From contig CANMML010000011.1 in assembly GCA_947499005.1 (NCBI GenBank), positions 62,001 to 126,000 on the forward strand: DNA of 64,000 nt. The letters run 5' to 3'. Shown here piece by piece: positions 1 through 64,000 of this stretch. Numbering within the stretch: position 1 is the stretch's first letter; each line of letters starts with the position of its first letter. The notes below the pieces were generated by a model. The model ran no database searches. It saw only the letters and a program-made list of their open reading frames with translations, and was not told where the DNA came from. Source of the DNA: an uncultured Aquimarina sp. (GTDB lineage Bacteria > Bacteroidota > Bacteroidia > Flavobacteriales > Flavobacteriaceae). Position numbers and translations under genes: made by a program.

Positions 1-2407
1 TGAGATGGTTATAGGTTATATTGGAGATTTCTTTGTTTTTATCTTCCGCCATATTACCATTATTGTCATACGTATAATCATCTCCAGAGGTATTACCATC
101 TTTAAAACCAAAGAGAGCGTTCCCGTCATTAGCTTCAGTTACTTTTCGCAATTGATTGCCATTATAGACGTATAATAATTTATCCATTACTCCAAAAGCA
201 TTGGCATCATCATTGATAGCGCCACGGCGTTCTAAGCTGGTAATATTTCCCATTTTGTCATAAGCAACAGAAGACAGGTCGTAACGATTGTTAATGCCTC
301 CCAATGCCCCAGTAATACGATTTAATTTATCAAATTGATATTTGTAATTTCTTAAAACATTATCATTTTTGGTTTTCCAATGTGTTTCACTGATGTTACC
401 ATTAAACAAAGGCGTACTTCCAGAAAGGTCAGTAGTATTATAGTTGATCTTAAATGCAAATAAATCGTTTTCTAGGTTAGAAGGGTCATTGATTCCTTTA
501 GACCAACCTCGTACATTGTAACTAAAGTCTATAGTTTGTAGAGGTTGTACGATGGTGTTCCCTACTTTTTTGCTTTCTAGTTGTCCTAATTCATCATAGG
601 TATTATGAGTGATAAGTTCTCCAGTTTCCCCTTGATTGAAGATGGAAGCTCTTAATGTTTTTCCAGAAGCAGCTTTAAAGTGAAATCCATTAGTCAAACG
701 TATTTGATGATTGGCTTGTATATGTTCTGTACTGGTAATAGTTGTATTTCGAGTTTCATTATCTTCATGTGGACTAGGTATTAGATTCCCACAGTTTTCA
801 TTAAGGGTATTATCTCCTATACATTGATGTTGATCTATCAATCTCCCTATGTGGTCATATCTAAATACATCTTGTGTAACTACAGTAGGGTTAGCATCTT
901 TAGTATGTTCGTGTCTTGTTTTTAAAACCCTTCCATTAAAATAATCGTACTTGGTTTTTACAATATCTACAGTCTTTAGGAAGTTATTTTTGCTATAGAT
1001 GTAAATAGGTCTTGCTTTTAGATCGTAATATGTAATGGTATAAATCCAATCATTCGTGTCCAGTACCCTTACCATAGTCCCTGTAGAAAGACTTTTGATC
1101 TTTGTTCCTGTAGCTACTGCTTGTTCAAATACTGTAGTTGGTGTAGTATGTGCAGTGGTCTCAAAATTATAACTATCGTAATAATTGACCGTATGCAATT
1201 CGATACTATTCGTATTTGGGTAAGCATTATTAGAATAATTAACAGCAATATTATCTATACTTATTGAGCTTACCAATGATTCTTCAAACATAGGGTTAGA
1301 AGTGTCTTTAGCATCTACTCTAATATTTGCTATAGTTTCAGTCGTATTCCAAAGCCCTGTATAAGCTACGCGTCCAAAAACATCGTATTTAGTATATACC
1401 CAAGGTTGATCACTTTGTTTCGCTAAAATAGGTTGATCTAAGGCGTTGTAAACAATATATTCAATGCCTTTTCCAGGGATTTTCTTTTCTATCATACGAT
1501 TTCTATAATCGTAGTGATATTGATAACAAAATTTATTTAAAATACCTGTGCTAATCGTAGTGGAAGCATTAACTGCTGGAGGAATGACATAGGTGAGATT
1601 TCCAAAATTGTCATATACATAATAAGTGTCATGTGGCTCAATGGTACCGTCCACTTCATTAAAGGTTCGTGTTAAAATAACTCTACCTTGTAAGTCTGTA
1701 AATTCCTTTACAGTATGTGTATCTCCATCACTTGTTGTCCAATTTTCGTCTTTGGTAGTATTTTTATACAGTGTATTTACTGAATAAACCCCGTTTTTAA
1801 CTAATGAAGGAACTCTATCACTATTTAGTGAAACATCGAAACGAATTACATTATCGCTCGAGGTATTAAAAGCATAATCAAATTTAATAGTATGATCACT
1901 CCCTATTTTCCAATCGTCACCAGGTGCTGCTGTTTCTAATACCCGCCCCATAGGTGAGGCTTCAAGTATTTGTTCTGAATATGGATTGATCTCTGAAGTG
2001 GTAGTTTGAGAAAAATCAGTAGGGTATTTGGTTTTATAAAATTGCTTGGTGTCTGTTTTTAGACTGTTTGGGTTTCTATAACTACCTACATTGGTGTTGT
2101 CCGATTTAAAAGGTAAATATGTTTTAGTTTGCCTTCCAAAATCATCGTATTCTATATGAGTTACCAAATCTTTTTGATAAGGTGATGCTTTAATGGCAAT
2201 CTGTTGTTTGGGTCTTCCCAAGCCATCGAAATAAGTAACACTTTCTAGGACATCAGCATTGGATTCTGGTGTTCCTGTTTTTTGGTATACTTTAGTATAA
2301 GTATAGTTTTCGTCATTATCCAAAGCGGGAGCTTGATAATCATCTTGTGCATATAGGCTCATTACGCTGAACCATGATAGCATTAAAAAAATAATGGAAT
2401 TTTTCAT
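1..2407 (-). CDS. RHS/YD-repeat secreted protein, 3' end beyond window
   Basis: Open frame of about 802 codons starting with ATG at 2407 and running off the left edge, so the C-terminal part is not visible. Residues 1-20 look like a Sec signal peptide ending in SLYAQ. Near residues 55-75 is the segment VTYFDGLGRPKQ, typical of the DUF6443 N-terminal domain of Bacteroidota RHS proteins, followed by many YD-type motifs (for example YDDFGRQTK, YDNFGNLTY, YDKMGNITS). Proteins of this kind are large secreted or surface beta-cage proteins whose C-terminus often carries a variable toxin; that part is off-window, so no toxin role can be claimed. It lies 3 nt downstream of a second RHS-like gene on the same strand, so the two are probably co-transcribed. 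Confidence 0.85.
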   Translation of the reverse strand, partial: MKNSIIFLMLSWFSVMSLYAQDDYQAPALDNDENYTYTKVYQKTGTPESNADVLESVTYFDGLGRPKQQIAIKASPYQKDLVTHIEYDDFGRQTKTYLPFKSDNTNVGSYRNPNSLKTDTKQFYKTKYPTDFSQTTTSEINPYSEQILEASPMGRVLETAAPGDDWKIGSDHTIKFDYAFNTSSDNVIRFDVSLNSDRVPSLVKNGVYSVNTLYKNTTKDENWTTSDGDTHTVKEFTDLQGRVILTRTFNEVDGTIEPHDTYYVYDNFGNLTYVIPPAVNASTTISTGILNKFCYQYHYDYRNRMIEKKIPGKGIEYIVYNALDQPILAKQSDQPWVYTKYDVFGRVAYTGLWNTTETIANIRVDAKDTSNPMFEESLVSSISIDNIAVNYSNNAYPNTNSIELHTVNYYDSYNFETTAHTTPTTVFEQAVATGTKIKSLSTGTMVRVLDTNDWIYTITYYDLKARPIYIYSKNNFLKTVDIVKTKYDYFNGRVLKTRHEHTKDANPTVVTQDVFRYDHIGRLIDQHQCIGDNTLNENCGNLIPSPHEDNETRNTTITSTEHIQANHQIRLTNGFHFKAASGKTLRASIFNQGETGELITHNTYDELGQLESKKVGNTIVQPLQTIDFSYNVRGWSKGINDPSNLENDLFAFKINYNTTDLSGSTPLFNGNISETHWKTKNDNVLRNYKYQFDKLNRITGALGGINNRYDLSSVAYDKMGNITSLERRGAINDDANAFGVMDKLLYVYNGNQLRKVTEANDGNALFGFKDGNTSGDDYTYDNNGNMAEDKNKEISNITYNHL

Positions 2408-2410
2408 GGT

Positions 2411-5400
2411 TTAGTTTTGATTTTTGTAATGGTATATATTTTCAGAAACAACGTTACCTTCATTGTTTCTTATTTGATGTAGTCTATTATGCACATCATA
2501 AGTATATGATGTCTTGTAACCTCTTGGATCTTTCATTGTAGTCATACCAATCAAAGGATCATACATGTAGGTGGTTATCATCGATTTGTTAAATGCACTA
2601 TGGTTTCTGATTTCTTCTAGCTTATCTCTTAGAGAAGCTTCCGCGGTAGCATTCTCCAAATCATTAGAATAATTTATCGCCTGATTGAATAATCCGTTTG
2701 GACCTTTAATATTATCTGATAAGGTACTATAGGAGGCGTTTTCAATTTTTGCAATTAAATGCTCTCCCTTATACCCCCAAAGATAAATTGCATGAATACC
2801 GTTTTCGCGTTTTAACTCACGTGGGTTTCCATAATGATCATATAAGATGTATTCTACTTGCTTTTCTAAGGAAGTATCACCTGTGGCATTACTAATACTA
2901 CTAATCAGTGTTATTAATTGACCTTCATTTGCTGTAGTATTATTACTTAATAAAGTAGTATCACTTTGGTTTTCTGGACCAAAGACTGTAAAATGATTTC
3001 TTTCAACAGAAGAACTATTACTGTAGGTTGTTTGAGTTTGTACGGGAGTGGCGGGTTGGTATTCTTCACCTATAATAGTAATACCATTTACAATTCTAGC
3101 CCCCTTTAAGCGTTCAATAGCATCGAATTCGGCTTGGGTAAGAGGCCCTCCTAAAGGAATTGAATTAATGGTCTCAATATCATCGGGGTAATGGACCACT
3201 GTTTCTACGGTATCTCCTTTGCTAGTTGTTACTGTAGTCTTAGTAGGTTGGTAGCTTTTATTATTTGCATATTCATAAGAAGTACTTGTTACAATAGCCT
3301 CTTGTCCTTCAAGATCGTAAAATGTTTCTTGACTATGATCCATATACCACCACTCACTACGGATTTTATAGTCTGTAAATTTGACCATTTTCACGAAATT
3401 ATTTGCATCACCTGCCCATGTGAAGTCATTGTGATTGGGCATATCTTTTCCTCCTTGTCTCATATTGATACCATATACGAAAGGGACTTCGGGGTCTTTT
3501 TTATAATGGTTAACCTGTTCGTATACAAGCTCATTTTGAGTATTAAAACTTTGTTGATTTTTCAGTTGTCCATTGTCATAATGTTTGTTATTGGGCGTAT
3601 TTGTAGGGTTACCTGCTAAGGTTTCTAATTCATTTTTATAATAATAAACGGTCTTACCTAACGTATTGTTTTCCGGATCTATCTTTGTCTCAGTTACATG
3701 ATCGTAACCTATAGATTGTCCGTTAGCAGAAGATGCCATTGGCGTCAAAGGTCTAGGGAAAGAAAAAATCTTTTCAACAGAATTGTGTATTTGATCATTA
3801 AAAGAAGGACTTATCCATACATGCGAATGTTCGTAATTATAGTTTACGGGAGCTAATAATTTTCCTGATGACATAGTGAGTAGACGATTACCATCGACAC
3901 TTTCATCTTCATATTCTCCAGTATAATCGTAAGTCGTTTTAGATACGAGTGTATCATCCGAATCAAAATTAGAAATCGAAGCTACTCTAATTCCCCCTCC
4001 TTTATTAAAACGATTGTCTTCAAGAATAGGATCTAATGCTTTAACTCGAAAATAGGCATTATGTGATGGTTGATTATCTGGGTTTTCTATTTGATAATAA
4101 TATGTGCCCGGAGGTAGTTTTATCGCTTTTTTAGGGTGATATTTATAGTCTTTTGTACCATTAGTATTAATATTAGAAGTAAATCTTCCATATGCATCTA
4201 CGGCATTCGGACTTTGATTTAACAATGCGTTGTTAAACTCTATTGAAAAGAGAGGTTGCATATTCTCATTTTTCAATGTGCCTCTAATATCAAATTGAAA
4301 GTTTTGATTAAATAAGTCATATATTGAATAATAATTGATCTCTCCGGTTGACTTATAATGAGGAATTAACTTGCATCGTAATTCAAAATCTAGAACTACC
4401 ACCGAATGACGAGTTAAGACAAAAGAGCGCGTTAAATTATCGGGTTTTCTTTCATCTCCAGCCCATATAGGTGCGGGGTTTATACTTTGTAATTTATAAA
4501 GTTGCTTGGTTACTGTAGAACATGGTGCTTCTTGACACTTATTATTCAAATTATTGTGTAGCGGAATAAGTTCTGCTCCATCCCCTTCAAGATAAACAGT
4601 CATATAGTTTTCATAGCTGTTTCTATAATCATTGGATTCAAACTCGAATGCTGTAGATCCACCTGTTGGATAAATTATTTTATTTAATGTATAGAGTTTA
4701 CTTCGATCTGCATCAGTTTGATGTGTAACTTCAGTAAAATCTTCTTCTCTGTGTGTGGTAATATCCCTTAATAAGTTATCTCGTGTATCAATGTCGTTTC
4801 TTCTAATATGTACATTTCCAACAGCATCTACAGATTCAGCACTTTCTACTATGTTAGAAATGTCACCAGAAACTTCATCATCTGGTGGAGGCGAGTTGGG
4901 GTAGCCCCAAGAATCAAATTCATGGGTGTCTTTATAATATCTACTTCCTGCAGTATAATAATCAAATTGGTAAGGTGCTTTATAAACAATAGTACTATTT
5001 ACTTTGTTATATTCTTCGATACTCTCAAGAATAAGTTTGCTATGTCTGTGAGAATTGATATGTGCAATAAAGTTATTTGTATATCCATAGTTGAATTTGA
5101 CTCCTTTGATTAATCTGTTTTTCTTGTCATAAATTTCTATAGAGGCTAATCTTTCAGCATCACCATTTAAATCCGAGCGAGCTTCTCTGTTGAATACTAC
5201 ACGGTGTTCATCAGAAGAAATTTCTTGTAAATATATTGGAAAACTATCGCTCCATGAATTACTTGCTATAAGTCTGGGGTTTCCAGGAAAGATATTTGCA
5301 GCCGTATAGCTCTGGCAAATATCACTTGTATCAGACCCTTGTATAGAACAATTATTTGGGATAGGTATAATTTTTCTTGCGTTATCGTATAAAGTATGTC

Positions 5401-6289
5401 CTGTAGGGATGCTGTAGGTTGCATTTGTTTTATGAACACTTTCTACTGGAGCTCCGTAATCAGTATAATATTCAAAAGAAATTTCTTTGTTGGTATTGGA
5501 AATAATAGAAGTTAAATGCCAAGCACCTATATGACGATCATGTGCGGTGATGTAATCCCCTTCTGGATTTGTGGGTATATTTTGATTAGAGGTTCTAATT
5601 TGCTCTTTTTTGAAGAAATTGTATTTGTTGCCATCTAAACCTCGGGCAATAAAACCTTCTTCGACATTTACATCATTAAAATCTCGAGAATCATCGGTTA
5701 AATTAGTTTCAAATAAAAGACCATCCCCTCTTTTAGTAGGTACTCCATATGGGAAATTGTCAAAAATAATTTCACCCGCATATCCCGTAAAATTATAAAA
5801 GTATAAGTCTGGGTGGAAATCTCTGTCATATACATGAAAGTCTGGTGCATACTGGCTTACTTGAGCACTTGTAAAGCCTGTGTTATTCTTATTGTCTTCT
5901 GTAAGTGGTATAATATCAGGACTAAAAAAATAAGTAGAACGATCAGTTTTCCTACCCATGAAATCATCATAGCCTCTTATTTGTCTACTTATACTACCAC
6001 CTGCATTGAGAGACCACCCAAGACCGACCCAGCTCGCTTCTTGATCGGTTTTAATACCCGAAGCGTGATAACTTAAAGTAATTGGGACTTCAATACCTCC
6101 AGATACAATAGTATATAAAGGAATAGAAATATTTGGTACTCCCGTATAGTGACCTACAGGATAATTTCCATATTTCTGCATTTCAGTTGTAGTAGGAGAA
6201 AGTGGAGTCAAATTCTCAAAAGCTGCATGTTGTGCATTTAATGTAGAAGCTAATACAAGAAAACAGAGGGTGGTTAGAAAATGTTTCAT
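2411..6289 (-). CDS. Large secreted RHS-like protein, partner of the downstream RHS gene
   Basis: 1292 aa with an N-terminal signal peptide (MKHFLTTLCFLVLASTLNAQ). The first third contains the SIPLYTI...LSYHASGIK...GLGWSLNAGG segment, common at the start of Bacteroidota proteins annotated as RHS-associated or SpvB-like. The last 60 residues contain clear YD-type motifs (MYDPLIGMTTMKDPRGYKTSYTY is split by the motif boundary; then YDVHNRLHQI). There is no RHS core or toxin-like C-terminus: the protein ends shortly after the YD motifs. The stop is 3 nt before the start of the next RHS gene, so the pair probably makes two parts of one surface system. Inference: the protein is exported, possibly by type IX secretion, but no C-terminal sorting domain is evident. 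Confidence 0.8.
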   Translation of the reverse strand: MKHFLTTLCFLVLASTLNAQHAAFENLTPLSPTTTEMQKYGNYPVGHYTGVPNISIPLYTIVSGGIEVPITLSYHASGIKTDQEASWVGLGWSLNAGGSISRQIRGYDDFMGRKTDRSTYFFSPDIIPLTEDNKNNTGFTSAQVSQYAPDFHVYDRDFHPDLYFYNFTGYAGEIIFDNFPYGVPTKRGDGLLFETNLTDDSRDFNDVNVEEGFIARGLDGNKYNFFKKEQIRTSNQNIPTNPEGDYITAHDRHIGAWHLTSIISNTNKEISFEYYTDYGAPVESVHKTNATYSIPTGHTLYDNARKIIPIPNNCSIQGSDTSDICQSYTAANIFPGNPRLIASNSWSDSFPIYLQEISSDEHRVVFNREARSDLNGDAERLASIEIYDKKNRLIKGVKFNYGYTNNFIAHINSHRHSKLILESIEEYNKVNSTIVYKAPYQFDYYTAGSRYYKDTHEFDSWGYPNSPPPDDEVSGDISNIVESAESVDAVGNVHIRRNDIDTRDNLLRDITTHREEDFTEVTHQTDADRSKLYTLNKIIYPTGGSTAFEFESNDYRNSYENYMTVYLEGDGAELIPLHNNLNNKCQEAPCSTVTKQLYKLQSINPAPIWAGDERKPDNLTRSFVLTRHSVVVLDFELRCKLIPHYKSTGEINYYSIYDLFNQNFQFDIRGTLKNENMQPLFSIEFNNALLNQSPNAVDAYGRFTSNINTNGTKDYKYHPKKAIKLPPGTYYYQIENPDNQPSHNAYFRVKALDPILEDNRFNKGGGIRVASISNFDSDDTLVSKTTYDYTGEYEDESVDGNRLLTMSSGKLLAPVNYNYEHSHVWISPSFNDQIHNSVEKIFSFPRPLTPMASSANGQSIGYDHVTETKIDPENNTLGKTVYYYKNELETLAGNPTNTPNNKHYDNGQLKNQQSFNTQNELVYEQVNHYKKDPEVPFVYGINMRQGGKDMPNHNDFTWAGDANNFVKMVKFTDYKIRSEWWYMDHSQETFYDLEGQEAIVTSTSYEYANNKSYQPTKTTVTTSKGDTVETVVHYPDDIETINSIPLGGPLTQAEFDAIERLKGARIVNGITIIGEEYQPATPVQTQTTYSNSSSVERNHFTVFGPENQSDTTLLSNNTTANEGQLITLISSISNATGDTSLEKQVEYILYDHYGNPRELKRENGIHAIYLWGYKGEHLIAKIENASYSTLSDNIKGPNGLFNQAINYSNDLENATAEASLRDKLEEIRNHSAFNKSMITTYMYDPLIGMTTMKDPRGYKTSYTYDVHNRLHQIRNNEGNVVSENIYHYKNQN

Positions 6290-6476
6290 AGTTACTTAAA
6301 AAATATAGAAAGCAATATTACGTATAAGCGATTAGTTATGGAAATATAGTTACTTAAAATCGATGAAAGACATAAAAGAAAAGAATGTAACGTTTTTTGT
6401 AAAGCTAATTTTTAAGAAGTAGAGTGTTTTAATTCCATTTGTAAATAGATAACATCATGTCATGTGTTGTGAAACT

Positions 6477-7490
6477 TTAATTTTTTGAACCATATTTTCT
6501 TAAAATAGTCTTCTCCACAATTTTTCCCTGAGGAGTAAAGGTGGTTTTCTTTTTTTGAAGGCTTTTATGATTTAAATGCCATTTCCATAAGAAGCCACCA
6601 GCAAACCATTTTTCATTCCAAAAGGAGTTGTAGAAAGCAAGGTAGGAAGTCTCCTGATTTTCTTCAGAAATAATACTAGAATCACTAGCCCAAGGAGTTT
6701 TAGTGTTAAATAAACAACTTTGATATCCATATTCCGTAAAAATAATGGGAGTTGAATAGCATTCAGAGAATTCTTTTAGTTGTCTTTTCCATGGTTGCCA
6801 ATTTCTTTCTAAATCTTTAAGAGCAGGATTTTTTTCGTCACTTAAAGGAAAATAACCATCAATTCCTATATAATCCAATTCATTCCAGAATTCAACATTT
6901 TCATAGTTATCCCAATTCGCAGCATAGGTTAATTTTCCAGAATATAGATCGCGAATTTCATGAATCAGTCGATGCCAAAATTGAGGTCTTTGGCGGACTA
7001 TTTGTCTTAGTTCGGTACCAATACAAAGAAGGGGAACTTGATGTTTTTCGGCGATGGTAGCAAAATGGATGATATACTTAGCGTAGTTTGCTTCCCAAGC
7101 TAACCAATCTTCTTCTTTTTCTAAGACGAAATCACCTCCCCAACCTTGACCACCAACCCAAATGTGAGGTTTTAGCATGATCTTTAAATCGAGAGCTTTG
7201 GCTTGTTCTATTAGGGTAATCGTACCTTGGGAAGTCTCTCCCCACCATTGAAAATTAGAATCGAATTTCACCCAAGCTTCATTAGGTTTCATGAACCCAT
7301 AAGGGATAATGCTAACCCAATCGGCAGCAATACGTTTAACGGTCGCTAAGTCTTTTTTTGAGGTAGGTGATGGCGGGGAAACAAGATTAACTCCATTGAT
7401 TTTCTGTTGTCCCAATACAGGAGTTAACATCAATAAAAAAGCACCTGTTGTATAAACAAGTGCTTTCAAATATTTAGAATCGTATTTCAT
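6477..7490 (-). CDS. Secreted glycoside hydrolase, GH113-like TIM barrel
   Basis: 337 aa with a signal sequence or anchor (hydrophobic residues about 9-27, ending VLGQQ). The protein resembles GH113 (beta-mannanase-type) TIM barrels: KPHIWVGGQGWGG near 107-119, the acid/base motif IGTELRQ with Glu160, the YIGIDGYFPL strand near 207-216, and the nucleophile motif FTEYGYQS with Glu253. It would hydrolyse a mannan-like or other beta-linked glycan in the periplasm or outside the cell; the substrate is inferred from the family only. Its start overlaps the aroB stop (TAATG), so it is translationally coupled to aroB, an odd pairing with no obvious functional link. Confidence 0.8.
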   Translation of the reverse strand: MKYDSKYLKALVYTTGAFLLMLTPVLGQQKINGVNLVSPPSPTSKKDLATVKRIAADWVSIIPYGFMKPNEAWVKFDSNFQWWGETSQGTITLIEQAKALDLKIMLKPHIWVGGQGWGGDFVLEKEEDWLAWEANYAKYIIHFATIAEKHQVPLLCIGTELRQIVRQRPQFWHRLIHEIRDLYSGKLTYAANWDNYENVEFWNELDYIGIDGYFPLSDEKNPALKDLERNWQPWKRQLKEFSECYSTPIIFTEYGYQSCLFNTKTPWASDSSIISEENQETSYLAFYNSFWNEKWFAGGFLWKWHLNHKSLQKKKTTFTPQGKIVEKTILRKYGSKN

Positions 7491-8563
7491 TAAAGATCAT
7501 TATAAAAATCTAGAGAAGCGATTAATAAATCTTCTGGAGCTTCACAGTTAAATTTAGCTTCTCCTATTTCATTTAAAAGTACAAAAAGTACTTTTCCTCC
7601 GACATTCTTTTTGTCAAAAATTAACAAATCAATGATCGGTTTGTAGTCTTCTTTAGGAATGGATATTTTAGGATAAATACTAGAAAATACTTCACAAATG
7701 TTTTTAAGTTCGGCATCTTTCAGTCCCAATAGCTCCTTTGCTAAGTAAGCTTCTGTAATCATACCAATAGCAATGGCTTCCCCATGTAATAAAGTAGTCT
7801 TGCTTTCATCTGTTAAAAAATAAGATTCAATGGCATGCCCTAGTGTATGTCCGAAATTTAAAAACTTACGAATATTTTGTTCTGTAGGATCAACGAGTAC
7901 AATCTCATTTTTAATCACTACAGATTCGTGTATCAAGCTATTTAAATCCTCTGTGGTTAAATCATCGATTTTAGAAAGGCGATTCCAATAATCTTTATCC
8001 TTGATCAATCCATGTTTTAGCATTTCTGCAAAACCACTACGCAATTCATTGAATGGTAGTGTTTTTAAGAAATTAGGGTCTACAAGAACCATTTCAGATT
8101 CACTAATAACCCCAACCATATTTTTTAAGCTGCCTAAATCTACTCCTGTTTTTCCGCCAACAGAAGCATCGACCATCGCGAGTAAAGTAGTTGGTACATT
8201 AATATACTTGATACCACGTTTAAAAGTACAGGCTACAAAACCACCTAAATCGGTTACGACACCACCACCAAGATTAATTAAAAGACTTTTACGATCTGCA
8301 CCCAGTTCTGAAAGTGCATGCCATACACCACTACAGGTTTCAATATTTTTATTGATTTCACCAGCATCGATTTCAATAACTTCAAAAGAAACATCGGCTG
8401 ATATTTGCCCCATAAAATAAGCTAAACAGTGGTCATGGGTATTTGTGTCTACTAGAATAAAGTAGCTACTGTGTTTCGCTGTAGTTAAATATTCATTTAA
8501 TTGATTATACACTTCAGCTTCAAAATGTACTACAGAAGCTCTTGATTTTATGGATTCCATCAT
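7490..8563 (-). CDS. aroB: 3-dehydroquinate synthase
   Basis: 357 aa, the usual AroB length. It converts DAHP to 3-dehydroquinate (second step of the shikimate pathway) in the cytoplasm, using NAD+ and a divalent metal. Visible are the NAD-binding GGGVVTDLGGF at 99-109, PTTLLAMVDASVGGKTG at 124-140, and the metal-ligand segments SGFAEMLKHG, NFGHTLGHAIE and LLHGEAIAIGM. The frame opens with two Met codons; either 8563 or 8560 could be used. The downstream glycosidase gene overlaps the stop codon. Confidence 0.96.
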   Translation of the reverse strand: MMESIKSRASVVHFEAEVYNQLNEYLTTAKHSSYFILVDTNTHDHCLAYFMGQISADVSFEVIEIDAGEINKNIETCSGVWHALSELGADRKSLLINLGGGVVTDLGGFVACTFKRGIKYINVPTTLLAMVDASVGGKTGVDLGSLKNMVGVISESEMVLVDPNFLKTLPFNELRSGFAEMLKHGLIKDKDYWNRLSKIDDLTTEDLNSLIHESVVIKNEIVLVDPTEQNIRKFLNFGHTLGHAIESYFLTDESKTTLLHGEAIAIGMITEAYLAKELLGLKDAELKNICEVFSSIYPKISIPKEDYKPIIDLLIFDKKNVGGKVLFVLLNEIGEAKFNCEAPEDLLIASLDFYNDL

Positions 8564-8688
8564 TTTTTCTTTCTATATAAAGAATACTTATTTCGGTTGG
8601 ACAAAGATAATGGACTCGAAGGGTATTTGGATTGGGTTGGTTAAAAATTATTTGAATGTCTGGAAGGAATCACTTATAATAAGAATTG

Positions 8689-8770
8689 CGTCATCCTGAA
8701 CTTGTTTCAGGATCTCATTTAGGATATAAAAATCAGTAGGATGAGATTCCTAGTCAAACAAGGAATGACG
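8689..8770. repeat. Composite palindromic intergenic repeat
   Basis: The 350-bp gap between aroB and the DUF808 gene holds an 82-bp element bounded by CGTCATcC and GgAATGACG. It is made of two hairpins: ATCCTGAA-acttg-TTTCAGGAT at 8692-8713, then ATTCC-tagtcaaaca-AGGAAT near 8746-8766. The CATCCTGAA/TTCAGGAT half resembles a palindromic repeat common in bacterial intergenic DNA. Nothing else is recognised in this gap. Confidence 0.75.
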
Positions 8771-8937
8771 AGACTTTATATAGTATTACTAATTACGGAT
8801 ATTCATAAAAACTATTAAGGGATAGATTATATTTTTCGATCTGGACTATTTTTTAAGTTCGTATCGTTAATTGCGTATATATTCTCATTGTATAAAGTAT
8901 ATTTGAAACATTGTTTCATTTATTTTTAGATTATCAT

Positions 8938-9810
8938 ATGGCTTCAGGTTTTTTTGCAGTATTAGATGACGTAGCGGTTCTGCTAGATGATGTTTCGGCA
9001 ATGGCAAAAATGGCTACTAAAAAAACAGCAGGTATTTTGGGAGACGACTTAGCTGTAAACGCAGAAAAAGCTTCGGGCTTTGCTTCTAAAAGAGAACTTC
9101 CTGTACTTTGGGCGATCTCAAAAGGTTCTTTACTTAATAAGATTATCATTTTGCCAATTGCATTTTTATTAAGTGCTTATTTTCCTATGGCGATTAATGT
9201 AATTTTAGTGTTGGGAGGATTGTTTTTAGCCTTTGAAGGCGTAGAAAAAATTATAGAATTCCTGTTTCATCCTAAACAGGAAAAAGTAGCTGCTATTGGG
9301 CAAAATTTATCGGAAGAAGAAATTCTGAAATTTGAAAAATCAAAAATAAAGTCAGCGATTTTTACCGACTTTATTCTTTCTATAGAGATTGTAATTATAG
9401 CCTTAGGTACGGTATTGGATCAACCTTTACAAAAACAAATTATCGTAGTTTCTATAGTTGCAATAATTGCTACCGTTGGGGTGTATGGGATTGTTGCCTT
9501 AATTATTAGAATGGATGAATTTGGAATGAAACTGATCAACCTAAACGAGCAAGATGATAGTTTTAGTGATAAAATAGGACGCATTTTAGTAGCTGCTTTA
9601 CCTAAGGTAATTAAAGGATTATCGGTATTAGGGACAATTGCCTTAATTACTGTAGCAGGAGGTATTTTTATGCATGCTATTCATCATGTGCCAGAATCAC
9701 TTCAACAGATTCCTTCTATTGTATTGGAAATTGTAGCAGGCCTAGTAGGTGGATTAATTGTATTTGCTTTTTATAAATTGTTTAAAAAGATATTCAAATC
9801 GAAAAAATAA
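8938..9810 (+). CDS. DUF808 family inner-membrane protein
   Basis: 290 aa from the ATG at 8938; the frame opens at an upstream TTG, but MASGFFAVLDDVAVLLDD is the conserved N-terminus of DUF808 (YedI-like) proteins. After the soluble N-terminus with AKMATKKTAGILGDDLAVNAEK there are about five hydrophobic segments (roughly residues 65-95, 138-160, 165-188, 225-250, 260-280). Function is not established for the family. Monocistronic, on the opposite strand from its neighbours. Confidence 0.85.
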   Translation: MASGFFAVLDDVAVLLDDVSAMAKMATKKTAGILGDDLAVNAEKASGFASKRELPVLWAISKGSLLNKIIILPIAFLLSAYFPMAINVILVLGGLFLAFEGVEKIIEFLFHPKQEKVAAIGQNLSEEEILKFEKSKIKSAIFTDFILSIEIVIIALGTVLDQPLQKQIIVVSIVAIIATVGVYGIVALIIRMDEFGMKLINLNEQDDSFSDKIGRILVAALPKVIKGLSVLGTIALITVAGGIFMHAIHHVPESLQQIPSIVLEIVAGLVGGLIVFAFYKLFKKIFKSKK

Positions 9811-10195
9811 AATTTGAATACACGTAAAAGGGAATAGCCAAAAAGCTTTATGTTGAAGAGGGACTGTCTAAAAGGCGTATTTCAAGTTGTTTTGCCTTGA
9901 GCATATTCAAAATAGAACTCGACTCTCATTGAGTTATTAGACTTCGACTATCGCTCAGTCTTCGTTTGGATTACTATTTTATATAGTCTCATCTTTTTAG
10001 CTATGCGATTTGCCATGACTAGTGTGCTGTCAGCAGATCAAGCAGAAAAGTTATAATATCTCTTTATCTTAAAAAATAACCGTCACACCCGAGAAGTCGG
10101 GTGTCTCCTCAAAGACAAGATAGTTTCCAGCTTTACGAGATTGAAGTACCGTTTTACTAATGAGGTTCTACAAAGAGTGTCAAGTTCTCAGTCTC
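9811..10195. other. Intergenic stretch with degenerate palindromes
   Basis: 385 bp without a credible gene. It contains a segment near 9915-9970 built of CTCGACT/CTTCGACT and CTCAGTCTTCG words resembling the TTGAGC-CAGTCGAAAG repeats found after dnaK, and a perfect hairpin at 10085-10104 (ACACCCGA-gaag-TCGGGTGT). A stretch starting GGGACTGTCTAAAAGGC near 9859 could be a decayed insertion-sequence end, but no second end is visible. Confidence 0.5.
10085..10104. repeat. Perfect 8-bp hairpin, likely dispersed repeat
   Basis: ACACCCGA and TCGGGTGT separated by GAAG form a perfect short hairpin in the gap downstream of the DUF808 gene. No T-run follows on either strand, so it is more likely an intergenic repeat unit than a terminator. 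Confidence 0.55.
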
Positions 10196-10570
10196 TTATT
10201 TAGAAGTTTCAACACTTAATAAGGTTGCTTTTTCGCTGCAATTTTCGAAAGTAAATTTAGTAGAAGCTAATTTCTCCTTACCATAAACAGCATAAACTTT
10301 ACAGCTATCTAATTTGGTATTACTTTCGCCAAAATCAACGTTACCATTTTTAAGTACTAGATGAATAGCACTTGTGTCTAGTTGTAAACTTCTTAGTTGG
10401 GAAGTAGCTTGCGTAGAAATTAATTGTTCTTTACTCTTTATGTTTTTTAGCACACGAGAGTTTGGACCATAGTCACAAGAAGTTTTTTTCCCAGATAGGA
10501 AAACAATCAATACCAATATTCCTAAAAAAAGGCCAGATCCAAAGAACCCGAAACGCTGTAATAATGTCAT
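10196..10570 (-). CDS. Small membrane-anchored protein, DUF4258-like
   Basis: 124 aa. One N-terminal transmembrane helix (about residues 8-27, GFFGSGLFLGILVLIVFLSG) is followed by KKTSCDYGPNSRVLKNIKSKE and a small soluble domain containing DTSAIHLVLKNGNVDFGESN and DSCKVYAV. A gene of this look commonly follows the alanine dehydrogenase gene in flavobacteria and has been called DUF4258; I give that name from memory with moderate certainty. It begins directly after the ald-like stop (no gap), so it is co-transcribed and probably coupled. Function unknown. Confidence 0.7.
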   Translation of the reverse strand: MTLLQRFGFFGSGLFLGILVLIVFLSGKKTSCDYGPNSRVLKNIKSKEQLISTQATSQLRSLQLDTSAIHLVLKNGNVDFGESNTKLDSCKVYAVYGKEKLASTKFTFENCSEKATLLSVETSK

Positions 10571-11770
10571 TTAAAATACTAATAAATTAATATCCATGTA
10601 GTTGATGTTAAACCATTCGCTAATTGACTTATTAGTGATTACACCGTGATAACAGTAAATACCACTTTTTAACCCCTTGTCATTACGAATAGCATGTTCT
10701 AATCCACCACATTCTCCAATTTGCAGCAAATATGGGCTAAATATATTACTTATAGAAACGGATGAAGTTTTAGAATAACGAGAAGGGATATTAGGAACAC
10801 AATAATGGATGACCCCATGCTTCTTAAAAGTTGGTTTGTCATGAGTCGTTACTTCCGAAGTTTCAAAACAACCTCCCATATCGATACTGACATCAATAAT
10901 AACAGCTCCTTTTTTCATTTTGCATACCATATCATCATTAACAATAATCGGAGCGCGATCAGATCCTCTTAAAGCACCAATGACTACATCACATCGCTTT
11001 AATGCTTTTAGTAGGTGTTTTTGTTGTACTGTAGAGGTATGAATAGGACGCCCTATGTTAGTTTGTATTGCACGTAATTTATTAATAGAATTATCAAATA
11101 CCTTTACATTAGCACCTAGCCCTAAAGCCGAACGTACAGCAAACTCACCAACAGTACCAGCGCCTAAAACGACTACTTCGGCAGGAGGAACTCCGGTAAT
11201 ATTTCCCATCATTAGCCCGCTTCCGTCATTACAGTTAGACATGATTTCCGAAGCAATTAGGATCGAAGCAGTACCCGCAATTTCACTTAGCGAACGTACG
11301 GCTGGATATCCACCACCTTCATCTTTAATAAATTCAAAAGCTAAAGCTGTGATTTTCTTTTTTTCAATGGCTTCAAAGTATGAACGCTCCAAAGTTTTCA
11401 ATTGAATTGCCGAAATGATAACCGTTTTGGGTTTAATGAATTCTAGCTCTTCTAAATTAGGAGGTTGTACTTTTAAAATGATAGGACAGCCATACACTTT
11501 TTTCTTGTCTCGAGTAATTTCGGCTCCCGCTTCCGTATATTCACGATCGTCATAACTGGCTAGTTTTCCAGCTCCAGCTTCTAAAATAATACGATGTCCA
11601 TTAGACACTAATGCTCCAACAGCATCAGGGGTAAGACAAACACGATTTTCAGAAGGTTGACTTTCTTTTGGGATACCAATATATAGATCACCTTTCTTTT
11701 GTTCAATTTCTAGTTTTTCTTCTTGGGGTAACAAATCAGAACTAGAAAAAGGAGTAAAAGCAGTCGACAT
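10571..11770 (-). CDS. ald: Alanine dehydrogenase-like protein
   Basis: 399 aa, similar in length to alanine dehydrogenases and the alpha subunit of proton-translocating transhydrogenase. Visible are IGIPKESQPSENRVCLTP (31-48, substrate Arg region), SYDDREYTEAGAEI (72-85), ILKVQPPN (98-105, active-site Lys) and the Rossmann motif VVVLGAGTVGEFAV (199-212). Classical Ald interconverts alanine and pyruvate with NAD. The strand that normally carries the catalytic His (LHLA type) reads SAIQLK here, so activity may differ; this variant is, as far as I recall, usual in flavobacteria. Followed without gap by a small membrane protein gene. Confidence 0.85.
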   Translation of the reverse strand: MSTAFTPFSSSDLLPQEEKLEIEQKKGDLYIGIPKESQPSENRVCLTPDAVGALVSNGHRIILEAGAGKLASYDDREYTEAGAEITRDKKKVYGCPIILKVQPPNLEELEFIKPKTVIISAIQLKTLERSYFEAIEKKKITALAFEFIKDEGGGYPAVRSLSEIAGTASILIASEIMSNCNDGSGLMMGNITGVPPAEVVVLGAGTVGEFAVRSALGLGANVKVFDNSINKLRAIQTNIGRPIHTSTVQQKHLLKALKRCDVVIGALRGSDRAPIIVNDDMVCKMKKGAVIIDVSIDMGGCFETSEVTTHDKPTFKKHGVIHYCVPNIPSRYSKTSSVSISNIFSPYLLQIGECGGLEHAIRNDKGLKSGIYCYHGVITNKSISEWFNINYMDINLLVF

Positions 11771-11877
11771 AATTGATGATTGATTTAGTTATGATAAAAA
11801 TACAATAAATAGAAAGATGTTTTTTTTGAATAACTACAAAGTATTCAGGAAAAAATAAAGAGACTATTTATCGGTCT

Positions 11878-12056
11878 CAATAATAGTTAAAGCTATGTAC
11901 TTTAGTGCATCTCACATTTAGTTTTTGAAAATTTTATCTACGCCTATAGACATTAAGCTCTAAGTAGTAGGCCTTACGTATATTAATGTAGCTTATAGCC
12001 TATAGCCTACGTAAATAAGCTAGAAAATAGAAAAAGACTTTCAGTCGCAACCGAAA
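11878..12056. repeat. Dispersed ~180-bp repeat, copy 1
   Basis: This stretch matches 19957-20134 along its whole length in the same orientation: CAATAATAGTTAAA at one end, GACTTTCAGTCG-AACCGAAA at the other, with GTAGGCCTTA and TATTAATGTAGCTTATAG inside. The middle holds a variable heptamer run (TATAGCC/TATAGCT). No ORF spans it. The rest of the 590-bp gap between ald and the flavoprotein gene (12057-12359) shows no recognisable feature. Confidence 0.85.
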
Positions 12057-12359
12057 TAGAGGTTCATTTAAAAATTGTAGGCATTTTAATCAATTTATGT
12101 AAAAGTACTTTGTTATCGTTAATCCAGCAGCTGTTAGATTAAAAAACACAGTTTACGGTAGTTTATAGTTGCAGTAGATCAGAGATAGAATAGATTTTCT
12201 AATGCATAGTAGGTTTAATATAGGCTTATATCAAAATCAAGTGTTGAAAATATTCTTTTCTTAGAGGAAGTAAGTCGTAATACTTTGTACTATTGATAAA
12301 AAGTTAAATCTTTGTATCGTGTACTTAATACTTTGTACTCAAAAACCGAATAATTATAC

Positions 12360-13916
12360 ATGCCGATATCACTGCAAATTCAAGTATCACCCAAAGAAGC
12401 GAATACTCCAGATTTATTAAGGAAAAGTATAAGCCGTTTGAATCGTATTCCTTTGGAAGATATTTCGCATGTCGAAATTCTTAAGAAGTCAATCGATGCT
12501 AGGAAAAGAAATATAAAAGTGAATTTGAAGGTAGAGGTATATGTCAATGAAGACTTTCAGTCTCAGGAAATGCGATTACCCGAATATCCAGATGTTTCCA
12601 ACGCAAGGCCTGTAATTATTGTTGGTGCTGGTCCAGCAGGTCTTTTTGCTGCATTACGATGTGTAGAATTGGGTTTAAAGCCAATCGTTGTAGAACGAGG
12701 AAAGGATGTCCGTAATCGCCGAAGAGATTTAAAGGCAATTAATATAGATCATATTGTCAATGAAGATTCCAACTATTGTTTTGGAGAAGGAGGGGCTGGT
12801 ACGTATAGTGATGGGAAGTTGTATACTAGATCTAAAAAACGAGGTGATGTAAGGCGTATTTTAGAATTATTAGTAGGTTTTGGAGCGACTGCACAAATCA
12901 TGGTAGATGCACACCCTCATATTGGGACAAATAAATTACCTAATATTATTTCGGATATTCGAGAGAAGATCATTGAACATGGGGGAGAGGTGCTTTTTGA
13001 AAAAAGAGTCGTCGATTTTTCTATAGTAAGTAATGCTATAAGAGGAGTTGTATTGCATGATGGGAGTAAAATAGAAGCTCATCAGGTTATTTTAGCTACG
13101 GGACATTCGGCACGCGATATTTTCGAATTGTTATATAAGAAAGAAGTGTTGATCGAAGCCAAACCTTTTGCCTTAGGAGTTCGTGTAGAACATTCACAAT
13201 CTTTAATAGATTCCATTCAGTATAAAAGACCACATCGAGGGGAATATTTGCCTCCTGCGCCTTACAGCATTGTAAAGCAGGTAAATGGTAGAGGAATGTA
13301 TTCTTTCTGTATGTGTCCTGGTGGAGTTATTGCTCCTTGTGCGACAAGTCCAGGAGAAGTTGTTACTAATGGTTGGTCACCTTCTAAACGAGATCAACCC
13401 ACTTCTAATAGTGGGATTGTTGTAGAATTGCGCCCAGAAGACTTTAAGGCTTACGAAAAATTTGGGCCTTTAGCAGGAATGTATTTTCAATCGGAAATCG
13501 AACAACAAGCATGGCGAGTAGCTGGAGAAACACAGCATGTGCCTGCCCAACGTTTAACCGATTTAGTACGTCAGAAGGTTTCAAAAAATTTACCAGTTAC
13601 CTCATACAAACCAGGTTTAACTCCAGCTGATATGGGTACTGTATTTCCTACTTTTATTCACGATATATTAAAGCAAGGTTTTCAAGAATTCGATAAAAGT
13701 ATGAAGGGCTATATGACAGAAGAAGCTGTTGCCCATGCGCCAGAAAGTCGTACATCTTCGCCTGTACGAATTCCTAGAGATAGAGTGACTTTAGAGCATC
13801 CACAAATTAAAGGGCTGTACCCTTGTGGAGAAGGTGCTGGTTATGCCGGCGGAATTATTTCCGCTGCTATTGATGGTGAAAAGTGTGCAGAGGCGATTTT
13901 CGAATCTAATAAGTAA
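12360..13916 (+). CDS. FAD-dependent oxidoreductase, COG2509-type
   Basis: 518 aa. After an N-terminal domain of about 80 residues (LQIQVSPKEAN...IDARKRNIKV), typical of this uncharacterised family, comes the dinucleotide motif VIIVGAGPAGLFAAL (85-99) and VVERGKDVRNRRRD. Further FAD-family segments are FGEGGAGTYSDGKLYTR and, near the C-terminus, GLYPCGEGAGYAGGIISAAIDG. Cytoplasmic flavoprotein; the substrate is unknown. The stop is 6 nt from the convergent neighbour's stop. Confidence 0.88.
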   Translation: MPISLQIQVSPKEANTPDLLRKSISRLNRIPLEDISHVEILKKSIDARKRNIKVNLKVEVYVNEDFQSQEMRLPEYPDVSNARPVIIVGAGPAGLFAALRCVELGLKPIVVERGKDVRNRRRDLKAINIDHIVNEDSNYCFGEGGAGTYSDGKLYTRSKKRGDVRRILELLVGFGATAQIMVDAHPHIGTNKLPNIISDIREKIIEHGGEVLFEKRVVDFSIVSNAIRGVVLHDGSKIEAHQVILATGHSARDIFELLYKKEVLIEAKPFALGVRVEHSQSLIDSIQYKRPHRGEYLPPAPYSIVKQVNGRGMYSFCMCPGGVIAPCATSPGEVVTNGWSPSKRDQPTSNSGIVVELRPEDFKAYEKFGPLAGMYFQSEIEQQAWRVAGETQHVPAQRLTDLVRQKVSKNLPVTSYKPGLTPADMGTVFPTFIHDILKQGFQEFDKSMKGYMTEEAVAHAPESRTSSPVRIPRDRVTLEHPQIKGLYPCGEGAGYAGGIISAAIDGEKCAEAIFESNK

Positions 13917-13922
13917 TAAAGA

Positions 13923-14594
13923 TTAATTTATAGGCTGCTGCTGTAACCAATGTAAAAGCATTTCCTTTGACATTAGTTTTCCTAGGACTCTATAATTAGA
14001 ATCTTTTATTGGGCTGTGAGAATTCAATATTTCGGAAACCACACCAATCTCGGGTTCATAATAATCTGCATGGATGAATCTAATGTAATCGTCCTTAATA
14101 TAGACAAAGCCAGTATGCATATCAAGCCCAACGATATAAAGACCATTTTTCATAGTCTTTAAGTATTTTTCAAAATCTTCTATAGTCTTATTTGAAAACC
14201 TATTAATATGACCAAAAGATAACTTCTTAATAAAAATTTCTGAAGGAGATTGTGCCCATCTAACTCGAGGTATCTTAAACCCAACATCCGTTAATATATT
14301 GGTGACAAAATAACCACAAGCAATCGATCCTTTTCTAGGAATTCTCGTGGTTCCGTTAAAATCCCAAGGGGTTCCGTACCAATAAGGGAATAATTGATAG
14401 ACTATGGTTTCTTCTAAATACTTACGTGCTTTTGTGATAATTAGATTTTTATCTGAAGTATTAGATTGCTCATATTTTACAGCTAAACTATCACGAGTAT
14501 TTAAGATTTCGTTTAAAAGAGCTGGATATTCTTTTTTTTGAGATTGTGAACTAATTGATAGTAAACTTATAAGTAGTATGGTAAAGGATCTCAT
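13923..14594 (-). CDS. Secreted papain-fold (NlpC/P60- or CHAP-like) protein
   Basis: 223 aa with an N-terminal signal sequence (residues 1-19, ISSQSQ at the end). No strong family match, but the residue pattern is that of NlpC/P60-like cysteine peptidases: Cys93 in GSIACGYFVTN, His160 in DMHTGFVYI, and a polar third residue around His175 in IRFIHADYYEPE, in the right order and spacing. It may therefore cleave a peptide or amide, possibly in the cell wall; this is inferred from the pattern only. It stands alone on the minus strand. Confidence 0.6.
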   Translation of the reverse strand: MRSFTILLISLLSISSQSQKKEYPALLNEILNTRDSLAVKYEQSNTSDKNLIITKARKYLEETIVYQLFPYWYGTPWDFNGTTRIPRKGSIACGYFVTNILTDVGFKIPRVRWAQSPSEIFIKKLSFGHINRFSNKTIEDFEKYLKTMKNGLYIVGLDMHTGFVYIKDDYIRFIHADYYEPEIGVVSEILNSHSPIKDSNYRVLGKLMSKEMLLHWLQQQPIN

Positions 14595-14682
14595 AGTTTA
14601 TAGCAAATAAGTTATGGATAGTTTGATAACTAAATTTATCTATAACATATTGTACTCTTTTATGGATTCTCATTACACTCAA

Positions 14683-15996
14683 CTATTCCTTAGTCAGTAC
14701 AAAAACACCTCCACCTTGCTTTAAAGTCATTTCATTTTTTGAGGTTTCAAATTCCAGTACAATTCCTGCGGGTAAAAATTCAAAAATAGTTTTTGATTTA
14801 GGGGTTAAAGGGATGGGCGACTGTCCTGTAGCTTGTGCTATTAATTGCTGTCCGTTATTTGTTATTGTTAACTTCAATGGAAATGAAGGTGCAGCATAAG
14901 TTCCTGTTAAAGCTGTAAGTTCTTCATCGGAAAATGATATGGTTTTAAACTCAGGAATCTCAAAAGAGAGACCATGTAACGCATTTAATAGATTCGTATT
15001 AATCATATTGATGTCATAGTTGAATCCATTTGCTGTAATAGCAACGCCATTTTTCGTTTCTGGGTAAAAGCCAGTTAAGGAATGAAAGCTATCAATACGC
15101 CCATTATGCCCATATCCTTTGTAGTCTCCGTAAGGCATAGGGAAAATTCCTCGTCCATAATTATCCTTAAAATCTATCATCGTGTTTACACTTTCTTTAG
15201 AAATAATTTGGTATTCGAAAAGTGCTTTCTGAAATGCTAAAAGATCAGAAGGAGTAGAAGTAATAATCCCAGCTCCTAAAGGTACACTAGGGTGACTTTC
15301 ATTGTCTTTTTCCCATGATTCAATCCATTTGTAAGATTGAGCTTCGTTATTTAAAGGATCAATCTTTTTACCATAGAACGTGTGTTTTAAGTTCAAAGGA
15401 GCAACTATTTTTGTTTTTAAGATATCAGAGAAATCTTTTTTGTAAATAGTTTCTAAAATACAAGAGAGCAATACAAAATTAGAATTAGAATACTCGGCTT
15501 TAGAGTCGGGAGTAAAGTCACTTTGGTAGTCAGTAATAATTTGTATCAAAGCTTTTTGACTCATTGGTTTTGTGTAATACGATAGAAAATTAATGTCATT
15601 CGTAAAATTATGAATCCCACTTCTATGGTTAAGTAAATTGTCTATAGTGATCGTATGGGCATTTGGGATATCGGGATAGTATCGGTCAATAGTTTGATCC
15701 AGTGCTAACTTTTGTTCTTCAACAGCTTTTAGGGTTAATACCGAGGTAAACATTTTGGAAATAGAACCGATGCGGTATAAAGTATTTTTATTCGGTTTGT
15801 CTATAGTTTTAGAGATAGGAAGCCCAACTTGTTTGCTATAAATGACTTTTCCTTTTTCCATTAAAGCAACACTCCCTATAAATTTATCATTCTTATAGAG
15901 TGTATCGAAATAGTCATCTAATTTTTTAGAATCGACTTGAGCGGTAAGTAATTGTGTAACCACTAATAGAGTAGAAAATAAAAATGCCGTTTTCAT
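14683..15996 (-). CDS. Serine hydrolase, class C beta-lactamase/PBP fold
   Basis: 437 aa with a signal peptide (about 1-19, VTQLLTAQ). SxxK is at Ser78-Lys81 (GSISKMFTS), the YxN motif is in AEYSNSNFVLLS near residue 163, and the KTG-equivalent is GHNGRIDSFHS near residue 293. The last 100 residues form a small beta domain as in many serine hydrolase family proteins. Probably a periplasmic D-Ala peptidase or esterase rather than a true beta-lactamase. The upstream DUF418 gene is 9 nt away, so they form an operon. Confidence 0.88.
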   Translation of the reverse strand: MKTAFLFSTLLVVTQLLTAQVDSKKLDDYFDTLYKNDKFIGSVALMEKGKVIYSKQVGLPISKTIDKPNKNTLYRIGSISKMFTSVLTLKAVEEQKLALDQTIDRYYPDIPNAHTITIDNLLNHRSGIHNFTNDINFLSYYTKPMSQKALIQIITDYQSDFTPDSKAEYSNSNFVLLSCILETIYKKDFSDILKTKIVAPLNLKHTFYGKKIDPLNNEAQSYKWIESWEKDNESHPSVPLGAGIITSTPSDLLAFQKALFEYQIISKESVNTMIDFKDNYGRGIFPMPYGDYKGYGHNGRIDSFHSLTGFYPETKNGVAITANGFNYDINMINTNLLNALHGLSFEIPEFKTISFSDEELTALTGTYAAPSFPLKLTITNNGQQLIAQATGQSPIPLTPKSKTIFEFLPAGIVLEFETSKNEMTLKQGGGVFVLTKE

Positions 15997-16005
15997 AATA
16001 AAGAA

Positions 16006-17208
16006 TTAAGTAGTTGTTAGGTGAATTATCTTTTGTTGACGCTTAAAAGGAATATTAAAATTAAGGTCAGTTAAACATCTCCATAACCATTCGAATGGGC
16101 CGTAGTAAAAATGTGTATTCCATATGGTACATACATATGCTTGAAGGAAAAAGAAACCTCCACCGATTATGATGCTCCATGTTGTGCCAAAATATTTCCA
16201 AAGGGCGAGTCCAAAACCGTAATATAAGAATACACCGATGGTGCCTTGTACAATATAATTTGTGAGACTCAATTTTCCATAAGCTTGAAATAATCGGAAA
16301 ATATAAGCTTTAGGGAAAGTTATATATAATAGTGTAATTATGGAAATGTAGCTAGAGGTGCCAAAAATATTTTTCCAAGAGTTTAGGGTGATTTTTACTA
16401 TTTTATGTTGCTCTGGATTTAAAGGGAAGATTTTTATAAAACTTTCAGTAGTAAATGCTAAAGAAATGGCAATAGGCAAGCTAATTAATAAGACTTTAGT
16501 AAATAATTTTTTCTTTTTTTCAATGTTCTCGAAAACACTTAATCTTCCTAACAAAATTCCAATGATAAATAATCCCCATATTTGTAGATAACGCCCAACA
16601 TATATTGTCCAAGCCCAAGCAGTATGACGTCCTTTGTATACGTTAAATTTTGCAGTATCCCAGAAAGAGCCTTCATAAGCGAGTTGATTTCCTTCACTCC
16701 AATAAGGATAGGCTTCAACAAATTTAAAATCAGGATTATTAAACGATATTAAAATGTCGTAAAGTAATGGAAGTTGAAGTAGTAATAGTATTGCCGTAAT
16801 GAATAGTATTCTTGATTTTAAAGGATAAATAAGAATGACAGGAAGTGCAAAAAGGGCATACATATGCAAAATATCCCCACGGTAGATAAGAGAAAAGAAA
16901 AAACCAATTACTAGTAGGATTAACATTCTCCAGGTAAATCCTTTCCTGTAATCTATGCCTTTTTCTGCTTTATTATTCATTTGAATATAAAAGCTTAACC
17001 CAAAAAGGAGGGCAAAAATAGAATAAGCATTTCCTCTTATAAATTGTAACGCCCAATAAAAAGTACGATCATCTTGTTCTTGAGAAAATAAGAAATGATG
17101 TTTCGAAGGGCTATAAAACTCAAAATGTTCAGCAAAATGGATAAGAACAATTAATAATAAAGCAAATCCTCTTAGGATATCAATAATAGTAATTCTAGGC
17201 TTTTTCAT
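16006..17208 (-). CDS. DUF418 family polytopic membrane protein
   Basis: 400 aa with about ten hydrophobic helices. It starts with KKPRITIIDILRGFALLLIVLIH, like heparan-alpha-glucosaminide acetyltransferase and acyltransferase-3 type proteins, and ends with the DUF418 signature HFYYGPFEWLWRCLT near residue 375. Function of the family is unproven; a role in exporting or modifying a small molecule is a guess. First gene of the operon with the downstream serine hydrolase. Confidence 0.85.
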   Translation of the reverse strand: MKKPRITIIDILRGFALLLIVLIHFAEHFEFYSPSKHHFLFSQEQDDRTFYWALQFIRGNAYSIFALLFGLSFYIQMNNKAEKGIDYRKGFTWRMLILLVIGFFFSLIYRGDILHMYALFALPVILIYPLKSRILFITAILLLLQLPLLYDILISFNNPDFKFVEAYPYWSEGNQLAYEGSFWDTAKFNVYKGRHTAWAWTIYVGRYLQIWGLFIIGILLGRLSVFENIEKKKKLFTKVLLISLPIAISLAFTTESFIKIFPLNPEQHKIVKITLNSWKNIFGTSSYISIITLLYITFPKAYIFRLFQAYGKLSLTNYIVQGTIGVFLYYGFGLALWKYFGTTWSIIIGGGFFFLQAYVCTIWNTHFYYGPFEWLWRCLTDLNFNIPFKRQQKIIHLTTT

Positions 17209-17343
17209 TGAAAATTAGTGAAAATACACTGTTAAAATATTCAATAAAATAATACGGGAGTATATAGTGTCAAAAAATTAAACGCCTAGCTATTATTTTC
17301 TTTAATGAATTTGTCAATTAAGAATTTAGAACGCTTAATTTGT

Positions 17344-18162
17344 TTAATACTGTTCCTCTTCGTTAGGGAAGTCTACATTTTTAACATCTGTAATGTATTG
17401 CTCAATGGCACCTGTCATTTGTTCATGAAGATTCAGGTAACGTCTTAAAAAGCGAGGGTGGAATTCATGAGTCATTCCTAACATATCGGGAAGTACTAAT
17501 ACTTGACCATCAACACCATTTCCTGCTCCAATACCAATTACAGGTATGGTCAATTGGTCTGCGACCTTTTTTGCTAAATTTGCAGGGATCTTTTCTAAAA
17601 CGATAGCAAAACATCCCGACCTTTCTAAGAATAAAGCATCCTCAATCAGTTTTTCAGCTTCTTGTTCTTCTTTAGCTCTTACAGTATACGTCCCAAATTT
17701 ATAAATGGATTGTGGTGTTAGTCCAAGATGCCCCATTACAGGAATTCCAGCATGTAGAATTCGTTTAATAGAGTCTTTAATTTCTTTTCCCCCTTCAAGC
17801 TTTACCGCATGACCACCTGATTCTTTCATAATTCGAATAGCAGAACGTAAAGCTTCTTTAGGATCACTTTGATAACTACCAAAAGGAAGGTCAACGACCA
17901 CTAAAGATCGTTTCGCTGCACGAACAACAGAACTTGCATGGTAGATCATTTGGTCTAATGTAATAGGTAAAGTAGTTTCATGACCTGCCATTACATTCGA
18001 AGCAGAGTCTCCAACTAAAATAACATCAATTCCAGCACCATCAACAATATGTGCCATTGTATAGTCATAAGCTGTAAGCATAGAGATTTTTTCCCCATTA
18101 CTTTTCATATCCACAAGACTTTTTACAGTGACTCTTTTGTAATTGCTTTTAATGGCTGACAT
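17344..18162 (-). CDS. panB: 3-methyl-2-oxobutanoate hydroxymethyltransferase
   Basis: 272 aa, typical PanB length. It transfers a hydroxymethyl group from 5,10-methylene-THF to 2-oxoisovalerate to form ketopantoate (pantothenate and CoA synthesis). Visible are [13 protein letters not shown] near 25-37, the metal-binding [20 protein letters not shown] near 49-68, KLEGG near 120, [13 protein letters not shown] near 136-148 and [20 protein letters not shown] near 206-225. Confidence 0.96.
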
Positions 18163-18498
18163 ATGTTATAATTAATTTTTGTAAAAGTAGGACTTTCGAC
18201 CGAAATTATAGATACTAGTTTTGTTGGATATCTTACACTAATAAAATCTATCTTCCTTTTGTGTGTCTTTATATTTGTTAATAAAATGTTAAATTAAAAT
18301 ATTTAAAACTATTTAAATTAATGTAAATGAGTCTGTTATGAGTTTGTGGGGGTTGTCGTGTAAAAACCTTCCTGTAATTAAGTAAGTCTTAGCATCACTA
18401 AATAGTCAAGTAATTCGAAAGCAATAATTCATTTATTACATACTTGGCCAAGTTTGTTTTTTAAGTTTTCAATACAATCATTTAAAAATAGCAAAACG
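18163..18498. other. Intergenic region, nothing recognised
   Basis: 336 bp between the divergent panB and beta-propeller genes. It is AT-rich, presumably holds both promoters, and shows no repeat or ORF that I can support. Confidence 0.5.
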
Positions 18499-19881
18499 AT
18501 GAAAAAGATTTTATTAAGTGCATGTGCACTAGCAGCAACTTTGGCAGTATCCTGTGATGATGATGATAACACTCAAAATTCAGGAAATGGTGATAATGGG
18601 GCATCTAATTTTGTAGGAGCTGTATATGCAATGACCAATGGTCAGGGGCAAATAGCAGGAAATGAACAAGGGCCAAATAATATTGTAGCCTATGGGAGAA
18701 ATGCAGATGGAAGATTAACTCCTATAGACGTATTTGGGACAGGAGGAAATGGAGGAGATTACGATGGAGGAGAAGGCTTGGATCCTTTAATATCTGCTTA
18801 TGCATTGACCAAAACTAGAGACAATCAACAATTGTTAGCGGTAAATGCGGGGAGTAATACAATTACGGCTTTTAATATAAATCAAGAGACTTATGCTTTA
18901 GAAGCTGCGGGAACTCCACAATCTACAGGAGCTATTGGGCCGAACAGTATAGATGTTTTTCTGACAACTTCGGGGCCAGAAGGAACTAAAGGAATTGTAT
19001 ATGTTTCAAATATTACAAGATCCGAATTTTTAGCACAAGGAGAACCAGCTCAACAAGGAACAGTTACCGGATATTGGTTAACTAATGCAGGAGAGCTTTT
19101 GCCAATTGCTGGATCTACAAGAGATTTAGCAAATCGTCCTTCAGCATTACAATTCTCTCCTAATGGAGAATGGTTATTGATTGCTTCGATTAACTCGGGT
19201 GCAGCAGCATTAGCTTCTGGTAGCGAAGACGAACTTGTAGTGTATAGTTTAGATAGTAGTACAGGATTACTTTCAACAAATCAATTGTCTGGTGCCACCT
19301 CTACGTTAAGAGGCAATACTGAAGGTAGAAACTTACCATCAGCAATAGGTTTTCAAATTGTAGGAGATAATTATGTAGTAGTAACTGAGGCTAGAGAGTT
19401 TCAACCAGATGGTACACCACCAGCATTCCCAGCATTACAAGATGGATCGGTGTCAACTTGGCAAATTCAAGCAGATGGTTCTTTAACTCCCATTAATTTG
19501 GATGTAGCTTCAGGTGAAAATAATACAGGAAGAACCGCATGTTGGTTAGATTTCTCTGACGATAATACATTTTTTGTATCTAATGCAATTGAAGCTGGTT
19601 TAGCATCGTACAGCTTCAATAACGGGCAGATAGAGCTGTTAGATCAAGTTGCTGCATCAGGTACAGGTACAGGTGGAGCAGATAATGGTCCAGATGCTTT
19701 TGCTAGAACCGAGGGTTGGATTGATATGTGGATTTCCGATGATGGGCAATTCTTGTATCAATTATATGGTCTAGATGGTACTATTGGTGTATACCGTATA
19801 AATGGTACTTCACTACAGTTAATTGAGGAAAGATCGGGTAATTTACCTGACAATAATACTCAAGGTATTGTTGCGATATAG
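18499..19881 (+). CDS. Lipoprotein with lactonase/YncE-like beta-propeller
   Basis: 460 aa from ATG 18499, chosen because MKKILLSACALAATLAVSC is a lipoprotein signal with the lipid-accepting Cys19; the frame is open 15 codons further upstream. The Cys is followed by an acidic DDDD stretch, often seen on exported lipoproteins in this phylum. The rest shows repeated strands of the 6-phosphogluconolactonase or YVTN beta-propeller type (LLAVNAGSNTITAFNI, RPSALQFSPNGEWLLIAS, LYQLYGLDGTIGVYRI). No enzymatic role can be assigned. A terminator hairpin follows at 19915-19951. Confidence 0.82.
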   Translation: MKKILLSACALAATLAVSCDDDDNTQNSGNGDNGASNFVGAVYAMTNGQGQIAGNEQGPNNIVAYGRNADGRLTPIDVFGTGGNGGDYDGGEGLDPLISAYALTKTRDNQQLLAVNAGSNTITAFNINQETYALEAAGTPQSTGAIGPNSIDVFLTTSGPEGTKGIVYVSNITRSEFLAQGEPAQQGTVTGYWLTNAGELLPIAGSTRDLANRPSALQFSPNGEWLLIASINSGAAALASGSEDELVVYSLDSSTGLLSTNQLSGATSTLRGNTEGRNLPSAIGFQIVGDNYVVVTEAREFQPDGTPPAFPALQDGSVSTWQIQADGSLTPINLDVASGENNTGRTACWLDFSDDNTFFVSNAIEAGLASYSFNNGQIELLDQVAASGTGTGGADNGPDAFARTEGWIDMWISDDGQFLYQLYGLDGTIGVYRINGTSLQLIEERSGNLPDNNTQGIVAI

Positions 19882-19914
19882 TGCAACTGGATTAATACTC
19901 TATTTTGCCTCAAG

Positions 19915-19951
19915 AAAAGACTTATCCCTAATGGGGGTGAGTCTTTTTATT
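19915..19951 (+). terminator. Intrinsic terminator after beta-propeller gene
   Basis: AAAAGACTtAtCC pairs with GGgTGAGTCTTTTT across a short loop and ends in a T-run, about 35 nt after the stop codon. Confidence 0.75.
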
Positions 19952-19956
19952 GGTTT

Positions 19957-20134
19957 CAATAATAGTTAAAACTATGTGCTTTAGTACATCTCACTTTTAG
20001 TTTATGAAAACTTTATCTATGGCTATAGGCATTACGCAGTAGGCCTTATGTATATTAATGTAGCTTATAGCTTATAGCTTACAGCTTACAGCAATAAGTT
20101 AGAAATAGAAAAAGACTTTCAGTCGTAACCGAAA
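19957..20134. repeat. Dispersed ~180-bp repeat, copy 2
   Basis: Second copy of the element at 11878-12056, same orientation, differing by scattered substitutions and by the heptamer run (TATAGCT, TACAGCT units here). It fills the upstream part of the dnaK promoter gap. Confidence 0.85.
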
Positions 20135-20336
20135 CTATGGATCTTCCAGTCCAGATTGGTTTATTTTTTATACTTATTGGGAGGTTAAGAAATAATGTTG
20201 GTTTCAGAAGTTAAAAAGGTAACTTTTTAAAACAATACTTTATAAGCTCAGACTAATCAGATTCATTGAAACGATTCTTAATAAAGAATGTTAATTTTAA
20301 AGCTTGACATGAAATCTATATTTCTAAGTTGAAAAA

Positions 20337-20376
20337 TGACATCCTGTCAGTCAAAAACAGATGGCACAAAGATTGA
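20337..20376 (+). promoter_or_regulatory. Candidate dnaK heat-shock control site
   Basis: An inverted repeat TGACA-tcc-TGTCA (20337-20349) is followed by TGGCACAaagaTTGA (20362-20376), which matches a sigma-54 -24/-12 layout except that the -12 element ends GA rather than GC. The start codon is about 48 nt further on. Assignment is by pattern only. Confidence 0.45.
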
Positions 20377-20423
20377 CTATTTGAAAGTGTAAAAATTAAA
20401 AAACTCACATTTAAATATAGTTT

Positions 20424-22331
20424 ATGTCTAAGATTATTGGAATAGATTTAGGAACTACAAATTCATGTGTTTCTGTAATGGAAGGAAATGATCCTGTAGT
20501 TATTACTAACTCAGAAGGAAAAAGAACAACTCCATCAGTAATTGCATTTGTTGAAGGAGGAGAAATTAAAGTAGGAGATCCTGCAAAGCGTCAAGCGGTG
20601 ACTAACCCAACAAAGACCATTGCTTCTATTAAAAGATTTATGGGGAATAAATTCTCAGAGTCTTCAAAGGAAGTTGGGAGAGCAGCATACAAAGTAGTAA
20701 AAGGAGATAATGATACACCACGTGTAGATATCGATGGTCGTTTATATACACCACAAGAGCTTTCAGCAATGACACTTCAAAAAATGAAGAAAACAGCTGA
20801 AGAGTTTTTAGATCAAGAAGTAACACGTGCAGTAATTACAGTACCTGCTTACTTTAATGATGCACAGCGTCAAGCGACAAAAGAAGCTGGAGAGATTGCT
20901 GGTTTAACAGTAGAGCGTATTATCAATGAGCCTACAGCAGCTGCATTAGCTTATGGATTAGATAAAAAAGATTCTGACCAAAAAATTGTAGTATTCGATT
21001 TTGGTGGGGGTACACATGATGTTTCTATCCTAGAATTAGGAGATGGAGTATTTGAAGTATTAGCTACTGATGGAGATACGCACTTAGGTGGTGATGATGT
21101 AGATCAAAAAATTATCGATTGGTTAGCAGAAGAATTTAAGGCAGAGGAGAACATGGACTTGCGTCAAGATCCTATGGCCTTACAGCGTCTTAAAGAAGCA
21201 GCAGAAAAAGCAAAGATCGAATTGTCTTCTTCAGCTACTACTGAAATTAACTTACCATACGTAACTGCAACAGCTTCAGGACCAAAACACTTAGTGCGTA
21301 GTTTAACTAAAGCTAAATTCGATCAATTAATTGATGATTTAGTAAAACGTACTATTGAGCCATGTCAAACGGCATTAAAGAATGCTGGGTTATCTACTAG
21401 CGATATAGATGAAATTATCTTGGTAGGAGGTTCTACTCGTATTCCTGCAGTACAAGCTGCAGTAGAGAAATTCTTCGGAAAAGCACCTAGTAAGGGAGTA
21501 AATCCTGATGAGGTTGTTGCAATTGGAGCAGCGATTCAAGGAGGAGTTTTAACAGGAGATGTTAAAGATGTATTGTTATTAGATGTTACACCACTTTCGT
21601 TAGGTATCGAAACTATGGGTAACGTAATGACAAAATTGATTGAAGCCAATACTACGATTCCAACTAAAAAATCGCAAGTATTCTCAACAGCAGCAGACAA
21701 TCAGCCAAGTGTAGAGATTCACGTATTACAAGGTGAGCGTCCAATGGCTGCTGATAATAAGACTATCGGTCGTTTCCACTTAGATGGTATTCCACCAGCA
21801 CAAAGAGGAGTGCCGCAAATTGAGGTTACATTTGATATAGATGCCAATGGTATTATCAAAGTATCTGCAACAGATAAGGCAACTAATAAGTCTCAAGATA
21901 TTCGTATAGAAGCATCTTCTGGATTAACTGAAGAGGAAATTGCAAAAATGAAGCAAGAAGCTGAAGCAAATGCCGATGCAGATAAGAAAGCAAAAGAGAC
22001 TGCTGATAAGTTAAATGAAGCTGATGGAATGATCTTCCAAACAGAAAAGCAATTGAAAGAATTTGGAGATAAATTATCGGATGATAAAAAAGCTCCAATT
22101 GAAGCTGCTTTAGAAGCATTGAAAAAGGCTTATGAAACTAAAGATTTAGCAGTAATTACTCCCGCTTTAGATAAATTAAACGAAGAGTGGAAAGCGGCGA
22201 GTGAAGAAATGTATAAGGCGCAAGCTGAAGCACAAGGACAAGGAGCACCAACAGATGAGCCACAAGCTGAAGCTAGCGGAGAAGCTGCATCTGATGATGT
22301 AGAAGACGTAGACTTCGAGGAAGTCAAGTAG
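20424..22331 (+). CDS. dnaK: Chaperone protein DnaK (Hsp70)
   Basis: 635 aa. ATP-dependent folding chaperone working with DnaJ and GrpE in the cytoplasm. The nucleotide-binding domain starts [14 protein letters not shown] (5-18) and includes [19 protein letters not shown] near 193-211 and [11 protein letters not shown] near 335; the interdomain linker is [15 protein letters not shown]. The substrate-binding domain and helical lid follow, with an EDVDFEEVK tail. The last 23 bp of the gene are part of a 47-bp unit that is repeated downstream of the stop. Confidence 0.98.
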
Positions 22332-22427
22332 CTTGTCTTGAGCCCAGTCGAAAGATAGACTTCGAGTAAGTCAAGTAGCTTGTCTTGAGCCTAGTCGAAA
22401 GATAGACTTCGAAGAAGTGAAGTAATT
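22309..22427. repeat. 47-bp tandem duplication overlapping the dnaK stop
   Basis: Unit 1 (22309-22355) starts inside dnaK with TAGACTTCGAGGAAGTCAAG and includes the stop codon. Unit 2 (22356-22402) differs at two positions. A partial third unit (22403-22427) repeats the start. The inner part CTTGTCTTGAGC-C/T-AGTCGAAAG resembles a common Bacteroidota intergenic repeat. 47 is not a multiple of 3, so the copies do not extend the reading frame. Confidence 0.9.
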
Positions 22428-22446
22428 CTTGCAATAAATAGCATCT

Positions 22447-22479
22447 AAAAAGCCTACCTCGATAAGAGGTAGGCTTTTT
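22447..22479 (+). terminator. Strong intrinsic terminator of dnaK
   Basis: AAAAAGCCTACCTC and GAGGTAGGCTTTTT form a perfect stem of more than 10 bp with a short loop and T-run, 116 nt past the dnaK stop and beyond the tandem repeats. Confidence 0.93.
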
Positions 22480-22564
22480 GTGTTTCAAGAAGATTGATTT
22501 ATTATTTCAAAAGACTTCATTCTTTAAATTAGTTTTATATTAGAGGAGAGTATATGTTCTGTAA

Positions 22565-23202
22565 ATGAAATTAATTTTCACTTTTCTGCTAGTCTTTGTG
22601 CATATTCTCTCATGTTTTTCTCAAGCAAAAATAGAAGGGTATGTACATTCTACATTTAATAATACGCTTGTTACTAAAAGGGTATATCTAACCATAAAGG
22701 AGCTTAATGGAGTTGTAAAATTAACCAGGGAGAATTTAGTATTGATTATTTAGAGGCAGATACCTCGTATACCATTGAAGTAAGTGCTTATGGGTATGAT
22801 AATACAACTTTCAATATTGTAACAAAATCAGATATAACAAAAGTGGATTTTGATTTAAAAGGTCCATGTGCTTTTAATGAAGAGTTAGCAAAACAAGATA
22901 GGAAAGCAGATAATGCAAAATTGCTGCTCGATAGTATGGGGATTGTAGGGAATCCAGCTAATAGAATACAAGAAAATCAATTTGAAATCAAATATAATAT
23001 TGAATATGTGTTTTTTGGTTGTTATATACCAGAGCAAACATGTATAGAGTCATATAATCGACAAATGTTTAAACTTCTAGATAGGAAGTATGGTAAAAAA
23101 TGGAGGAGAGAAACAAGATATGATGTAGCTTTTCTTGATGAAAAAGATGTAGATTATTTAGTCGAAAAATTTAAACAAGAAATAATGAATAGAAATCGGT
23201 AG
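22565..23202 (+). pseudogene. Frameshifted gene for a secreted protein
   Basis: The first part (from ATG 22565) encodes a signal peptide (KLIFTFLLVFVHILSCFSQ) and a beta-rich segment, then stops at 22753. The remaining reading frame continues from about 22720 in the -1 frame without interruption: KINQGEFSIDYLEAD, then TSYTIEVSAYGYDNTTF, and a C-terminal domain with FEIKYNIEYVFFGCYIPEQ, ending at 23202. The switch falls in an AAAA run at 22717-22720, so a single lost A restores one protein of about 212 aa. The N-terminal half resembles carboxypeptidase-regulatory beta-sandwich domains; the C-terminal half is unrecognised. It could be a true pseudogene, a sequencing error or slippage. Confidence 0.7.
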
Positions 23203-23240
23203 TAAGTTATCGGTTCTTAATATTTAACATTAAGTAAAAC

Positions 23241-23273
23241 CCGATTCCGAAAATCTTCAGAATCGGATTTTTT
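23241..23273 (+). terminator. Intrinsic terminator after the frameshifted gene
   Basis: CCGATTC (23241-23247) pairs with GAATCGG (23260-23266), followed by ATTTTTT. Confidence 0.8.
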
Positions 23274-23279
23274 AATTTT

Positions 23280-23316
23280 GCCGATAGCCGATAGCCGATA
23301 GCCGATAGCCGATAGC
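23280..23316. repeat. Heptanucleotide tandem array (GCCGATA)5
   Basis: Five uninterrupted copies of GCCGATA lie between the terminator and the rho stop codon at 23318. The unit is related to the TATAGCC heptamers inside the dispersed repeats at 11878 and 19957. Confidence 0.92.
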
Positions 23317-23317
23317 T

Positions 23318-24988
23318 CTATCCGTTCATTGAGATAAGGAACTCTTCGTTGTTTCTTGTACTTTTAATTCTATCATTAATAGATTCCATAGCTTCTACAG
23401 GGTTCATATCAGCCAAGAATTTACGCATAATCCACATACGAGAAGATGTTGCATTATCTAATAATAAATCATCACGACGCGTACTACTCGATACCAAGTC
23501 AATAGCAGGGAAAATACGACGGTTCGCAATCTTACGATCCAATTGTAATTCCATATTTCCAGTTCCTTTGAATTCTTCAAAGATAACTTCATCCATTTTA
23601 GACCCCGTTTCTGTTAATGCAGTAGCAATAATCGTTAGGGAACCTCCGCCTTCAATATTTCTGGCAGCTCCAAAGAAACGTTTTGGTTTGTGAAGCGCAT
23701 TAGCATCTACACCACCACTTAATATTTTCCCACTAGCGGGTTGTACCGTATTGTATGCACGAGCTAGACGAGTGATAGAATCTAAAAGAATGACAACATC
23801 ATGTCCACATTCAACAAGACGTTTTGCTTTTTCAAGAACAATGTTAGCTACTTTAACATGCTCATGAGCTTCTTTATCAAAAGTAGAAGCGATTACTTCT
23901 CCTTGAACATTACGTTGCATATCGGTAACTTCTTCTGGACGTTCATCAATCAAAAGAATCATTTGATATACTTCTGGATGATTGGCAGCAATTCCATTAG
24001 CTACGTCTTTTAGTAGCATTGTTTTACCAGTTTTTGGTTGTGCTACGATCATTCCACGTTGTCCTTTTCCAATAGGAGCAAAGAGATCCATAATACGCGT
24101 TGAAATCGTACTTTGTCTATCTGCAATATTGAATTTTTGTTTAGGGAAAAGTGGAGTTAAGTGTTCAAAAGATACACGGTCACGTACCACTTGCGGATTC
24201 AATCCATTGATTTTATTTACCTTAATTAAAGGGAAATATTTCTCACCTTCTTTAGGTGGACGAATTTGTCCTAACACTGTATCACCAGTTTTTAATCCAA
24301 ATAAACGAATTTGTGATTGTGATACATAGATATCATCAGGAGAAGATAAGTAGTTGTAATCACTAGATCTTAAGAAACCATAGCCGTCTTGCATAATGTC
24401 AAGAACACCTTCGCTTTCTATGATAGCGTCAAACTCGTAATCAGGCTCTTTGTAGCGATTACGATTGTCTCTATTCCCTTTATTATCACGATTAGTATCG
24501 CGTTGGTTTTTATGAGGCTTGTTTTTTTGATGCCCGTTGTTAATATTAGTACGTTGAGGCTTTTGAGGCTTCTCTTCGTTACTAGGAGCGCTTTCTTTTC
24601 TAGGAGAGTTTTCTTTTTTAGGAGCTTCTTCCTTTTTAGGCGTCACGTCATCAAATTTCTTTTGACTAACGGTATCTTTAGATTCAAAAGCAGCTTTAGT
24701 ATCTTCGACAGTAGATTTAATTTTGTCTTCTGTTTTATCTAAAGTACTTGTTCGCTTTCTTGCTCTTTTTCTAGGTTGTTTATCCTCACTTACAGCAGCG
24801 TCTTTTACTGGCTTCTCTTCGGTGTTTTCAGTCCGAGGTGTTTTTTCATTGGTTTCCTGAAGTTCTACAATCTTATAAATTAAATCTAATTTTTTAAGTG
24901 TTCTGTACTTAGGGATTTCCAATGATTTTGCTATTTCCTGTAATTCAGGAAGCTTTTTTGATTTTAACCCAGCAACGATATCTGACAT
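23318..24988 (-). CDS. rho: Transcription termination factor Rho
   Basis: 556 aa from ATG 24988; the frame is open 15 codons upstream, but the conserved N-terminus [19 protein letters not shown] starts here. The Rho N domain (1-45) is followed by about 150 residues of charged low-complexity sequence, a usual Bacteroidota insertion, then the cold-shock RNA-binding domain ([20 protein letters not shown]) and the ATPase core with Walker A in [17 protein letters not shown] and Walker B in [16 protein letters not shown]. Hexameric RNA helicase ending untranslated transcripts. Confidence 0.96.
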
Positions 24989-25118
24989 GTGTTTGTTGTG
25001 AAAATTCTTGTGAAATTGTTGAGCAGAAGTCAAGAAAGAGCTTTTATCTTCTGCAATCGATAATTGTATAATAACTAATGCAAGTATACAATATTCTTTT
25101 TAAAAGGAAAATTAAATT

Positions 25119-25625
25119 TTAATAATTCAACAAACTGAAAATAGGAGTGTTCAATTTGTTTCTTCCTTTCAAGAAATCCAATTCTATTAAGAAATTACAT
25201 TGTACTACTTCTCCACCAAGTTTTTCAACTAAATTAATTACAGCTTTTGCTGTTCCACCAGTCGCTAATACATCATCGTGAATTAATACTTTATCTCCTT
25301 TTCTGATCGCATCTTTGTGGATTTCCAGAGCATCTTCACCATATTCTAGACTATATTGTTCGGAAATCGTATCGTAAGGTAATTTTCCTTTTTTTCTTAC
25401 AGGAATAAATCCTGCTTGTAATTTTTCGGCTAAAGCAGTTCCAAAAAAGAATCCTCGAGCTTCAATACCAATTACTTTATCAACTTGCGAAGGGGTATTA
25501 GAAACCAAACGCGATAGACAGGTTGAGAGTGCTTCGGGATTATTTAATAGGGGGGTAATATCTTTGAAAATGATTCCTTTCTTTGGGAAATCAGGAATAT
25601 CTCTAACAAAAGTGCTTAAATCCAT
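25119..25625 (-). CDS. apt: Adenine phosphoribosyltransferase
   Basis: 168 aa, typical length. It makes AMP from adenine and PRPP (purine salvage). It starts DLSTFVRDIPDFPKKGIIFKD; GIEARGFFFG is at 53-62 and the PRPP loop VLIHDDVLATGGTA at 113-126. Confidence 0.96.
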   Translation of the reverse strand: MDLSTFVRDIPDFPKKGIIFKDITPLLNNPEALSTCLSRLVSNTPSQVDKVIGIEARGFFFGTALAEKLQAGFIPVRKKGKLPYDTISEQYSLEYGEDALEIHKDAIRKGDKVLIHDDVLATGGTAKAVINLVEKLGGEVVQCNFLIELDFLKGRNKLNTPIFSLLNY

Positions 25626-25664
25626 AATGTTATAAATGTGTTTTGTAAAAATATGCTTTTTGTG

Positions 25665-25695
25665 TTTGGTGAACTAAAAAAAGGTAGTATATTTG
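25665..25695 (+). promoter_or_regulatory. Bacteroidota-type promoter of tRNA-Arg
   Basis: TTTG (25665-25668) and TATATTTG (25688-25695) are separated by 19 nt, matching the -33/-7 consensus TTTG-N19-21-TAnnTTTG, about 40 nt upstream of the tRNA. Confidence 0.7.
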
Positions 25696-25737
25696 CACCC
25701 GCAATAACAACAAAGATATTGCAAACAATATACAAAA

Positions 25738-25811
25738 GGCCTCGTAGCATAACTGAATAGTGCACTTGATTACGGCTCAAGAGGTTGCAGGTTTGAATCC
25801 TGCCGAGGTCA
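25738..25811 (+). tRNA. tRNA-Arg (anticodon ACG)
   Basis: Full cloverleaf: acceptor GGCCTCG with CGAGGTC, D stem GCAT/GTGC, anticodon stem CTTGA/TCAAG with loop TTACGGC (anticodon ACG), T arm GCAGG-TTTGAAT-CCTGC. CCA is not encoded. The integrase gene begins about 100 nt downstream, so this is the presumed integration site. Confidence 0.95.
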
Positions 25812-25812
25812 C
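25779..25812 (+). other. Candidate attL core (3' end of tRNA-Arg)
   Basis: Integrases of this class commonly recombine at the 3' half of tRNA genes. The segment from the anticodon stem to the 3' end is the expected core. The matching attR would lie beyond the right edge, so it cannot be confirmed here. Confidence 0.5.
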
Positions 25813-25834
25813 AATTTTATAAAAACAACGCATT

Positions 25835-25873
25835 TAAAAGGCGGGAAGATTTAACCAAATCTTCCCGCCTTGC
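25835..25873. terminator. Bidirectional terminator between tRNA and integrase
   Basis: AAGGCGGGAAGATTT and AAATCTTCCCGCCTT form a perfect long stem with a loop of about six nt; a partial T-run follows on the plus strand. Confidence 0.8.
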
Positions 25874-25909
25874 TTGTTTTATAGGTGTTTCACGAAAAAA
25901 TCAAATTTT

Positions 25910-27109
25910 ATGCAGGTAGTACAAAATAGAGTTTATTTACCTAATCATTTACCTAATATGAGTGTAGGCAAATTTTCATACAAAATAGTAATACGAAAAG
26001 ATCAAATTGATTCAATAGGAAAAGGGAGCCTTTACCTTCAACTGTACGATGGTAAAATAAAAAGAAGACCAATTCATATAAAAATACTTCCAAAAAATTG
26101 GGATCCTAACAAACAGGAGGTAAAGAGAGGAGACAATGATTATAAAGATTACAACCTAATAATTGGACAACTTAAAGCAAGGATAAATGATATAATGATC
26201 CAGTATAGGCTCCAGAAGTTGCCATTGAATAATAGTGATCTTTTAAAAGAAATTGACAATCCTAGTGCAAAACTTGATTTCGTGGCTTTTTGTAAGTTTT
26301 ACTTAGATGAAACAAAAGAAGTATTGGCCAATGGTACCTTAAGACAGCAAAAGTCTTTTATAACTAAATTAGAAAAGTATCAAAGGAATATACCTTTTCA
26401 TTCGATTGACGAATTGTGGTTGCAAAAGTTTAGAGCTTATATGCAAAAAAAGCTAAAAAATAAAGCGAATACTATTGAATCGACTATAAAAAACTTCAAA
26501 AAGTATCTTCATGCTGCCAATGAGAAAGGTGTTTATACTCCATTAAAATATGATAAGATTAGTGTAAAAAGGCAGCAAGGAGAACGAGAATTTTTAGCAC
26601 CGGAAGAATTGAAAAAATTAATAGAGTATTATGATTCAAAATTTATAAGTAAATCTTCTAAGCATATTTTAGCATGGTTCTTATATAGTTGTTGTACCGG
26701 AATAAGACTTGCGGACATTGAGTATTTAACTGCCTCTAACATCGTCGATAAATACATGATTTTAATAATGGATAAAACAAAAAAGGCACTGAAAATTAAA
26801 CTCAATAATACAGCTTTTAAGCTCTTAAGTACTCAAGATTTTTTCAAGAATAAATACACAAGAGAACATATAAATAGAGAACTAAAAGTTATTATGAGCA
26901 CATTGGAAATACGTAAACGAATTTCATATCATTGTAGCAGGCATACTTTTGCTACCAATTTCCTTATTTCAGGAGGTAGAGTAGAACAATTACAAATATT
27001 ACTTGGCCACTCGAAAATACAAACAACAATGGTTTATGTTCATATAGTTGAACAATATACTGATGAACAATTATTTATTATGGATGAAATATTTTCTGTT
27101 TCTACCTAA
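25910..27109 (+). CDS. int: Phage tyrosine integrase
   Basis: 399 aa from ATG 25910; the frame is open from a TTG at 25874. An N-terminal arm-binding domain (YKIVIRKDQIDSIGKGSLYLQLY), then a SAM-like core-binding domain, then the catalytic domain. Catalytic residues are visible in order: Arg in CTGIRLADIEY, Lys in MDKTKKALKI, His-x-x-Arg in YHCSRHTFA, His in LLGHSKIQTT and the nucleophile Tyr in TTMVYVHI. It catalyses integration and excision at the adjacent tRNA-Arg. It converges with the late operon; the stop codons overlap by a few bases. Confidence 0.93.
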   Translation: MQVVQNRVYLPNHLPNMSVGKFSYKIVIRKDQIDSIGKGSLYLQLYDGKIKRRPIHIKILPKNWDPNKQEVKRGDNDYKDYNLIIGQLKARINDIMIQYRLQKLPLNNSDLLKEIDNPSAKLDFVAFCKFYLDETKEVLANGTLRQQKSFITKLEKYQRNIPFHSIDELWLQKFRAYMQKKLKNKANTIESTIKNFKKYLHAANEKGVYTPLKYDKISVKRQQGEREFLAPEELKKLIEYYDSKFISKSSKHILAWFLYSCCTGIRLADIEYLTASNIVDKYMILIMDKTKKALKIKLNNTAFKLLSTQDFFKNKYTREHINRELKVIMSTLEIRKRISYHCSRHTFATNFLISGGRVEQLQILLGHSKIQTTMVYVHIVEQYTDEQLFIMDEIFSVST

Positions 27110-28875
27110 ATCGTCTCATATTCACACTCAAAATCCCAATAATCTTCGCTAATATTAGTCATTGATTTTTTAGCTAATAATACTTTTTCATTGTATTTAA
27201 AAATCGATTGTCTAAAATTTAAGTTTCTTATTGCGTGTGCTGTATAATTGTCTTTGACTGTCACAGAATTCGTTCTGAAAAACAACCAGTCTTTCCAGAA
27301 GTACTGATACAGATTATTTAATTTTAGATCAACTCCGTCTAATGCGGGGAGTGGCAATGGCGAATCATTATGAAAACCATTATAAATACAAATACCCAAA
27401 CCATCACTTTCTAAGTCTAGTTCAATCGTATTAGTTTCTTTAAAGTTGTTTGATGGAATTTGATGGAATAAAAGCTTCAATTCTTCAACGCCTTCTTTTT
27501 TTGATGGGTTTTCAGTCATTATTCCTTTGTTATTTATATATATAGGATTTTCTATTTCATTTGATAATTTGTAAATACGGTCGGTATTGAATTTTTTTAG
27601 AGGATTATGCTCTTCAAATTCACTCATATTTATCAAAGGAAATTTATTGAAGGATTCATTAGTAAAATCTAAATAAACAACATCTTCTCTTGTATCAATA
27701 TCTAAATTAAAGGTATTCTTTAGTTCGTTTACATAATCCCCGAAAGTCATATCAGGCATTACTTCTGAAAGCGAAAAAACAGTTGGAAATATATTTTGTC
27801 GCCCGGCAGAGAAGCTAAAATCAATAAAATTAAAATCTTTTATTTCTTCGTTGCTATCTAAGATCCTTAAAAAGAATTCTATATTCCCAAAAACAAAATT
27901 ATCATCAACTTCTACCGTTAAATTCTCATCAATATTAACAGGAGTATCAGAAGAAGTTCTTTTAAAGACTTCTTTTCGTTTTTCTCCATTAACGAGTTCA
28001 ATGGAAAAGTTAAAGGATTTTGATAAAGATATAGGGAAGTTAAATTTAACTTTCAATTCATAATTACCTAATCTATTTAAAACAACCTCTTTTTTAAAGA
28101 AAACTAGATTCCCTAAAGATGGTCTAGCTTCAGAGGATTCAAAATTAAAACTGAAAGTGTCGATGCTTGTAAATTCTTCAAAATAAGATTTAGGAGCCAA
28201 TACCGATTTTTTAATTAATGGATGATTGACAAAATTACCTCGAATCACTTTTTGTTCTAAAGCAAAACCTTGTTTTAAAATTTCTAGCAAATAGACAAAT
28301 GGAGCCATAACATTCCTGTTAATAAACTTCGTTTCGTTATTTGCTTCTATGGTTTCATTTTCTATATAATCTCCATTTTTATAATGATTAATAAAGAATT
28401 CAAAATCTTCATAATCATTTTCTTTTCCTATTTGGTTATTGAAAACCATAGGGAATGCATGACTAGCTTCTGGCCAACTTTTAGAAGAAACTTCTTTTGC
28501 GTGAGAAATTAAGTTTTGTGCATTAATGAGACGCCAATCTAATTCTGATAAATTTCGGTTATATATATTTAAAGTCTCTTCTCCATAGAATAATGTTAAT
28601 TCTATTTCATTATTTCTAATATCCCCTAATTCTAAATAGGCCCTATAATTATTGTTTGCTAGCACAAATATCCCTTCAATTCGACTATTTACATTAGATA
28701 TATTTCTAAAACTAGGTAAACCAAGCGCAATAGATAATTCTGAATCTATCCCTACAATTATGGGCTCAGAATAGTTTTGAAGCGTATCATTCGTAAAAAA
28801 ATTACTTTCCTCATTAAAACTAAAAGATATGTGGGAAAGATCGATTTTATTATTATCTGTTAAAAAGTACATCAT
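27106..28875 (-). CDS. Putative distal tail / adsorption protein
   Basis: 589 aa with no recognisable domain. Sequence is rich in beta-strand patterns and Asn/Phe. It is the last gene of the late operon, overlaps the BACON-domain gene by 4 nt (ATGA), and follows the tape measure gene by two, the usual place for distal tail, baseplate-hub or receptor-binding proteins. Role is inferred from position only. Confidence 0.55.
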   Translation of the reverse strand: MMYFLTDNNKIDLSHISFSFNEESNFFTNDTLQNYSEPIIVGIDSELSIALGLPSFRNISNVNSRIEGIFVLANNNYRAYLELGDIRNNEIELTLFYGEETLNIYNRNLSELDWRLINAQNLISHAKEVSSKSWPEASHAFPMVFNNQIGKENDYEDFEFFINHYKNGDYIENETIEANNETKFINRNVMAPFVYLLEILKQGFALEQKVIRGNFVNHPLIKKSVLAPKSYFEEFTSIDTFSFNFESSEARPSLGNLVFFKKEVVLNRLGNYELKVKFNFPISLSKSFNFSIELVNGEKRKEVFKRTSSDTPVNIDENLTVEVDDNFVFGNIEFFLRILDSNEEIKDFNFIDFSFSAGRQNIFPTVFSLSEVMPDMTFGDYVNELKNTFNLDIDTREDVVYLDFTNESFNKFPLINMSEFEEHNPLKKFNTDRIYKLSNEIENPIYINNKGIMTENPSKKEGVEELKLLFHQIPSNNFKETNTIELDLESDGLGICIYNGFHNDSPLPLPALDGVDLKLNNLYQYFWKDWLFFRTNSVTVKDNYTAHAIRNLNFRQSIFKYNEKVLLAKKSMTNISEDYWDFECEYETI

Positions 28876-30785
28876 ACGATAGCTTCCGTAAATTTCAGGT
28901 TGTATTCAGAAAAAAACAAGTCTGTTTCGTACATAGGGAGTTTAGAAATATTTGGATATACCTCAATCCGTTCTCCTTTAATCTCTAAAAATATTTTTTC
29001 AGAATCAAAGATACGAGATAGCCATTCTACCTCTTCAGCTGAATAGATTTTACCTGTATTAACACTAAATACTCGTGGACTTCTAGCCTCAACTATTTTT
29101 TTGTGTTGTTTCCCTCTACTATTTTTAATTGTACTTTCCCACCCTTTACTTTTTTCTATTTTTATTACTCCTGTTAGATTGATTACTTCATATGACTGCC
29201 ACTCGTTTTCGAATATAAGTAAATTGTGTTCCTTCTCTGAAGGTATAATATTGGCGATTACTGAAATTCCATTGACAAACACTTCTATTTGATTACCAAT
29301 AGTTAAGGGAAGATTAACCATATTTATAGTTACAGTATAAATTCCCTTACTACCTAAAGTGGTACTAGATATTTGCTCTTCTATGCTTCCTGTAATTGTT
29401 ACATCCCCTGGATCTGTAATACTGTAAATTGAAAAAGAAAGAATTCCATTAATAGGTATGTGTACTATTTTAGGTATATAAGAAACTTTATTTTCTATTT
29501 TAGGGGATGCTCCATTAAGAAATAATAAGTTAGTAAACCCTTCTAACCTTGTTTTTTCTGAAGAAAAAGTTTCCTTTTCAAAGGCTTCCATTTCTAACCG
29601 AATAGGTGATAGGAGGTGAGTTACATTTGTTATATGTGTTGGTTGTGGGTTAACACTTTCCAGTAAGCTTGATACTTCTTGCCCTAATACTTCGGTTGCT
29701 AACCCCCTATAAAATGGCAATTCTTTAGTGTACAGTAAATCTTCATCACTTAAATGGGCAATAAATTGTAGTAACCCTTCGGTATCGTTTTTTGTTGCGC
29801 CTAAAATATATTCATTTCTATCATCAACAAAAAATAATTTGTTATCCTCTATTTCAGTAATAGGAGTTTGATAGGCTATTAGTTGAATGAAAAATTGATC
29901 TATAGCATTAGAAGTATTGATTTCTAATGTTTCATTATAAACACCTGAAGCAAATAATTGTTGTATCGGTCTTAATGTTAATGTGTCTATATTGCCTTCT
30001 GAAGAAGTATCAATAACTTCAATTAAATTATTTCTAAAATTAAGTTGGTAGTCTTCGCTACTCTCTATTTGTAGGGTAGTTGTTTTATTAGGAATCTCAC
30101 GAGATAAAAAAGTAATTGAGGCAGATTTAGGATTAACTCGAAGGAGGCTACCATCATTTCCATTATCTCCATTAATTCCACTAACTAGCAATGTTACTTG
30201 TACCGTACGACTATGTATTCCATCATTGATAACAATATCTGATTCATATGCACCAGTAATAAGACCAGTAGGGTCTGCCGAAACAGATATTGTACCTGTT
30301 CCGGAACCCCGTGTACGATTTAAAGTTACCCAAGAAGATGTACTTATCACAGTCCAATTATTTTCAGAAGTAATAGTAATAGATCGACTATTAATCGTAC
30401 TGTTAGGATTATAGGTTAAGGCGATTACTGATGGAGCGACTTGTAATAATATTGTATCTATTACTGTAATATTTACCCGTAATCTATAGGTATATACTGT
30501 TTTAGTTGGATTTCTAATAGGATTAGGTTCTATATACAAATCTAGAGAAGAAGTATAATTACCTGAAGCTAACTGATCAAGAAAACTTGTTTTTAGGTTT
30601 ACATTCCCTTCAATTTCAGTTCTACCAGGAACTTGACGAACATTAGTAGTAAATACATAATTATCCTCTTTGTTACTTGCGCTTTGTGGGAGTGCTCTTG
30701 AACCAAATTTAAAATATATAGAATTAGTTTGTCTAAATTTTTTGTAAGTAAAATTTACAGTGTGTTCTTGTATTTCTCTAGGCAT
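28872..30785 (-). CDS. Tail protein with BACON-like domains
   Basis: 637 aa. Residues about 117-203 match the BACON domain pattern: SRSITITSENNWTVISTSSW, then VTLNRTRGSGTGTISVSAD and a VTLLVSG final strand. A second, more diverged copy follows (about 214-300, LLRVNPKSASITF...LQIESSEDYQLNF). BACON domains are beta-sandwiches found in Bacteroidota glycan enzymes and in tail proteins of their phages, where they are thought to bind glycans or mucin. The C-terminal part (300-637) is unrecognised. Directly downstream of the tape measure gene (gap 2 nt); probably a distal tail or tail-tip component. Confidence 0.65.
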   Translation of the reverse strand: MPREIQEHTVNFTYKKFRQTNSIYFKFGSRALPQSASNKEDNYVFTTNVRQVPGRTEIEGNVNLKTSFLDQLASGNYTSSLDLYIEPNPIRNPTKTVYTYRLRVNITVIDTILLQVAPSVIALTYNPNSTINSRSITITSENNWTVISTSSWVTLNRTRGSGTGTISVSADPTGLITGAYESDIVINDGIHSRTVQVTLLVSGINGDNGNDGSLLRVNPKSASITFLSREIPNKTTTLQIESSEDYQLNFRNNLIEVIDTSSEGNIDTLTLRPIQQLFASGVYNETLEINTSNAIDQFFIQLIAYQTPITEIEDNKLFFVDDRNEYILGATKNDTEGLLQFIAHLSDEDLLYTKELPFYRGLATEVLGQEVSSLLESVNPQPTHITNVTHLLSPIRLEMEAFEKETFSSEKTRLEGFTNLLFLNGASPKIENKVSYIPKIVHIPINGILSFSIYSITDPGDVTITGSIEEQISSTTLGSKGIYTVTINMVNLPLTIGNQIEVFVNGISVIANIIPSEKEHNLLIFENEWQSYEVINLTGVIKIEKSKGWESTIKNSRGKQHKKIVEARSPRVFSVNTGKIYSAEEVEWLSRIFDSEKIFLEIKGERIEVYPNISKLPMYETDLFFSEYNLKFTEAIV

Positions 30786-30787
30786 AA

Positions 30788-33529
30788 CTAACTATTTATT
30801 TTTGCTCTATTACGGCCATTAGACAATTTATCTTGCTGTTCTGTAAATTCTTTGATTTGTCGATTACCAATATTGGTAGAGACACCTCTGGTAACTAAAA
30901 TTTCTAAGAAATTAGAGACCTGTGCCATAATATTATTATCACTTATAGAGTTAGTACTATTAGTGTTTTCTGTTACTTCTTCGATAGCTCCTTGTGCCCC
31001 CTGTCCTTTACCTGTAGTTTGAAAGCGCGTTTCTTCGATTAAGGGTTCTAGAACATGAGCTACAATCGGTTCTTGTCGAACGATAGAAGGAATCGTGTAT
31101 TCATCTTTATGGACATACCCTGCGAACTCTCCATACTTATCACCAAACCCTAATCCAGTTGAACCAGTAGCCCCCCCATAAAAGAAAGAAGGAGCAACAA
31201 CTTTATCAGCTTTTCCTGCACTGATAATAGTGCCTATTATTCCAGCAGTCTGTGCGACAAATGCAGCTATTAAAGGGATATTTTGAGGGAATCCAACTTT
31301 GGCTGTAGCAGAATGACCTACTGCTGTGTTTATTTTTGATTCAGCTACACCAGCTGCGGCTTTCGATTTAAGAAGCCCTAACTGAATAAGCATTTCTTTT
31401 GTTGCAAAGATTTGTTTTGTTGCAAGAATTATTTTTCCAATTTTGCTTTCAGCACCGAATAACTGAAGGCCTGCATCAAACATTTTTTTATTAAATTGTT
31501 CTTTTCTTTTAAGTTCTAATTTCCTAGCTTTTTCATCTGCTTTGGCTTTTTTGATTCTTTCCTTTTCGTCGGCTTTCTCTCTTTTTGCTCTAAATTTCTC
31601 TTCTATTACCTGTAACTCAGATTGCTTTAATGACTCTAATTGTTTAATCAATTCTAATTCTCCATTAGCCTGTTCAATTAATCTTTCATATTTCAACTCG
31701 GCTCTTAGAATTGCTTCTAGCTCTTCACGTTCGGCTTCCTCTACTTTTCTTAATGCATCTTGTATTTCTCTTTCATCTTCTAGCTTCTTAAGCTCTTCGA
31801 TAAGCTTTTTTCGGCTTTCGAGTTCCTTAGCATCCTTTAAAATTAGCTTATTATCATCTGTGATGTCCTTCTCTTTGTCCTTCGTTTTAGTATCATCGGT
31901 TTCAGAGAATCTATGAAGATCGAAGCGTTCAAGTTTAACCTCACCAGAAGCTGCATTTTTTACTTCTTCAATTCCTTTTTTGATGTTGTCGAAACCATTG
32001 GTAAATGGCTTAGTAAAAGCTTCTCCAAATTGACCAAATCCCTCTTTTACTTGATCCCAATCTCGTGAGAGCACCCCTTCTAATATAGTGCCAAATGAAC
32101 CTATTAATCTTACAACGAACATTAACTTGTCAATCATGAAATCAAATAATACAGACGTTACATTTTTAACACCTACTAAAGTGGCGCTAAAACCTGTGAA
32201 TTTATTGTTCATATCAACTACCCAATTATAGGCATCTACTCCTGCAGTTAAGATTTTCAATAGACCTTGAGTAAGAAAAAGCCTTGCTTTATCTTTAATA
32301 AGACCCCATCCTTTATCATTAGCAAAGAATAAAGCGGTAGTAACTCTTTTTAACTCTGCGTTTGCCTTGATATGATCTTGTGTAATTTGTTCCGCTTCAG
32401 TTAGTTCTCTATTAGTCCCATCAATAGCGTCGGTTAGTGTTTCAAAAATAGTTGCAGCGCCTCCAGCATCTTCACCAGCTCCTTTGAATATATCCGCAGT
32501 CAGCTGTGCATATTGCTGTTGGTTTAAGTTTTGTTTTTCGGCTTCTTCCCCAATTTCAATAAGGGCTTCTTTTGTTGTTGTTTTTCCCGTGCGGACACGT
32601 TTTAGTACATCATCCGTAAAAGAAGCGCCAAAAGCATTTAGCAAAGCATCTCTTGTGCTTTTAGTTTGTTCCTTTAATGCTAAATCGGCCTCTTTAATTG
32701 CATCGGGTAGTTTGTCTTTATAAAAATCAAGGTCATAACCTTTTTGAATGATGTTAGCGAACTCTGTTGCGCTAAAACCTGCCGAATTGAAAAAAGTGCC
32801 ATACTCTTCAATACTTTCTCCAAATTCTTCATTTTTATCCTGACCTTCGACTAACTTTCTTTCGATAATATCGAACGCCTCGTCGTAACCTATACCAAAT
32901 TGCCTCACTAAAGATTTGGCTTCTTTTAGTTTATCAGTAAAGTCGCCTCCAAAAGCTTCTGCTAAAGATTCTGCTCGAATACGAGCTTCATTGGCTTTAG
33001 ATCCTACAAGGGAAGTCATTTGTTGAGTAGTCTCAATTGATTTTTGAACAGCAACATTATACTCTAACCATTCTTTTGCAGCCAAACCAATTCCCATTAA
33101 AACAGCAATTGCAGCGCCTATAGGTGTGGCGATAAAAGACCAAGAAGCTTTAACTGCGCCTTTAATACCAGATTTTACTCCTTTCCATCCTTCGGCGATG
33201 TCCATTAAATTACCAGACTTTATACCATTAGTAAGTTGGGAGAAACTGGCATTGAATGCTTTTAAGGCGTTTTCTGATTCTTTGGTTTCTGTAGTTGTAT
33301 CTGATAAGGATTCTGTAAATGCTTTTTGCTCTTCTTTTGCATCGTTTAAAGCTTCTTTTAAAACAAATACTTCTTTAGTGTATTTTTTCCATTCTTCAGA
33401 TCCAGGGATTTCTTTATTCGCCTGAGCTTGTGCCTTTGCAATCGCTTTTTTTATATCAGTAACGGTGTTCTTTACCTCCTTACCATTGATATATATATTT
33501 ATCCGCCTAGTTATATTCTTTTCAGCCAT
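30788..33529 (-). CDS. Tail tape measure protein
   Basis: 913 aa, the longest late protein. N-terminal coiled coil (residues 20-90), a hydrophobic segment (WSFIATPIGAAIAVLMGIGLAAKEWL near 130-155) typical of tape measure proteins, helical middle with further hydrophobic stretches near 400-480, a highly charged Lys/Glu coiled coil at about 555-680, then an Ala/Gly-rich hydrophobic region near 740-800. It sets tail length and may help DNA entry. The gene begins 3 nt after the preceding short gene. Confidence 0.88.
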   Translation of the reverse strand: MAEKNITRRINIYINGKEVKNTVTDIKKAIAKAQAQANKEIPGSEEWKKYTKEVFVLKEALNDAKEEQKAFTESLSDTTTETKESENALKAFNASFSQLTNGIKSGNLMDIAEGWKGVKSGIKGAVKASWSFIATPIGAAIAVLMGIGLAAKEWLEYNVAVQKSIETTQQMTSLVGSKANEARIRAESLAEAFGGDFTDKLKEAKSLVRQFGIGYDEAFDIIERKLVEGQDKNEEFGESIEEYGTFFNSAGFSATEFANIIQKGYDLDFYKDKLPDAIKEADLALKEQTKSTRDALLNAFGASFTDDVLKRVRTGKTTTKEALIEIGEEAEKQNLNQQQYAQLTADIFKGAGEDAGGAATIFETLTDAIDGTNRELTEAEQITQDHIKANAELKRVTTALFFANDKGWGLIKDKARLFLTQGLLKILTAGVDAYNWVVDMNNKFTGFSATLVGVKNVTSVLFDFMIDKLMFVVRLIGSFGTILEGVLSRDWDQVKEGFGQFGEAFTKPFTNGFDNIKKGIEEVKNAASGEVKLERFDLHRFSETDDTKTKDKEKDITDDNKLILKDAKELESRKKLIEELKKLEDEREIQDALRKVEEAEREELEAILRAELKYERLIEQANGELELIKQLESLKQSELQVIEEKFRAKREKADEKERIKKAKADEKARKLELKRKEQFNKKMFDAGLQLFGAESKIGKIILATKQIFATKEMLIQLGLLKSKAAAGVAESKINTAVGHSATAKVGFPQNIPLIAAFVAQTAGIIGTIISAGKADKVVAPSFFYGGATGSTGLGFGDKYGEFAGYVHKDEYTIPSIVRQEPIVAHVLEPLIEETRFQTTGKGQGAQGAIEEVTENTNSTNSISDNNIMAQVSNFLEILVTRGVSTNIGNRQIKEFTEQQDKLSNGRNRAKINS

Positions 33530-33532
33530 GTC

Positions 33533-33901
33533 TTAGAATCGAATATTAGTGGTTACTTCATCGGCTCTTATAGATCCTAATGTATCAGCTAATTCGTCAA
33601 GGGCATTAGTGCGATTGTATAGATTTCCAAAGTGGTTGTAGGCTTTCATTTTCATACGAGCTCCATTTTTTTTAATTCCTTCGAAACCGTAATGTTGTAT
33701 GAATGTATATTGAGGAGTATTTATAGAAATAGCGTGTAATTCACCATGCTTCATACGAAGTCTTGCACCTGTTTTTTTAAGTAAAGTACCTGTTTGCCTA
33801 ACGGTTGCAGTCGATAATACAGCACGTAAATCAGTTCGTAGCTTTCTAGCGGCTTTTTGTCCTGCTTTTTTTTCTTGTGCTATAAAATCATTTTGTACCA
33901 T
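33533..33901 (-). CDS. Small basic phage protein upstream of tape measure
   Basis: 122 aa, basic (many Lys and Arg in AGQKAARKLRTDLRAVLS and KKTGARLRMKHGEL). Contains TPQYTFIQHYGFEGIKKNGARM. No confident family. Size, charge and position suggest a head-tail joining or tail-completion protein of the HK97 gp10 kind; this is a positional inference. A terminator-like hairpin at 33944-33976 separates it from the cassette A gene upstream. Confidence 0.6.
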   Translation of the reverse strand: MVQNDFIAQEKKAGQKAARKLRTDLRAVLSTATVRQTGTLLKKTGARLRMKHGELHAISINTPQYTFIQHYGFEGIKKNGARMKMKAYNHFGNLYNRTNALDELADTLGSIRADEVTTNIRF

Positions 33902-33943
33902 ACCCTATAATTACTTGGTAAGATGGTACTATATCTATAAAAC

Positions 33944-33976
33944 AAAAAGGACATAGAGTTCCCAACCCTATGCCCT
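33944..33976 (-). terminator. Intrinsic terminator after cassette A
   Basis: On the minus strand GGGCATAGGG and CTCTATGTCC pair across a short loop and are followed by TTTTT. Confidence 0.7.
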
Positions 33977-34092
33977 TAAATTGATAATAATTAACGATAA
34001 AACCAACCCATATTAGACCCCTCTAATAAGGTGTTATAAATGTACTTTTAGTTGAAACTCTTCGCAATATTGTAATAGAAATCTATTTAAGA

Positions 34093-34356
34093 TTACGCTC
34101 CTTTAGGTGGCACAAATTGTTTTTCAATAGCAATTTGTAAAATAGTTTCACGGAGATTAAGTACATCATTAGCGAGGTAAAGATCTTTTACTTCGTTGTC
34201 TTCGATATAATGTACGGTCATAGAATAGCAGTGAAGCAATGCTTTTTGTAAGAAAAACGCATCGAGCGAATTACATTGTTCTACTAATTGTTGTTGTGCG
34301 GGTGTAAGCAGGATCATCCTAGATCCTGGCATTACTTTTTCTTTTTTTTGGGTCAT
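34093..34356 (-). CDS. TPAQ-family small phage protein, copy A
   Basis: 87 aa from ATG 34356, chosen because all four family members start at an equivalent MxxKKE or Mxx site just after their RNA leader; the frame is open 9 codons further upstream inside the leader. Predicted all-helical. Family features: TPAQ at residues 18-21, a helix with LLHCYSMTVHYIEDNEV, and LYLANDVLNLRETILQIA. Very close to copy B (47490-47750), more distant from copies C and D. No match to any family I know. The cassette sits between two terminators and has its own promoter, so it is an independent unit. Function unknown. Confidence 0.8.
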   Translation of the reverse strand: MTQKKEKVMPGSRMILLTPAQQQLVEQCNSLDAFFLQKALLHCYSMTVHYIEDNEVKDLYLANDVLNLRETILQIAIEKQFVPPKGA

Positions 34357-34373
34357 CAAAAAAATGCTTGTAT

Positions 34374-34505
34374 GCGAGCACACCCTTAGGGCTGACCCAA
34401 CAATTCAAGGAATTGGAGTTACAGCACTTTCGGAACTGATACCCATAGGTATGCTCTTATCGTAAATATGTAAAATCAAGGATTGCTCCTTAAATTATTG
34501 GGTCA
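34374..34505 (-). ncRNA. Pseudoknotted RNA leader, cassette A
   Basis: Starts about 4 nt after a TATGTTTG box. P1 pairs 34488-34505 with 34393-34410 (18 pairs counting G-U; outer part TGACCCAA with TTGGGTCA). A strand inside the P1 loop (GAGCATACC, 34448-34456) pairs with GGTGTGCTC just beyond P1 (34376-34384), giving an H-type pseudoknot. AAGGA-GCAA-TCCTT makes an alternative hairpin with a GNRA loop. The pseudoknot ends about 18 nt before the start codon. Confidence 0.7.
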
Positions 34506-34508
34506 CAA

Positions 34509-34516
34509 CAAACATA
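34509..34516 (-). promoter_or_regulatory. TAnnTTTG (-7) box of cassette A
   Basis: Minus-strand TATGTTTG immediately upstream of the RNA; no clear TTTG at -33. Confidence 0.55.
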
Positions 34517-34560
34517 CAAACTTTTTATCGAAAGTAGGGTAGTGGTATATGGAAAACAAA

Positions 34561-34590
34561 AAGCCCATAGAAATCTATGGGCTTTGTATA
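34561..34590 (-). terminator. Intrinsic terminator upstream of cassette A
   Basis: AAGCCCATAGA and TCTATGGGCTT pair perfectly around a two-nt loop; TTTTT follows on the minus strand. It ends the 35455-34605 transcript. Confidence 0.88.
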
Positions 34591-34604
34591 AAATAACGGG
34601 GGTA

Positions 34605-34967
34605 TTATTTTCTTTTAAAAAGTTTCTTTTCCATTTTTTTTAGAAACCCGTATACATTAAGACTTGCGGTTTGGTCGATTAGATCTTTATCGACTTGATG
34701 AGTACCTAGATCATACATAACAGATAAACTTTCGTAAAGTTCTTCTTGATCGTCTTTACTCATAAGATCGATGTCACTAAAATGCTTTTTTATTTCTTGA
34801 GATAGTTTTTGGAGCGTGTCGGCATAAATAGAAGATTCAATATAATTTTGATCTAGTTTGTTTTGTTCATTAACAAAATCTTGTAATATTTTAGTGAAAT
34901 CTTCAAGTAAATCTACTGGATTACCACCATTAGTTAGCTCTTCTTTAATCTTATTAATATCCTTCAT
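34605..34967 (-). CDS. Hypothetical phage protein, helical
   Basis: 120 aa, mostly helical and charged (DLLEDFTKILQDFVNEQNKLD). No recognised domain. Start overlaps the stop of the upstream membrane protein gene by one base, so the two are coupled and probably work together. A terminator follows at once. Confidence 0.6.
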   Translation of the reverse strand: MKDINKIKEELTNGGNPVDLLEDFTKILQDFVNEQNKLDQNYIESSIYADTLQKLSQEIKKHFSDIDLMSKDDQEELYESLSVMYDLGTHQVDKDLIDQTASLNVYGFLKKMEKKLFKRK

Positions 34968-35455
34968 TATTCTACTGTGGTGAGATGTTTATTTTTAAAT
35001 AAATCTAAAAAACGTTGCCCTTCAATTAACATTGCTTCTTGCTTTTTGCGCAAACGAGATTCTTTGATTTTAATTTTTGATATTAAATATGTCGATAGGA
35101 TAAATATAGCTACAGATCCAGCGGCATACAGTTGTACTTTATATAAATAAATGGGGATATTAGGATCGAAAATCCAATATAATTGTATTGAAAAGAAATA
35201 AATTATAAACAAATAACAAATAGCAAAAGGCTTTAAAGGTCTTGTTATTACTAATATAATTGGGGTTAAGGTTTGACTAACCATCCAAACCAAGGTGTCT
35301 TCTTCTTGAAACCCATAACAGTTATCAAAGTAAAAGTCGAATAGTTTTTCGAAGGTTACTGAAATAGAGCATAGAAGTATAAAAAAAGACCCAAGTACTC
35401 TAGATAAAAATGATCTAGTACTTGGGTATATTATATTATTTAATTTCTCTATCAA
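34967..35455 (-). CDS. Hypothetical phage membrane protein
   Basis: 162 aa with three to four transmembrane helices (about 15-35, 62-80, 84-102, 112-132) and a charged C-terminal helix (IKESRLRKKQEAMLIEGQRF). No family recognised. Its position outside the structural block and pairing with a small soluble protein would suit a lysogeny-expressed membrane function such as superinfection control, but this is speculation. Confidence 0.6.
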   Translation of the reverse strand: MIEKLNNIIYPSTRSFLSRVLGSFFILLCSISVTFEKLFDFYFDNCYGFQEEDTLVWMVSQTLTPIILVITRPLKPFAICYLFIIYFFSIQLYWIFDPNIPIYLYKVQLYAAGSVAIFILSTYLISKIKIKESRLRKKQEAMLIEGQRFLDLFKNKHLTTVE

Positions 35456-35461
35456 TTTATA

Positions 35462-35626
35462 TTATCTACATGTAGGACACCTTATATCATTTCTTTTAAT
35501 CGGAGAAAATGTTTCGGCTGTACTTACATCATTATTGTTTTCTTCCACATCTGCTGTATCTGGCGAACATGACCAGATAGTTGCAGAAATTGTTAAAAGG
35601 GCAGCTAAAAATCTAAAAGTTTTCAT
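35462..35626 (-). CDS. Small phage lipoprotein, 54 aa
   Basis: ATG at 35626, stop at 35462. The first 20 residues are a lipoprotein signal (KTFRFLAALLTISATIWSC) with the lipid Cys at position 20, then an acidic spacer (DTADVEENNND) and a C-terminal IRCPTCR with two Cys. Tiny phage lipoproteins in other systems block superinfecting phages; here that role is only a possibility. A similar small lipoprotein frame lies at 48193-48306, also ending in an IRC...C pattern. Confidence 0.65.
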   Translation of the reverse strand: MKTFRFLAALLTISATIWSCSPDTADVEENNNDVSTAETFSPIKRNDIRCPTCR

Positions 35627-35918
35627 AGGAAAGGGTTTTATGTTTATATCATATTTGACCCCTAAATTACCTTTAGAATTATGTCTTTAAAAGGACATTA
35701 GAACTTAGATATTAAGCTAGTTTTCAACAAACTATTACGAATATATGAATTCCATAATTACAAAAAAATTATACAAAAATTACTAACGAACACAAGTGTT
35801 TTAAATACGTTTCAATTTATTTCTGTTGGTGGAGTTAACTATTTGCTTTACAGTGACTTAATTTTTTATGATTGTTTTTTTAAAAAATCTTACAAAAAAC
35901 TGCATATAGTGTAGGAAT

Positions 35919-36419
35919 TTAGCAAACTGTATCTATATCCTTCCAGTGATTTGGGTCTATTTTTAAGTTAGATTTTAGTTTTAGTGTTATTTCAAACCGA
36001 TATCCATATAAATGATCCGAATATATAGGGCCTACTTTTCCTGCTCTTATACTATCGTATTCTAATGTCTTGTTAAGAAAGTGATTGGCTTTTTTTTCAT
36101 CATATCGAATTCTAGAAATGATATCTAAACCTATTTTTTCGCAGCGGTCTAAATAATCATTCTGTTGATCGTAATTTTTTTTTTCGGGATGGTGAAGTAT
36201 CGAAAAGGCAAATGTTTTATTAATGATAGAGTTAAATGGTTTACTTCCTGAAAAATCAATCTCATGGCTTTCCATAGCCATACAGGGGTACTCGATACCT
36301 GATCGCATTTTTCCTTGAATTTCAGTGATATCCATTCGATAAAAATCTAAAGTATCCTTGTATTGAATACACAAGGTTTCTAAGTATGATACCAAATCAT
36401 TGTGCGTTATGTTTTTCAT
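35919..36419 (-). CDS. Hypothetical phage protein
   Basis: 166 aa, no transmembrane segment. Contains MRSGIEYPCMAMESHEIDFSG near residue 31 and SIRAGKVGPIYSDHLYGYRF near 125. No family recognised. It follows the 264-aa gene by 4 nt and is the last gene before a stretch of about 290 bp (35627-35918) in which I see no gene. Confidence 0.6.
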   Translation of the reverse strand: MKNITHNDLVSYLETLCIQYKDTLDFYRMDITEIQGKMRSGIEYPCMAMESHEIDFSGSKPFNSIINKTFAFSILHHPEKKNYDQQNDYLDRCEKIGLDIISRIRYDEKKANHFLNKTLEYDSIRAGKVGPIYSDHLYGYRFEITLKLKSNLKIDPNHWKDIDTVC

Positions 36420-36423
36420 TGCT

Positions 36424-37218
36424 TCATTTTTTACTTTCTATAATTTCATTTTCATAAACTCCTAAGAATTTATAGATATTTTGTTTTTCTGAAAGTGCCA
36501 CTTTTACATTATCAAATTCATGTTTTTTTGAAAGAATTTGCCCAAAAGGAATATATTTTTGAGGTTTTAAGAGCTTTGTTGGTTTATCTTCTTTTTTCGG
36601 TTTGGGAAATACGTTAGGAAATAAACTAATTAAGTGATTTTTACATCCTAAAAATGTGTATGCAATACCTATTTTAACATCTAAAGGAAGGCAAGAAATA
36701 GCATCAACTGACTTTGATACAATTTCTTTGTTAAATTCTAATCTCTTATCAATATAATCTACGTTTGATTTCTTCTTTCGGTATAGCGTAGCGCATAAGT
36801 TATTAAGATATCTATCGTCATTTGTGTGGTGCCAGTTGTAATACAAACTGTCTAAAAAACTAAATTCTTCTACACTTATATTTGATATTCTATTAGCAGG
36901 AGGATAGTAAGTAACTCCTTTAAAAATTAAATGATCCTGGAATACAGATCTATTTACTTCTTCGAAAATAAAGTTTATATAATCAGAATAATGTTTTAAA
37001 GTTAATTCACGTTTCGCTTTTTGTACTTTAAAAAATCCATTAGGCTTTAGCATTTGATCTACAACATTACAATACAGTGATAACTTTTTAAAGGTTAGTT
37101 CGGTATCATTTAAGTTTTGAGAATTAAGATGATACTTGTAAAGTAAAAAACTTATTGTGTTATGTTGGTTAAATGTAAGAGAATCCCAGCTTTCTGCTAT
37201 TATTAGTCGTGTTGCCAT
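36424..37218 (-). CDS. Hypothetical phage protein, 264 aa
   Basis: Helical protein with ESWDSLTFNQHNTISFLLYKY at residues 9-29 and IGIAYTFLGCKNHLISLFPN near 190. No family recognised. The gene follows a terminator at 37261-37290 and pairs with the next gene; both could belong to tail assembly by position between the lysis and tape measure genes, but nothing in the sequence proves this. Confidence 0.6.
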   Translation of the reverse strand: MATRLIIAESWDSLTFNQHNTISFLLYKYHLNSQNLNDTELTFKKLSLYCNVVDQMLKPNGFFKVQKAKRELTLKHYSDYINFIFEEVNRSVFQDHLIFKGVTYYPPANRISNISVEEFSFLDSLYYNWHHTNDDRYLNNLCATLYRKKKSNVDYIDKRLEFNKEIVSKSVDAISCLPLDVKIGIAYTFLGCKNHLISLFPNVFPKPKKEDKPTKLLKPQKYIPFGQILSKKHEFDNVKVALSEKQNIYKFLGVYENEIIESKK

Positions 37219-37260
37219 ATGTTGGCAAATTCTTTAAAAAATCATCAGTAATAAAGGACA

Positions 37261-37290
37261 AAAAAAAAGGTAGCCCGTCGGCTACCTTTT
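37261..37290 (-). terminator. Intrinsic terminator of the lysis genes
   Basis: AAAGGTAGCC-cgtc-GGCTACCTTT, perfect stem; on the minus strand it is followed by eight T. Confidence 0.92.
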
Positions 37291-37335
37291 GTCAAATTTT
37301 CAAAAAGCATTCAAATGAATACAATACGAATATAC

Positions 37336-37728
37336 TCATTTTTTTCGACCTATACCTTTACTATTACGAACAGCCTTTTGCATTTCGTTTTTTATGAATT
37401 CATCTGGGAGAGGTAATTGTACCGATTTAACATCATTTTGTAACTCTTGTCGAATCTCAGGAAAACGAATACTAACACCAGATTTTTTAATCTTATCAAA
37501 TTTTGGGTCGATCGTATTGCTATTGCTAAACTTTGGAATTCGAACACATTCAGAATACATAGTTCTTGTTTTGTCGTGTTCTTTGATCAAATTATCAATT
37601 TCCTTTTGGTGAGATTTTGTCAATTTCTGACTAGTCGTATACGAACCAAATCTTATACCTGTAAGTAGGATTACAATAACTGCAGCAATGTAAGGTAATA
37701 TTGATAGTATTTTTTTAATTGATATCAT
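37336..37728 (-). CDS. Membrane-anchored protein, possible i-spanin
   Basis: 130 aa. One N-terminal transmembrane helix (about 8-27, ILPYIAAVIVILLTGIRFGSY), then a charged periplasmic helix (SQKLTKSHQKEIDNLIKEH) and a basic tail. This layout, at the end of a lysis gene set, is what an inner-membrane spanin (Rz-like) shows; sequence alone cannot confirm it. Overlaps the DUF5675 gene by 14 nt. Confidence 0.55.
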   Translation of the reverse strand: MISIKKILSILPYIAAVIVILLTGIRFGSYTTSQKLTKSHQKEIDNLIKEHDKTRTMYSECVRIPKFSNSNTIDPKFDKIKKSGVSIRFPEIRQELQNDVKSVQLPLPDEFIKNEMQKAVRNSKGIGRKK

Positions 37729-38155
37729 GATCGTTAATTATTTCGATTGTAGTTTCAGTTACATTCTTAAGGACTTCATGTAATTCCATTAAAGTATTAT
37801 AGCTGTCCGTTACATCTAAATATCCATCTTTATCAAAATCAATTAACTTTTTCCCTGGTGCTATGCATCCATTTAGCTGATGCCAATGATTAGCCGAATG
37901 TATTTTACACTCTTCACGATTAGGAACATTTTTAAGCTCCCATAGGTTCATCTTAAATCTGTTTGAGGGCTCAAATACTACAGTGTAAACTCCGCTTGGC
38001 ACACAGCTTACATTTTTCTGGTTATCTCTCCATCCTCGCTCAATGCAACTACAAGCAAATAGTACTTTACAATCACTATCAATTACAGAAAGAGTTCCTG
38101 TAGATTGGTTCTTATCTTGCCATGTACGTCTAATAATAATCTCAAGTGGTTTCAT
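37715..38155 (-). CDS. DUF5675 family protein
   Basis: 146 aa matching the DUF5675 pattern: LEIIIRRTWQDKNQSTGTLSV at 3-23, CIERGWRDN near 37-45, CVPSGVYTVVFEPSNRF near 52-68, IHSANHWHQLNGCIAPGK near 88-105. The family is found in phage lysis or tail regions of Bacteroidota, and its conserved His/Cys residues resemble L,D-transpeptidase-like sites, but activity is unproven. Between the presumed holin and spanin genes, so a role in cell wall handling at lysis is a reasonable inference. Confidence 0.78.
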   Translation of the reverse strand: MKPLEIIIRRTWQDKNQSTGTLSVIDSDCKVLFACSCIERGWRDNQKNVSCVPSGVYTVVFEPSNRFKMNLWELKNVPNREECKIHSANHWHQLNGCIAPGKKLIDFDKDGYLDVTDSYNTLMELHEVLKNVTETTIEIINDHDIN

Positions 38156-38492
38156 TAGAATCTGATTTGAATTTCTTTAATTTCTCACTCTCAGCATCAG
38201 TCCTAATTTCTTCCTGCTCTACTCTCTCCCTTGCTGTTGATACTTCTAATTTATTTAACTGGTATTTCTTCCATGTATCAGACCCAACTCCAATTAATTT
38301 AAACAGCACAATTAGTAACCCTACTATATTAACTATTAATGCTGTTGGATTTTTCCCAATAACATTTAATACACTAATAATTGATTCTATTTCTTTAGAA
38401 GATAGCACTTGTACGTTAGTGAATCCCCAAAAACTTAATGGAAAGAATTTACCGAACCAAGTGTTATTTAATAACGTTACTAATTGCGACAT
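38142..38492 (-). CDS. Possible holin, one-helix membrane protein
   Basis: 116 aa. One transmembrane helix (about 50-70, TALIVNIVGLLIVLFKLIG) followed by a highly charged coiled-coil tail (LNKLEVSTARERVEQEEIR). Located between the tail collar and DUF5675 genes and overlapping the latter by 14 nt. A holin or holin-like role is inferred from location and topology. Confidence 0.5.
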   Translation of the reverse strand: MSQLVTLLNNTWFGKFFPLSFWGFTNVQVLSSKEIESIISVLNVIGKNPTALIVNIVGLLIVLFKLIGVGSDTWKKYQLNKLEVSTARERVEQEEIRTDAESEKLKKFKSDSNETT

Positions 38493-38512
38493 GCTTTTTA
38501 TAATTTATCAAA

Positions 38513-39085
38513 TTAAGACTTATCTTCAGGGAATTCCCCTTTAACACAAATAATATAGTTAACTACAAGAAAAGGCGGCATAGTGTTAATAGGTGCACCT
38601 TCTCCAACTTCTGTCGTAGTTGTTGTTATAGATACTCCTGGCATCTCGATATCTGGGGTCGCGTCAGAATAGCTTAAATGCGGAATAAATGAGCGATTGA
38701 CTGATTCACCTCCTGTTGCTAGAACTGTTGTATTTGAGGGATTAACCTCATTAGCAGTACCTGAATAAGCAGGAATCTTGGTATTAATAGTAACATTATG
38801 CTCATGATTTGGCAGGTTATTTACACCTATATTAACAGAACTTGAGCCGCCAGTATCTCCTTCACTATATACAACTCTACTAACTTGCCAACCTCCAATT
38901 GGTATTCTACCGCTTAAGTCAGGTAAGGCAAAATCATTTACTCCATCTCCTCCATATCGAGTTCCTAAAATCGCAAACAATGGGCGATTCCCCTCAATGG
39001 GTAATAGTCGTCCGTCACATTTTTCAAAATTTTCAGGTGTATATGAGCCTGCAAATTGTTTAATTTCTCCTAGCATTGATGCCAT
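38513..39085 (-). CDS. Phage tail collar-domain protein
   Basis: 190 aa of the microcystin-dependent / tail collar type: LGEIKQFAGSYTPENFEKCD near 5-24, GRLLPIEGNRPLFAILGTRY near 25-44, and FALPDLSGRIPIGG near 52-65, then a beta-rich stem ending PFLVVNYIICVKGEFP. Such proteins sit on tail fibres or baseplates. It is 12 nt downstream of a methyltransferase gene. Confidence 0.88.
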   Translation of the reverse strand: MASMLGEIKQFAGSYTPENFEKCDGRLLPIEGNRPLFAILGTRYGGDGVNDFALPDLSGRIPIGGWQVSRVVYSEGDTGGSSSVNIGVNNLPNHEHNVTINTKIPAYSGTANEVNPSNTTVLATGGESVNRSFIPHLSYSDATPDIEMPGVSITTTTTEVGEGAPINTMPPFLVVNYIICVKGEFPEDKS

Positions 39086-39097
39086 AATGTTAAATAT

Positions 39098-39988
39098 TTA
39101 AGGGTTATAATTTATCTTCCAATTAGGTGAGTTATTGATTTTAAAAAGCATTTTAAATGAATCTTTTTTTACATGTATTGTTGAACCTAATACTAAATCA
39201 TCTGTTATTTTCGATCTGTTGTGATCAAGGATGAAATCCTCGTAAATAGACACTTTTGTTTTTAAAATAATATCTGAAAAATCATCTTGTTTGACTTTGC
39301 ATTCCACAGACTCAAATAGAGAGGTATTCTTAAGAGTGTTCTTTTTTGATAATGATAAAACATGATGCTCATTATCTTGATAGTTGACCGTAATAGTTAT
39401 CTTTTCTGGGATAAAGACTCCATCACTTTTGAGAAGAGGTGACAGATGTCGTGCTACAGCTACTTGTGGTTCTGACGTTAAAGCCCTGAACATCACTTCG
39501 CTGATAATGAGGTCAAATTTTTTATCAGTTTTAAATTTTGTAGCATCACATACTAAAAATTCTTCAACATTTACAGATAATCCTAGATGATCAATTATAC
39601 AAGAAACATTATCAATTGATTCTTGATGAATATCTATAAATGCTACTTGAATACGTTCATTTTGAAAATAATTAAGTGCAGGAATAATCAAAGGAGCATA
39701 TGCTCCTGTTCCTGCATACATCACATTTATAACTTCACTATCCCTATTTAAGAGTTCTTCTAAGGCTCTGTGAACTCCATTCATAAATGCGAATGTTCGC
39801 TGATAATCATTTAAACAGTCTGCCGAATGCTTTGGTGACAATGCTAACCCGTAATTAGTGACTGTTTGTTCTCCTGAGTCAAATTCAAAATTGGAATAAA
39901 AGCTAATTAGCCTTTTTATAGCTGCATCACAATTCTCTTTTGGAGACGTTACGATTAATTGAAATATGTCATTAAGCTGATGTCTCAT
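39098..39988 (-). CDS. SAM-dependent methyltransferase (PRMT-like) in tail module
   Basis: 296 aa with class I methyltransferase motif I VMYAGTGAYAPLIIPAL (89-105), motif II-like acidic end FIDIH (near 115) and a PRMT-style loop LIISEVMFRAL near 160-170. It lies between a fibre gene and a tail collar gene and its start overlaps the fibre gene stop by one base, so it may modify one of those proteins; target unknown. Tail collar proteins and such methyltransferases do occur together in Bacteroidota loci, as far as I recall. Confidence 0.75.
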   Translation of the reverse strand: MRHQLNDIFQLIVTSPKENCDAAIKRLISFYSNFEFDSGEQTVTNYGLALSPKHSADCLNDYQRTFAFMNGVHRALEELLNRDSEVINVMYAGTGAYAPLIIPALNYFQNERIQVAFIDIHQESIDNVSCIIDHLGLSVNVEEFLVCDATKFKTDKKFDLIISEVMFRALTSEPQVAVARHLSPLLKSDGVFIPEKITITVNYQDNEHHVLSLSKKNTLKNTSLFESVECKVKQDDFSDIILKTKVSIYEDFILDHNRSKITDDLVLGSTIHVKKDSFKMLFKINNSPNWKINYNP

Positions 39989-41745
39989 TAACTAGTGGTT
40001 ATTCTGTAGGATTCAACTGTAATTTCTTGAAAATCCTGCTCCATTTGAAATGTTGCGAAATAGAAAAATATATTTTGATCTACCTGATTATTAATTAAAT
40101 GACTTATCGATGTCCTATATGTATTCCTGTAATTATTTTCTGCATTTAAATCGATAGAACCTAACCCACTAACAGATTTAGATCCATCGTCTCTTCTTCT
40201 AAAATATTGAAGCAACAATTTTGTATCGACTTTATTGTAATTATTAATTACGAACTCAATAGAAGTAATTTTTTTACCTTTCGGTAAGAAAAAACTATTC
40301 TTAAGCTCCATATCAAAATCGGTATTGAACCAATAATTTTCTTTAAAATTGATATAAGCTTTATGAGGATTTTGAAGCAAAATTTTGCCTGATATATTGA
40401 AACTATTATTCGGAGATGACAAAAAACTTTCAGAAAAATGAGTGTAAAAATCAAAGGTTTGTCCAGGAGTAGATGGAGTGAAAACACCATCTGGATTGTA
40501 TACTCGCTTTAAAGAAAAAGAATAAAATTCATTGTTTACCTCACTCTTTCCTCCGTAAACATCCACTACCCGAAACCTAATGTCACCGAAGTTAGATTCT
40601 GAAGACTCGAAAAAAACTAACCTATAAACTGAACCGTATGATTGATAAAAAAGAGGTTGACTATCTTCGCTAAAAAAGTCTTGTCTAATATGTAGGTAAC
40701 CATCTACACCTCCGTTAAATCCATAAATAATGTCGTAATCAGTAAATAAACTAGGGTCGAAATTACCAGGAGTTTCATAATCATGTTTTAATCTACCAGT
40801 GCTAAAAACATCCCCTTGTTGTAAACTTAAAAACTTGTTGTAATTTTTAATTAAGTTAATTCTATCGAACAAATCTCTAGATGTACCATTGTAACCGCCT
40901 TTATCTGTTTTTCCACTAATATCAATAGGGTCAGGTCTGTTTTCTAAATCATTAAAACTACCCGACTTAGCTACTACATGTAAATCAGCATCGTTTGCTT
41001 TTAATCCTAGCGCATTAACCAGTCCTGCTATATTTTCAATTGACAAGTTTTGCAGGTCTTCTCTGTTAGCCTTTATATAATCAACTACTTCCTGAAGTTC
41101 ATCTAAATTTACATCATCTGAATTCAATAATGAAAGGATCTCATCAATTAAGCCTTTTAATGATTTGGCACCCTTAAGGGATAAACCTAACTCTGTACTA
41201 TCCGAATCCAAATCCTCTCTTAATATATTAGCCATATTGACCAATACATTGCCTGATGAATTTGGGAAATTTCCATTAACACTCTTGACATTACCTGAGC
41301 TCGATAAATTCACAGGAACACCACTAATAAAAGTCCAAATAGATCGATCTGATAATACTCTATAAAATTTACCGCTAGTTCCAGTAACTGGCAAGTCATT
41401 AAGAAATGGTATATCTACAAATAATTCAGCATCCGAATTATTATACACCCATTCGTTATTGAAAAACTTACCTACAACTAAAGGAGAAGTACTATTTTCT
41501 TTAATAAAAGCAATACTATTAGTATTAGGCGATGGATGTGATGTTTCTAAGAAAGAAACCGAATTAAAAACACCTAAGAATAAAGGATCTTCAATGTAAA
41601 TCTTACCTTCTAACCAATTTTTTATCGCTAGATAGAGATCTACTAATTCCGTGAAATCTTCCGCAGTAGCTTCAACAAATCTATCAATTGAAGGATTGAT
41701 ATTAGTTTTGTTAGACAATTCACTACTAGGAGTTGGAAGATTCAT
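39988..41745 (-). CDS. Putative tail fibre / appendage protein
   Basis: 585 aa. N-terminal anchor-like region, then segments with LNSDDVNLDELQEVVDYIKANREDLQ near 205-230, a pattern frequent in phage fibre and appendage proteins just before their stem, and a beta-rich C-terminal half with no recognised receptor domain. Followed by methyltransferase and collar genes. Host-range role is inferred from position. Confidence 0.6.
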   Translation of the reverse strand: MNLPTPSSELSNKTNINPSIDRFVEATAEDFTELVDLYLAIKNWLEGKIYIEDPLFLGVFNSVSFLETSHPSPNTNSIAFIKENSTSPLVVGKFFNNEWVYNNSDAELFVDIPFLNDLPVTGTSGKFYRVLSDRSIWTFISGVPVNLSSSGNVKSVNGNFPNSSGNVLVNMANILREDLDSDSTELGLSLKGAKSLKGLIDEILSLLNSDDVNLDELQEVVDYIKANREDLQNLSIENIAGLVNALGLKANDADLHVVAKSGSFNDLENRPDPIDISGKTDKGGYNGTSRDLFDRINLIKNYNKFLSLQQGDVFSTGRLKHDYETPGNFDPSLFTDYDIIYGFNGGVDGYLHIRQDFFSEDSQPLFYQSYGSVYRLVFFESSESNFGDIRFRVVDVYGGKSEVNNEFYSFSLKRVYNPDGVFTPSTPGQTFDFYTHFSESFLSSPNNSFNISGKILLQNPHKAYINFKENYWFNTDFDMELKNSFFLPKGKKITSIEFVINNYNKVDTKLLLQYFRRRDDGSKSVSGLGSIDLNAENNYRNTYRTSISHLINNQVDQNIFFYFATFQMEQDFQEITVESYRITTS

Positions 41746-41782
41746 ATTTTTTTATTTTAAAGATGCACAGATATACACCCTA

Positions 41783-42721
41783 TTAAAAGGACACTATACT
41801 TTTAGTCCCAAACACATCGATATCTAGATTATTCGTTTTGATGTTATATTCATGAAAAGTATCTGGGTGATCCTCTACATGTTTTTTCAGAAGCTTTAAG
41901 AACTCGTCACCTTCTAGTTCCTTTTCTTGTTTCATCGCTACTTTATTTTCTTTGTCTAAACCCTTAGATTTATCCCAAGGCATATCTGGATGCTTCATAT
42001 AAATACTAGTATCACCAAAAATAAAACCACCCGAAAGTAGCCCCATTGCCGAAGCATGGCTAACCATTGCAGCATGTAAATAAGTTTTTGCCTTTTGGGA
42101 AATTGCATTTTCAGATGCTTGAATCGTTTCAACAGTTTCATTATTCAACCATTGATCGATAAATCTTATGCGTGTTTTACGTAGGTGAGGGGCAAAGGAT
42201 AAAAAAACTCTACGGGAATTATTAATATCACACCATTCATTAAATTCGGAAGTATGTGATACGATTAACTCTTTTTGTATAGTATAGACTTTTGACGAAA
42301 CCCAATTAGGAAATTCGTCTTTATTCTCCTCCATGAAAAGTAACAATCTATCAATAGCACTATAACCCGTATCGTACAATTCGTTTCGTAAATCTCGTAT
42401 TTGCCACCATTCTGCCGTTTTTACATGCTCTCCTTCACTAATCGTGATACCGTCATCGCCAAACAACACCGTGGCATGAGGTACGTATTTACCCAAGGCT
42501 ATATTGACCATTGCTTCTTCGGCTAAGACAATAGCCTCTTGCTGTATATCGGATAAAGAATCATTATCGATAAATACATTCATCTGATCTACCCCGATCC
42601 ATTTATTCATTTCGTTGCGTTGTACTCGATCTAAAAAAGGGAACAGGTTTTCTTCCGAAAAGTTAGCGGCGACACTTACATAATCGTTTATTTTAGAGAT
42701 ATCATCAATCAATCTTTCCAT
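41783..42721 (-). CDS. Phage structural protein, DUF6712-like
   Basis: 312 aa, mostly helical, with FLDRVQRNEMNKWIG near 29-43 and LAEEAMVNIALGKYVPHA near 66-83. I recall a similar family (DUF6712) next to portal genes in Bacteroidota prophages, but the name is given with modest confidence. It follows the portal gene by 2 nt; a connector or head-tail adaptor role is likely from that position. Confidence 0.6.
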   Translation of the reverse strand: MERLIDDISKINDYVSVAANFSEENLFPFLDRVQRNEMNKWIGVDQMNVFIDNDSLSDIQQEAIVLAEEAMVNIALGKYVPHATVLFGDDGITISEGEHVKTAEWWQIRDLRNELYDTGYSAIDRLLLFMEENKDEFPNWVSSKVYTIQKELIVSHTSEFNEWCDINNSRRVFLSFAPHLRKTRIRFIDQWLNNETVETIQASENAISQKAKTYLHAAMVSHASAMGLLSGGFIFGDTSIYMKHPDMPWDKSKGLDKENKVAMKQEKELEGDEFLKLLKKHVEDHPDTFHEYNIKTNNLDIDVFGTKSIVSF

Positions 42722-42723
42722 GG

Positions 42724-44052
42724 TTAAATGGTGTTTTCTACTCCCATCGGATTTTTGTCCAATGTGGTTAGGGTTACGTTGGCAAAATCACCTTCTAATT
42801 CACGGGGCCATCCGTTGAAACCTCGAATAAATCGCCATGAATCTAAAGTTAAATCTCTCTTGGGGCGCATTAAAGCATTGAGGATCATAAAGGCTTCGCG
42901 TTTATCGCTTCCTCCTCCAGAGCTTTGCTTTCCCCCTGGAATACCTGCACCTATTAATGTGGCATCGATACCCATGGAAACTAATATCTCGGCATTCGCA
43001 GCAGTAGCTTCAGGTAGAAACGCGCCTTCTTTAAATTTGTCATCGATTGGGACGACCTCTATCCCTTTTACATAGTTTCCGTCAGAATCCATATATACGG
43101 TAGATTGAATCGATTTACCAGCATTTTTAGTACCCGATAAATGATCATCAATAGCGGTATTTAAAGCCTTTCGTATTTTCTTCTTCTCATCGGGGCTGAA
43201 TTCTCCCCAATCACTTCCGTAGGTTCTTGTAAAGTACTCTTCATTGACGTACACCATATATTTGATGTTCAACTGATTTTCGAAAATGTTCTTCTTGTAT
43301 TGAGGGATTGAATTGGCTACGTCCATCCATCCGTTGCGAAAGACTGCGTGCCAATCCACTTCGGGATAGTAGACCTCATGCATTAACGGGAAGTAATGAG
43401 CCAGCACAAACTTGTGAATCTTCTTTTTCTTACAATACGCTTTAATGTTTTCAAAACCGTAAAGAGGATCGATAAGAGGAATTTTAGCAACATACTTTCC
43501 TGCGATGTCTGTACCCGAATTCCAGTTTTGACAATAGTATACATTGTCGATCGTTCCTGTTTTTTCGTTGACTTCTTCGTAACGAACTTTGGGAGTTTCC
43601 AAAACACGAGAACTATATATTTCATTCCAATCATTGGTAAGTACATGCTCTACAAATGAAAGGCTAAAGGTCTCTTCGCCTTGTATTTTCTCAGTCCAAA
43701 AACGATGCATCATATTTCTTTCGAAGAATTCAGCAATTTTAGGGTAAGTATTAATATCCTCTAGGTACTTAGATTTTTTGCCATTCTCATAGACGTACTT
43801 GAATAATTCGAAACCTTGGCCATAGTGTGCATATTTCTGAACTCGTAAAGCAGACCCAGCAACACCATTTTTACCAATTGCTTCTAAGAAGTTTTGCGGG
43901 TATCGATTATCATCTCCCCAAAAAGCTATTTTCTTACCGTTTTTGCTTTCGGGGCTAATTACAGTATGACTAGTTTTATTTGAATTTTGAATAACTAAAG
44001 TCGAACGACCTGTACCAAAATAGATACCGTTGCTGTTGAATGTTTCTGACAT
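42724..44052 (-). CDS. Phage portal protein
   Basis: 442 aa with the portal-like N-terminus KKIAFWGDDNRYPQNFLEAIGKNGVAGSALRVQ near 39-70 (split here as context, not one motif), a middle domain with LAHYFPLMHEVYYPEVDWHA, and a C-terminal part containing IDATLIGAGIPGGKQSSGGG near 365-385. It forms the dodecameric DNA gate at the capsid vertex. It lies downstream of the terminase genes, as in most tailed phages, and its start overlaps the preceding stop by one base. Confidence 0.72.
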   Translation of the reverse strand: MSETFNSNGIYFGTGRSTLVIQNSNKTSHTVISPESKNGKKIAFWGDDNRYPQNFLEAIGKNGVAGSALRVQKYAHYGQGFELFKYVYENGKKSKYLEDINTYPKIAEFFERNMMHRFWTEKIQGEETFSLSFVEHVLTNDWNEIYSSRVLETPKVRYEEVNEKTGTIDNVYYCQNWNSGTDIAGKYVAKIPLIDPLYGFENIKAYCKKKKIHKFVLAHYFPLMHEVYYPEVDWHAVFRNGWMDVANSIPQYKKNIFENQLNIKYMVYVNEEYFTRTYGSDWGEFSPDEKKKIRKALNTAIDDHLSGTKNAGKSIQSTVYMDSDGNYVKGIEVVPIDDKFKEGAFLPEATAANAEILVSMGIDATLIGAGIPGGKQSSGGGSDKREAFMILNALMRPKRDLTLDSWRFIRGFNGWPRELEGDFANVTLTTLDKNPMGVENTI

Positions 44053-44417
44053 TAGTAAATCACTTTTTGACCATTGAATTCTATGATATCAAGGATGTTA
44101 ATTTTAACGATGTTCATTTCAGGAAACACTTTGATGTTACGAGTCTTGTTTTCCCAATGGTTAGGATTCTTGGGATTAATCGTTCGTTTCGTATGATACA
44201 TTAAAGCTTTGGTACAGTTCTTCGGCTGTACCTTTTCTTGCATTACAAGCTTAGCTTTTTTATAACGATTCACTTTACCACCCTTTTTCGTATTAGAGTT
44301 AAAAGTGCGTATCGCTATCGAAAAAGGAACAGCCCGACCAGTTTCGTCTAACTGGCGCATTTGCTTTAACACTTCTGGTAAAATAATGTCCCCTTCCATA
44401 CCGCCAAATTGCACCAT
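44052..44417 (-). CDS. Hypothetical phage protein between terminase and portal
   Basis: 121 aa if started at ATG 44417 (MVQFGGMEGDIILPEVLKQM); the frame is open 21 codons upstream, but that part overlaps the AAAAGGACACTA motif at 44431-44442 and is probably not translated. Basic protein with AIRTFNSNTKKGGKVNRYKK. No recognised family. Its stop overlaps the portal start. Confidence 0.6.
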   Translation of the reverse strand: MVQFGGMEGDIILPEVLKQMRQLDETGRAVPFSIAIRTFNSNTKKGGKVNRYKKAKLVMQEKVQPKNCTKALMYHTKRTINPKNPNHWENKTRNIKVFPEMNIVKINILDIIEFNGQKVIY

Positions 44418-44621
44418 AATAAGAGGTATAAAAAGGACACTAAATCCCAAAATCATTGGTTTGAAATTCTTTTTTCTCAAATTCTAAATTTTAAATCGTT
44501 TAAATACAGTTTGTTAAATATTTTAAGACTCTGTTTTTTTATCAAATGTGTCGCGAAACCCAACGCTGTGGCCTATCGCATTTTAACTATTGCCTTTTGT
44601 TGTTTCTATAGAAATATGAAT

Positions 44622-46133
44622 TTACTTAAGAACAATCGTCTCCATTGGACGATCTTCTTCGGACACCGACTTACCGCTTAGACCTCCTTTAAACATCGCA
44701 TAGAAAGGGTAATCGAATGCATCGGATAAGTGGGTGGCGTGCTGCTGTGGTATCACCTTACTGCGCTCACTACGTTTATCCTTCTCGAAACCTTTGGAAG
44801 TCTCTCTTGCTTCGGCATGCTCCATAGAAATAATGAGATCGGCACAATTGACTTCGTTGAATCTTACGATAGGTAAACCAGTACGTCCTTCATCTCTAAA
44901 GGATAAGTTGAATAGCCTAAACTTATCTAGGTAGTCTGGGTTCTTACCTATGGTTTTCTTTTCTACCTTCCAGCCATGATTGCGCATGATGTCTGAGGCT
45001 TGATCTGCAAAAGTCTTTTTACTATTGGCTGTACGAGAGTTACCCTGTCTATCGTAATAGAATTTTACCGTTTTAGTTTTATGGTATTTGTAATAAGGAA
45101 GGAACTTCTCTAACCATAAGTGGTCTAATATCTTTGGTGTCTTAACAAAGAATGATTTTAAAACACGATAGGTATTGTCTTTGTACTGAGCAATAACCAT
45201 ACTGTTGATGTTAGCACCCCAATCGACACCCATAATTAATGGGAGGTTAGGGTCAAGGTCTAAGTCTTGTCGACAATCAAATGATTGTCCATTAGCGTCT
45301 TTTAGAGGTATACCCGTTAAGAATCCATCGTTATCAAAATCTGTGTAATAATGAATATCAGGATTTAATTGTGCATAAAACCCGTCTTTTATTTCTTTGG
45401 GTCTTATGTTAAGCATTTCGGCATTGTAGATGACTTCGCTGGTGTAAGCTTCTTTCATATACTCGAAATAATCGGGTCTAAGGTTTTGCATATTTACCTT
45501 AGCTGTAGCCTTAAGAAACATTACTTTGTTTGGTTTCTTCTTGGCTAATTCTTCTTTATCGACAAACCATTTACCCTTCTTGGTGATTGGAGTAGAGGAA
45601 GTGTATAATTCACTATGAAGCAAAGAGCATTTTTTAAATATATCTTTCTGTGCTCTATTGGTGTTTTTTACGTTAACCGCTAATTTTTCTTCATCACAAA
45701 TAGCCGTTTCATCATTAACAATAGCAAAAGCATTTAAACCACGCCCACTATCGGCATGATCTAGACTTACCAATTGAAATATAGCTCCGTTACTAAAGTG
45801 AATAATGTTGTGCCAACTTTCTGGAGATTGAAAGGGCATTGCAAAACCTTTCTTTTTTCCTTGACTAGAGCCGATTACGTAATCGTAATCTTGGTACAAC
45901 CCAAATAGTTCTAAACCTTCTTTAATTGCAGGGATAAAACGAGTTAATATTTGCGAATACGTTTTACCAACCATTGCAAAAGAGGCTTTAGGCATTTGCT
46001 TTACAAGTTGAGTACATCTACCACCTATAATGGTAGTTTTTCCCATACCACGACCACCTTCAACATAAACTGTTTTTTGTGGAGCCGTTAAAACAACATA
46101 CTGCGCGGAGTTTAGGACAACTTGTTTATTCAT
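44622..46133 (-). CDS. terL: Terminase large subunit
   Basis: 503 aa. Walker A is GGRGMGKT at 26-33; the Walker B/C region includes AFAIVNDETAICDEEKLA near 130-147. The RNase H-like nuclease half has LIMGVDWGANINSMVIAQY near 295 with the first catalytic Asp, and later acidic residues including LSDAFDYPFYAMF near 470. It packages DNA into the prohead and cuts it. Overlaps the small-subunit gene by 8 nt. Confidence 0.9.
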   Translation of the reverse strand: MNKQVVLNSAQYVVLTAPQKTVYVEGGRGMGKTTIIGGRCTQLVKQMPKASFAMVGKTYSQILTRFIPAIKEGLELFGLYQDYDYVIGSSQGKKKGFAMPFQSPESWHNIIHFSNGAIFQLVSLDHADSGRGLNAFAIVNDETAICDEEKLAVNVKNTNRAQKDIFKKCSLLHSELYTSSTPITKKGKWFVDKEELAKKKPNKVMFLKATAKVNMQNLRPDYFEYMKEAYTSEVIYNAEMLNIRPKEIKDGFYAQLNPDIHYYTDFDNDGFLTGIPLKDANGQSFDCRQDLDLDPNLPLIMGVDWGANINSMVIAQYKDNTYRVLKSFFVKTPKILDHLWLEKFLPYYKYHKTKTVKFYYDRQGNSRTANSKKTFADQASDIMRNHGWKVEKKTIGKNPDYLDKFRLFNLSFRDEGRTGLPIVRFNEVNCADLIISMEHAEARETSKGFEKDKRSERSKVIPQQHATHLSDAFDYPFYAMFKGGLSGKSVSEEDRPMETIVLK

Positions 46134-46704
46134 TCGTATCTGCTTTAGGTTCTTCTACTTCTTCGTATTCTATATCTTGTATATCATTAAAATCTAAAAC
46201 ACCTCCCTTTTTGATTAGTGCATCCAGTTGTTTTACAGACTTGTCGTGAATGGTAACTTCTAGGTTTAAATTTTCAATCTTTTCTAGATTAAATTGAAGC
46301 TCATCATCGTGTAGACCATAAAGGTTTTCTAGTTTGGTAAGGCAACGTTCTACGATATCTAATTCGTCACGATCTAAAGCGATTTCCATTAGTTGTTCTC
46401 GCTTTATAATCATTATGTGGCGGTAACCTTCTTTATCGGCTTTCGCGAATGATCCATATAGGCGAATGGCGTTTGCCATATCTCTATATGCCGAAGCAGT
46501 AGAAATTTCGTGTTGATCTTCGAGCATTGCGGCAACACGAGTTTTGTCTGTCCATTGCGTCAGCATATTATATGCAGATTTCCAACGGTTTTTTAATTCC
46601 TGTTCGTGCTTACTTAACTTTATTCTGCTTTCTGGATCATAAGAAGCCAATATGTTTTCGAAGTGCTTTGCGCTCTTTTTTGTCGTAGATAGTTTCTTAC
46701 TCAA
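46126..46704 (-). CDS. Putative terminase small subunit
   Basis: 192 aa, helical, with a helix-turn-helix-like stretch QWTDKTRVAAMLEDQHEIST then ASAYRDMANAIRLYG (about 50-85) and an acidic C-terminus (DIQDIEYEEVEEPKAD). Located just upstream of terL with an 8-nt overlap, as expected for terS. Assignment is from position and fold pattern. Confidence 0.68.
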   Translation of the reverse strand: MSKKLSTTKKSAKHFENILASYDPESRIKLSKHEQELKNRWKSAYNMLTQWTDKTRVAAMLEDQHEISTASAYRDMANAIRLYGSFAKADKEGYRHIMIIKREQLMEIALDRDELDIVERCLTKLENLYGLHDDELQFNLEKIENLNLEVTIHDKSVKQLDALIKKGGVLDFNDIQDIEYEEVEEPKADTNE

Positions 46705-47449
46705 TGCCTAATTGTTTTTTGAGTTCGACAATATTTATTTGCATTTGGTGAATGCTGCTTTCTGCTTTGGTGATTTTGGTTTCTAGCTTTAGGGCTTCGT
46801 TACCTTGTGCGGTTTCTAGCTCCTGGTACCAACCTTCGACACGTTTTGTTTTTTTGGTTACGTAGCTGCGTAGGTTGTATAGCTGCTTTGTCTTTTCTTC
46901 TGGGGTTAGTTTCGAAAAGTCGTTAGGGTCTTCGGTGACTAGATATTGTTTGTGTTTGTTGTAGTACTGCAACTCTTGCCAAAGCAGTTTCTTTTCGGTG
47001 TCTTTTTGGCGAATCTGTATTTGGATTAAACGCGCTTTTTCTTCCTCTTCGTCCGCTAGTCCGTTGAGTACTTGCTTTAGGTCGCACATGTCGTAAAACA
47101 ATTGTACGGCACGGCGATGTTTTGGCTTTAGATCGTGCGGAAGCGACGAATACAACACCCGATTCGCTTCTTCTTTGGCTCGGGCTTCGAGCTTGCTTTT
47201 TTCTTGATGTTGGGTATCGTTGGTGATCGAAGTCTGTACAATAACAGGCTTTGGTGGGGTAGGCTTGTGTTGGTGCTTTTCGTAGTACTTTTTTAGCTCG
47301 TACTCTAACGTCAGCTTATTACGGGCATTTTTACGGCTACGGAAGTTTTTAACCAGCCGTTTATTACAGCAAGAAAGGGAGTTGTATATAGCAACTCCCT
47401 TTTCGTAATCTTTATCGTTTAGCCACGCTTTTATCGCTTCTACTGCCAT
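46697..47449 (-). CDS. Hypothetical coiled-coil phage protein
   Basis: 250 aa from ATG 47449 (MAVEAIKAWLNDKDYEKGVA); the frame is open 8 codons further. Basic N-terminus (RLVKNFRSRKNARNKL), long charged helices and a coiled coil to the end (SSIHQMQINIVELKKQLG). No known family. Local base composition is less AT-rich than its neighbours, as is copy B upstream. It overlaps the presumed terS by 8 nt, so it may serve DNA packaging. Confidence 0.65.
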   Translation of the reverse strand: MAVEAIKAWLNDKDYEKGVAIYNSLSCCNKRLVKNFRSRKNARNKLTLEYELKKYYEKHQHKPTPPKPVIVQTSITNDTQHQEKSKLEARAKEEANRVLYSSLPHDLKPKHRRAVQLFYDMCDLKQVLNGLADEEEEKARLIQIQIRQKDTEKKLLWQELQYYNKHKQYLVTEDPNDFSKLTPEEKTKQLYNLRSYVTKKTKRVEGWYQELETAQGNEALKLETKITKAESSIHQMQINIVELKKQLGIE

Positions 47450-47489
47450 GGTACGAAATACCGAAAATGGCAATAGTTAAAAAAGGACA

Positions 47490-47750
47490 CTACATCGCTG
47501 GTGGCGTGTAATGTCGCTCGTAGGCTAGTTGTAATAGTGTTTCCCGAAGGTTTAACACATCGTTAGCGAGGTATAGGTCTTTTACCTCGTTTTCTTCTAC
47601 ATAGTGAACCGTGATCGAATAACAATGAAGCAATGCCGCTTGCATAATAAAGGCATCTACTTGATTGCATTGGTCTACTAATTTTTGTTGTGCGGGTGTA
47701 AGCAGGACCATCTTTGATCCTGGCACTACATTTTCTTTCTTTTTGGACAT
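47490..47750 (-). CDS. TPAQ-family small phage protein, copy B
   Basis: 86 aa from ATG 47750, matching the start used in copy A; the frame extends 30 codons upstream into the structured leader and is not likely to be translated there. Contains TPAQ at 18-21, ALLHCYSITVHYVEENEVKD and LYLANDVLNLRETLLQLA, about 70 percent identical to copy A. Own promoter and pseudoknotted leader. Leads into the coiled-coil protein and terminase genes. Confidence 0.8.
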   Translation of the reverse strand: MSKKKENVVPGSKMVLLTPAQQKLVDQCNQVDAFIMQAALLHCYSITVHYVEENEVKDLYLANDVLNLRETLLQLAYERHYTPPAM

Positions 47751-47768
47751 CTCAAAAAATGTTGTAAG

Positions 47769-47900
47769 CGAGCATACCCCGTAGGGTTGTCCAAACAATT
47801 CTAGGAATTGGAGTACAAGCCTTTCGGACATGCTACCCATAGGGCATGCTCTTATTGTAAATATGTATATTCAGGATTGCTCCCAAAATTGTTTAGACAA
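47769..47900 (-). ncRNA. Pseudoknotted RNA leader, cassette B
   Basis: Follows TAAGTTTG (47903-47910). P1 pairs 47883-47900 with 47787-47805 (outer part TTGTCTAAACAATT with AATTGTTTGGACAA). The inner strand GAGCATGCCC (47842-47851) pairs with GGGGTATGCTC (47770-47780) beyond P1. GGA-GCAA-TCC and CC-GAAA-GG small hairpins are also present. Ends about 19 nt before the start codon. Confidence 0.7.
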
Positions 47901-47902
47901 TA

Positions 47903-47910
47903 CAAACTTA
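47903..47910 (-). promoter_or_regulatory. TAnnTTTG (-7) box of cassette B
   Basis: Minus-strand TAAGTTTG, 2 nt upstream of the P1 helix; -33 element unclear. Confidence 0.5.
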
Positions 47911-47974
47911 CAACTTTTTCGGAAATGTAATATTTGATTAAGACGATTACAAAAAGTCGATAGAAAACTATTGC

Positions 47975-47982
47975 TATATTTG
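47975..47982 (+). promoter_or_regulatory. TAnnTTTG (-7) box of plus-strand RNA
   Basis: TATATTTG, 3 nt before the P1 helix of the plus-strand RNA, back to back with the cassette B promoter about 65 nt away. Confidence 0.5.
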
Positions 47983-47985
47983 CGA

Positions 47986-48101
47986 ATCTCACCACTTAAT
48001 AAAACACCCGCAGCAGAAGACATATAGGCATGTCCTCCGCCTGCGGGTGTTTGCACTAAAAGTTAAGTGGTGAGATATTTAATTTTTGCGGAGGACTTTT
48101 T
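47986..48101 (+). ncRNA. Plus-strand pseudoknotted RNA
   Basis: P1: ATCTCACCACTTAA (47986-47999) with TTAAGTGGTGAGAT (48063-48076), 14 perfect pairs. P2 inside: AACACCCGCAG (48003-48013) with CTGCGGGTGTT (48041-48051), 11 perfect pairs. GTCCTCCGC in the P2 loop (48032-48040) is a perfect match to GCGGAGGAC (48088-48096) beyond P1, followed by TTTTT. Same topology as the four leaders but no sequence similarity. Precedes a tiny lipoprotein ORF. Because helices read on both strands, the strand is set by the promoter box and T-run. Confidence 0.65.
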
Positions 48102-48118
48102 CTACTTCCTGTACTTTC

Positions 48119-48152
48119 CTAAAAAAAGCCCATCACTTTCGCAACGGGCTTT
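48119..48152 (+). terminator. Terminator-like hairpin before small lipoprotein ORF
   Basis: AAAAAAGCCC and GGGCTTT pair across a loop of about 15 nt; the T-run is short. It could end or attenuate the plus-strand RNA. Confidence 0.55.
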
Positions 48153-48192
48153 CCAACTTAAAATAACTAAACTTAAACTAAATGAAACTATT

Positions 48193-48306
48193 ATGAATAA
48201 AAACTACTTTAATGCTTTCTTTCTAGTTGTGGCGATGTTATGCACCGCTTTGGTTTCCGTTAGTTGTAATAACCAATCGATTCGTTGTACGCTGTCTGCT
48301 TGCTGA
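48193..48306 (+). CDS. Tiny lipoprotein ORF, 37 aa
   Basis: ATG 48193. NKNYFNAFFLVVAMLCTALVS is a convincing lipoprotein signal with the lipid Cys in SVSCNN, followed by only a dozen residues ending IRCTLSAC. It is convergent with and overlaps the 3' end of the minus-strand gene 48204-48506. The C-terminal IRC...C echoes the 54-aa lipoprotein at 35462. It may be a real short lipoprotein or the stump of a longer one. Confidence 0.42.
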   Translation: MNKNYFNAFFLVVAMLCTALVSVSCNNQSIRCTLSAC

Positions 48307-48506
48307 ATAAGACTAGTAATTTGATCGTCTTTTAGCTTCGCTTTTTTCAACACCTCGAAACTTTTTTCGTTTACTTGAATGAAGGGAAATACAGTACTTA
48401 AAGCTAGTGCCACCAATGTCTGGTTCGATAGCTTTTTAGTGGTATCGATGAATCCTATATTGGGTACTCGATAATTACCGGGTCTAATTTCAAATGAATC
48501 GTTCAT
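48204..48506 (-). CDS. Hypothetical phage protein after tail gene
   Basis: 100 aa; starts NDSFEIRPGNYRVPNIGFID and continues with a hydrophobic helix (QTLVALALSTVFPFIQV). It lies 12 nt downstream of the putative tail-tube gene, where a tail-assembly chaperone or tail accessory protein could be expected. The last 30 or so codons are antisense to the tiny lipoprotein signal sequence, so the native end may have been altered. Confidence 0.58.
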   Translation of the reverse strand: MNDSFEIRPGNYRVPNIGFIDTTKKLSNQTLVALALSTVFPFIQVNEKSFEVLKKAKLKDDQITSLIQQADSVQRIDWLLQLTETKAVHNIATTRKKALK

Positions 48507-48518
48507 ATCAAACTGAAA

Positions 48519-49091
48519 TTAAGGTATTGGCGTAAATTCGGTAATCGAACCGTCATAAACAGGTGCTGGGCTACCTGATACAGACTCAATAACAAAACTC
48601 ATTTCTTTAGATGAATCTTTAGCATCACCAGAAGTTGCTTTTTGCTCGTTCATGTATGCTGGACGCTTTGCCGTTCCTATCTGTTTACGTGTTCCATCTG
48701 ATTCCGTAACGATGTAAATACAGGCTTTATTAAGGTATTTTCTAGCGTAACCAATGTTTCGTTTACCTGTACCAGCTACTGTATAAGTGAACATATTTTT
48801 ATACGATTTACGACCTAAACCACCTACGGCTTCGTCGTCAACTTTACCTACATCAGCTACTGCTTTGATTTTAAAAAAACCTTTACCCGTTTTGAAGATA
48901 TGCGAATCTACTATAGTTCCTGCAGCTTCTAAAGAAGTAACATCTGCAAGGTTCGGTAATTTGGCAATTCCATCCACTTCGAAATCCTCAACATAAGCAG
49001 CATAAATTTCGTGTTCAGCGATACCAGGGGTAAATTCTTCGTTTGGACAAACGTCTATGTTTTCAGGTACTATATTATCTTGACTTGCCAT
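48519..49091 (-). CDS. Putative major tail (tube) protein
   Basis: 190 aa, beta-rich, with EIYAAYVEDFEVDGIAKLP near 28-46, GKGFFKIKAVADVGKVDDEA near 69-88, and a C-terminal SFVIESVSGSPAPVYDG. Size, beta pattern and location two genes after the capsid fit a tail tube protein; no specific family recognised. Five nt from the preceding Ala-rich protein. Confidence 0.55.
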   Translation of the reverse strand: MASQDNIVPENIDVCPNEEFTPGIAEHEIYAAYVEDFEVDGIAKLPNLADVTSLEAAGTIVDSHIFKTGKGFFKIKAVADVGKVDDEAVGGLGRKSYKNMFTYTVAGTGKRNIGYARKYLNKACIYIVTESDGTRKQIGTAKRPAYMNEQKATSGDAKDSSKEMSFVIESVSGSPAPVYDGSITEFTPIP

Positions 49092-49096
49092 AATAA

Positions 49097-49537
49097 TTAA
49101 GAATAAACAGGTTCTACAAATGATGAATTACCATTAATCAACGTATTCATAAGCTCATCGTTTTTCATAATTGCTGCCTGAGTGTATGTTTTACCATCGA
49201 TATTCATGGTCTTTGGCGCGGTTTCCGAAAAACGGTATTTGCGCTCGTCTTCTCCAGTAAACGTAGGTTTCGGAAGATCGTTTTCAGCCGCTAAAGCTTC
49301 TGCCTTTTTATCGGCAGCGTCTTGCTTTGCAGCTTCTGCCGCCTTTACTGCTGCATCTGCTTTTTTCTCGGCATCTGCTGCGGCTTTTTGGGCTTTCTTT
49401 ACCTCGGATGCAGTTGGCTTTTTAGCTTCTTCTTTTGCTCCGGTAGTAGTAGTAGGAGCAGTTGTTTCTGTTCCTACCTGTGCTGTGGTATCAGCTCCTT
49501 TAGTTTCCTCAGGAGCTGTGTTTGGGTTTTCTGCCAT
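49097..49537 (-). CDS. Ala/Lys-rich coiled-coil phage protein
   Basis: 146 aa. Residues about 1-35 are Thr/Glu-rich, 36-90 are an Ala/Lys coiled coil (ASEVKKAQKAAADAEKKADA), and 90-146 form a small domain (FSETAPKTMNIDGKTYTQAA). Lies directly after the capsid gene (gap 10 nt). It may be a capsid decoration or head-completion protein; the low-complexity part resembles scaffold-like linkers. Confidence 0.58.
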   Translation of the reverse strand: MAENPNTAPEETKGADTTAQVGTETTAPTTTTGAKEEAKKPTASEVKKAQKAAADAEKKADAAVKAAEAAKQDAADKKAEALAAENDLPKPTFTGEDERKYRFSETAPKTMNIDGKTYTQAAIMKNDELMNTLINGNSSFVEPVYS

Positions 49538-49547
49538 GATTTAAGGA

Positions 49548-50549
49548 TTAAACGGTTACACCATCGAAGTTGTAATACTTTTGATTAAGTTCTGCAGAAC
49601 CTAATCCTAAAGTTCCATCAGCATAATTACTGACAAACACTTGCTGGTTGATTAGGAAATCTAAACCAAGTGTGAATTCCATAAAAATTTTGACTTGATA
49701 GTCTAATTTTTGGATATCTGTAATACTTGCAGGATTGTCGATGTCGTCAATTAAGCGCACCATGTTTCCCTCAGTAGTTGCCCAAATTAAATCACCATCG
49801 TAATCTTTAAGACCTACGATTGGTAACTTCAACAATCGTGTTTTCATTTGGTCGTTTAAAAACTTATTGTCTCCAAATCGCTCTTCGTACGCCAATTGGT
49901 AACGCTCTTTGTTGTATTCAGACATAAAGACTGCTTTGATCTTTCTACGAGCATGACGCGGCAGAGCTCTTTCGAATTTAGTAACCTCGTCTAAGATGTT
50001 GTTATCCGTTAATCCGTTTAATGGAATCTTGAACGCTGGATGATCTGTGTTCGCTAAAATAGCATTGATAACAGCGATGATACCATTCATAGAATTTCCG
50101 TAAACACCTAAGTTATTAGAGTCATAGGTACCATTGACAGAAAGGTCTGCAACATCAGAAGTTACTTTTGGAAGTAATTCGTTGTCAAAAACATATTTTG
50201 AAAATGGCATTTCTTGCGGAGACTTTCCTTCCGCGTATAATTCCCCAAAATATGAGTTACGGATGTCTGCGGGTACTAAGGCAAAATTTACTTTTTGATG
50301 AAAAGCTTCAAGTTTTTTGTGCGCAATGCTAATACCACCTAATTCATTCCAAGAAGAACCGAATCCCTGCACTACATTGGTTATTAATGAATGCGCGCTT
50401 GGGTACTGCCCTTTAATTTTAGAAATTGTTTTGGCATACTTGAAAATTTCAATTTCTGGACTATTGATAGCGCCAGGAATTAATCTCTTATTATCAGCTA
50501 AGTGAACATTTAGTTCTTTAACCACATCTGCTAATTGAACTGTAGCCAT
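49548..50549 (-). CDS. Major capsid protein
   Basis: 333 aa. Immediately downstream (2 nt) of the protease/scaffold gene, the standard place for the capsid gene. Visible patterns are consistent with an E. coli phage lambda gpE- or HK97-like coat: LVPADIRNSYFGELYAEG near 90-107, RHARRKIKAVFMSEYNKERYQ near 200-220, and a final beta section with VKIFMEFTLGLDFLINQQVF. Family not pinned down by motif. Confidence 0.75.
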   Translation of the reverse strand: MATVQLADVVKELNVHLADNKRLIPGAINSPEIEIFKYAKTISKIKGQYPSAHSLITNVVQGFGSSWNELGGISIAHKKLEAFHQKVNFALVPADIRNSYFGELYAEGKSPQEMPFSKYVFDNELLPKVTSDVADLSVNGTYDSNNLGVYGNSMNGIIAVINAILANTDHPAFKIPLNGLTDNNILDEVTKFERALPRHARRKIKAVFMSEYNKERYQLAYEERFGDNKFLNDQMKTRLLKLPIVGLKDYDGDLIWATTEGNMVRLIDDIDNPASITDIQKLDYQVKIFMEFTLGLDFLINQQVFVSNYADGTLGLGSAELNQKYYNFDGVTV

Positions 50550-50551
50550 AA

Positions 50552-51886
50552 TTATTTTGTTTGATAGATTGAACTTTTGAAATTGTAATCAGCATTCTGC
50601 TGTGCGTCTGGATCTTCTCCAGTACCCGTGTGAGTTGTTCCGGGTTGTCCATTCATTTCGGCAATACGTGCTTGTATTGCTTCGTTGTCCGCGTCTTTTT
50701 CTAAGCCTATCGACTGAGCGATTTCAGCTAAAAAAGTTGTGGTTGCTGTTTGTTTAGCTTCTAAATCGGTATTGGTTTGTTGAAGACCATCGATTTCAGT
50801 TGCTTTCGCATCTAATGCAATTTTGTGAGCAGCTTCCGCATCTTGTAACGCTTTCGCAGATGATGCCATGTTTGCTTCCAAATCTTGCAATTGTTGTGCG
50901 TTCAAGTAAGTGCCTTTATCATTGGCACCTAGTGCAGTTTGCAACCCAAGGGCAGCATGCACTAACGGTAAGTCGCTTGTTTGCATTGTCGTATTTGAAT
51001 TTTGATTATTTACTTGTGATAGTTCGACCACCTTTTCAATGGCGTCTTGTAAGGTTCCAATCTGATCGATTAAACCTTTTTCGAGTGCTTCTTCTGCGTT
51101 AAAGTCTTCGCCAGATAGAGCAGCTTCATCGGTTAAATTTCTGGAAGACTTAATATGTTGCAAAAACTCTTCGTTGAAAGGATCTAAGTGCTTTTGAACA
51201 ATTAAAGCAACCCTTTTCTCTCTATCTTCCTGTCTGCTAATGAAGTTCTTTAGTATAGATTTCGTTGCATAAATTTCATCTACAACAAAGCCATTTTTTT
51301 CATAGTACCCGGTATAGTCAACATATACAGTCATTGTACCAATACTACCAATAGCATGAGCTCGTTTTTGAGCAATAATATAATCGGTACCAGCAGCAAT
51401 ATAATAAGCTGCACTTGCCAACATTCCATCAGAAAAGGTAACGACGGGTTTAGGGTATTCTAATAAATACTCGTGCATTTCAGGAGTATTTACAGCTTGA
51501 CCACCACCACTATCGATATCTAAGACAATTCCTTTGATATTAGAATTACCTTTCATGGAATCTAAACGATCCATAATAGTTTGTGTACCAACTGGACCAC
51601 AAGCTTGATCGTATTTATAGATACCATGTTTTATTTCGTAAATAGCTACTGCACCAGGACTACTTGTTGAGTTAGAAGTATCATTTATATTTTCTTCTGA
51701 ATCATCTATATTAAGTACTCTAACGAAATCCTTCTGTTCTGAAGCTTTCGGTAATTGATTTTTTGACAACAAATTGCTCAGCATTGGCTTAAGTGTCTGC
51801 ATGTACTGAGGATGCACATACCAAGGAGAGCTTAATAAAGAATGAATATTTGTTGTAGACATTGAATAACCATTAATGTTACCCAA
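50552..51886 (-). CDS. S49-family prohead protease fused to scaffold-like domain
   Basis: 444 aa. SppA/ClpP-type protease: VLDIDSGGGQAVNTPEM near 121-137, nucleophile Ser158 in SDGMLASAAYYIAAG, and AHAIGSIGTMTVYVD near 176-190 with the region of the catalytic base. Residues about 300-444 are a helical, Ala/Gln/Glu-rich segment ending in a PDAQQNADY tail, as expected for a scaffold cut off during capsid maturation. Upstream of the capsid gene. Confidence 0.88.
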   Translation of the reverse strand: MGNINGYSMSTTNIHSLLSSPWYVHPQYMQTLKPMLSNLLSKNQLPKASEQKDFVRVLNIDDSEENINDTSNSTSSPGAVAIYEIKHGIYKYDQACGPVGTQTIMDRLDSMKGNSNIKGIVLDIDSGGGQAVNTPEMHEYLLEYPKPVVTFSDGMLASAAYYIAAGTDYIIAQKRAHAIGSIGTMTVYVDYTGYYEKNGFVVDEIYATKSILKNFISRQEDREKRVALIVQKHLDPFNEEFLQHIKSSRNLTDEAALSGEDFNAEEALEKGLIDQIGTLQDAIEKVVELSQVNNQNSNTTMQTSDLPLVHAALGLQTALGANDKGTYLNAQQLQDLEANMASSAKALQDAEAAHKIALDAKATEIDGLQQTNTDLEAKQTATTTFLAEIAQSIGLEKDADNEAIQARIAEMNGQPGTTHTGTGEDPDAQQNADYNFKSSIYQTK

Positions 51887-51919
51887 TATTACCGCTATAC
51901 TAAGGGGATAAAAAGGACA

Positions 51920-52447
51920 CTAAATTGTGCGCGCCAATGTGAAAGCTAACCCATTATTAACGAATGCAACATTTAAACGACCTAAACGCTTAGTTTTTCC
52001 GTACACTTTTGCTGCCAGACTAATTTGATAACCATGGTATTGTGTTGCTCTTGGATTTACTTCTTTGTACGAAAATATTAGAGGGGTAACCTTAGTGCCG
52101 TAAATAGCAGTTTCTTCTTCAGAATATACAATTCCTATCACGGGTTCGTTGTGGAAACTATCGAAGAGATCTTCGGCATGTTGTGACTGGCCAATAACAT
52201 CGAAATTCATTTTAACATCGGAATACTTTCCCATTTTACCCGATTTGTGTGATACACGGGGTGTAAGGTTATCAGGCAGTAATTTAATATGTAAAGCATC
52301 TGCACTTTCGGGAATGTTATTAATAATTTCTATTAAACGTTCTTCGTGTGTGTGTTCGTTAAAGTCAGACAAATGCTTGCGATGTACGATCACTATACTT
52401 TTAAAAAACTTTATATTTTCTGGACAATTATCAAATGAATGTATCAT
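51920..52447 (-). CDS. Hypothetical phage protein, 175 aa
   Basis: No recognised family. Contains IVIVHRKHLSDFNEHTHEERL near 18-38 and AAKVYGKTKRLGRLNVAFVNN near 145-165. It is second in the late operon, overlapping the preceding gene by 4 nt (ATGA). The stop codon is part of an AAAAGGACACTA motif (51911-51922). Confidence 0.62.
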   Translation of the reverse strand: MIHSFDNCPENIKFFKSIVIVHRKHLSDFNEHTHEERLIEIINNIPESADALHIKLLPDNLTPRVSHKSGKMGKYSDVKMNFDVIGQSQHAEDLFDSFHNEPVIGIVYSEEETAIYGTKVTPLIFSYKEVNPRATQYHGYQISLAAKVYGKTKRLGRLNVAFVNNGLAFTLARTI

Positions 52448-52929
52448 GCGGTAAATAGTAACTCTAGTTGTGGGGTGTTGAAATGCTCGCGTTCTGTTTT
52501 TCTGCGTTTAAAATCTCTATATAAAGAGTCTAATTCAAAATCATCTTCGGTTAATCTATATTCTTTCATAAAGGCCCTCATAGCATTTAAGAAAGTGTCT
52601 TCGCATTTGATCTTAGCACAAAAACAATGAGAAAATAATTCTTCTCGAAAGCATTTGTCAAAAACACTATTGAATGCATTGGCTATTTTAGGTGAAATAT
52701 ATTGCCCGTTTTGCAAATAGAACTCATCATGTACAGTTACTTTAAATACCTTAGAATCTTTAACTGTTTCGTGTTCTAAATCTTCATTTGGCGAAAGCAT
52801 GCATAATAAAATACTACCTACGAAGTTTTTTCTTGTAGCTATTGCATTATCAGTTCCTGTTTTGCAAACCAAATATTTGTAAACGTGTCTACTAACAGGG
52901 AATTTGTATGTGATAGAAAAAGAGGACAT
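52444..52929 (-). CDS. First gene of late operon, hypothetical
   Basis: 161 aa with SSFSITYKFPVSRHVYKYLVC at the start and a helical C-terminal half (LNAMRAFMKEYRLTEDDFELD). No family recognised. It starts about 26 nt after the CATTTTG-TAT-CAAAATG palindrome and directly below the TGTAACA array, so it is probably the first gene under late control. Confidence 0.65.
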   Translation of the reverse strand: MSSFSITYKFPVSRHVYKYLVCKTGTDNAIATRKNFVGSILLCMLSPNEDLEHETVKDSKVFKVTVHDEFYLQNGQYISPKIANAFNSVFDKCFREELFSHCFCAKIKCEDTFLNAMRAFMKEYRLTEDDFELDSLYRDFKRRKTEREHFNTPQLELLFTA

Positions 52930-52954
52930 CTTGTTTGGTTTGTATAAAATTAAT

Positions 52955-52971
52955 CATTTTGTATCAAAATG
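52955..52971. promoter_or_regulatory. Operator-like palindrome before the late operon
   Basis: CATTTTG-TAT-CAAAATG, perfect 7+3+7 inverted repeat just upstream of the first late gene. Confidence 0.5.
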
Positions 52972-53029
52972 AGTACGTTTTGAATTCGGATAAATACAAA
53001 ACGCTAACTGAATAAACCCGTAAGTAAAC

Positions 53030-53231
53030 TGTAACATTGTAACACCTAAGATGAGCCCTTTATTTATAAGGCTTTCGGCGTTACACCGTTTTGTAACACT
53101 TGGTTTTTATTTTTGTAATTTCTGTAACACTTTATTTTTGTTACACTTTTTCTGTAACATTGTTACAGAATTAAATATAAACTGTAACACTTAAATAGTA
53201 GTAATAATCAGTGTTTCGGCGATTTGTTACA
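53030..53231. repeat. TGTAACA/TGTTACA heptamer array
   Basis: Nine perfect heptamers (positions 53030, 53038, 53092, 53123, 53139, 53153, 53161, 53183, 53225; three as TGTTACA, the rest TGTAACA) plus a partial one at 53080 within about 200 bp. Two form the perfect palindrome CTGTAACA-t-TGTTACAG (53152-53168). The array lies in the only divergent gap of the prophage. It is likely a multi-site protein-binding region: phage replication origin (iterons) or late-operon control. Confidence 0.82.
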
Positions 53232-53312
53232 GAATTACATTTTTTTTACAGTTTATAAGTTTTTGGGGTAAAAGGGGAGGAAAGCCCGTATTTGAGTATT
53301 AAAAAATGAAGA

Positions 53313-53513
53313 ATGGGTCTAGAGATCGAAGTAATAGAGGTTAGTTTTATTCCATTTGAAGAATCGGATTATCACCGTGACAGAATAGATCTGTTTAAAT
53401 ATAAAATGAAGTGGTTTTTTGACGACACATGGTCGCCTATGATCTCTGGTAAAGTCCTGGTAACTTTTCAATATAATCCGGTTACAGGAAAATTCACAAA
53501 AAAGAGCTATTAG
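53313..53513 (+). CDS. Small plus-strand phage protein next to control region
   Basis: 66 aa, acidic/aromatic (EIEVIEVSFIPFEESDYHRD, then KMKWFFDDTWSPMISGK). Only plus-strand gene of good coding character between the early and late regions, with a start 80 bp from the heptamer array. The stop lies inside a terminator hairpin. No family recognised; a regulatory role is possible from its location. Confidence 0.55.
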   Translation: MGLEIEVIEVSFIPFEESDYHRDRIDLFKYKMKWFFDDTWSPMISGKVLVTFQYNPVTGKFTKKSY

Positions 53514-53537
53514 ACTTTTTCTAATAGCTCTTAAAGA
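53502..53537. terminator. Bidirectional terminator at end of the early operon
   Basis: AAGAGCTATTAG (53502-53513) and CTAATAGCTCTT (53521-53532) pair perfectly. On the minus strand the stem is followed by seven T, so it chiefly ends the early operon; it also covers the stop of the plus-strand gene. Confidence 0.85.
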
Positions 53538-53560
53538 TATAAGCTTGATTTGTGTTCATT

Positions 53561-54178
53561 TTAATCATTAAAAGCAAACATAGTGTTCTCGTTATTATAC
53601 CATCTCTTTTTTCCGTTGTCATCAACGATTTTAAAAGAGTCATGACTTAAATCGATAACTTCATAGTCCTTGCCATTTGTTAAGGCTGAATGTGCCCATG
53701 CCTTGATGCATTTAACTGAATTTACTTTCTGCATGTAAGATGGAATAGGTTTGCCCTTATAAGTCTTTCTAATGACTGTCTTAGCATCTTTCTTATGTAT
53801 ACGCTTATAACTAGGATTACCTATAACATCATTGGCGCTTGTTGTAAAAAAATCTCCGCTTTCTGATTCAAAAGCAATACCAACTAAAAAATCCTCTTTA
53901 CTTGAAATGTTAGTTACTCGAATGTTAGTTATTTTATATTCTTCACCATCGATAGAGTACCAGTCATTAACATTAAGTTCACCAACGTTATCATCATTTA
54001 CTACTTTCCATCGCCCATTTCTAACAAAGCTCTTAGACACTACATAGCGCTTATCCTTGTCATCTTTAATTACATAATCATAGATGAGCTTTTTTATTAC
54101 AGTGTATTGCTTATTCAAAGTAAGCCTTGACGCCCTTACATCTAATTCCACAGGTGTTATTACAATTTTTTTTTCCAT
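53561..54178 (-). CDS. Hypothetical phage protein with two SH3-like repeats
   Basis: 205 aa. Two similar segments, LTLNKQYTVIKKLIYDYVIK near 19-38 and LTNGKDYEVIDLSHDSFKIV near 166-185, each followed by a (V/I)xDDxxK(K)R motif, resemble small SH3-like beta-barrels seen in many phage proteins. Last gene of the early region. Function unknown. Confidence 0.62.
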   Translation of the reverse strand: MEKKIVITPVELDVRASRLTLNKQYTVIKKLIYDYVIKDDKDKRYVVSKSFVRNGRWKVVNDDNVGELNVNDWYSIDGEEYKITNIRVTNISSKEDFLVGIAFESESGDFFTTSANDVIGNPSYKRIHKKDAKTVIRKTYKGKPIPSYMQKVNSVKCIKAWAHSALTNGKDYEVIDLSHDSFKIVDDNGKKRWYNNENTMFAFND

Positions 54179-54225
54179 GAGTTTTTTGATTTATTCAAAT
54201 ATCAGGATACTAACCCATAGTGTTT

Positions 54226-54345
54226 TACGGAATACCGTAGATTGAATAAATTAATCTAGACGACATCTGTGTCGTTGACGTAAAAGGGATATAGTGGTGT
54301 ATATTCCCCCTATTTGAGCGGATAACACACACTAGTGTGTGTTAT
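54226..54345. promoter_or_regulatory. Cluster of palindromes upstream of the 205-aa gene
   Basis: Three separate perfect inverted repeats: TACGG-aata-CCGTA (54226-54239), ACGACA-tctg-TGTCGT (54260-54275), and a 24-bp palindrome centred on CTAG with ACACAC/GTGTGT arms (54322-54345). No T-runs follow, so operators or recombinase sites are more likely than terminators. Confidence 0.5.
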
Positions 54346-54375
54346 TTACTTATTGTGTGTAATAGGTTAAATTAC

Positions 54376-54663
54376 CTATTGCCAATACATATCTTCTTCT
54401 TGCATCTTATAGTCAAGTAAGTGCTTTTCACATTTAATATATTCTTTCATTTCATCTTCCTGTTCTTTTAGTGCGTACTTGCTGACTTCTGCGCCACACC
54501 TACAACACACAACAATAGGTATAGTTAATTTTTTAACCAATCCATCTACTAAATCCCCAAACACAAATCCATTTGCAATTATGTACCTATTGTCTAATGA
54601 GTCTTTAACTATGTGTTTACTCAAATACTCACTTATTATTGTTCTAATCTCTTGTTCTTTCAT
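54376..54663 (-). CDS. Small zinc-ribbon-like phage protein
   Basis: 95 aa. CxxC (VVCCRCGAEV) followed about 30 residues later by CxxH (IKCEKHLLDY), a zinc-knuckle pattern. N-terminus is helical (EQEIRTIISEYLSKHIVKD). Function unknown. Confidence 0.6.
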   Translation of the reverse strand: MKEQEIRTIISEYLSKHIVKDSLDNRYIIANGFVFGDLVDGLVKKLTIPIVVCCRCGAEVSKYALKEQEDEMKEYIKCEKHLLDYKMQEEDMYWQ

Positions 54664-54721
54664 TTCAGTTTATTTATCCGTTAAAAACCTAACCATACCA
54701 AAGCCCATTATCTGCAAGAAA

Positions 54722-54988
54722 TCAATTAAAGTGCATAAAGTTCATATCATTCTTATCCATATCAGCAGGTATTAAATCAGGTATCAATTCTAAAGCTCCA
54801 CATATTTTAAAGTAGTTCTCCAATTCCATTTTAGTTTCAAACTTAAAATTCCTAGTTAAAGTTGATCTATTAACTCCAATAAGTTTAGCTAATTTTGCTG
54901 TAGATATTCCCTTACTTTCCATGATTTTCTCCATGTATTTAAAGGTTATCTCCATTCCACTACGTGCTGATTGATTATATTTGCTCAT
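54722..54988 (-). CDS. Helix-turn-helix regulator (Cro/CI type)
   Basis: 88 aa. HTH stretch MESKGISTAKLAKLIGVNRS then TLTRNFKFETKMELENYFKI near 23-60. Start could also be the Met at residue 12. Probable phage repressor or Cro-like factor, possibly binding palindromes in this region. Candidate site not identified with certainty. Confidence 0.78.
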   Translation of the reverse strand: MSKYNQSARSGMEITFKYMEKIMESKGISTAKLAKLIGVNRSTLTRNFKFETKMELENYFKICGALELIPDLIPADMDKNDMNFMHFN

Positions 54989-55019
54989 ATCGTTTAATTT
55001 AAACGGTTGTTTTCAACAA

Positions 55020-55047
55020 ACATAAGCCCCTTTCGGGGCTTTATTTA
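55020..55047. terminator. AAGCCCC hairpin after the 150-aa gene
   Basis: AAGCCCC-ttt-cGGGGCTT, perfect stem; TTTATTT follows on the plus strand. Works for the minus-strand gene ending at 55048 or as a repeat of the hairpin at its 5' end. Confidence 0.65.
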
Positions 55048-55500
55048 TTAGATTTTTGATACATAATAATTTAAGGCTTTCCTGATTCTTTTTGATAAAT
55101 CGTATGCATTTTTCTCATTTAGATCATTATTAGAAGTAAAATCCGAATAAATAAAGTACTTACCATCCAATGTCGCTCCACAGAGTAACAACCCAACGTC
55201 TTTTAGTATTTTATCACGCAATTCTTCTGCGTCTTGCATGTTTTTTGTTCTAATTATCCGACTAGTTATATTAGGTGTTTGTGTATAATCAACAATAAAG
55301 TTCCATCCTTTAACTTTAGTTATTTCATAATCATCTTCTTTCTCCGCTTTAGGTGTTGGGAAATGTAAAAACCAATCTTTAACTAAAGCCCAACCAATCG
55401 CTGGACTTAAATAAGAGCTCCCTTCTTTTTTTTTGATTATCTCTGGGCCAGAAATTTTAAGCCCCAAAACAGTTGGGGCTTTATGTTTTTTTTTACTCAT
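55048..55500 (-). CDS. Hypothetical phage protein, 150 aa
   Basis: Contains WALVKDWFLHFPTPKAEKEDD near 37-57 and a C-terminal part with DVGLLLCGATLDGKYFIYSDF near 100-120. No family recognised. A second AAGCCCC...GGGGCTT hairpin lies inside the first 15 codons (about 55462-55484), coding APTVLGLK; this mirrors the hairpin at the 3' end. Confidence 0.6.
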   Translation of the reverse strand: MSKKKHKAPTVLGLKISGPEIIKKKEGSSYLSPAIGWALVKDWFLHFPTPKAEKEDDYEITKVKGWNFIVDYTQTPNITSRIIRTKNMQDAEELRDKILKDVGLLLCGATLDGKYFIYSDFTSNNDLNEKNAYDLSKRIRKALNYYVSKI

Positions 55501-56047
55501 CTTCTTCTGTTATTTCACATACATAAGCAACAGGCACTTCATTGCTATAACCACAAACAAGTGTGTTATTAAGCCCTATTTCATTCCTTCTACTTGTATA
55601 TGTATTACCACTATATAATTCAATAACTTTATCTAAGTTATTTGGGTCATTGTTAGTGTAGAATTGAACATGATTACCAACAACTTTATTGTCCTCGAAA
55701 GCTTTTTTGAATTCTTTTCTCATGTTTTCCATGTCGGAAAGATAAGATTCTATATCAATTTCAAAGTTTTCAAAATGGTAATACCAGTCATCATCATTCC
55801 CGTAAACGGCTTTTGGGTAGAAGTCATTCCAACGGTCGTAATAGTAGTTTTTCAATTCCGCCTTTAGTCCTTTTTGAGATAACTTTTCATTTATCTGCTC
55901 TAATTCTTTCTCTCCTTCAATTACTGTGTCAGATTCCAAATTAATAACAAGACCTTCATTTTTTACTTCCCAATCGAAATTTTTATTAAAAAATAATTCT
56001 AATTCGTTTTCAAAAGCTTCTTGTGAGATTGTTTTTAAAGTGTTCAT
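55493..56047 (-). CDS. Hypothetical acidic phage protein
   Basis: 184 aa, net acidic, with AFENELELFFNKNFDWEVKN near 11-30 and FYTNNDPNNLDKVIELYSG near 130-148. No known family. Its promoter (TATATTTG at 56091-56098) is overlapped by an inverted repeat, so its expression is probably repressed in lysogeny. Small, acidic and early-expressed proteins often counter host functions, but nothing specific is visible. Confidence 0.62.
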   Translation of the reverse strand: MNTLKTISQEAFENELELFFNKNFDWEVKNEGLVINLESDTVIEGEKELEQINEKLSQKGLKAELKNYYYDRWNDFYPKAVYGNDDDWYYHFENFEIDIESYLSDMENMRKEFKKAFEDNKVVGNHVQFYTNNDPNNLDKVIELYSGNTYTSRRNEIGLNNTLVCGYSNEVPVAYVCEITEEDE

Positions 56048-56090
56048 CGTTTTAAATTTTAATTATTAATATTCGATTGTTTCAACACTT

Positions 56091-56121
56091 CAAATATACA
56101 ACATTGTTGCACATATGCAAC
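56091..56121 (-). promoter_or_regulatory. Promoter with operator for the 184-aa gene
   Basis: Minus-strand TATATTTG (56091-56098) with an inverted repeat GTTGCA-n4-TGCAAC (56106-56121) located between the -7 and -33 positions, where a bound repressor would block RNA polymerase. Confidence 0.6.
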
Positions 56122-56188
56122 AGTAAATATTAAATACTCGGTGAAATACAATAAATTTTAACATTTAAAAGAAAAAGCAGATAATAAC

Positions 56189-56219
56189 AAGTATATGCCA
56201 TTGAAACGAGCATATACTT
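56189..56219 (-). terminator. Inverted repeat, possible terminator
   Basis: AAGTATATGC (56189-56198) and GCATATACTT (56210-56219) pair perfectly around an 11-nt loop; no strong T-run, so weak as a terminator. Lies after the DnaJ-type zinc finger gene. Confidence 0.45.
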
Positions 56220-56266
56220 TAGGTACATTGTAGCACATTAAAACGATGCCACAATAGCGTGTATAG

Positions 56267-56482
56267 TTAACTTTCTAAAATTACATTGTAATTCAACGGT
56301 AGGTTGTTTTTTACATTGTACACTCTTTGTAGTTGCTTTCTTACTGATTCCCGTCCTGTTCCGTCGCAAGCCTTACAATCATCTCCCCAAGTATAACCTG
56401 TGCCTTCACAAAATTCACAAGCGTCTTTTCTCTTAGTTTTCACTCCGTTTGGAACGCCTTTTTTTCTACCTCTTTTCTGCAT
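56267..56482 (-). CDS. Small protein with DnaJ-type zinc finger
   Basis: 71 aa with two CxxCxGTG repeats, CEFCEGTGY (23-31) and CKACDGTGR (36-44), as in the cysteine-rich domain of DnaJ. Basic N-terminus (QKRGRKKGVPNGVKTKRKD). Probably a small zinc-binding accessory protein; no J-domain is present. Confidence 0.72.
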   Translation of the reverse strand: MQKRGRKKGVPNGVKTKRKDACEFCEGTGYTWGDDCKACDGTGRESVRKQLQRVYNVKNNLPLNYNVILES

Positions 56483-56524
56483 GGTAATTTTTTAAAGCTA
56501 ATTATACACAACGCAACATTATGC

Positions 56525-57040
56525 TTAATATTTGAAATCAGTCCAATGGATTAATTTTCCTTTAAAATCTTCATCAAACCATTCTATAAAATCATTAGTC
56601 GAATCAAAGCCATCGTTTTTTGCTATTTCATCTACTGTAAAGGATGAAGATGCTATTTTACAATTAACCAAAATAACTTCTCCCTGAAGAACTTGATCAA
56701 TATATATAGATACAATTGTTCTATCTTTTACAACCAGGTACTTTATTTCAAAAGATTGGATGCGTTTCACTAACAAAACAGGAGCGAACTGAAACCTGTT
56801 TTTTGTTTGATTATTTATTGCAAAATGAATCTTATTACCAACCTTCCATCTATTTGGAGTGTCTTTTCTTATAGTGTGTATTTTAGCATTTATAGACCCA
56901 TATTTTTCCCAATTAAACCCATATTTGAAAGTAGCATCACATAGTTCTTGAGTAATTTCGTGATCTTCTATTCCTTTCCAAATTTTCTCAACAAATAGAG
57001 TTGGTTTATTATCGATTTTAGTAACAAATCCTAGTGTCAT
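56525..57040 (-). CDS. ASCH-domain-like phage protein
   Basis: 171 aa from ATG 57040 (MTLGFVTKIDNKPTLFVEKI), preferred over the upstream in-frame Met because it matches related phage proteins. KIHTIRKDTPNRWKVGNKIHF near 53-73 is the ASCH/PUA-like pattern often seen in Bacteroidota phages. ASCH domains bind RNA or nucleotides; the role here is unknown. Confidence 0.72.
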   Translation of the reverse strand: MTLGFVTKIDNKPTLFVEKIWKGIEDHEITQELCDATFKYGFNWEKYGSINAKIHTIRKDTPNRWKVGNKIHFAINNQTKNRFQFAPVLLVKRIQSFEIKYLVVKDRTIVSIYIDQVLQGEVILVNCKIASSSFTVDEIAKNDGFDSTNDFIEWFDEDFKGKLIHWTDFKY

Positions 57041-57160
57041 AATAAAAAAAGCATAATACCATGTATATGTCATGGCTGTTAAAGGTTGTTGTTAGCTCCA
57101 TTCGCAAGGGCTGAGCCACGCCCATATACAATCGCACATTGTCGGTAATTCTCAATATCT

Positions 57161-57988
57161 CTATTTATTTAATAGTGACTTTATCTTATCAACTATAAAT
57201 TCAGCTCCTGCTTGCCTTCCTTGTCCGTAATCACCTGGTTCTCCTAAATGACTTTCATAAACCCATTCTTTTAAAAGGTTTTCTGTAAGCAAAGTACTTA
57301 AATCAAAATTCAACGGGGTATTAGGATCAGGATTACCATTGACAGTTATAGTAGCTGGCTCTTCACCATTTGAAGCTGCTACTATTTTAGGAGCGTTTTC
57401 TTTATCTATACTGTAATTTTGTTTCGGCGGATTGACAACGAAATCACTATCTGTAATTTGTTTGAAATATTCTGTAAAATCGAAGTTTTGAGCATGCTTT
57501 AAATCATCATTTAAAATGATATAAGGACGAATTAAATCCCTAACATCTTCAACGGTATCTAAATCTATATAAGGAATAGTGGTTATAAATTCAAAAATAC
57601 CATGCGGATCTTTATCACCATCATTTAAATCCACTACCATATCGACTTTTAAGTAGTTTGTGGGGCATGTATGTTCTTCATAGAAATACTTTTTGTTTTC
57701 TAAATCTAACTCACCATTAAAGTACATATCTTCGAAAATGATTAAAGCATTATCTTTTCTTAGCATAGTGAGGCATTTGTCTTTTTTCCCGTCTGTTTTT
57801 TCTATGTATACATTTTTACCTATTACTTTGCCCTTATAAGCGTTTCCGCATTCATCACAATACCATGGGCCAAAAGTTGTATGTTGTTTACCGTCGTTAA
57901 AAAGGTGACTTACTTGATTTGATTTGCTGCCACAATGAGGACAATTAATAAAATGTTTGGTTTCTACAGTTGTATTTACTTTTTCCAT
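57161..57988 (-). CDS. Hypothetical zinc-ribbon phage protein
   Basis: 275 aa with an N-terminal zinc ribbon (CPHC at 16-19, CDEC at 44-47), followed by a mixed domain (MVVDLNDGDKDPHGIFEFI) and a C-terminal tail with LGEPGDYGQGRQAGAEFIVD. It begins 2 nt after the cassette C protein gene and is probably coupled to it. Confidence 0.65.
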   Translation of the reverse strand: MEKVNTTVETKHFINCPHCGSKSNQVSHLFNDGKQHTTFGPWYCDECGNAYKGKVIGKNVYIEKTDGKKDKCLTMLRKDNALIIFEDMYFNGELDLENKKYFYEEHTCPTNYLKVDMVVDLNDGDKDPHGIFEFITTIPYIDLDTVEDVRDLIRPYIILNDDLKHAQNFDFTEYFKQITDSDFVVNPPKQNYSIDKENAPKIVAASNGEEPATITVNGNPDPNTPLNFDLSTLLTENLLKEWVYESHLGEPGDYGQGRQAGAEFIVDKIKSLLNK

Positions 57989-57990
57989 CG

Positions 57991-58254
57991 TTAAGCAGTT
58001 TTAAGTTTGTTAGTTAAGTTTTCGTGGTGAAGATTTTCAATTTTCTGTAATACAAGATAAACATAAGATACTTTATCTAATTCGATCATGTCTCGATCGA
58101 TACAGAAAGCAGCTAAGAAAAAGGTGTGTCGGAAGCCTTCTAAAACTTCTTTAGTTTCTAATCCTGAAACTAGTTCGAGTAATTCTTTTTGGGCGGGTGT
58201 AACCTGTACACTTTCTGTGTGTAGGTTTTTGGGGTCGTTTTCTGGGTGTCGCAT
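57991..58254 (-). CDS. TPAQ-family small phage protein, copy C
   Basis: 87 aa from ATG 58254; the frame is open 62 codons further into the leader and beyond but that part is not protein-like. TPAQ at 19-22 (VQVTPAQKELLELVSGLE), then helices FRHTFFLAAFCIDRDMIEL and YVYLVLQKIENLH. The most diverged of the four. It leads into the 275-aa zinc-ribbon gene (gap 2 nt). Confidence 0.75.
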   Translation of the reverse strand: MRHPENDPKNLHTESVQVTPAQKELLELVSGLETKEVLEGFRHTFFLAAFCIDRDMIELDKVSYVYLVLQKIENLHHENLTNKLKTA

Positions 58255-58284
58255 AGGAAAACAGTTTATAGTTAATAAAATAAG

Positions 58285-58415
58285 AGCGTAGCTCCCTCTT
58301 GAGTTGCGACACCCACTAATTGCAGAGCAAATAGAATCGAGAGAAACTACGCCTATAACGTATAAAAAAATAAAAAGTCTTGACGGATTTACTCTGTCAA
58401 TTAATAGATGTCGCA
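58285..58415 (-). ncRNA. Pseudoknotted RNA leader, cassette C
   Basis: Follows TATATTTG (58419-58426). P1 pairs TGCGACA (58409-58415) with TGTCGCA (58305-58311); a second helix pairs AATTGaCAG (58394-58402) with CTGCAATT (58318-58325). GCGTAG inside P1 (58347-58352) pairs with CTACGC beyond it (58286-58291), extended by several G-U pairs. Sequence is unlike A, B and D but topology is the same. Ends about 31 nt before the start codon. Confidence 0.62.
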
Positions 58416-58418
58416 TGT

Positions 58419-58426
58419 CAAATATA
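58419..58426 (-). promoter_or_regulatory. TAnnTTTG (-7) box of cassette C
   Basis: Minus-strand TATATTTG, 3 nt before P1. Confidence 0.5.
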
Positions 58427-58457
58427 CAATTTATTTTCATTTACTAGTTAAAATAAA

Positions 58458-58534
58458 AAACCGACAATAGGGGCTATGTGTCATTCCGCTATCGCTACAC
58501 GACCCACTACATAGCCCTCGCCCATTATCGGTTA
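58458..58534 (-). terminator. Long imperfect hairpin after zinc-ribbon gene
   Basis: Outer arms AACCGACAATAGGG and CCCATTATCGGTT with inner arms GGGCTATGT and ACATAGCCC. On the minus strand it covers the stop codon of the 65-aa gene and ends in a TTTTTTATTTT run, so it likely terminates that gene and isolates cassette C. Confidence 0.7.
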
Positions 58535-58729
58535 TGCTGATAACTGCTCTTTATTTTCTTCTGTATTTCGTAATTTCCAAACAGCCATTAGCGTGTTTTC
58601 TTTATTACAACATTTGCATCGACTTACGGTTAATGTAGTTGTCTTTCTGGTTGTTTTCTCTGTTACTGTAACGGCTTCTTTTGATCCGCAATGTGTACAG
58701 GTGAATTTCTCTTTTGATTCGATTGACAT
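58532..58729 (-). CDS. Small zinc-ribbon protein
   Basis: 65 aa with CTHC near 11-14 and CKCC near 38-41 (CxxC pairs), a short zinc ribbon with Thr-rich strands between (TVTEKTTRKTTTLTVSR). Typical of small phage DNA-metabolism accessory proteins; function unknown. Confidence 0.65.
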   Translation of the reverse strand: MSIESKEKFTCTHCGSKEAVTVTEKTTRKTTTLTVSRCKCCNKENTLMAVWKLRNTEENKEQLSA

Positions 58730-58764
58730 TGTCTCTTTTTTAAATTAGTACTTATGCAACACCT

Positions 58765-59334
58765 CTAACATAAATCCGATATGGTATTAATGTCTATCGC
58801 TAGGCCTTTAGGTATTAAATCAAATACATCTATGTGCCACTCAAATAGCTTGTTAAACATATCTAATTGAAATCCGATCCCTAACACTGCTTTAGATGTA
58901 TCGTTTCTTTTGCCAAACCTTCTTAGTTCTGGATTATATGTAAATGAGTATATATAATCACCTATATTAGTCGTTTCAACCAAATATTTTAAACAGAAAT
59001 CCTCTCTTTCCAATGAGGGGTATTTATTGTTTTTTATAGAAATAACTTTATCTACAAATTTAATTTTGTAAAAATTATTTGTTTTATCAAATGAATTTGT
59101 TTCATCCAGCTCATGAATTTTTTTAAGGGGTATAAACTTTTTCGAATCGACTTCAATTTCTTCTATTAAACAAGACAAAGGTCTTAATACGGGCTTATCA
59201 ACATCGCTAATTAAAATAGATACTAAGTTTTGAGTAGTTAATTCGTTTACTTTCCATTTATTGTTTGAATTCTTATAAGCTGTTTGTAAACTATATGGCA
59301 AATACGGCGCTAAGTGTTTTATTTCTAATTTCAT
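58765..59334 (-). CDS. Hypothetical phage protein, 189 aa
   Basis: Starts KLEIKHLAPYLPYSLQTAYK and ends FEWHIDVFDLIPKGLAIDIN. Similar proteins occur in many Bacteroidota mobile elements, from memory, without a known role. Overlaps the next gene upstream by 4 nt. Confidence 0.65.
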   Translation of the reverse strand: MKLEIKHLAPYLPYSLQTAYKNSNNKWKVNELTTQNLVSILISDVDKPVLRPLSCLIEEIEVDSKKFIPLKKIHELDETNSFDKTNNFYKIKFVDKVISIKNNKYPSLEREDFCLKYLVETTNIGDYIYSFTYNPELRRFGKRNDTSKAVLGIGFQLDMFNKLFEWHIDVFDLIPKGLAIDINTISDLC

Positions 59335-59534
59335 GGTTTTATGAAGTTGGTTGTTGGCAGTGTTATTTTAGTTATTATCCGCATGCCATCGGGATAAATA
59401 ATTTGATAATTCTCTCCAAACCCTCTACACTCGGCTTCATGTTTTTTCATTTCTTCGTGGCTTAGATTATCAAATACTCGTGTGTTTGTCAGTACCTTGT
59501 ACTTTCTGGGATTCTGGTTGAATTCTTTTTTCAT
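59331..59534 (-). CDS. Small hypothetical phage protein, 67 aa
   Basis: From ATG 59534 (MKKEFNQNPRKYKVLTNTRV); an in-frame Met lies 7 codons upstream. Overlaps the preceding gene by about 65 bp in another frame and the next by 4. No family recognised. Confidence 0.5.
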   Translation of the reverse strand: MKKEFNQNPRKYKVLTNTRVFDNLSHEEMKKHEAECRGFGENYQIIYPDGMRIITKITLPTTNFIKP

Positions 59535-59757
59535 AAATGATTTGATATAGTTCATGTATCTTTTTCCACCATTTATCGCCTTTGGCGTCGAAGGTTTCTT
59601 CTATATATTTTCGGGTGAATTTTGAAACCAAAGGAAAATCTACATCGGTATGAAACTCTACTATCAATTTCACTTTTCGGTAGAGTATAGGGTCAGGATG
59701 AATAAATACCCCTCGCTTCATACATTCAGACATATATTTCCCTTGGTCTTTGTTCAT
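59470..59757 (-). CDS. Small hypothetical phage protein, 95 aa
   Basis: MNKDQGKYMSECMKRGVFIH at the start, then a helical part with KFTRKYIEETFDAKGDKWWK. Overlaps the 67-aa gene downstream in a different frame. It begins 1 nt after the KilA-N stop. No family recognised. Confidence 0.55.
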   Translation of the reverse strand: MNKDQGKYMSECMKRGVFIHPDPILYRKVKLIVEFHTDVDFPLVSKFTRKYIEETFDAKGDKWWKKIHELYQIIYEKRIQPESQKVQGTDKHTSI

Positions 59758-59758
59758 T

Positions 59759-60298
59759 TTAGAAAAGCTTTAGTTGATTTCTAATCGCTTTACTTTTATC
59801 CTTCTTAGCCTCATTAAACGATTTTTCTGCAAAGAAGTAATCAACAACATCTTGTTTATCAGGATTATTGGTTGTTAGAAGCTTTCTTTTTAAAGATTTC
59901 ATCTCTTTTTCGGCTTCTTCTTGGCGTGCATGTGCTTCCCAATGCTTTTTATAATTGCCGAAAATTAGATTATCTATAGTGTCAAAAACCCATATTTCAA
60001 AATCTACATCTAACCAAGCTGCAAATTTTAACGCTAATGGTCTTAGCATTAATGTTCCTGCTTTTTTGTTCGATTTCACTAGATAATCTTCATTATAATG
60101 ATGGGAATTACCATCATTATTTAATTTTTCTAGTTTACATTTTAGGTAATTTTTGGTGCTGTTTAGTTTTAAAAATTCTCTAACATCCTTGTTGAAAATT
60201 TTAGCCATTTCCGTAGCATTCACCATTACATTATCATCCAATGGATTCAGTAAAAACTGGATTGCTGTTTCTTGATAAATAAATTCTAGTGTTTTCAT
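59759..60298 (-). CDS. KilA-N domain protein
   Basis: 179 aa. KilA-N features: NVMVNATEMAKIFNKDVREFL near 23-43 and LMLRPLALKFAAWLDVDFEI near 83-102, then a charged C-terminal coiled region. KilA-N domains bind DNA and are common in large phages. Its start overlaps the stop of the cassette D protein (TAATG), so translation is coupled. Confidence 0.82.
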   Translation of the reverse strand: MKTLEFIYQETAIQFLLNPLDDNVMVNATEMAKIFNKDVREFLKLNSTKNYLKCKLEKLNNDGNSHHYNEDYLVKSNKKAGTLMLRPLALKFAAWLDVDFEIWVFDTIDNLIFGNYKKHWEAHARQEEAEKEMKSLKRKLLTTNNPDKQDVVDYFFAEKSFNEAKKDKSKAIRNQLKLF

Positions 60299-60561
60299 TA
60301 GTTCTCGTTTTTAATGTTTTCGATAAGTTTTTCTAGGTAGATTTCTTGAACAGCCCATTGAAGCTGTAGGGTAAGTAACGATGCGTAATCGTCTTTAAGG
60401 TCGGTTTCACTAACGTAGTGTGTAGCGAGTAGGTAAGTGGTTTGTAAAGCCTGGTAATAATCTTCGGCTTCTAAATGATCGAGTTGGCGCAATAGTCGTA
60501 ATTGCGCAGGAGTAACTGCTACCAATTCGGTAGGGGTTACAAATTCTTTTTTTCGGTGCAT
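60298..60561 (-). CDS. TPAQ-family small phage protein, copy D
   Basis: 87 aa from ATG 60561, equivalent to the start in the other copies; the frame is open 52 codons into the leader. TPAQ at 17-20 (VAVTPAQLRLLRQLDHLEA), then YQALQTTYLLATHYVSETDL and LTLQLQWAVQEIYL. Coupled to the KilA-N gene downstream. Leader at 60582-60706. Confidence 0.8.
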   Translation of the reverse strand: MHRKKEFVTPTELVAVTPAQLRLLRQLDHLEAEDYYQALQTTYLLATHYVSETDLKDDYASLLTLQLQWAVQEIYLEKLIENIKNEN

Positions 60562-60581
60562 TTCAAAAAAGTATTTGTACG

Positions 60582-60706
60582 CGAGATTACCCTTAGGGTT
60601 GCACCAACGTTCTAGGAACGGAGTTACAGTCCTTTCGGATATGCTACCCTTAGGTAATCTCTTATCGTTATGTAATGTTTTCGGATTTCTCCTAAAACGT
60701 TGGTGC
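60582..60706 (-). ncRNA. Pseudoknotted RNA leader, cassette D
   Basis: Follows TATGTTTG (60711-60718). P1 pairs GCACCAACGTTTTAGG (60691-60706) with CCTAGAACGTTGGTGC (60601-60616), 16 pairs with one G-U. GAGATTACC inside (60653-60661) pairs with GGTAATCTC beyond P1 (60583-60591). Two GNRA hairpins: GGA-GAAA-TCC and TCC-GAAA-GGA. Ends about 21 nt before the start codon. Confidence 0.72.
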
Positions 60707-60710
60707 GATA

Positions 60711-60718
60711 CAAACATA
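60711..60718 (-). promoter_or_regulatory. TAnnTTTG (-7) box of cassette D
   Basis: Minus-strand TATGTTTG, 4 nt before P1; -33 element unclear. Confidence 0.55.
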
Positions 60719-60738
60719 CAAATATTTTTTAAGAAATG

Positions 60739-61038
60739 TTAAAACGGCAAATCGTCCAATTCCGACTGACTAGCAGGTTGCATTTTGTTTTTATCTTCCC
60801 AAATGCGACCATTGCCTAGAAATACACGGTTTACGGTACCCCCCCCTTTTTTTATTTCGACTTCTTCTTTGGTTAGGGGTAAAGACACCGAAAAATCATT
60901 GTCGTATTTATCCGTTTCGTCGTAATCGTATGTACTTAAGTTCAAGTACATTTTGCCGTTTTCGTGTTTTAATATTCTTTCTTTTGGGATTTCTGATAAA
61001 CAGATACTCATGGTGCGATTTCTTCCTTGTTTTGACAT
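60739..61038 (-). CDS. SSB-like small phage protein
   Basis: 99 aa ending in the acidic tip DDLPF, the C-terminal peptide by which single-strand DNA-binding proteins recruit replication partners. The body has one OB-like set of strands (MYLNLSTYDYDETDKYDNDF) and a poly-Gly linker-like GGGT. Shorter than a full SSB, so it may be a reduced SSB or a replication accessory. Next to the primase-helicase gene (gap 16 nt). Confidence 0.62.
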   Translation of the reverse strand: MSKQGRNRTMSICLSEIPKERILKHENGKMYLNLSTYDYDETDKYDNDFSVSLPLTKEEVEIKKGGGTVNRVFLGNGRIWEDKNKMQPASQSELDDLPF

Positions 61039-61054
61039 TTTATAAAAGTTTTAA

Positions 61055-63943
61055 TTATTTAATTTCATCGAACCAGTCAGTCTCATCTTTTGGCTTTAAT
61101 GGTGACCCCTCTGGTTGTTCTATTGTTTGATCAATGGTTATTTGTTCTTCGGCTTTGATAAATAGTATTTCTTGACTTTTTCCATTAAATCGAGCCATAA
61201 TTCTATGGTGTTTATCTTCTCTTTCTTTATCAGAAAATGTCCAACCATGTAATTGACAGAAACTTTTTAATTTTTTTTTGAAGTTTTGTGGAGTTAGATT
61301 TTTAATACCAGTTTCATTTTCAAAATCTTTTTCCGTATCTCTTTTAGATAAATCAGTATTTAGATTTAAGTACTCTGTGCCTGTATCATTTTTCTGGAAA
61401 AAGAAATTCAACGCCCAATCGAAAAATTTAGCGCCCATTTCTGCTCTAAGGTTTCTAATCTTAACATTACCCATTGGCGGGTCAAATTTCCCTTCATTGC
61501 TTAAAAAGAAAGACAAGCATTGTGCGAGGAAATTAAAGTACTTATTCCACTGATTTTCATTCCAACTATCAAATAGGTTCTTTCCTTCGAAGTCGTCAGA
61601 AACTTGCCTAACTTGTAGATATTCATCTTCTTTGTTAAAGTGATAATAATCGGAGAATACGACGAATAATAATCTACGAGCGGTCGATGGGTCTAAATTC
61701 CTAGGAGGGAAATTAGAGCTAAAGATAAACTTAGGTGAATCTGAAAAATCTAACTCATAAGGTGTCTTAGTTTTTGGATTGACATTCATAGAGCCTGTGA
61801 TTTCAGAAAAGAAGAAATCGTAATTCAAATACTGATTAGCATCATCTACAAGTATTGCATCCGTAAATTTGGTAACCCCATCATAAATAAAATCGTTTTG
61901 AGTTACACGAACATCACGACCTTTAATCGTTTTAAAATTCTTAAGTACATTCTTTAAAGAAGAAAGACTTAACGATTTACCACTACCTCCGTGGCTTTCG
62001 CTTCCTTCAGATATCTTGTTATCCATTGCATACACTGCCCAAGCTTTGTTTGGTGCTTTGTGTTTATGAAGTAGGTAACCAATGGCGTAAATCTTATTGA
62101 TTAGGTGAAGCTTTTGTTCGTATTTTTCGTCTTCAGATAAATTTGAACCCGCAATTTCAAACTTGTTTTTTATAGCATACTCCTTTGCTACTAGACGATC
62201 AATATTATTATCAAAAGCTTCTTCTAGATCTTTACGCCAATGTATTCGGCTACCGTTGATTAGAAAATTAAAATAGTCGCAATCCTTCTCTAATACCTTA
62301 ATGTCATAATTATTTTGTTGGTCTTTGGTAATTTCAAAATATGGATCTTCTGCCTTTACTCTATGGTCGATAATCTTATCCTCCCAAGTGTATTTATCAT
62401 AGTCTCCTAACTTATGTTCTATAATGCCTTTTTTGCTAATTTCCCATGTCTTGTTTTTGCAGAAAAAGAACTGACGGTCGCTATCACTATCTTTAAAGTC
62501 AATATCTAATACAGGCAGCTTATTTAAAGAAGCTTCCTTTAATTGTCCTGTGGTATATACCATGTTTCTTAAGGCAATAGGCATTTGTCTTTTTTCTAAG
62601 AATAAATGCACATAGTTCTCTATATCTACAGGTTTTACTTTACGCACGATGTTATCTACCTTTTGAATAAATACATATTCGTCCGTATTTTCATCTTTAA
62701 TACGCCCAAATCCCGAATGCTTTAAAAAGTGATAAGCTTGTGTGTTATTAAACTTATACTTCATTCCATTATCAGACGCCCAAACATCCCAAAAACGCAT
62801 TGGTAAAGCAGTTTCAATCAATTTATTGAATCGATTAATAAACTTTCTAGGTTTTGATGCATCGTAATACAATTCGATAAAGTCTCTAAAATCCTTTCTA
62901 GGATTTCCCCTCCAGTCTCTCTTTTCTGCTAATTCTTTAGGCAACCAAATAGTTTTTATATCTAAGTGTCTTAAACCTAGTCTAGCACCAGCCTTTATAC
63001 CTGTTTTATCTAAATCGGGAATGTTATAAATGTTGTTACACCATGTGCTAAGTCTTCGGTAATCTTCATAAGAAAGGGTGTCCGTTTCCGAATTCAACCA
63101 TATTACATAATGACTTTTTGCGATATTATGACCACCATCGGCCATAGAAAAGATATTCAACGAATCTCTATCACCAGAGCCTATTATAACCTTAGGTAAC
63201 TTGTAGGGTTTTTCGTCTTCCTTTTTTTCCCCTTCTATTTCCGTTTTTTCGTGTAAAGCCCTATATTTTTGATATTCCTTTTTTAAGAATCCTAGTCCAA
63301 AAATGTGATTTTTTGGTTTTTTACCAGCGTACATAAATCGGTACTTTTTGTTAGCTGATTTTGGTTGCAATATTTTTTGCCATTCCCCCATATCGAAGCA
63401 GAAGATTGGGTATTCGGGGGTCGATTCCCAAACGACTGCTTCATTATCCTTACATCGTGTCATTTGCTTAACCGCTTTCAGCTTATAAGTGTTCAAATGC
63501 TCTTCGTTGATGCGGGGTCCAAGAACGGCTAATTCTTCGGGGGTAAAGCCATCCTTGAATTCAAAATACCATTTACCAGGTTCTTCGTTTGTTTTTAAGG
63601 CACGTTTCGAAATTTTTGCTTTAGGACCATCTTGTATTTTTTCTCCTGTTAAGCCAAGAAGTCCACCAAGTTTATCACAAGCTTCTTTAAATGAAAGATT
63701 ATCTTCTTCCATACAAATGGCAATTGCATTTTTTGGTATTTGATCTCCTCCAAAGTCAGTAACTACCCAAATACCATCTTCTAATTGCTTAATAGTTGCA
63801 CTAGCTGTTTTTTCAGTATGTCGAATTTTAAAGTTCTTTTTTTTATGAACTAATACATCATTCGCCTGAGGGTAATACTTTAGTATGATATCTAAACCGC
63901 CTTTAGATGCGTGTAATATGTCTTCTTTCTTTACGAACGCCAT
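61055..63943 (-). CDS. Phage primase-helicase
   Basis: 962 aa. N-terminal region with a primase-like zinc/CHC2-type fold (WVVTDFGGDQIPKNAIAICM near 54-73), a TOPRIM-like middle (KVIIGSGDRDSLNIFSMADG near 247-266) and a C-terminal superfamily 3-like helicase with Walker A GGSGKS near residue 655 and an Asp-rich Walker B (DAILVDDANQY near 700). It would prime and unwind phage DNA. First visible early gene; the window ends 57 nt upstream. Confidence 0.82.
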   Translation of the reverse strand: MAFVKKEDILHASKGGLDIILKYYPQANDVLVHKKKNFKIRHTEKTASATIKQLEDGIWVVTDFGGDQIPKNAIAICMEEDNLSFKEACDKLGGLLGLTGEKIQDGPKAKISKRALKTNEEPGKWYFEFKDGFTPEELAVLGPRINEEHLNTYKLKAVKQMTRCKDNEAVVWESTPEYPIFCFDMGEWQKILQPKSANKKYRFMYAGKKPKNHIFGLGFLKKEYQKYRALHEKTEIEGEKKEDEKPYKLPKVIIGSGDRDSLNIFSMADGGHNIAKSHYVIWLNSETDTLSYEDYRRLSTWCNNIYNIPDLDKTGIKAGARLGLRHLDIKTIWLPKELAEKRDWRGNPRKDFRDFIELYYDASKPRKFINRFNKLIETALPMRFWDVWASDNGMKYKFNNTQAYHFLKHSGFGRIKDENTDEYVFIQKVDNIVRKVKPVDIENYVHLFLEKRQMPIALRNMVYTTGQLKEASLNKLPVLDIDFKDSDSDRQFFFCKNKTWEISKKGIIEHKLGDYDKYTWEDKIIDHRVKAEDPYFEITKDQQNNYDIKVLEKDCDYFNFLINGSRIHWRKDLEEAFDNNIDRLVAKEYAIKNKFEIAGSNLSEDEKYEQKLHLINKIYAIGYLLHKHKAPNKAWAVYAMDNKISEGSESHGGSGKSLSLSSLKNVLKNFKTIKGRDVRVTQNDFIYDGVTKFTDAILVDDANQYLNYDFFFSEITGSMNVNPKTKTPYELDFSDSPKFIFSSNFPPRNLDPSTARRLLFVVFSDYYHFNKEDEYLQVRQVSDDFEGKNLFDSWNENQWNKYFNFLAQCLSFFLSNEGKFDPPMGNVKIRNLRAEMGAKFFDWALNFFFQKNDTGTEYLNLNTDLSKRDTEKDFENETGIKNLTPQNFKKKLKSFCQLHGWTFSDKEREDKHHRIMARFNGKSQEILFIKAEEQITIDQTIEQPEGSPLKPKDETDWFDEIK

Positions 63944-64000
63944 TGTGCTTGGGTCAAATTGTTTAGTATTGGTTTCTTTTCCTGAGATTCTATCTTATTG

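What the first reader, a model, noticed from the sequence alone, without database searches (positions are those of the whole stretch)
60298..60718. Four-copy pseudoknot RNA family placed before small proteins in one prophage
Four leaders (34374-34505, 47769-47900, 58285-58415, 60582-60706) share one layout: TAnnTTTG box, P1 helix starting 2-4 nt after it, an internal strand that pairs beyond P1 (H-type pseudoknot), then a start codon 18-31 nt later. P1 and pseudoknot strands differ between copies, yet both sides change together: GAGCATACC/GGTGTGCTC (A), GAGATTACC/GGTAATCTC (D), GCGTAG/CTACGC (C). A, B and D share GNRA-loop hairpins (GGA-GNRA-TCC) and a CCGAAAG motif. Such covariation is the mark of a selected RNA. 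I know no named RNA with this association; a self-regulating leader, an RNA-protein complex or an anti-host RNA are all possible.
Basis: seen in the sequence. Interest (0 to 1): 0.92.

Follow-up and report, generated by a model that had tools for sequence, protein, structure and literature searches.

The report
Four C4-type antisense RNA switches
One prophage carries four copies of an RNA switch that looks like the C4 antisense RNA known from phage P1, each with its own matching code aimed at the start codon of a small gene, so an already known way of keeping a virus quiet seems to be used four times over in one virus.

Summary
The four leaders are real. Each starts 2-4 nt after a TAnnTTTG box and has an 18-21 bp helix (P1) and a 10-12 bp pseudoknot helix (P2), with compensatory changes between copies. 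First, the P1 3' strand also pairs 8-11 nt with the start codon of the next small ORF, so three segments vary together. Second, the region inside P2 in A, B and D is a C4 antisense core: Rfam c4-2 (RF02944) matches it fully or nearly, but below its cut-off (19-31 bits against 41). The anti-start segment lies in the linker of that fold. Phage P1 has the same order, annotated a1-b1-C4-a2-b2-icd-ant; D is likewise followed by an overlapping KilA-N gene. Of 8 above-cut-off c4-2 loci in other Flavobacteriaceae, 7 have repeat-core-repeat-ATG with a ~95-aa ORF. Copy C has the layout without a c4-2 match and recurs in Polaribacter phage Leef_1. So 'no named RNA' is wrong, but four differently coded C4 switches in one prophage, two before packaging and tail genes, is an unusual variant. 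Processing, repression and control of downstream genes are inferred. A fifth pseudoknot RNA (E, + strand) lies beside B.

The parts
34509..34516 (-). A: promoter-like box TATGTTTG
34486..34505 (-). A: P1 5' strand (a1b1-like)
34376..34456 (-). A: C4 core (outer stem = P2); Rfam c4-2 19.4 bits, model 2-76 of 79, E 0.11
34393..34400 (-). A: anti-start segment UUGGGUCA (a'-like)
34348..34356 (-). A: target AUGACCCAA (a2-like, includes start codon)
34093..34356 (-). A: small protein, 87 aa; next gene 191 nt on
47903..47910 (-). B: box TAAGTTTG
47880..47900 (-). B: P1 5' strand (a1b1-like)
47770..47851 (-). B: C4 core; Rfam c4-2 31.1 bits, 1-79 of 79, E 0.0033
47788..47795 (-). B: anti-start segment UUUGGACA (a'-like)
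47742..47750 (-). B: target AUGUCCAAA
47490..47750 (-). B: small protein, 86 aa; ORF 46697-47473 lies 16 nt on, before terminase large subunit (44622-46133) and portal (42724-44052)
58419..58426 (-). C: box TATATTTG
58398..58415 (-). C: P1 5' strand
58285..58353 (-). C: C4-like core by layout (P2 stem); no Rfam c4-2 match
58305..58315 (-). C: anti-start segment UGGGUGUCGCA
58243..58254 (-). C: target AUGCGACACCCA
57991..58254 (-). C: small protein, 87 aa, 32% identical to D's; gene 57161-57988 lies 2 nt on
60711..60718 (-). D: box TATGTTTG
60689..60706 (-). D: P1 5' strand (a1b1-like)
60583..60661 (-). D: C4 core; Rfam c4-2 27.4 bits, 1-79 of 79 (only own-genome match listed in the genus-wide search, E 0.0028)
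60600..60607 (-). D: anti-start segment UUGGUGCA (a'-like)
60553..60561 (-). D: target AUGCACCGA
60298..60561 (-). D: small protein, 87 aa; its stop overlaps the next ATG (TAATG)
59759..60298 (-). KilA-N domain gene overlapping the end of D's small ORF (position of ant in P1)
47975..48101 (+). E: divergent box-P1-P1b-P2 RNA; P2 GUCCUCCGC/GCGGAGGAC followed by UUUUU; no convincing start-codon target

Best explanation
A, B and D are C4-type antisense RNAs (c4-2 relatives) and C is a divergent relative with the same layout. Each unit reads box, a1b1-like 5' strand, about 70-80 nt core, target, small ORF, and in B, C and D closely following phage genes. The core's anti-start segment (a') pairs with the start codon and first codons of the small ORF and blocks its translation; loss of translation then silences the closely linked gene or operon (KilA-N for D, packaging genes for B). 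The 5' strand (P1) is a second, competing partner of the same segment, as a1/b1 is in phage P1. Shown here: the three segments, their joint variation between copies, the sub-threshold c4-2 match, the gene order. Inferred: 5' processing of the core (RNase P in P1), action in trans in the lysogen, translational block, effect on downstream genes, role in lysogeny and superinfection immunity.
For: Rfam c4-2 matches B and D (1-79 of 79) and A (2-76) at the core; D is the only own-genome match listed in the genus-wide c4-2 search (E 0.0028). The alignments of B and D put P2, the internal loop (UAUGG/CCUAC in B, UAAGG/CCUAA in D), the GAAA hairpin and the second hairpin in the family's places. Between hairpin 2 and the inner strand lies, in A, B and D, the 8-mer complementary to the start; in the c4-2 alignment 7 of its 8 nt are unpaired in B and D. 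In P1 the corresponding place of C4 (by eye) holds CTGTCAA, complementary to a1 and a2. Of 8 above-cut-off c4-2 loci, 7 have a repeat of 11-23 nt before the core and close to or over the ATG of a 91-103 aa ORF, and antisense pieces were found in 6 of 6 cores tested. C and Leef_1: GCGACA to GCAACA in P1 5' strand and start, matched by UGUCGC to UGUUGC in the P1 3' strand. Each of six antisense segments pairs best with its own start.
Against: All three Rfam matches are below the 41-bit cut-off, and A was not found at all (E up to 10), only in the narrower; C, Leef_1 and L059 give none. The start pairing is only 8 nt in A, B and D; by duplex energy 7, 12, 0 and 25 of 394 other ATGs do as well for A, B, C and D. 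Isolated-core folds predict part of the anti-start segment paired. No second target (b2) was identified near the starts. The P1 helix (-24 to -29 kcal/mol) is stronger than the start pairing (-10 to -22), so without processing the precursor should be ON. Cross-pairing is not nil (C with A's start -9.7, Leef with C's -11.8). The family was not found in the fetched stretches of five other Aquimarina Leef-like prophages (L014-L021). No expression data.
Confidence: 0.83

Rival explanations
1. A purely cis-acting translational switch: the P1 3' strand toggles between the 5' strand (ON) and the start codon (OFF), governed by a ligand or by the small protein binding the core; no separate antisense RNA.
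For: Two mutually exclusive partners of one strand on the same transcript; related proteins with basic N-termini in A, B and D.
Against: The core matches c4-2 and the P1 layout, whose known mode is antisense. Leef_1 keeps C's leader but its protein matches C's only over the first 9 residues, which speaks against autoregulation by the product.
Confidence: 0.15
2. RNA/small-protein modules: the small protein itself (an Icd-like, possibly growth-inhibiting product) is what the C4 RNA controls, in the manner of a type I toxin-antitoxin; the downstream phage genes are incidental. This can hold together with the C4 reading.
For: In 7 of 7 clear c4-2 loci no same-strand ATG ORF of 60 aa or more starts within -12 to +200 nt of the small ORF's end. 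In P1 the product is Icd, inhibitor of cell division.
Against: In B and C the next phage ORF is 16 and 2 nt away and in D it overlaps. No homology detected between the window proteins and the c4-2 set. Toxicity unknown.
Confidence: 0.3
3. DNA-level inverted repeats (operators, invertible or recombination sites) rather than RNA.
For: Long near-perfect inverted repeats next to promoter-like boxes; D keeps a 14-pair helix with two A-C.
Against: Allowing A-C instead of G-U shortens the helices in A, B and D, and none for C is listed. P2 interleaving, the c4-2 match and the start-codon match have no obvious DNA rationale (inference).
Confidence: 0.02

Closest known systems
C4 antisense RNA of phages P1 and P7 (immI: c4-icd-ant)
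   Same: Promoter, a1/b1, 77-nt core, a2/b2, small ORF, overlapping next gene; part of the core complementary to both flanking targets. D is followed by an overlapping KilA-N gene.
   Different: Here the target includes the start codon itself (in P1 b2 ends 10 nt before icd); the 5' pairing is one continuous 18-21 bp helix; four copies with different codes; no RF01695 match was reported (only the best of a clan is kept).
Rfam RF02944 c4-2 RNA
   Same: Outer stem, internal loop, GAAA hairpin, second hairpin, linker; Flavobacteriaceae loci with repeat-core-repeat-ATG and a 91-103 aa ORF.
   Different: Window copies A, B, D score 19-31 bits, under the 41-bit cut-off, and C does not match; in the c4-2 loci the target mostly lies just before the ATG and is read by two pieces (a', b').
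Phage P4 CI RNA (seqA/seqB/seqC), recalled, no call
   Same: One RNA segment pairs with an upstream and a downstream site on the same transcript.
   Different: Acts by transcription termination; not compared here.
SAS/ESAS of Cluster K mycobacteriophages (PMC3203893, passages read)
   Same: Repeated leader elements with inverted repeats at starts of a subset of phage genes.
   Different: Spacers mostly 4-13 bp; the authors found little support for mRNA hairpins; the 13-bp sequence is not at the window starts.
C4-homologous Group 1 sRNAs of Acinetobacter baumannii (PMC5320573, passages read)
   Same: Many C4-like RNAs in one genome, differing mainly in a'.
   Different: Not described in the passages read as several copies heading operons of one prophage.

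Membership tests
Rfam c4-2 (RF02944) | Covariance-model score at or above 41 bits | tested here: not met
   B 31.1, D 27.4, A 19.4 bits; C none
Rfam c4-2 (RF02944) | Outer stem, internal loop, GAAA hairpin, second hairpin, linker | tested here: met
   Alignments of B and D seen; A matched 2-76 of 79, alignment not shown. Not met by C
C4 antisense RNA | Core segment complementary to the initiation region of the next small ORF | tested here: met
   8, 8, 11, 8 nt
C4 antisense RNA | Second copy of the target upstream of the core (a1/b1) | tested here: met
   P1 5' strand
C4 antisense RNA | Two separate target pieces a2 and b2 | tested here: inconclusive
   Only the a2-like piece is clear; b2 looked for by eye only
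C4 antisense RNA | Small ORF overlapping an antirepressor-type gene | tested here: inconclusive
   D: TAATG overlap with a KilA-N gene, antirepressor role not shown. B and C are followed closely by other genes; A by a 191-nt gap
C4 antisense RNA | RNase P processing to a ~77-nt RNA | not testable with these tools
   Needs RNA-seq or in vitro cleavage
SAS/ESAS | 13-bp sequence GGGATAGGAGCCC at starts | tested here: not met
   One site with 2 mismatches in the window, at 43363, none at A-D
Riboswitch | Ligand-binding core | not tested
   No ligand test possible

The most novel reading that the evidence does not exclude
One prophage uses four differently coded C4-type antisense switches, each with its own related small protein, to hold early (KilA-N), packaging and tail operons silent in the lysogen and in superinfecting siblings: RNA immunity over the whole lytic programme instead of over one antirepressor.
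Probability: 0.35. Interest if true: 0.8.

Novelty: new variant of a known kind. Interest (0 to 1): 0.58.

Why it matters
C4 RNA is a classic antisense immunity device, known to me (recalled) mainly for controlling one antirepressor. Four diverged copies in one Bacteroidota prophage show how antisense codes can split after duplication, since three segments per copy must change together. They put two copies ahead of structural genes and suggest a start-codon-targeting branch next to the c4-2 family. This makes multi-gate RNA control of lysogeny testable, and links c4-2 to a set of ~90-aa proteins of unknown function.

Tried and rejected
Homologues of the small proteins. With B as query: only own-contig proteins among 5.8 billion (2 hits), none in viral contigs or genome contigs, none in 55 other genomes. 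With C as query: only itself. A and D were not used as queries there. Pfam and PHROGs, PDB and PADLOC: nothing significant.

A/B/D core pattern in viral contigs: 0. CM R1 from A/B/D over 61 sources: the three copies (D twice, by an overlapping locus) and five weak rows, E 0.66-9.4. In 66 Aquimarina genomes R1 found the own three and one in G014 (E 0.008), which lies inside a dapF-like ORF and lacks the layout: rejected. C P2 pattern: one viral contig, Leef_1, and 1 of 395 genomes, the own. A looser C pattern: 12 stretches; the 11 others lack the layout. Weaker descriptor rows with an AUG in L015 and L020 were not followed. In one search (32 rows) L086 and L038 scored close behind Leef_1; I judged them operator-like repeats by eye.

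A c4-2-like pattern in viral contigs: at least 120 stretches (scan stopped at its limit), 80 held, 72 with flanks; only 7 of 72 had a repeat of 9 nt or more and 20 of 72 an ORF after the match. I judged the pattern too loose, so it gives no support for c4-2 in these contigs.

Window small proteins against the c4-2 small proteins: no homology detected. Leef gp31 (annotated Ant) against the window KilA-N gene: no similarity. Riboswitch, type III toxin-antitoxin, invertible promoter and antitermination readings were considered and dropped after the c4-2 match, without separate tests.

Full report
WHAT IS THERE. The four leaders lie on the - strand at the stated places. Each begins 2-4 nt after a TAnnTTTG box. 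P1 is 20 (A), 21 (B), 18 (C) and 18 (D) gapless pairs with 3, 4, 3 and 2 G-U; P2, which interleaves with P1, is 10, 11, 12 and 10 pairs. With A-C instead, the helices at these places are 8 (A), 8 (B) and 14 with two A-C (D), and none for C is among the five listed. Minimum-energy folds beat shuffles with z -2.9, -3.7, -5.8 and -4.2 for A, B, C and D. On the A/B/D alignment 97% of 101 cells pair, 6 of 35 pairs change on both sides, and 0 of 500 shuffles reach any of the five measures. A scan for the box plus a P1 of 12 or more pairs gives five hits in the window, A-D and one more (E, + strand), against 0-1 in five resamplings.

A THIRD STRAND. In each copy the 3' strand of P1 is also complementary to the start of the small ORF: AUGACCCAA (A), AUGUCCAAA (B), AUGCGACACCCA (C), AUGCACCGA (D). 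Taken singly the match is moderately rare: 6, 11, 2 and 7 of 394 other ATGs in the window match as long a run or longer in any register, and by duplex energy 7, 12, 0 and 25 of 394 do as well. It gains weight because it falls on the same segment in all copies, because the code differs from copy to copy, and because it recurs in another phage. Among six antisense segments and six starts each pairs best with its own, though cross-pairing is not nil (C with A's start -9.7, Leef with C's -11.8 kcal/mol).

THE SMALL PROTEINS. B's protein finds A's (73%) and D's (35%, E 3e-7) in the own genome, and C's is 32% identical to D's over 77 residues (E 2e-8), so all four are related. No relative outside the own contig was found with B or C as query.

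RELATIVES. The prophage is Leef_1-like (primase 47% identical). A descriptor scan of 278 kb, window included, found besides the window copies one strong case with a start match: Polaribacter phage Leef_1, 24549-24659 with ATG at 24710 (D fell under the threshold). Its leader is 79% identical to copy C, while its protein matches C's only over the first 9 residues. GCGACA becomes GCAACA in the P1 5' strand and at the start, and UGUCGC becomes UGUUGC in the P1 3' strand. The fetched stretches of five other Aquimarina Leef-like prophages (L014-L021) hold no comparable copy. In 51 Leef-like loci (961 kb) Leef_1 itself ranks first of 32 rows; L086 and L038 come close but look like operator repeats (by eye), and L059 is fourth. 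A box-P1-P2 scan of 1.13 Mb gave 9 hits against 4 in one resampled set: an E-type RNA in Chryseobacterium (L084), Leef_1, L058, then L059 (Bacteroidales), which also has a 10-nt start match.

WHAT IT IS. Sensitive Rfam scans give RF02944 c4-2 for B (31.1 bits, E 0.0033), D (27.4 bits, E 0.0074 and 0.036 in two searches) and A (19.4 bits, E 0.11; not found in the wider), each at the region inside P2. B and D match the model from end to end, A positions 2-76 of 79. The curators' cut-off is 41. In the genus-wide c4-2 search D is the only own-genome match listed (E 0.0028); B, which scores higher, is not listed there, and at E 0.001 the own genome had none; both searches used stricter filters. In the alignments of B and D our P2 is the outer stem, UAUGG/CCUAC (B) or UAAGG/CCUAA (D) the internal loop, CCGAAAGG the first hairpin, and CAAUUC-CUA-GAAUUG (B) or CGUUC-CUA-GAACG (D), which uses the inner part of the P1 3' strand, the second. 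The next 8 nt are the anti-start segment in A, B and D; in the c4-2 alignment 7 of these 8 are unpaired in B and D, though energy folds of the isolated cores pair part of them. UAUGG/CCUAAG with a GAAA loop resembles the known tetraloop-receptor motif (recalled, not tested). C, Leef_1 and L059 do not match c4-2; they are placed with it by layout only.

YARDSTICKS. The P1 record annotates a1 and b1 (as putative), C4 (77 nt), a2, b2, icd and the overlapping ant1, then kilA. The C4 segment CTGTCAA is complementary to both a1 and a2 and, by eye, sits after the second hairpin as our segment does. In the window D has 45 nt from the start of P1 to a 79-nt core, 21 nt from the core to the ATG, an 87-aa ORF, and a KilA-N gene overlapping its stop as TAATG. 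c4-2 is over the cut-off in 2 of 57 Aquimarina genomes and 4 of 149 family genomes, and matches 0 of 14 control genomes. Ten loci were examined, eight above the cut-off and two below. Seven, all of them above it, show a direct repeat of 11-23 nt before the core and within 10 nt of, or over, the ATG of a 91-103 aa ORF; L117 (above) lacks it, and L120 and L123 (below) have weaker or differently placed repeats. Two of the seven, L119 and L122, are near-identical loci of one genome. Antisense pieces were found in the 6 cores tested; the other four loci were not tested. In those 7 loci no further same-strand ATG ORF of 60 aa or more starts within -12 to +200 nt of the small ORF's end.

GENES BEHIND THE SWITCHES. 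B is followed after 16 nt by a 258-aa ORF (33% identical to its Leef_1 counterpart), then a 192-aa ORF, terminase large subunit and a weakly matched portal. C is followed after 2 nt by a 275-aa gene without family match. D overlaps the KilA-N gene. A precedes, after 191 nt, homologues of the Leef_1 neck and tape-measure proteins (53% and 41% identical; names from the Leef_1 record). So two of four stand before structural genes; whether they control them is inference.

HOW IT PROBABLY WORKS. In P1, C4 is cut from a longer transcript by RNase P and pairs with target mRNA, partly hiding the ribosome-binding site (passages in PMC5320573); icd is apparently required for ant expression (passages in PMC8201110). 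The same is proposed here four times, with separate codes. The P1 helix is stronger than the start pairing, so processing that frees the core, or pairing in trans, is required by this model and is not shown.

NOVELTY. Searches for 'C4 antisense RNA' with phage (12 papers listed), 'c4-a1b1' (1 paper), antisense, P4 and C4 terms (5 listed) and c4-2 with other terms (2 papers, without the term c4-2) showed no account of several C4 switches in one prophage; only listings and the passages named were seen. PMC2864571 (passages) lists c4 antisense RNA and c4-a1b1 for Proteobacteria and phages.

The gap after B is 16 nt, not 17; the G-U statement is now given with its control; c4-2 counts are split by cut-off; the unpaired part of the anti-start segment is 7 of 8, and the antirepressor row is now inconclusive, for which I lowered the main confidence from 0.85 to 0.83.

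Noticed in passing
window 47975-48101 (+ strand): RNA E: box, P1 (15 bp), inner P1b (10 bp), P2 GUCCUCCGC/GCGGAGGAC followed by UUUUU, so the pseudoknot stem may be the terminator. Same P2 with a different P1 in Chryseobacterium L084; eight viral loci L102-L109 were found by a pattern that demanded this P2, with P1 and P1b differing and still paired, most of all in L104 (L107 equals L084). Partial match in Flavobacterium phage fF4. No Rfam match over a cut-off.
   Followed up: partly
L111, L112, L116, L118, L119, L121, L122: c4-2 RNAs in Flavobacteriaceae genomes head variable 91-103 aa ORFs with no closely following ATG ORF and, in the six scanned, no Pfam match; they could be RNA-controlled small-protein modules of their own.
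   Followed up: partly
A 34520-34512/34375-34367; B 47914-47906/47769-47761; D 60724-60714/60582-60572: A further complementary pair (P0) of 9-11 bp with one change on both sides in B; its 5' half overlaps the promoter box and so would not be in a transcript starting at P1.
   Followed up: no
L059:19230-19404: Bacteroidales phage-like locus with box, P1 TGCTAACACATTC/GAATGTGTTAGCA, P2 and start ATGCTAACACA; the 26-aa ORF's stop overlaps the next ATG.
   Followed up: partly
window 25738-27109: tRNA gene followed by a phage integrase on the + strand, the likely left end of the prophage.
   Followed up: no
window 48193-48306 (+ strand): 37-codon ORF with a lipoprotein-like signal sequence (by eye) downstream of E, overlapping the end of 48204-48506 on the other strand.
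   Followed up: no
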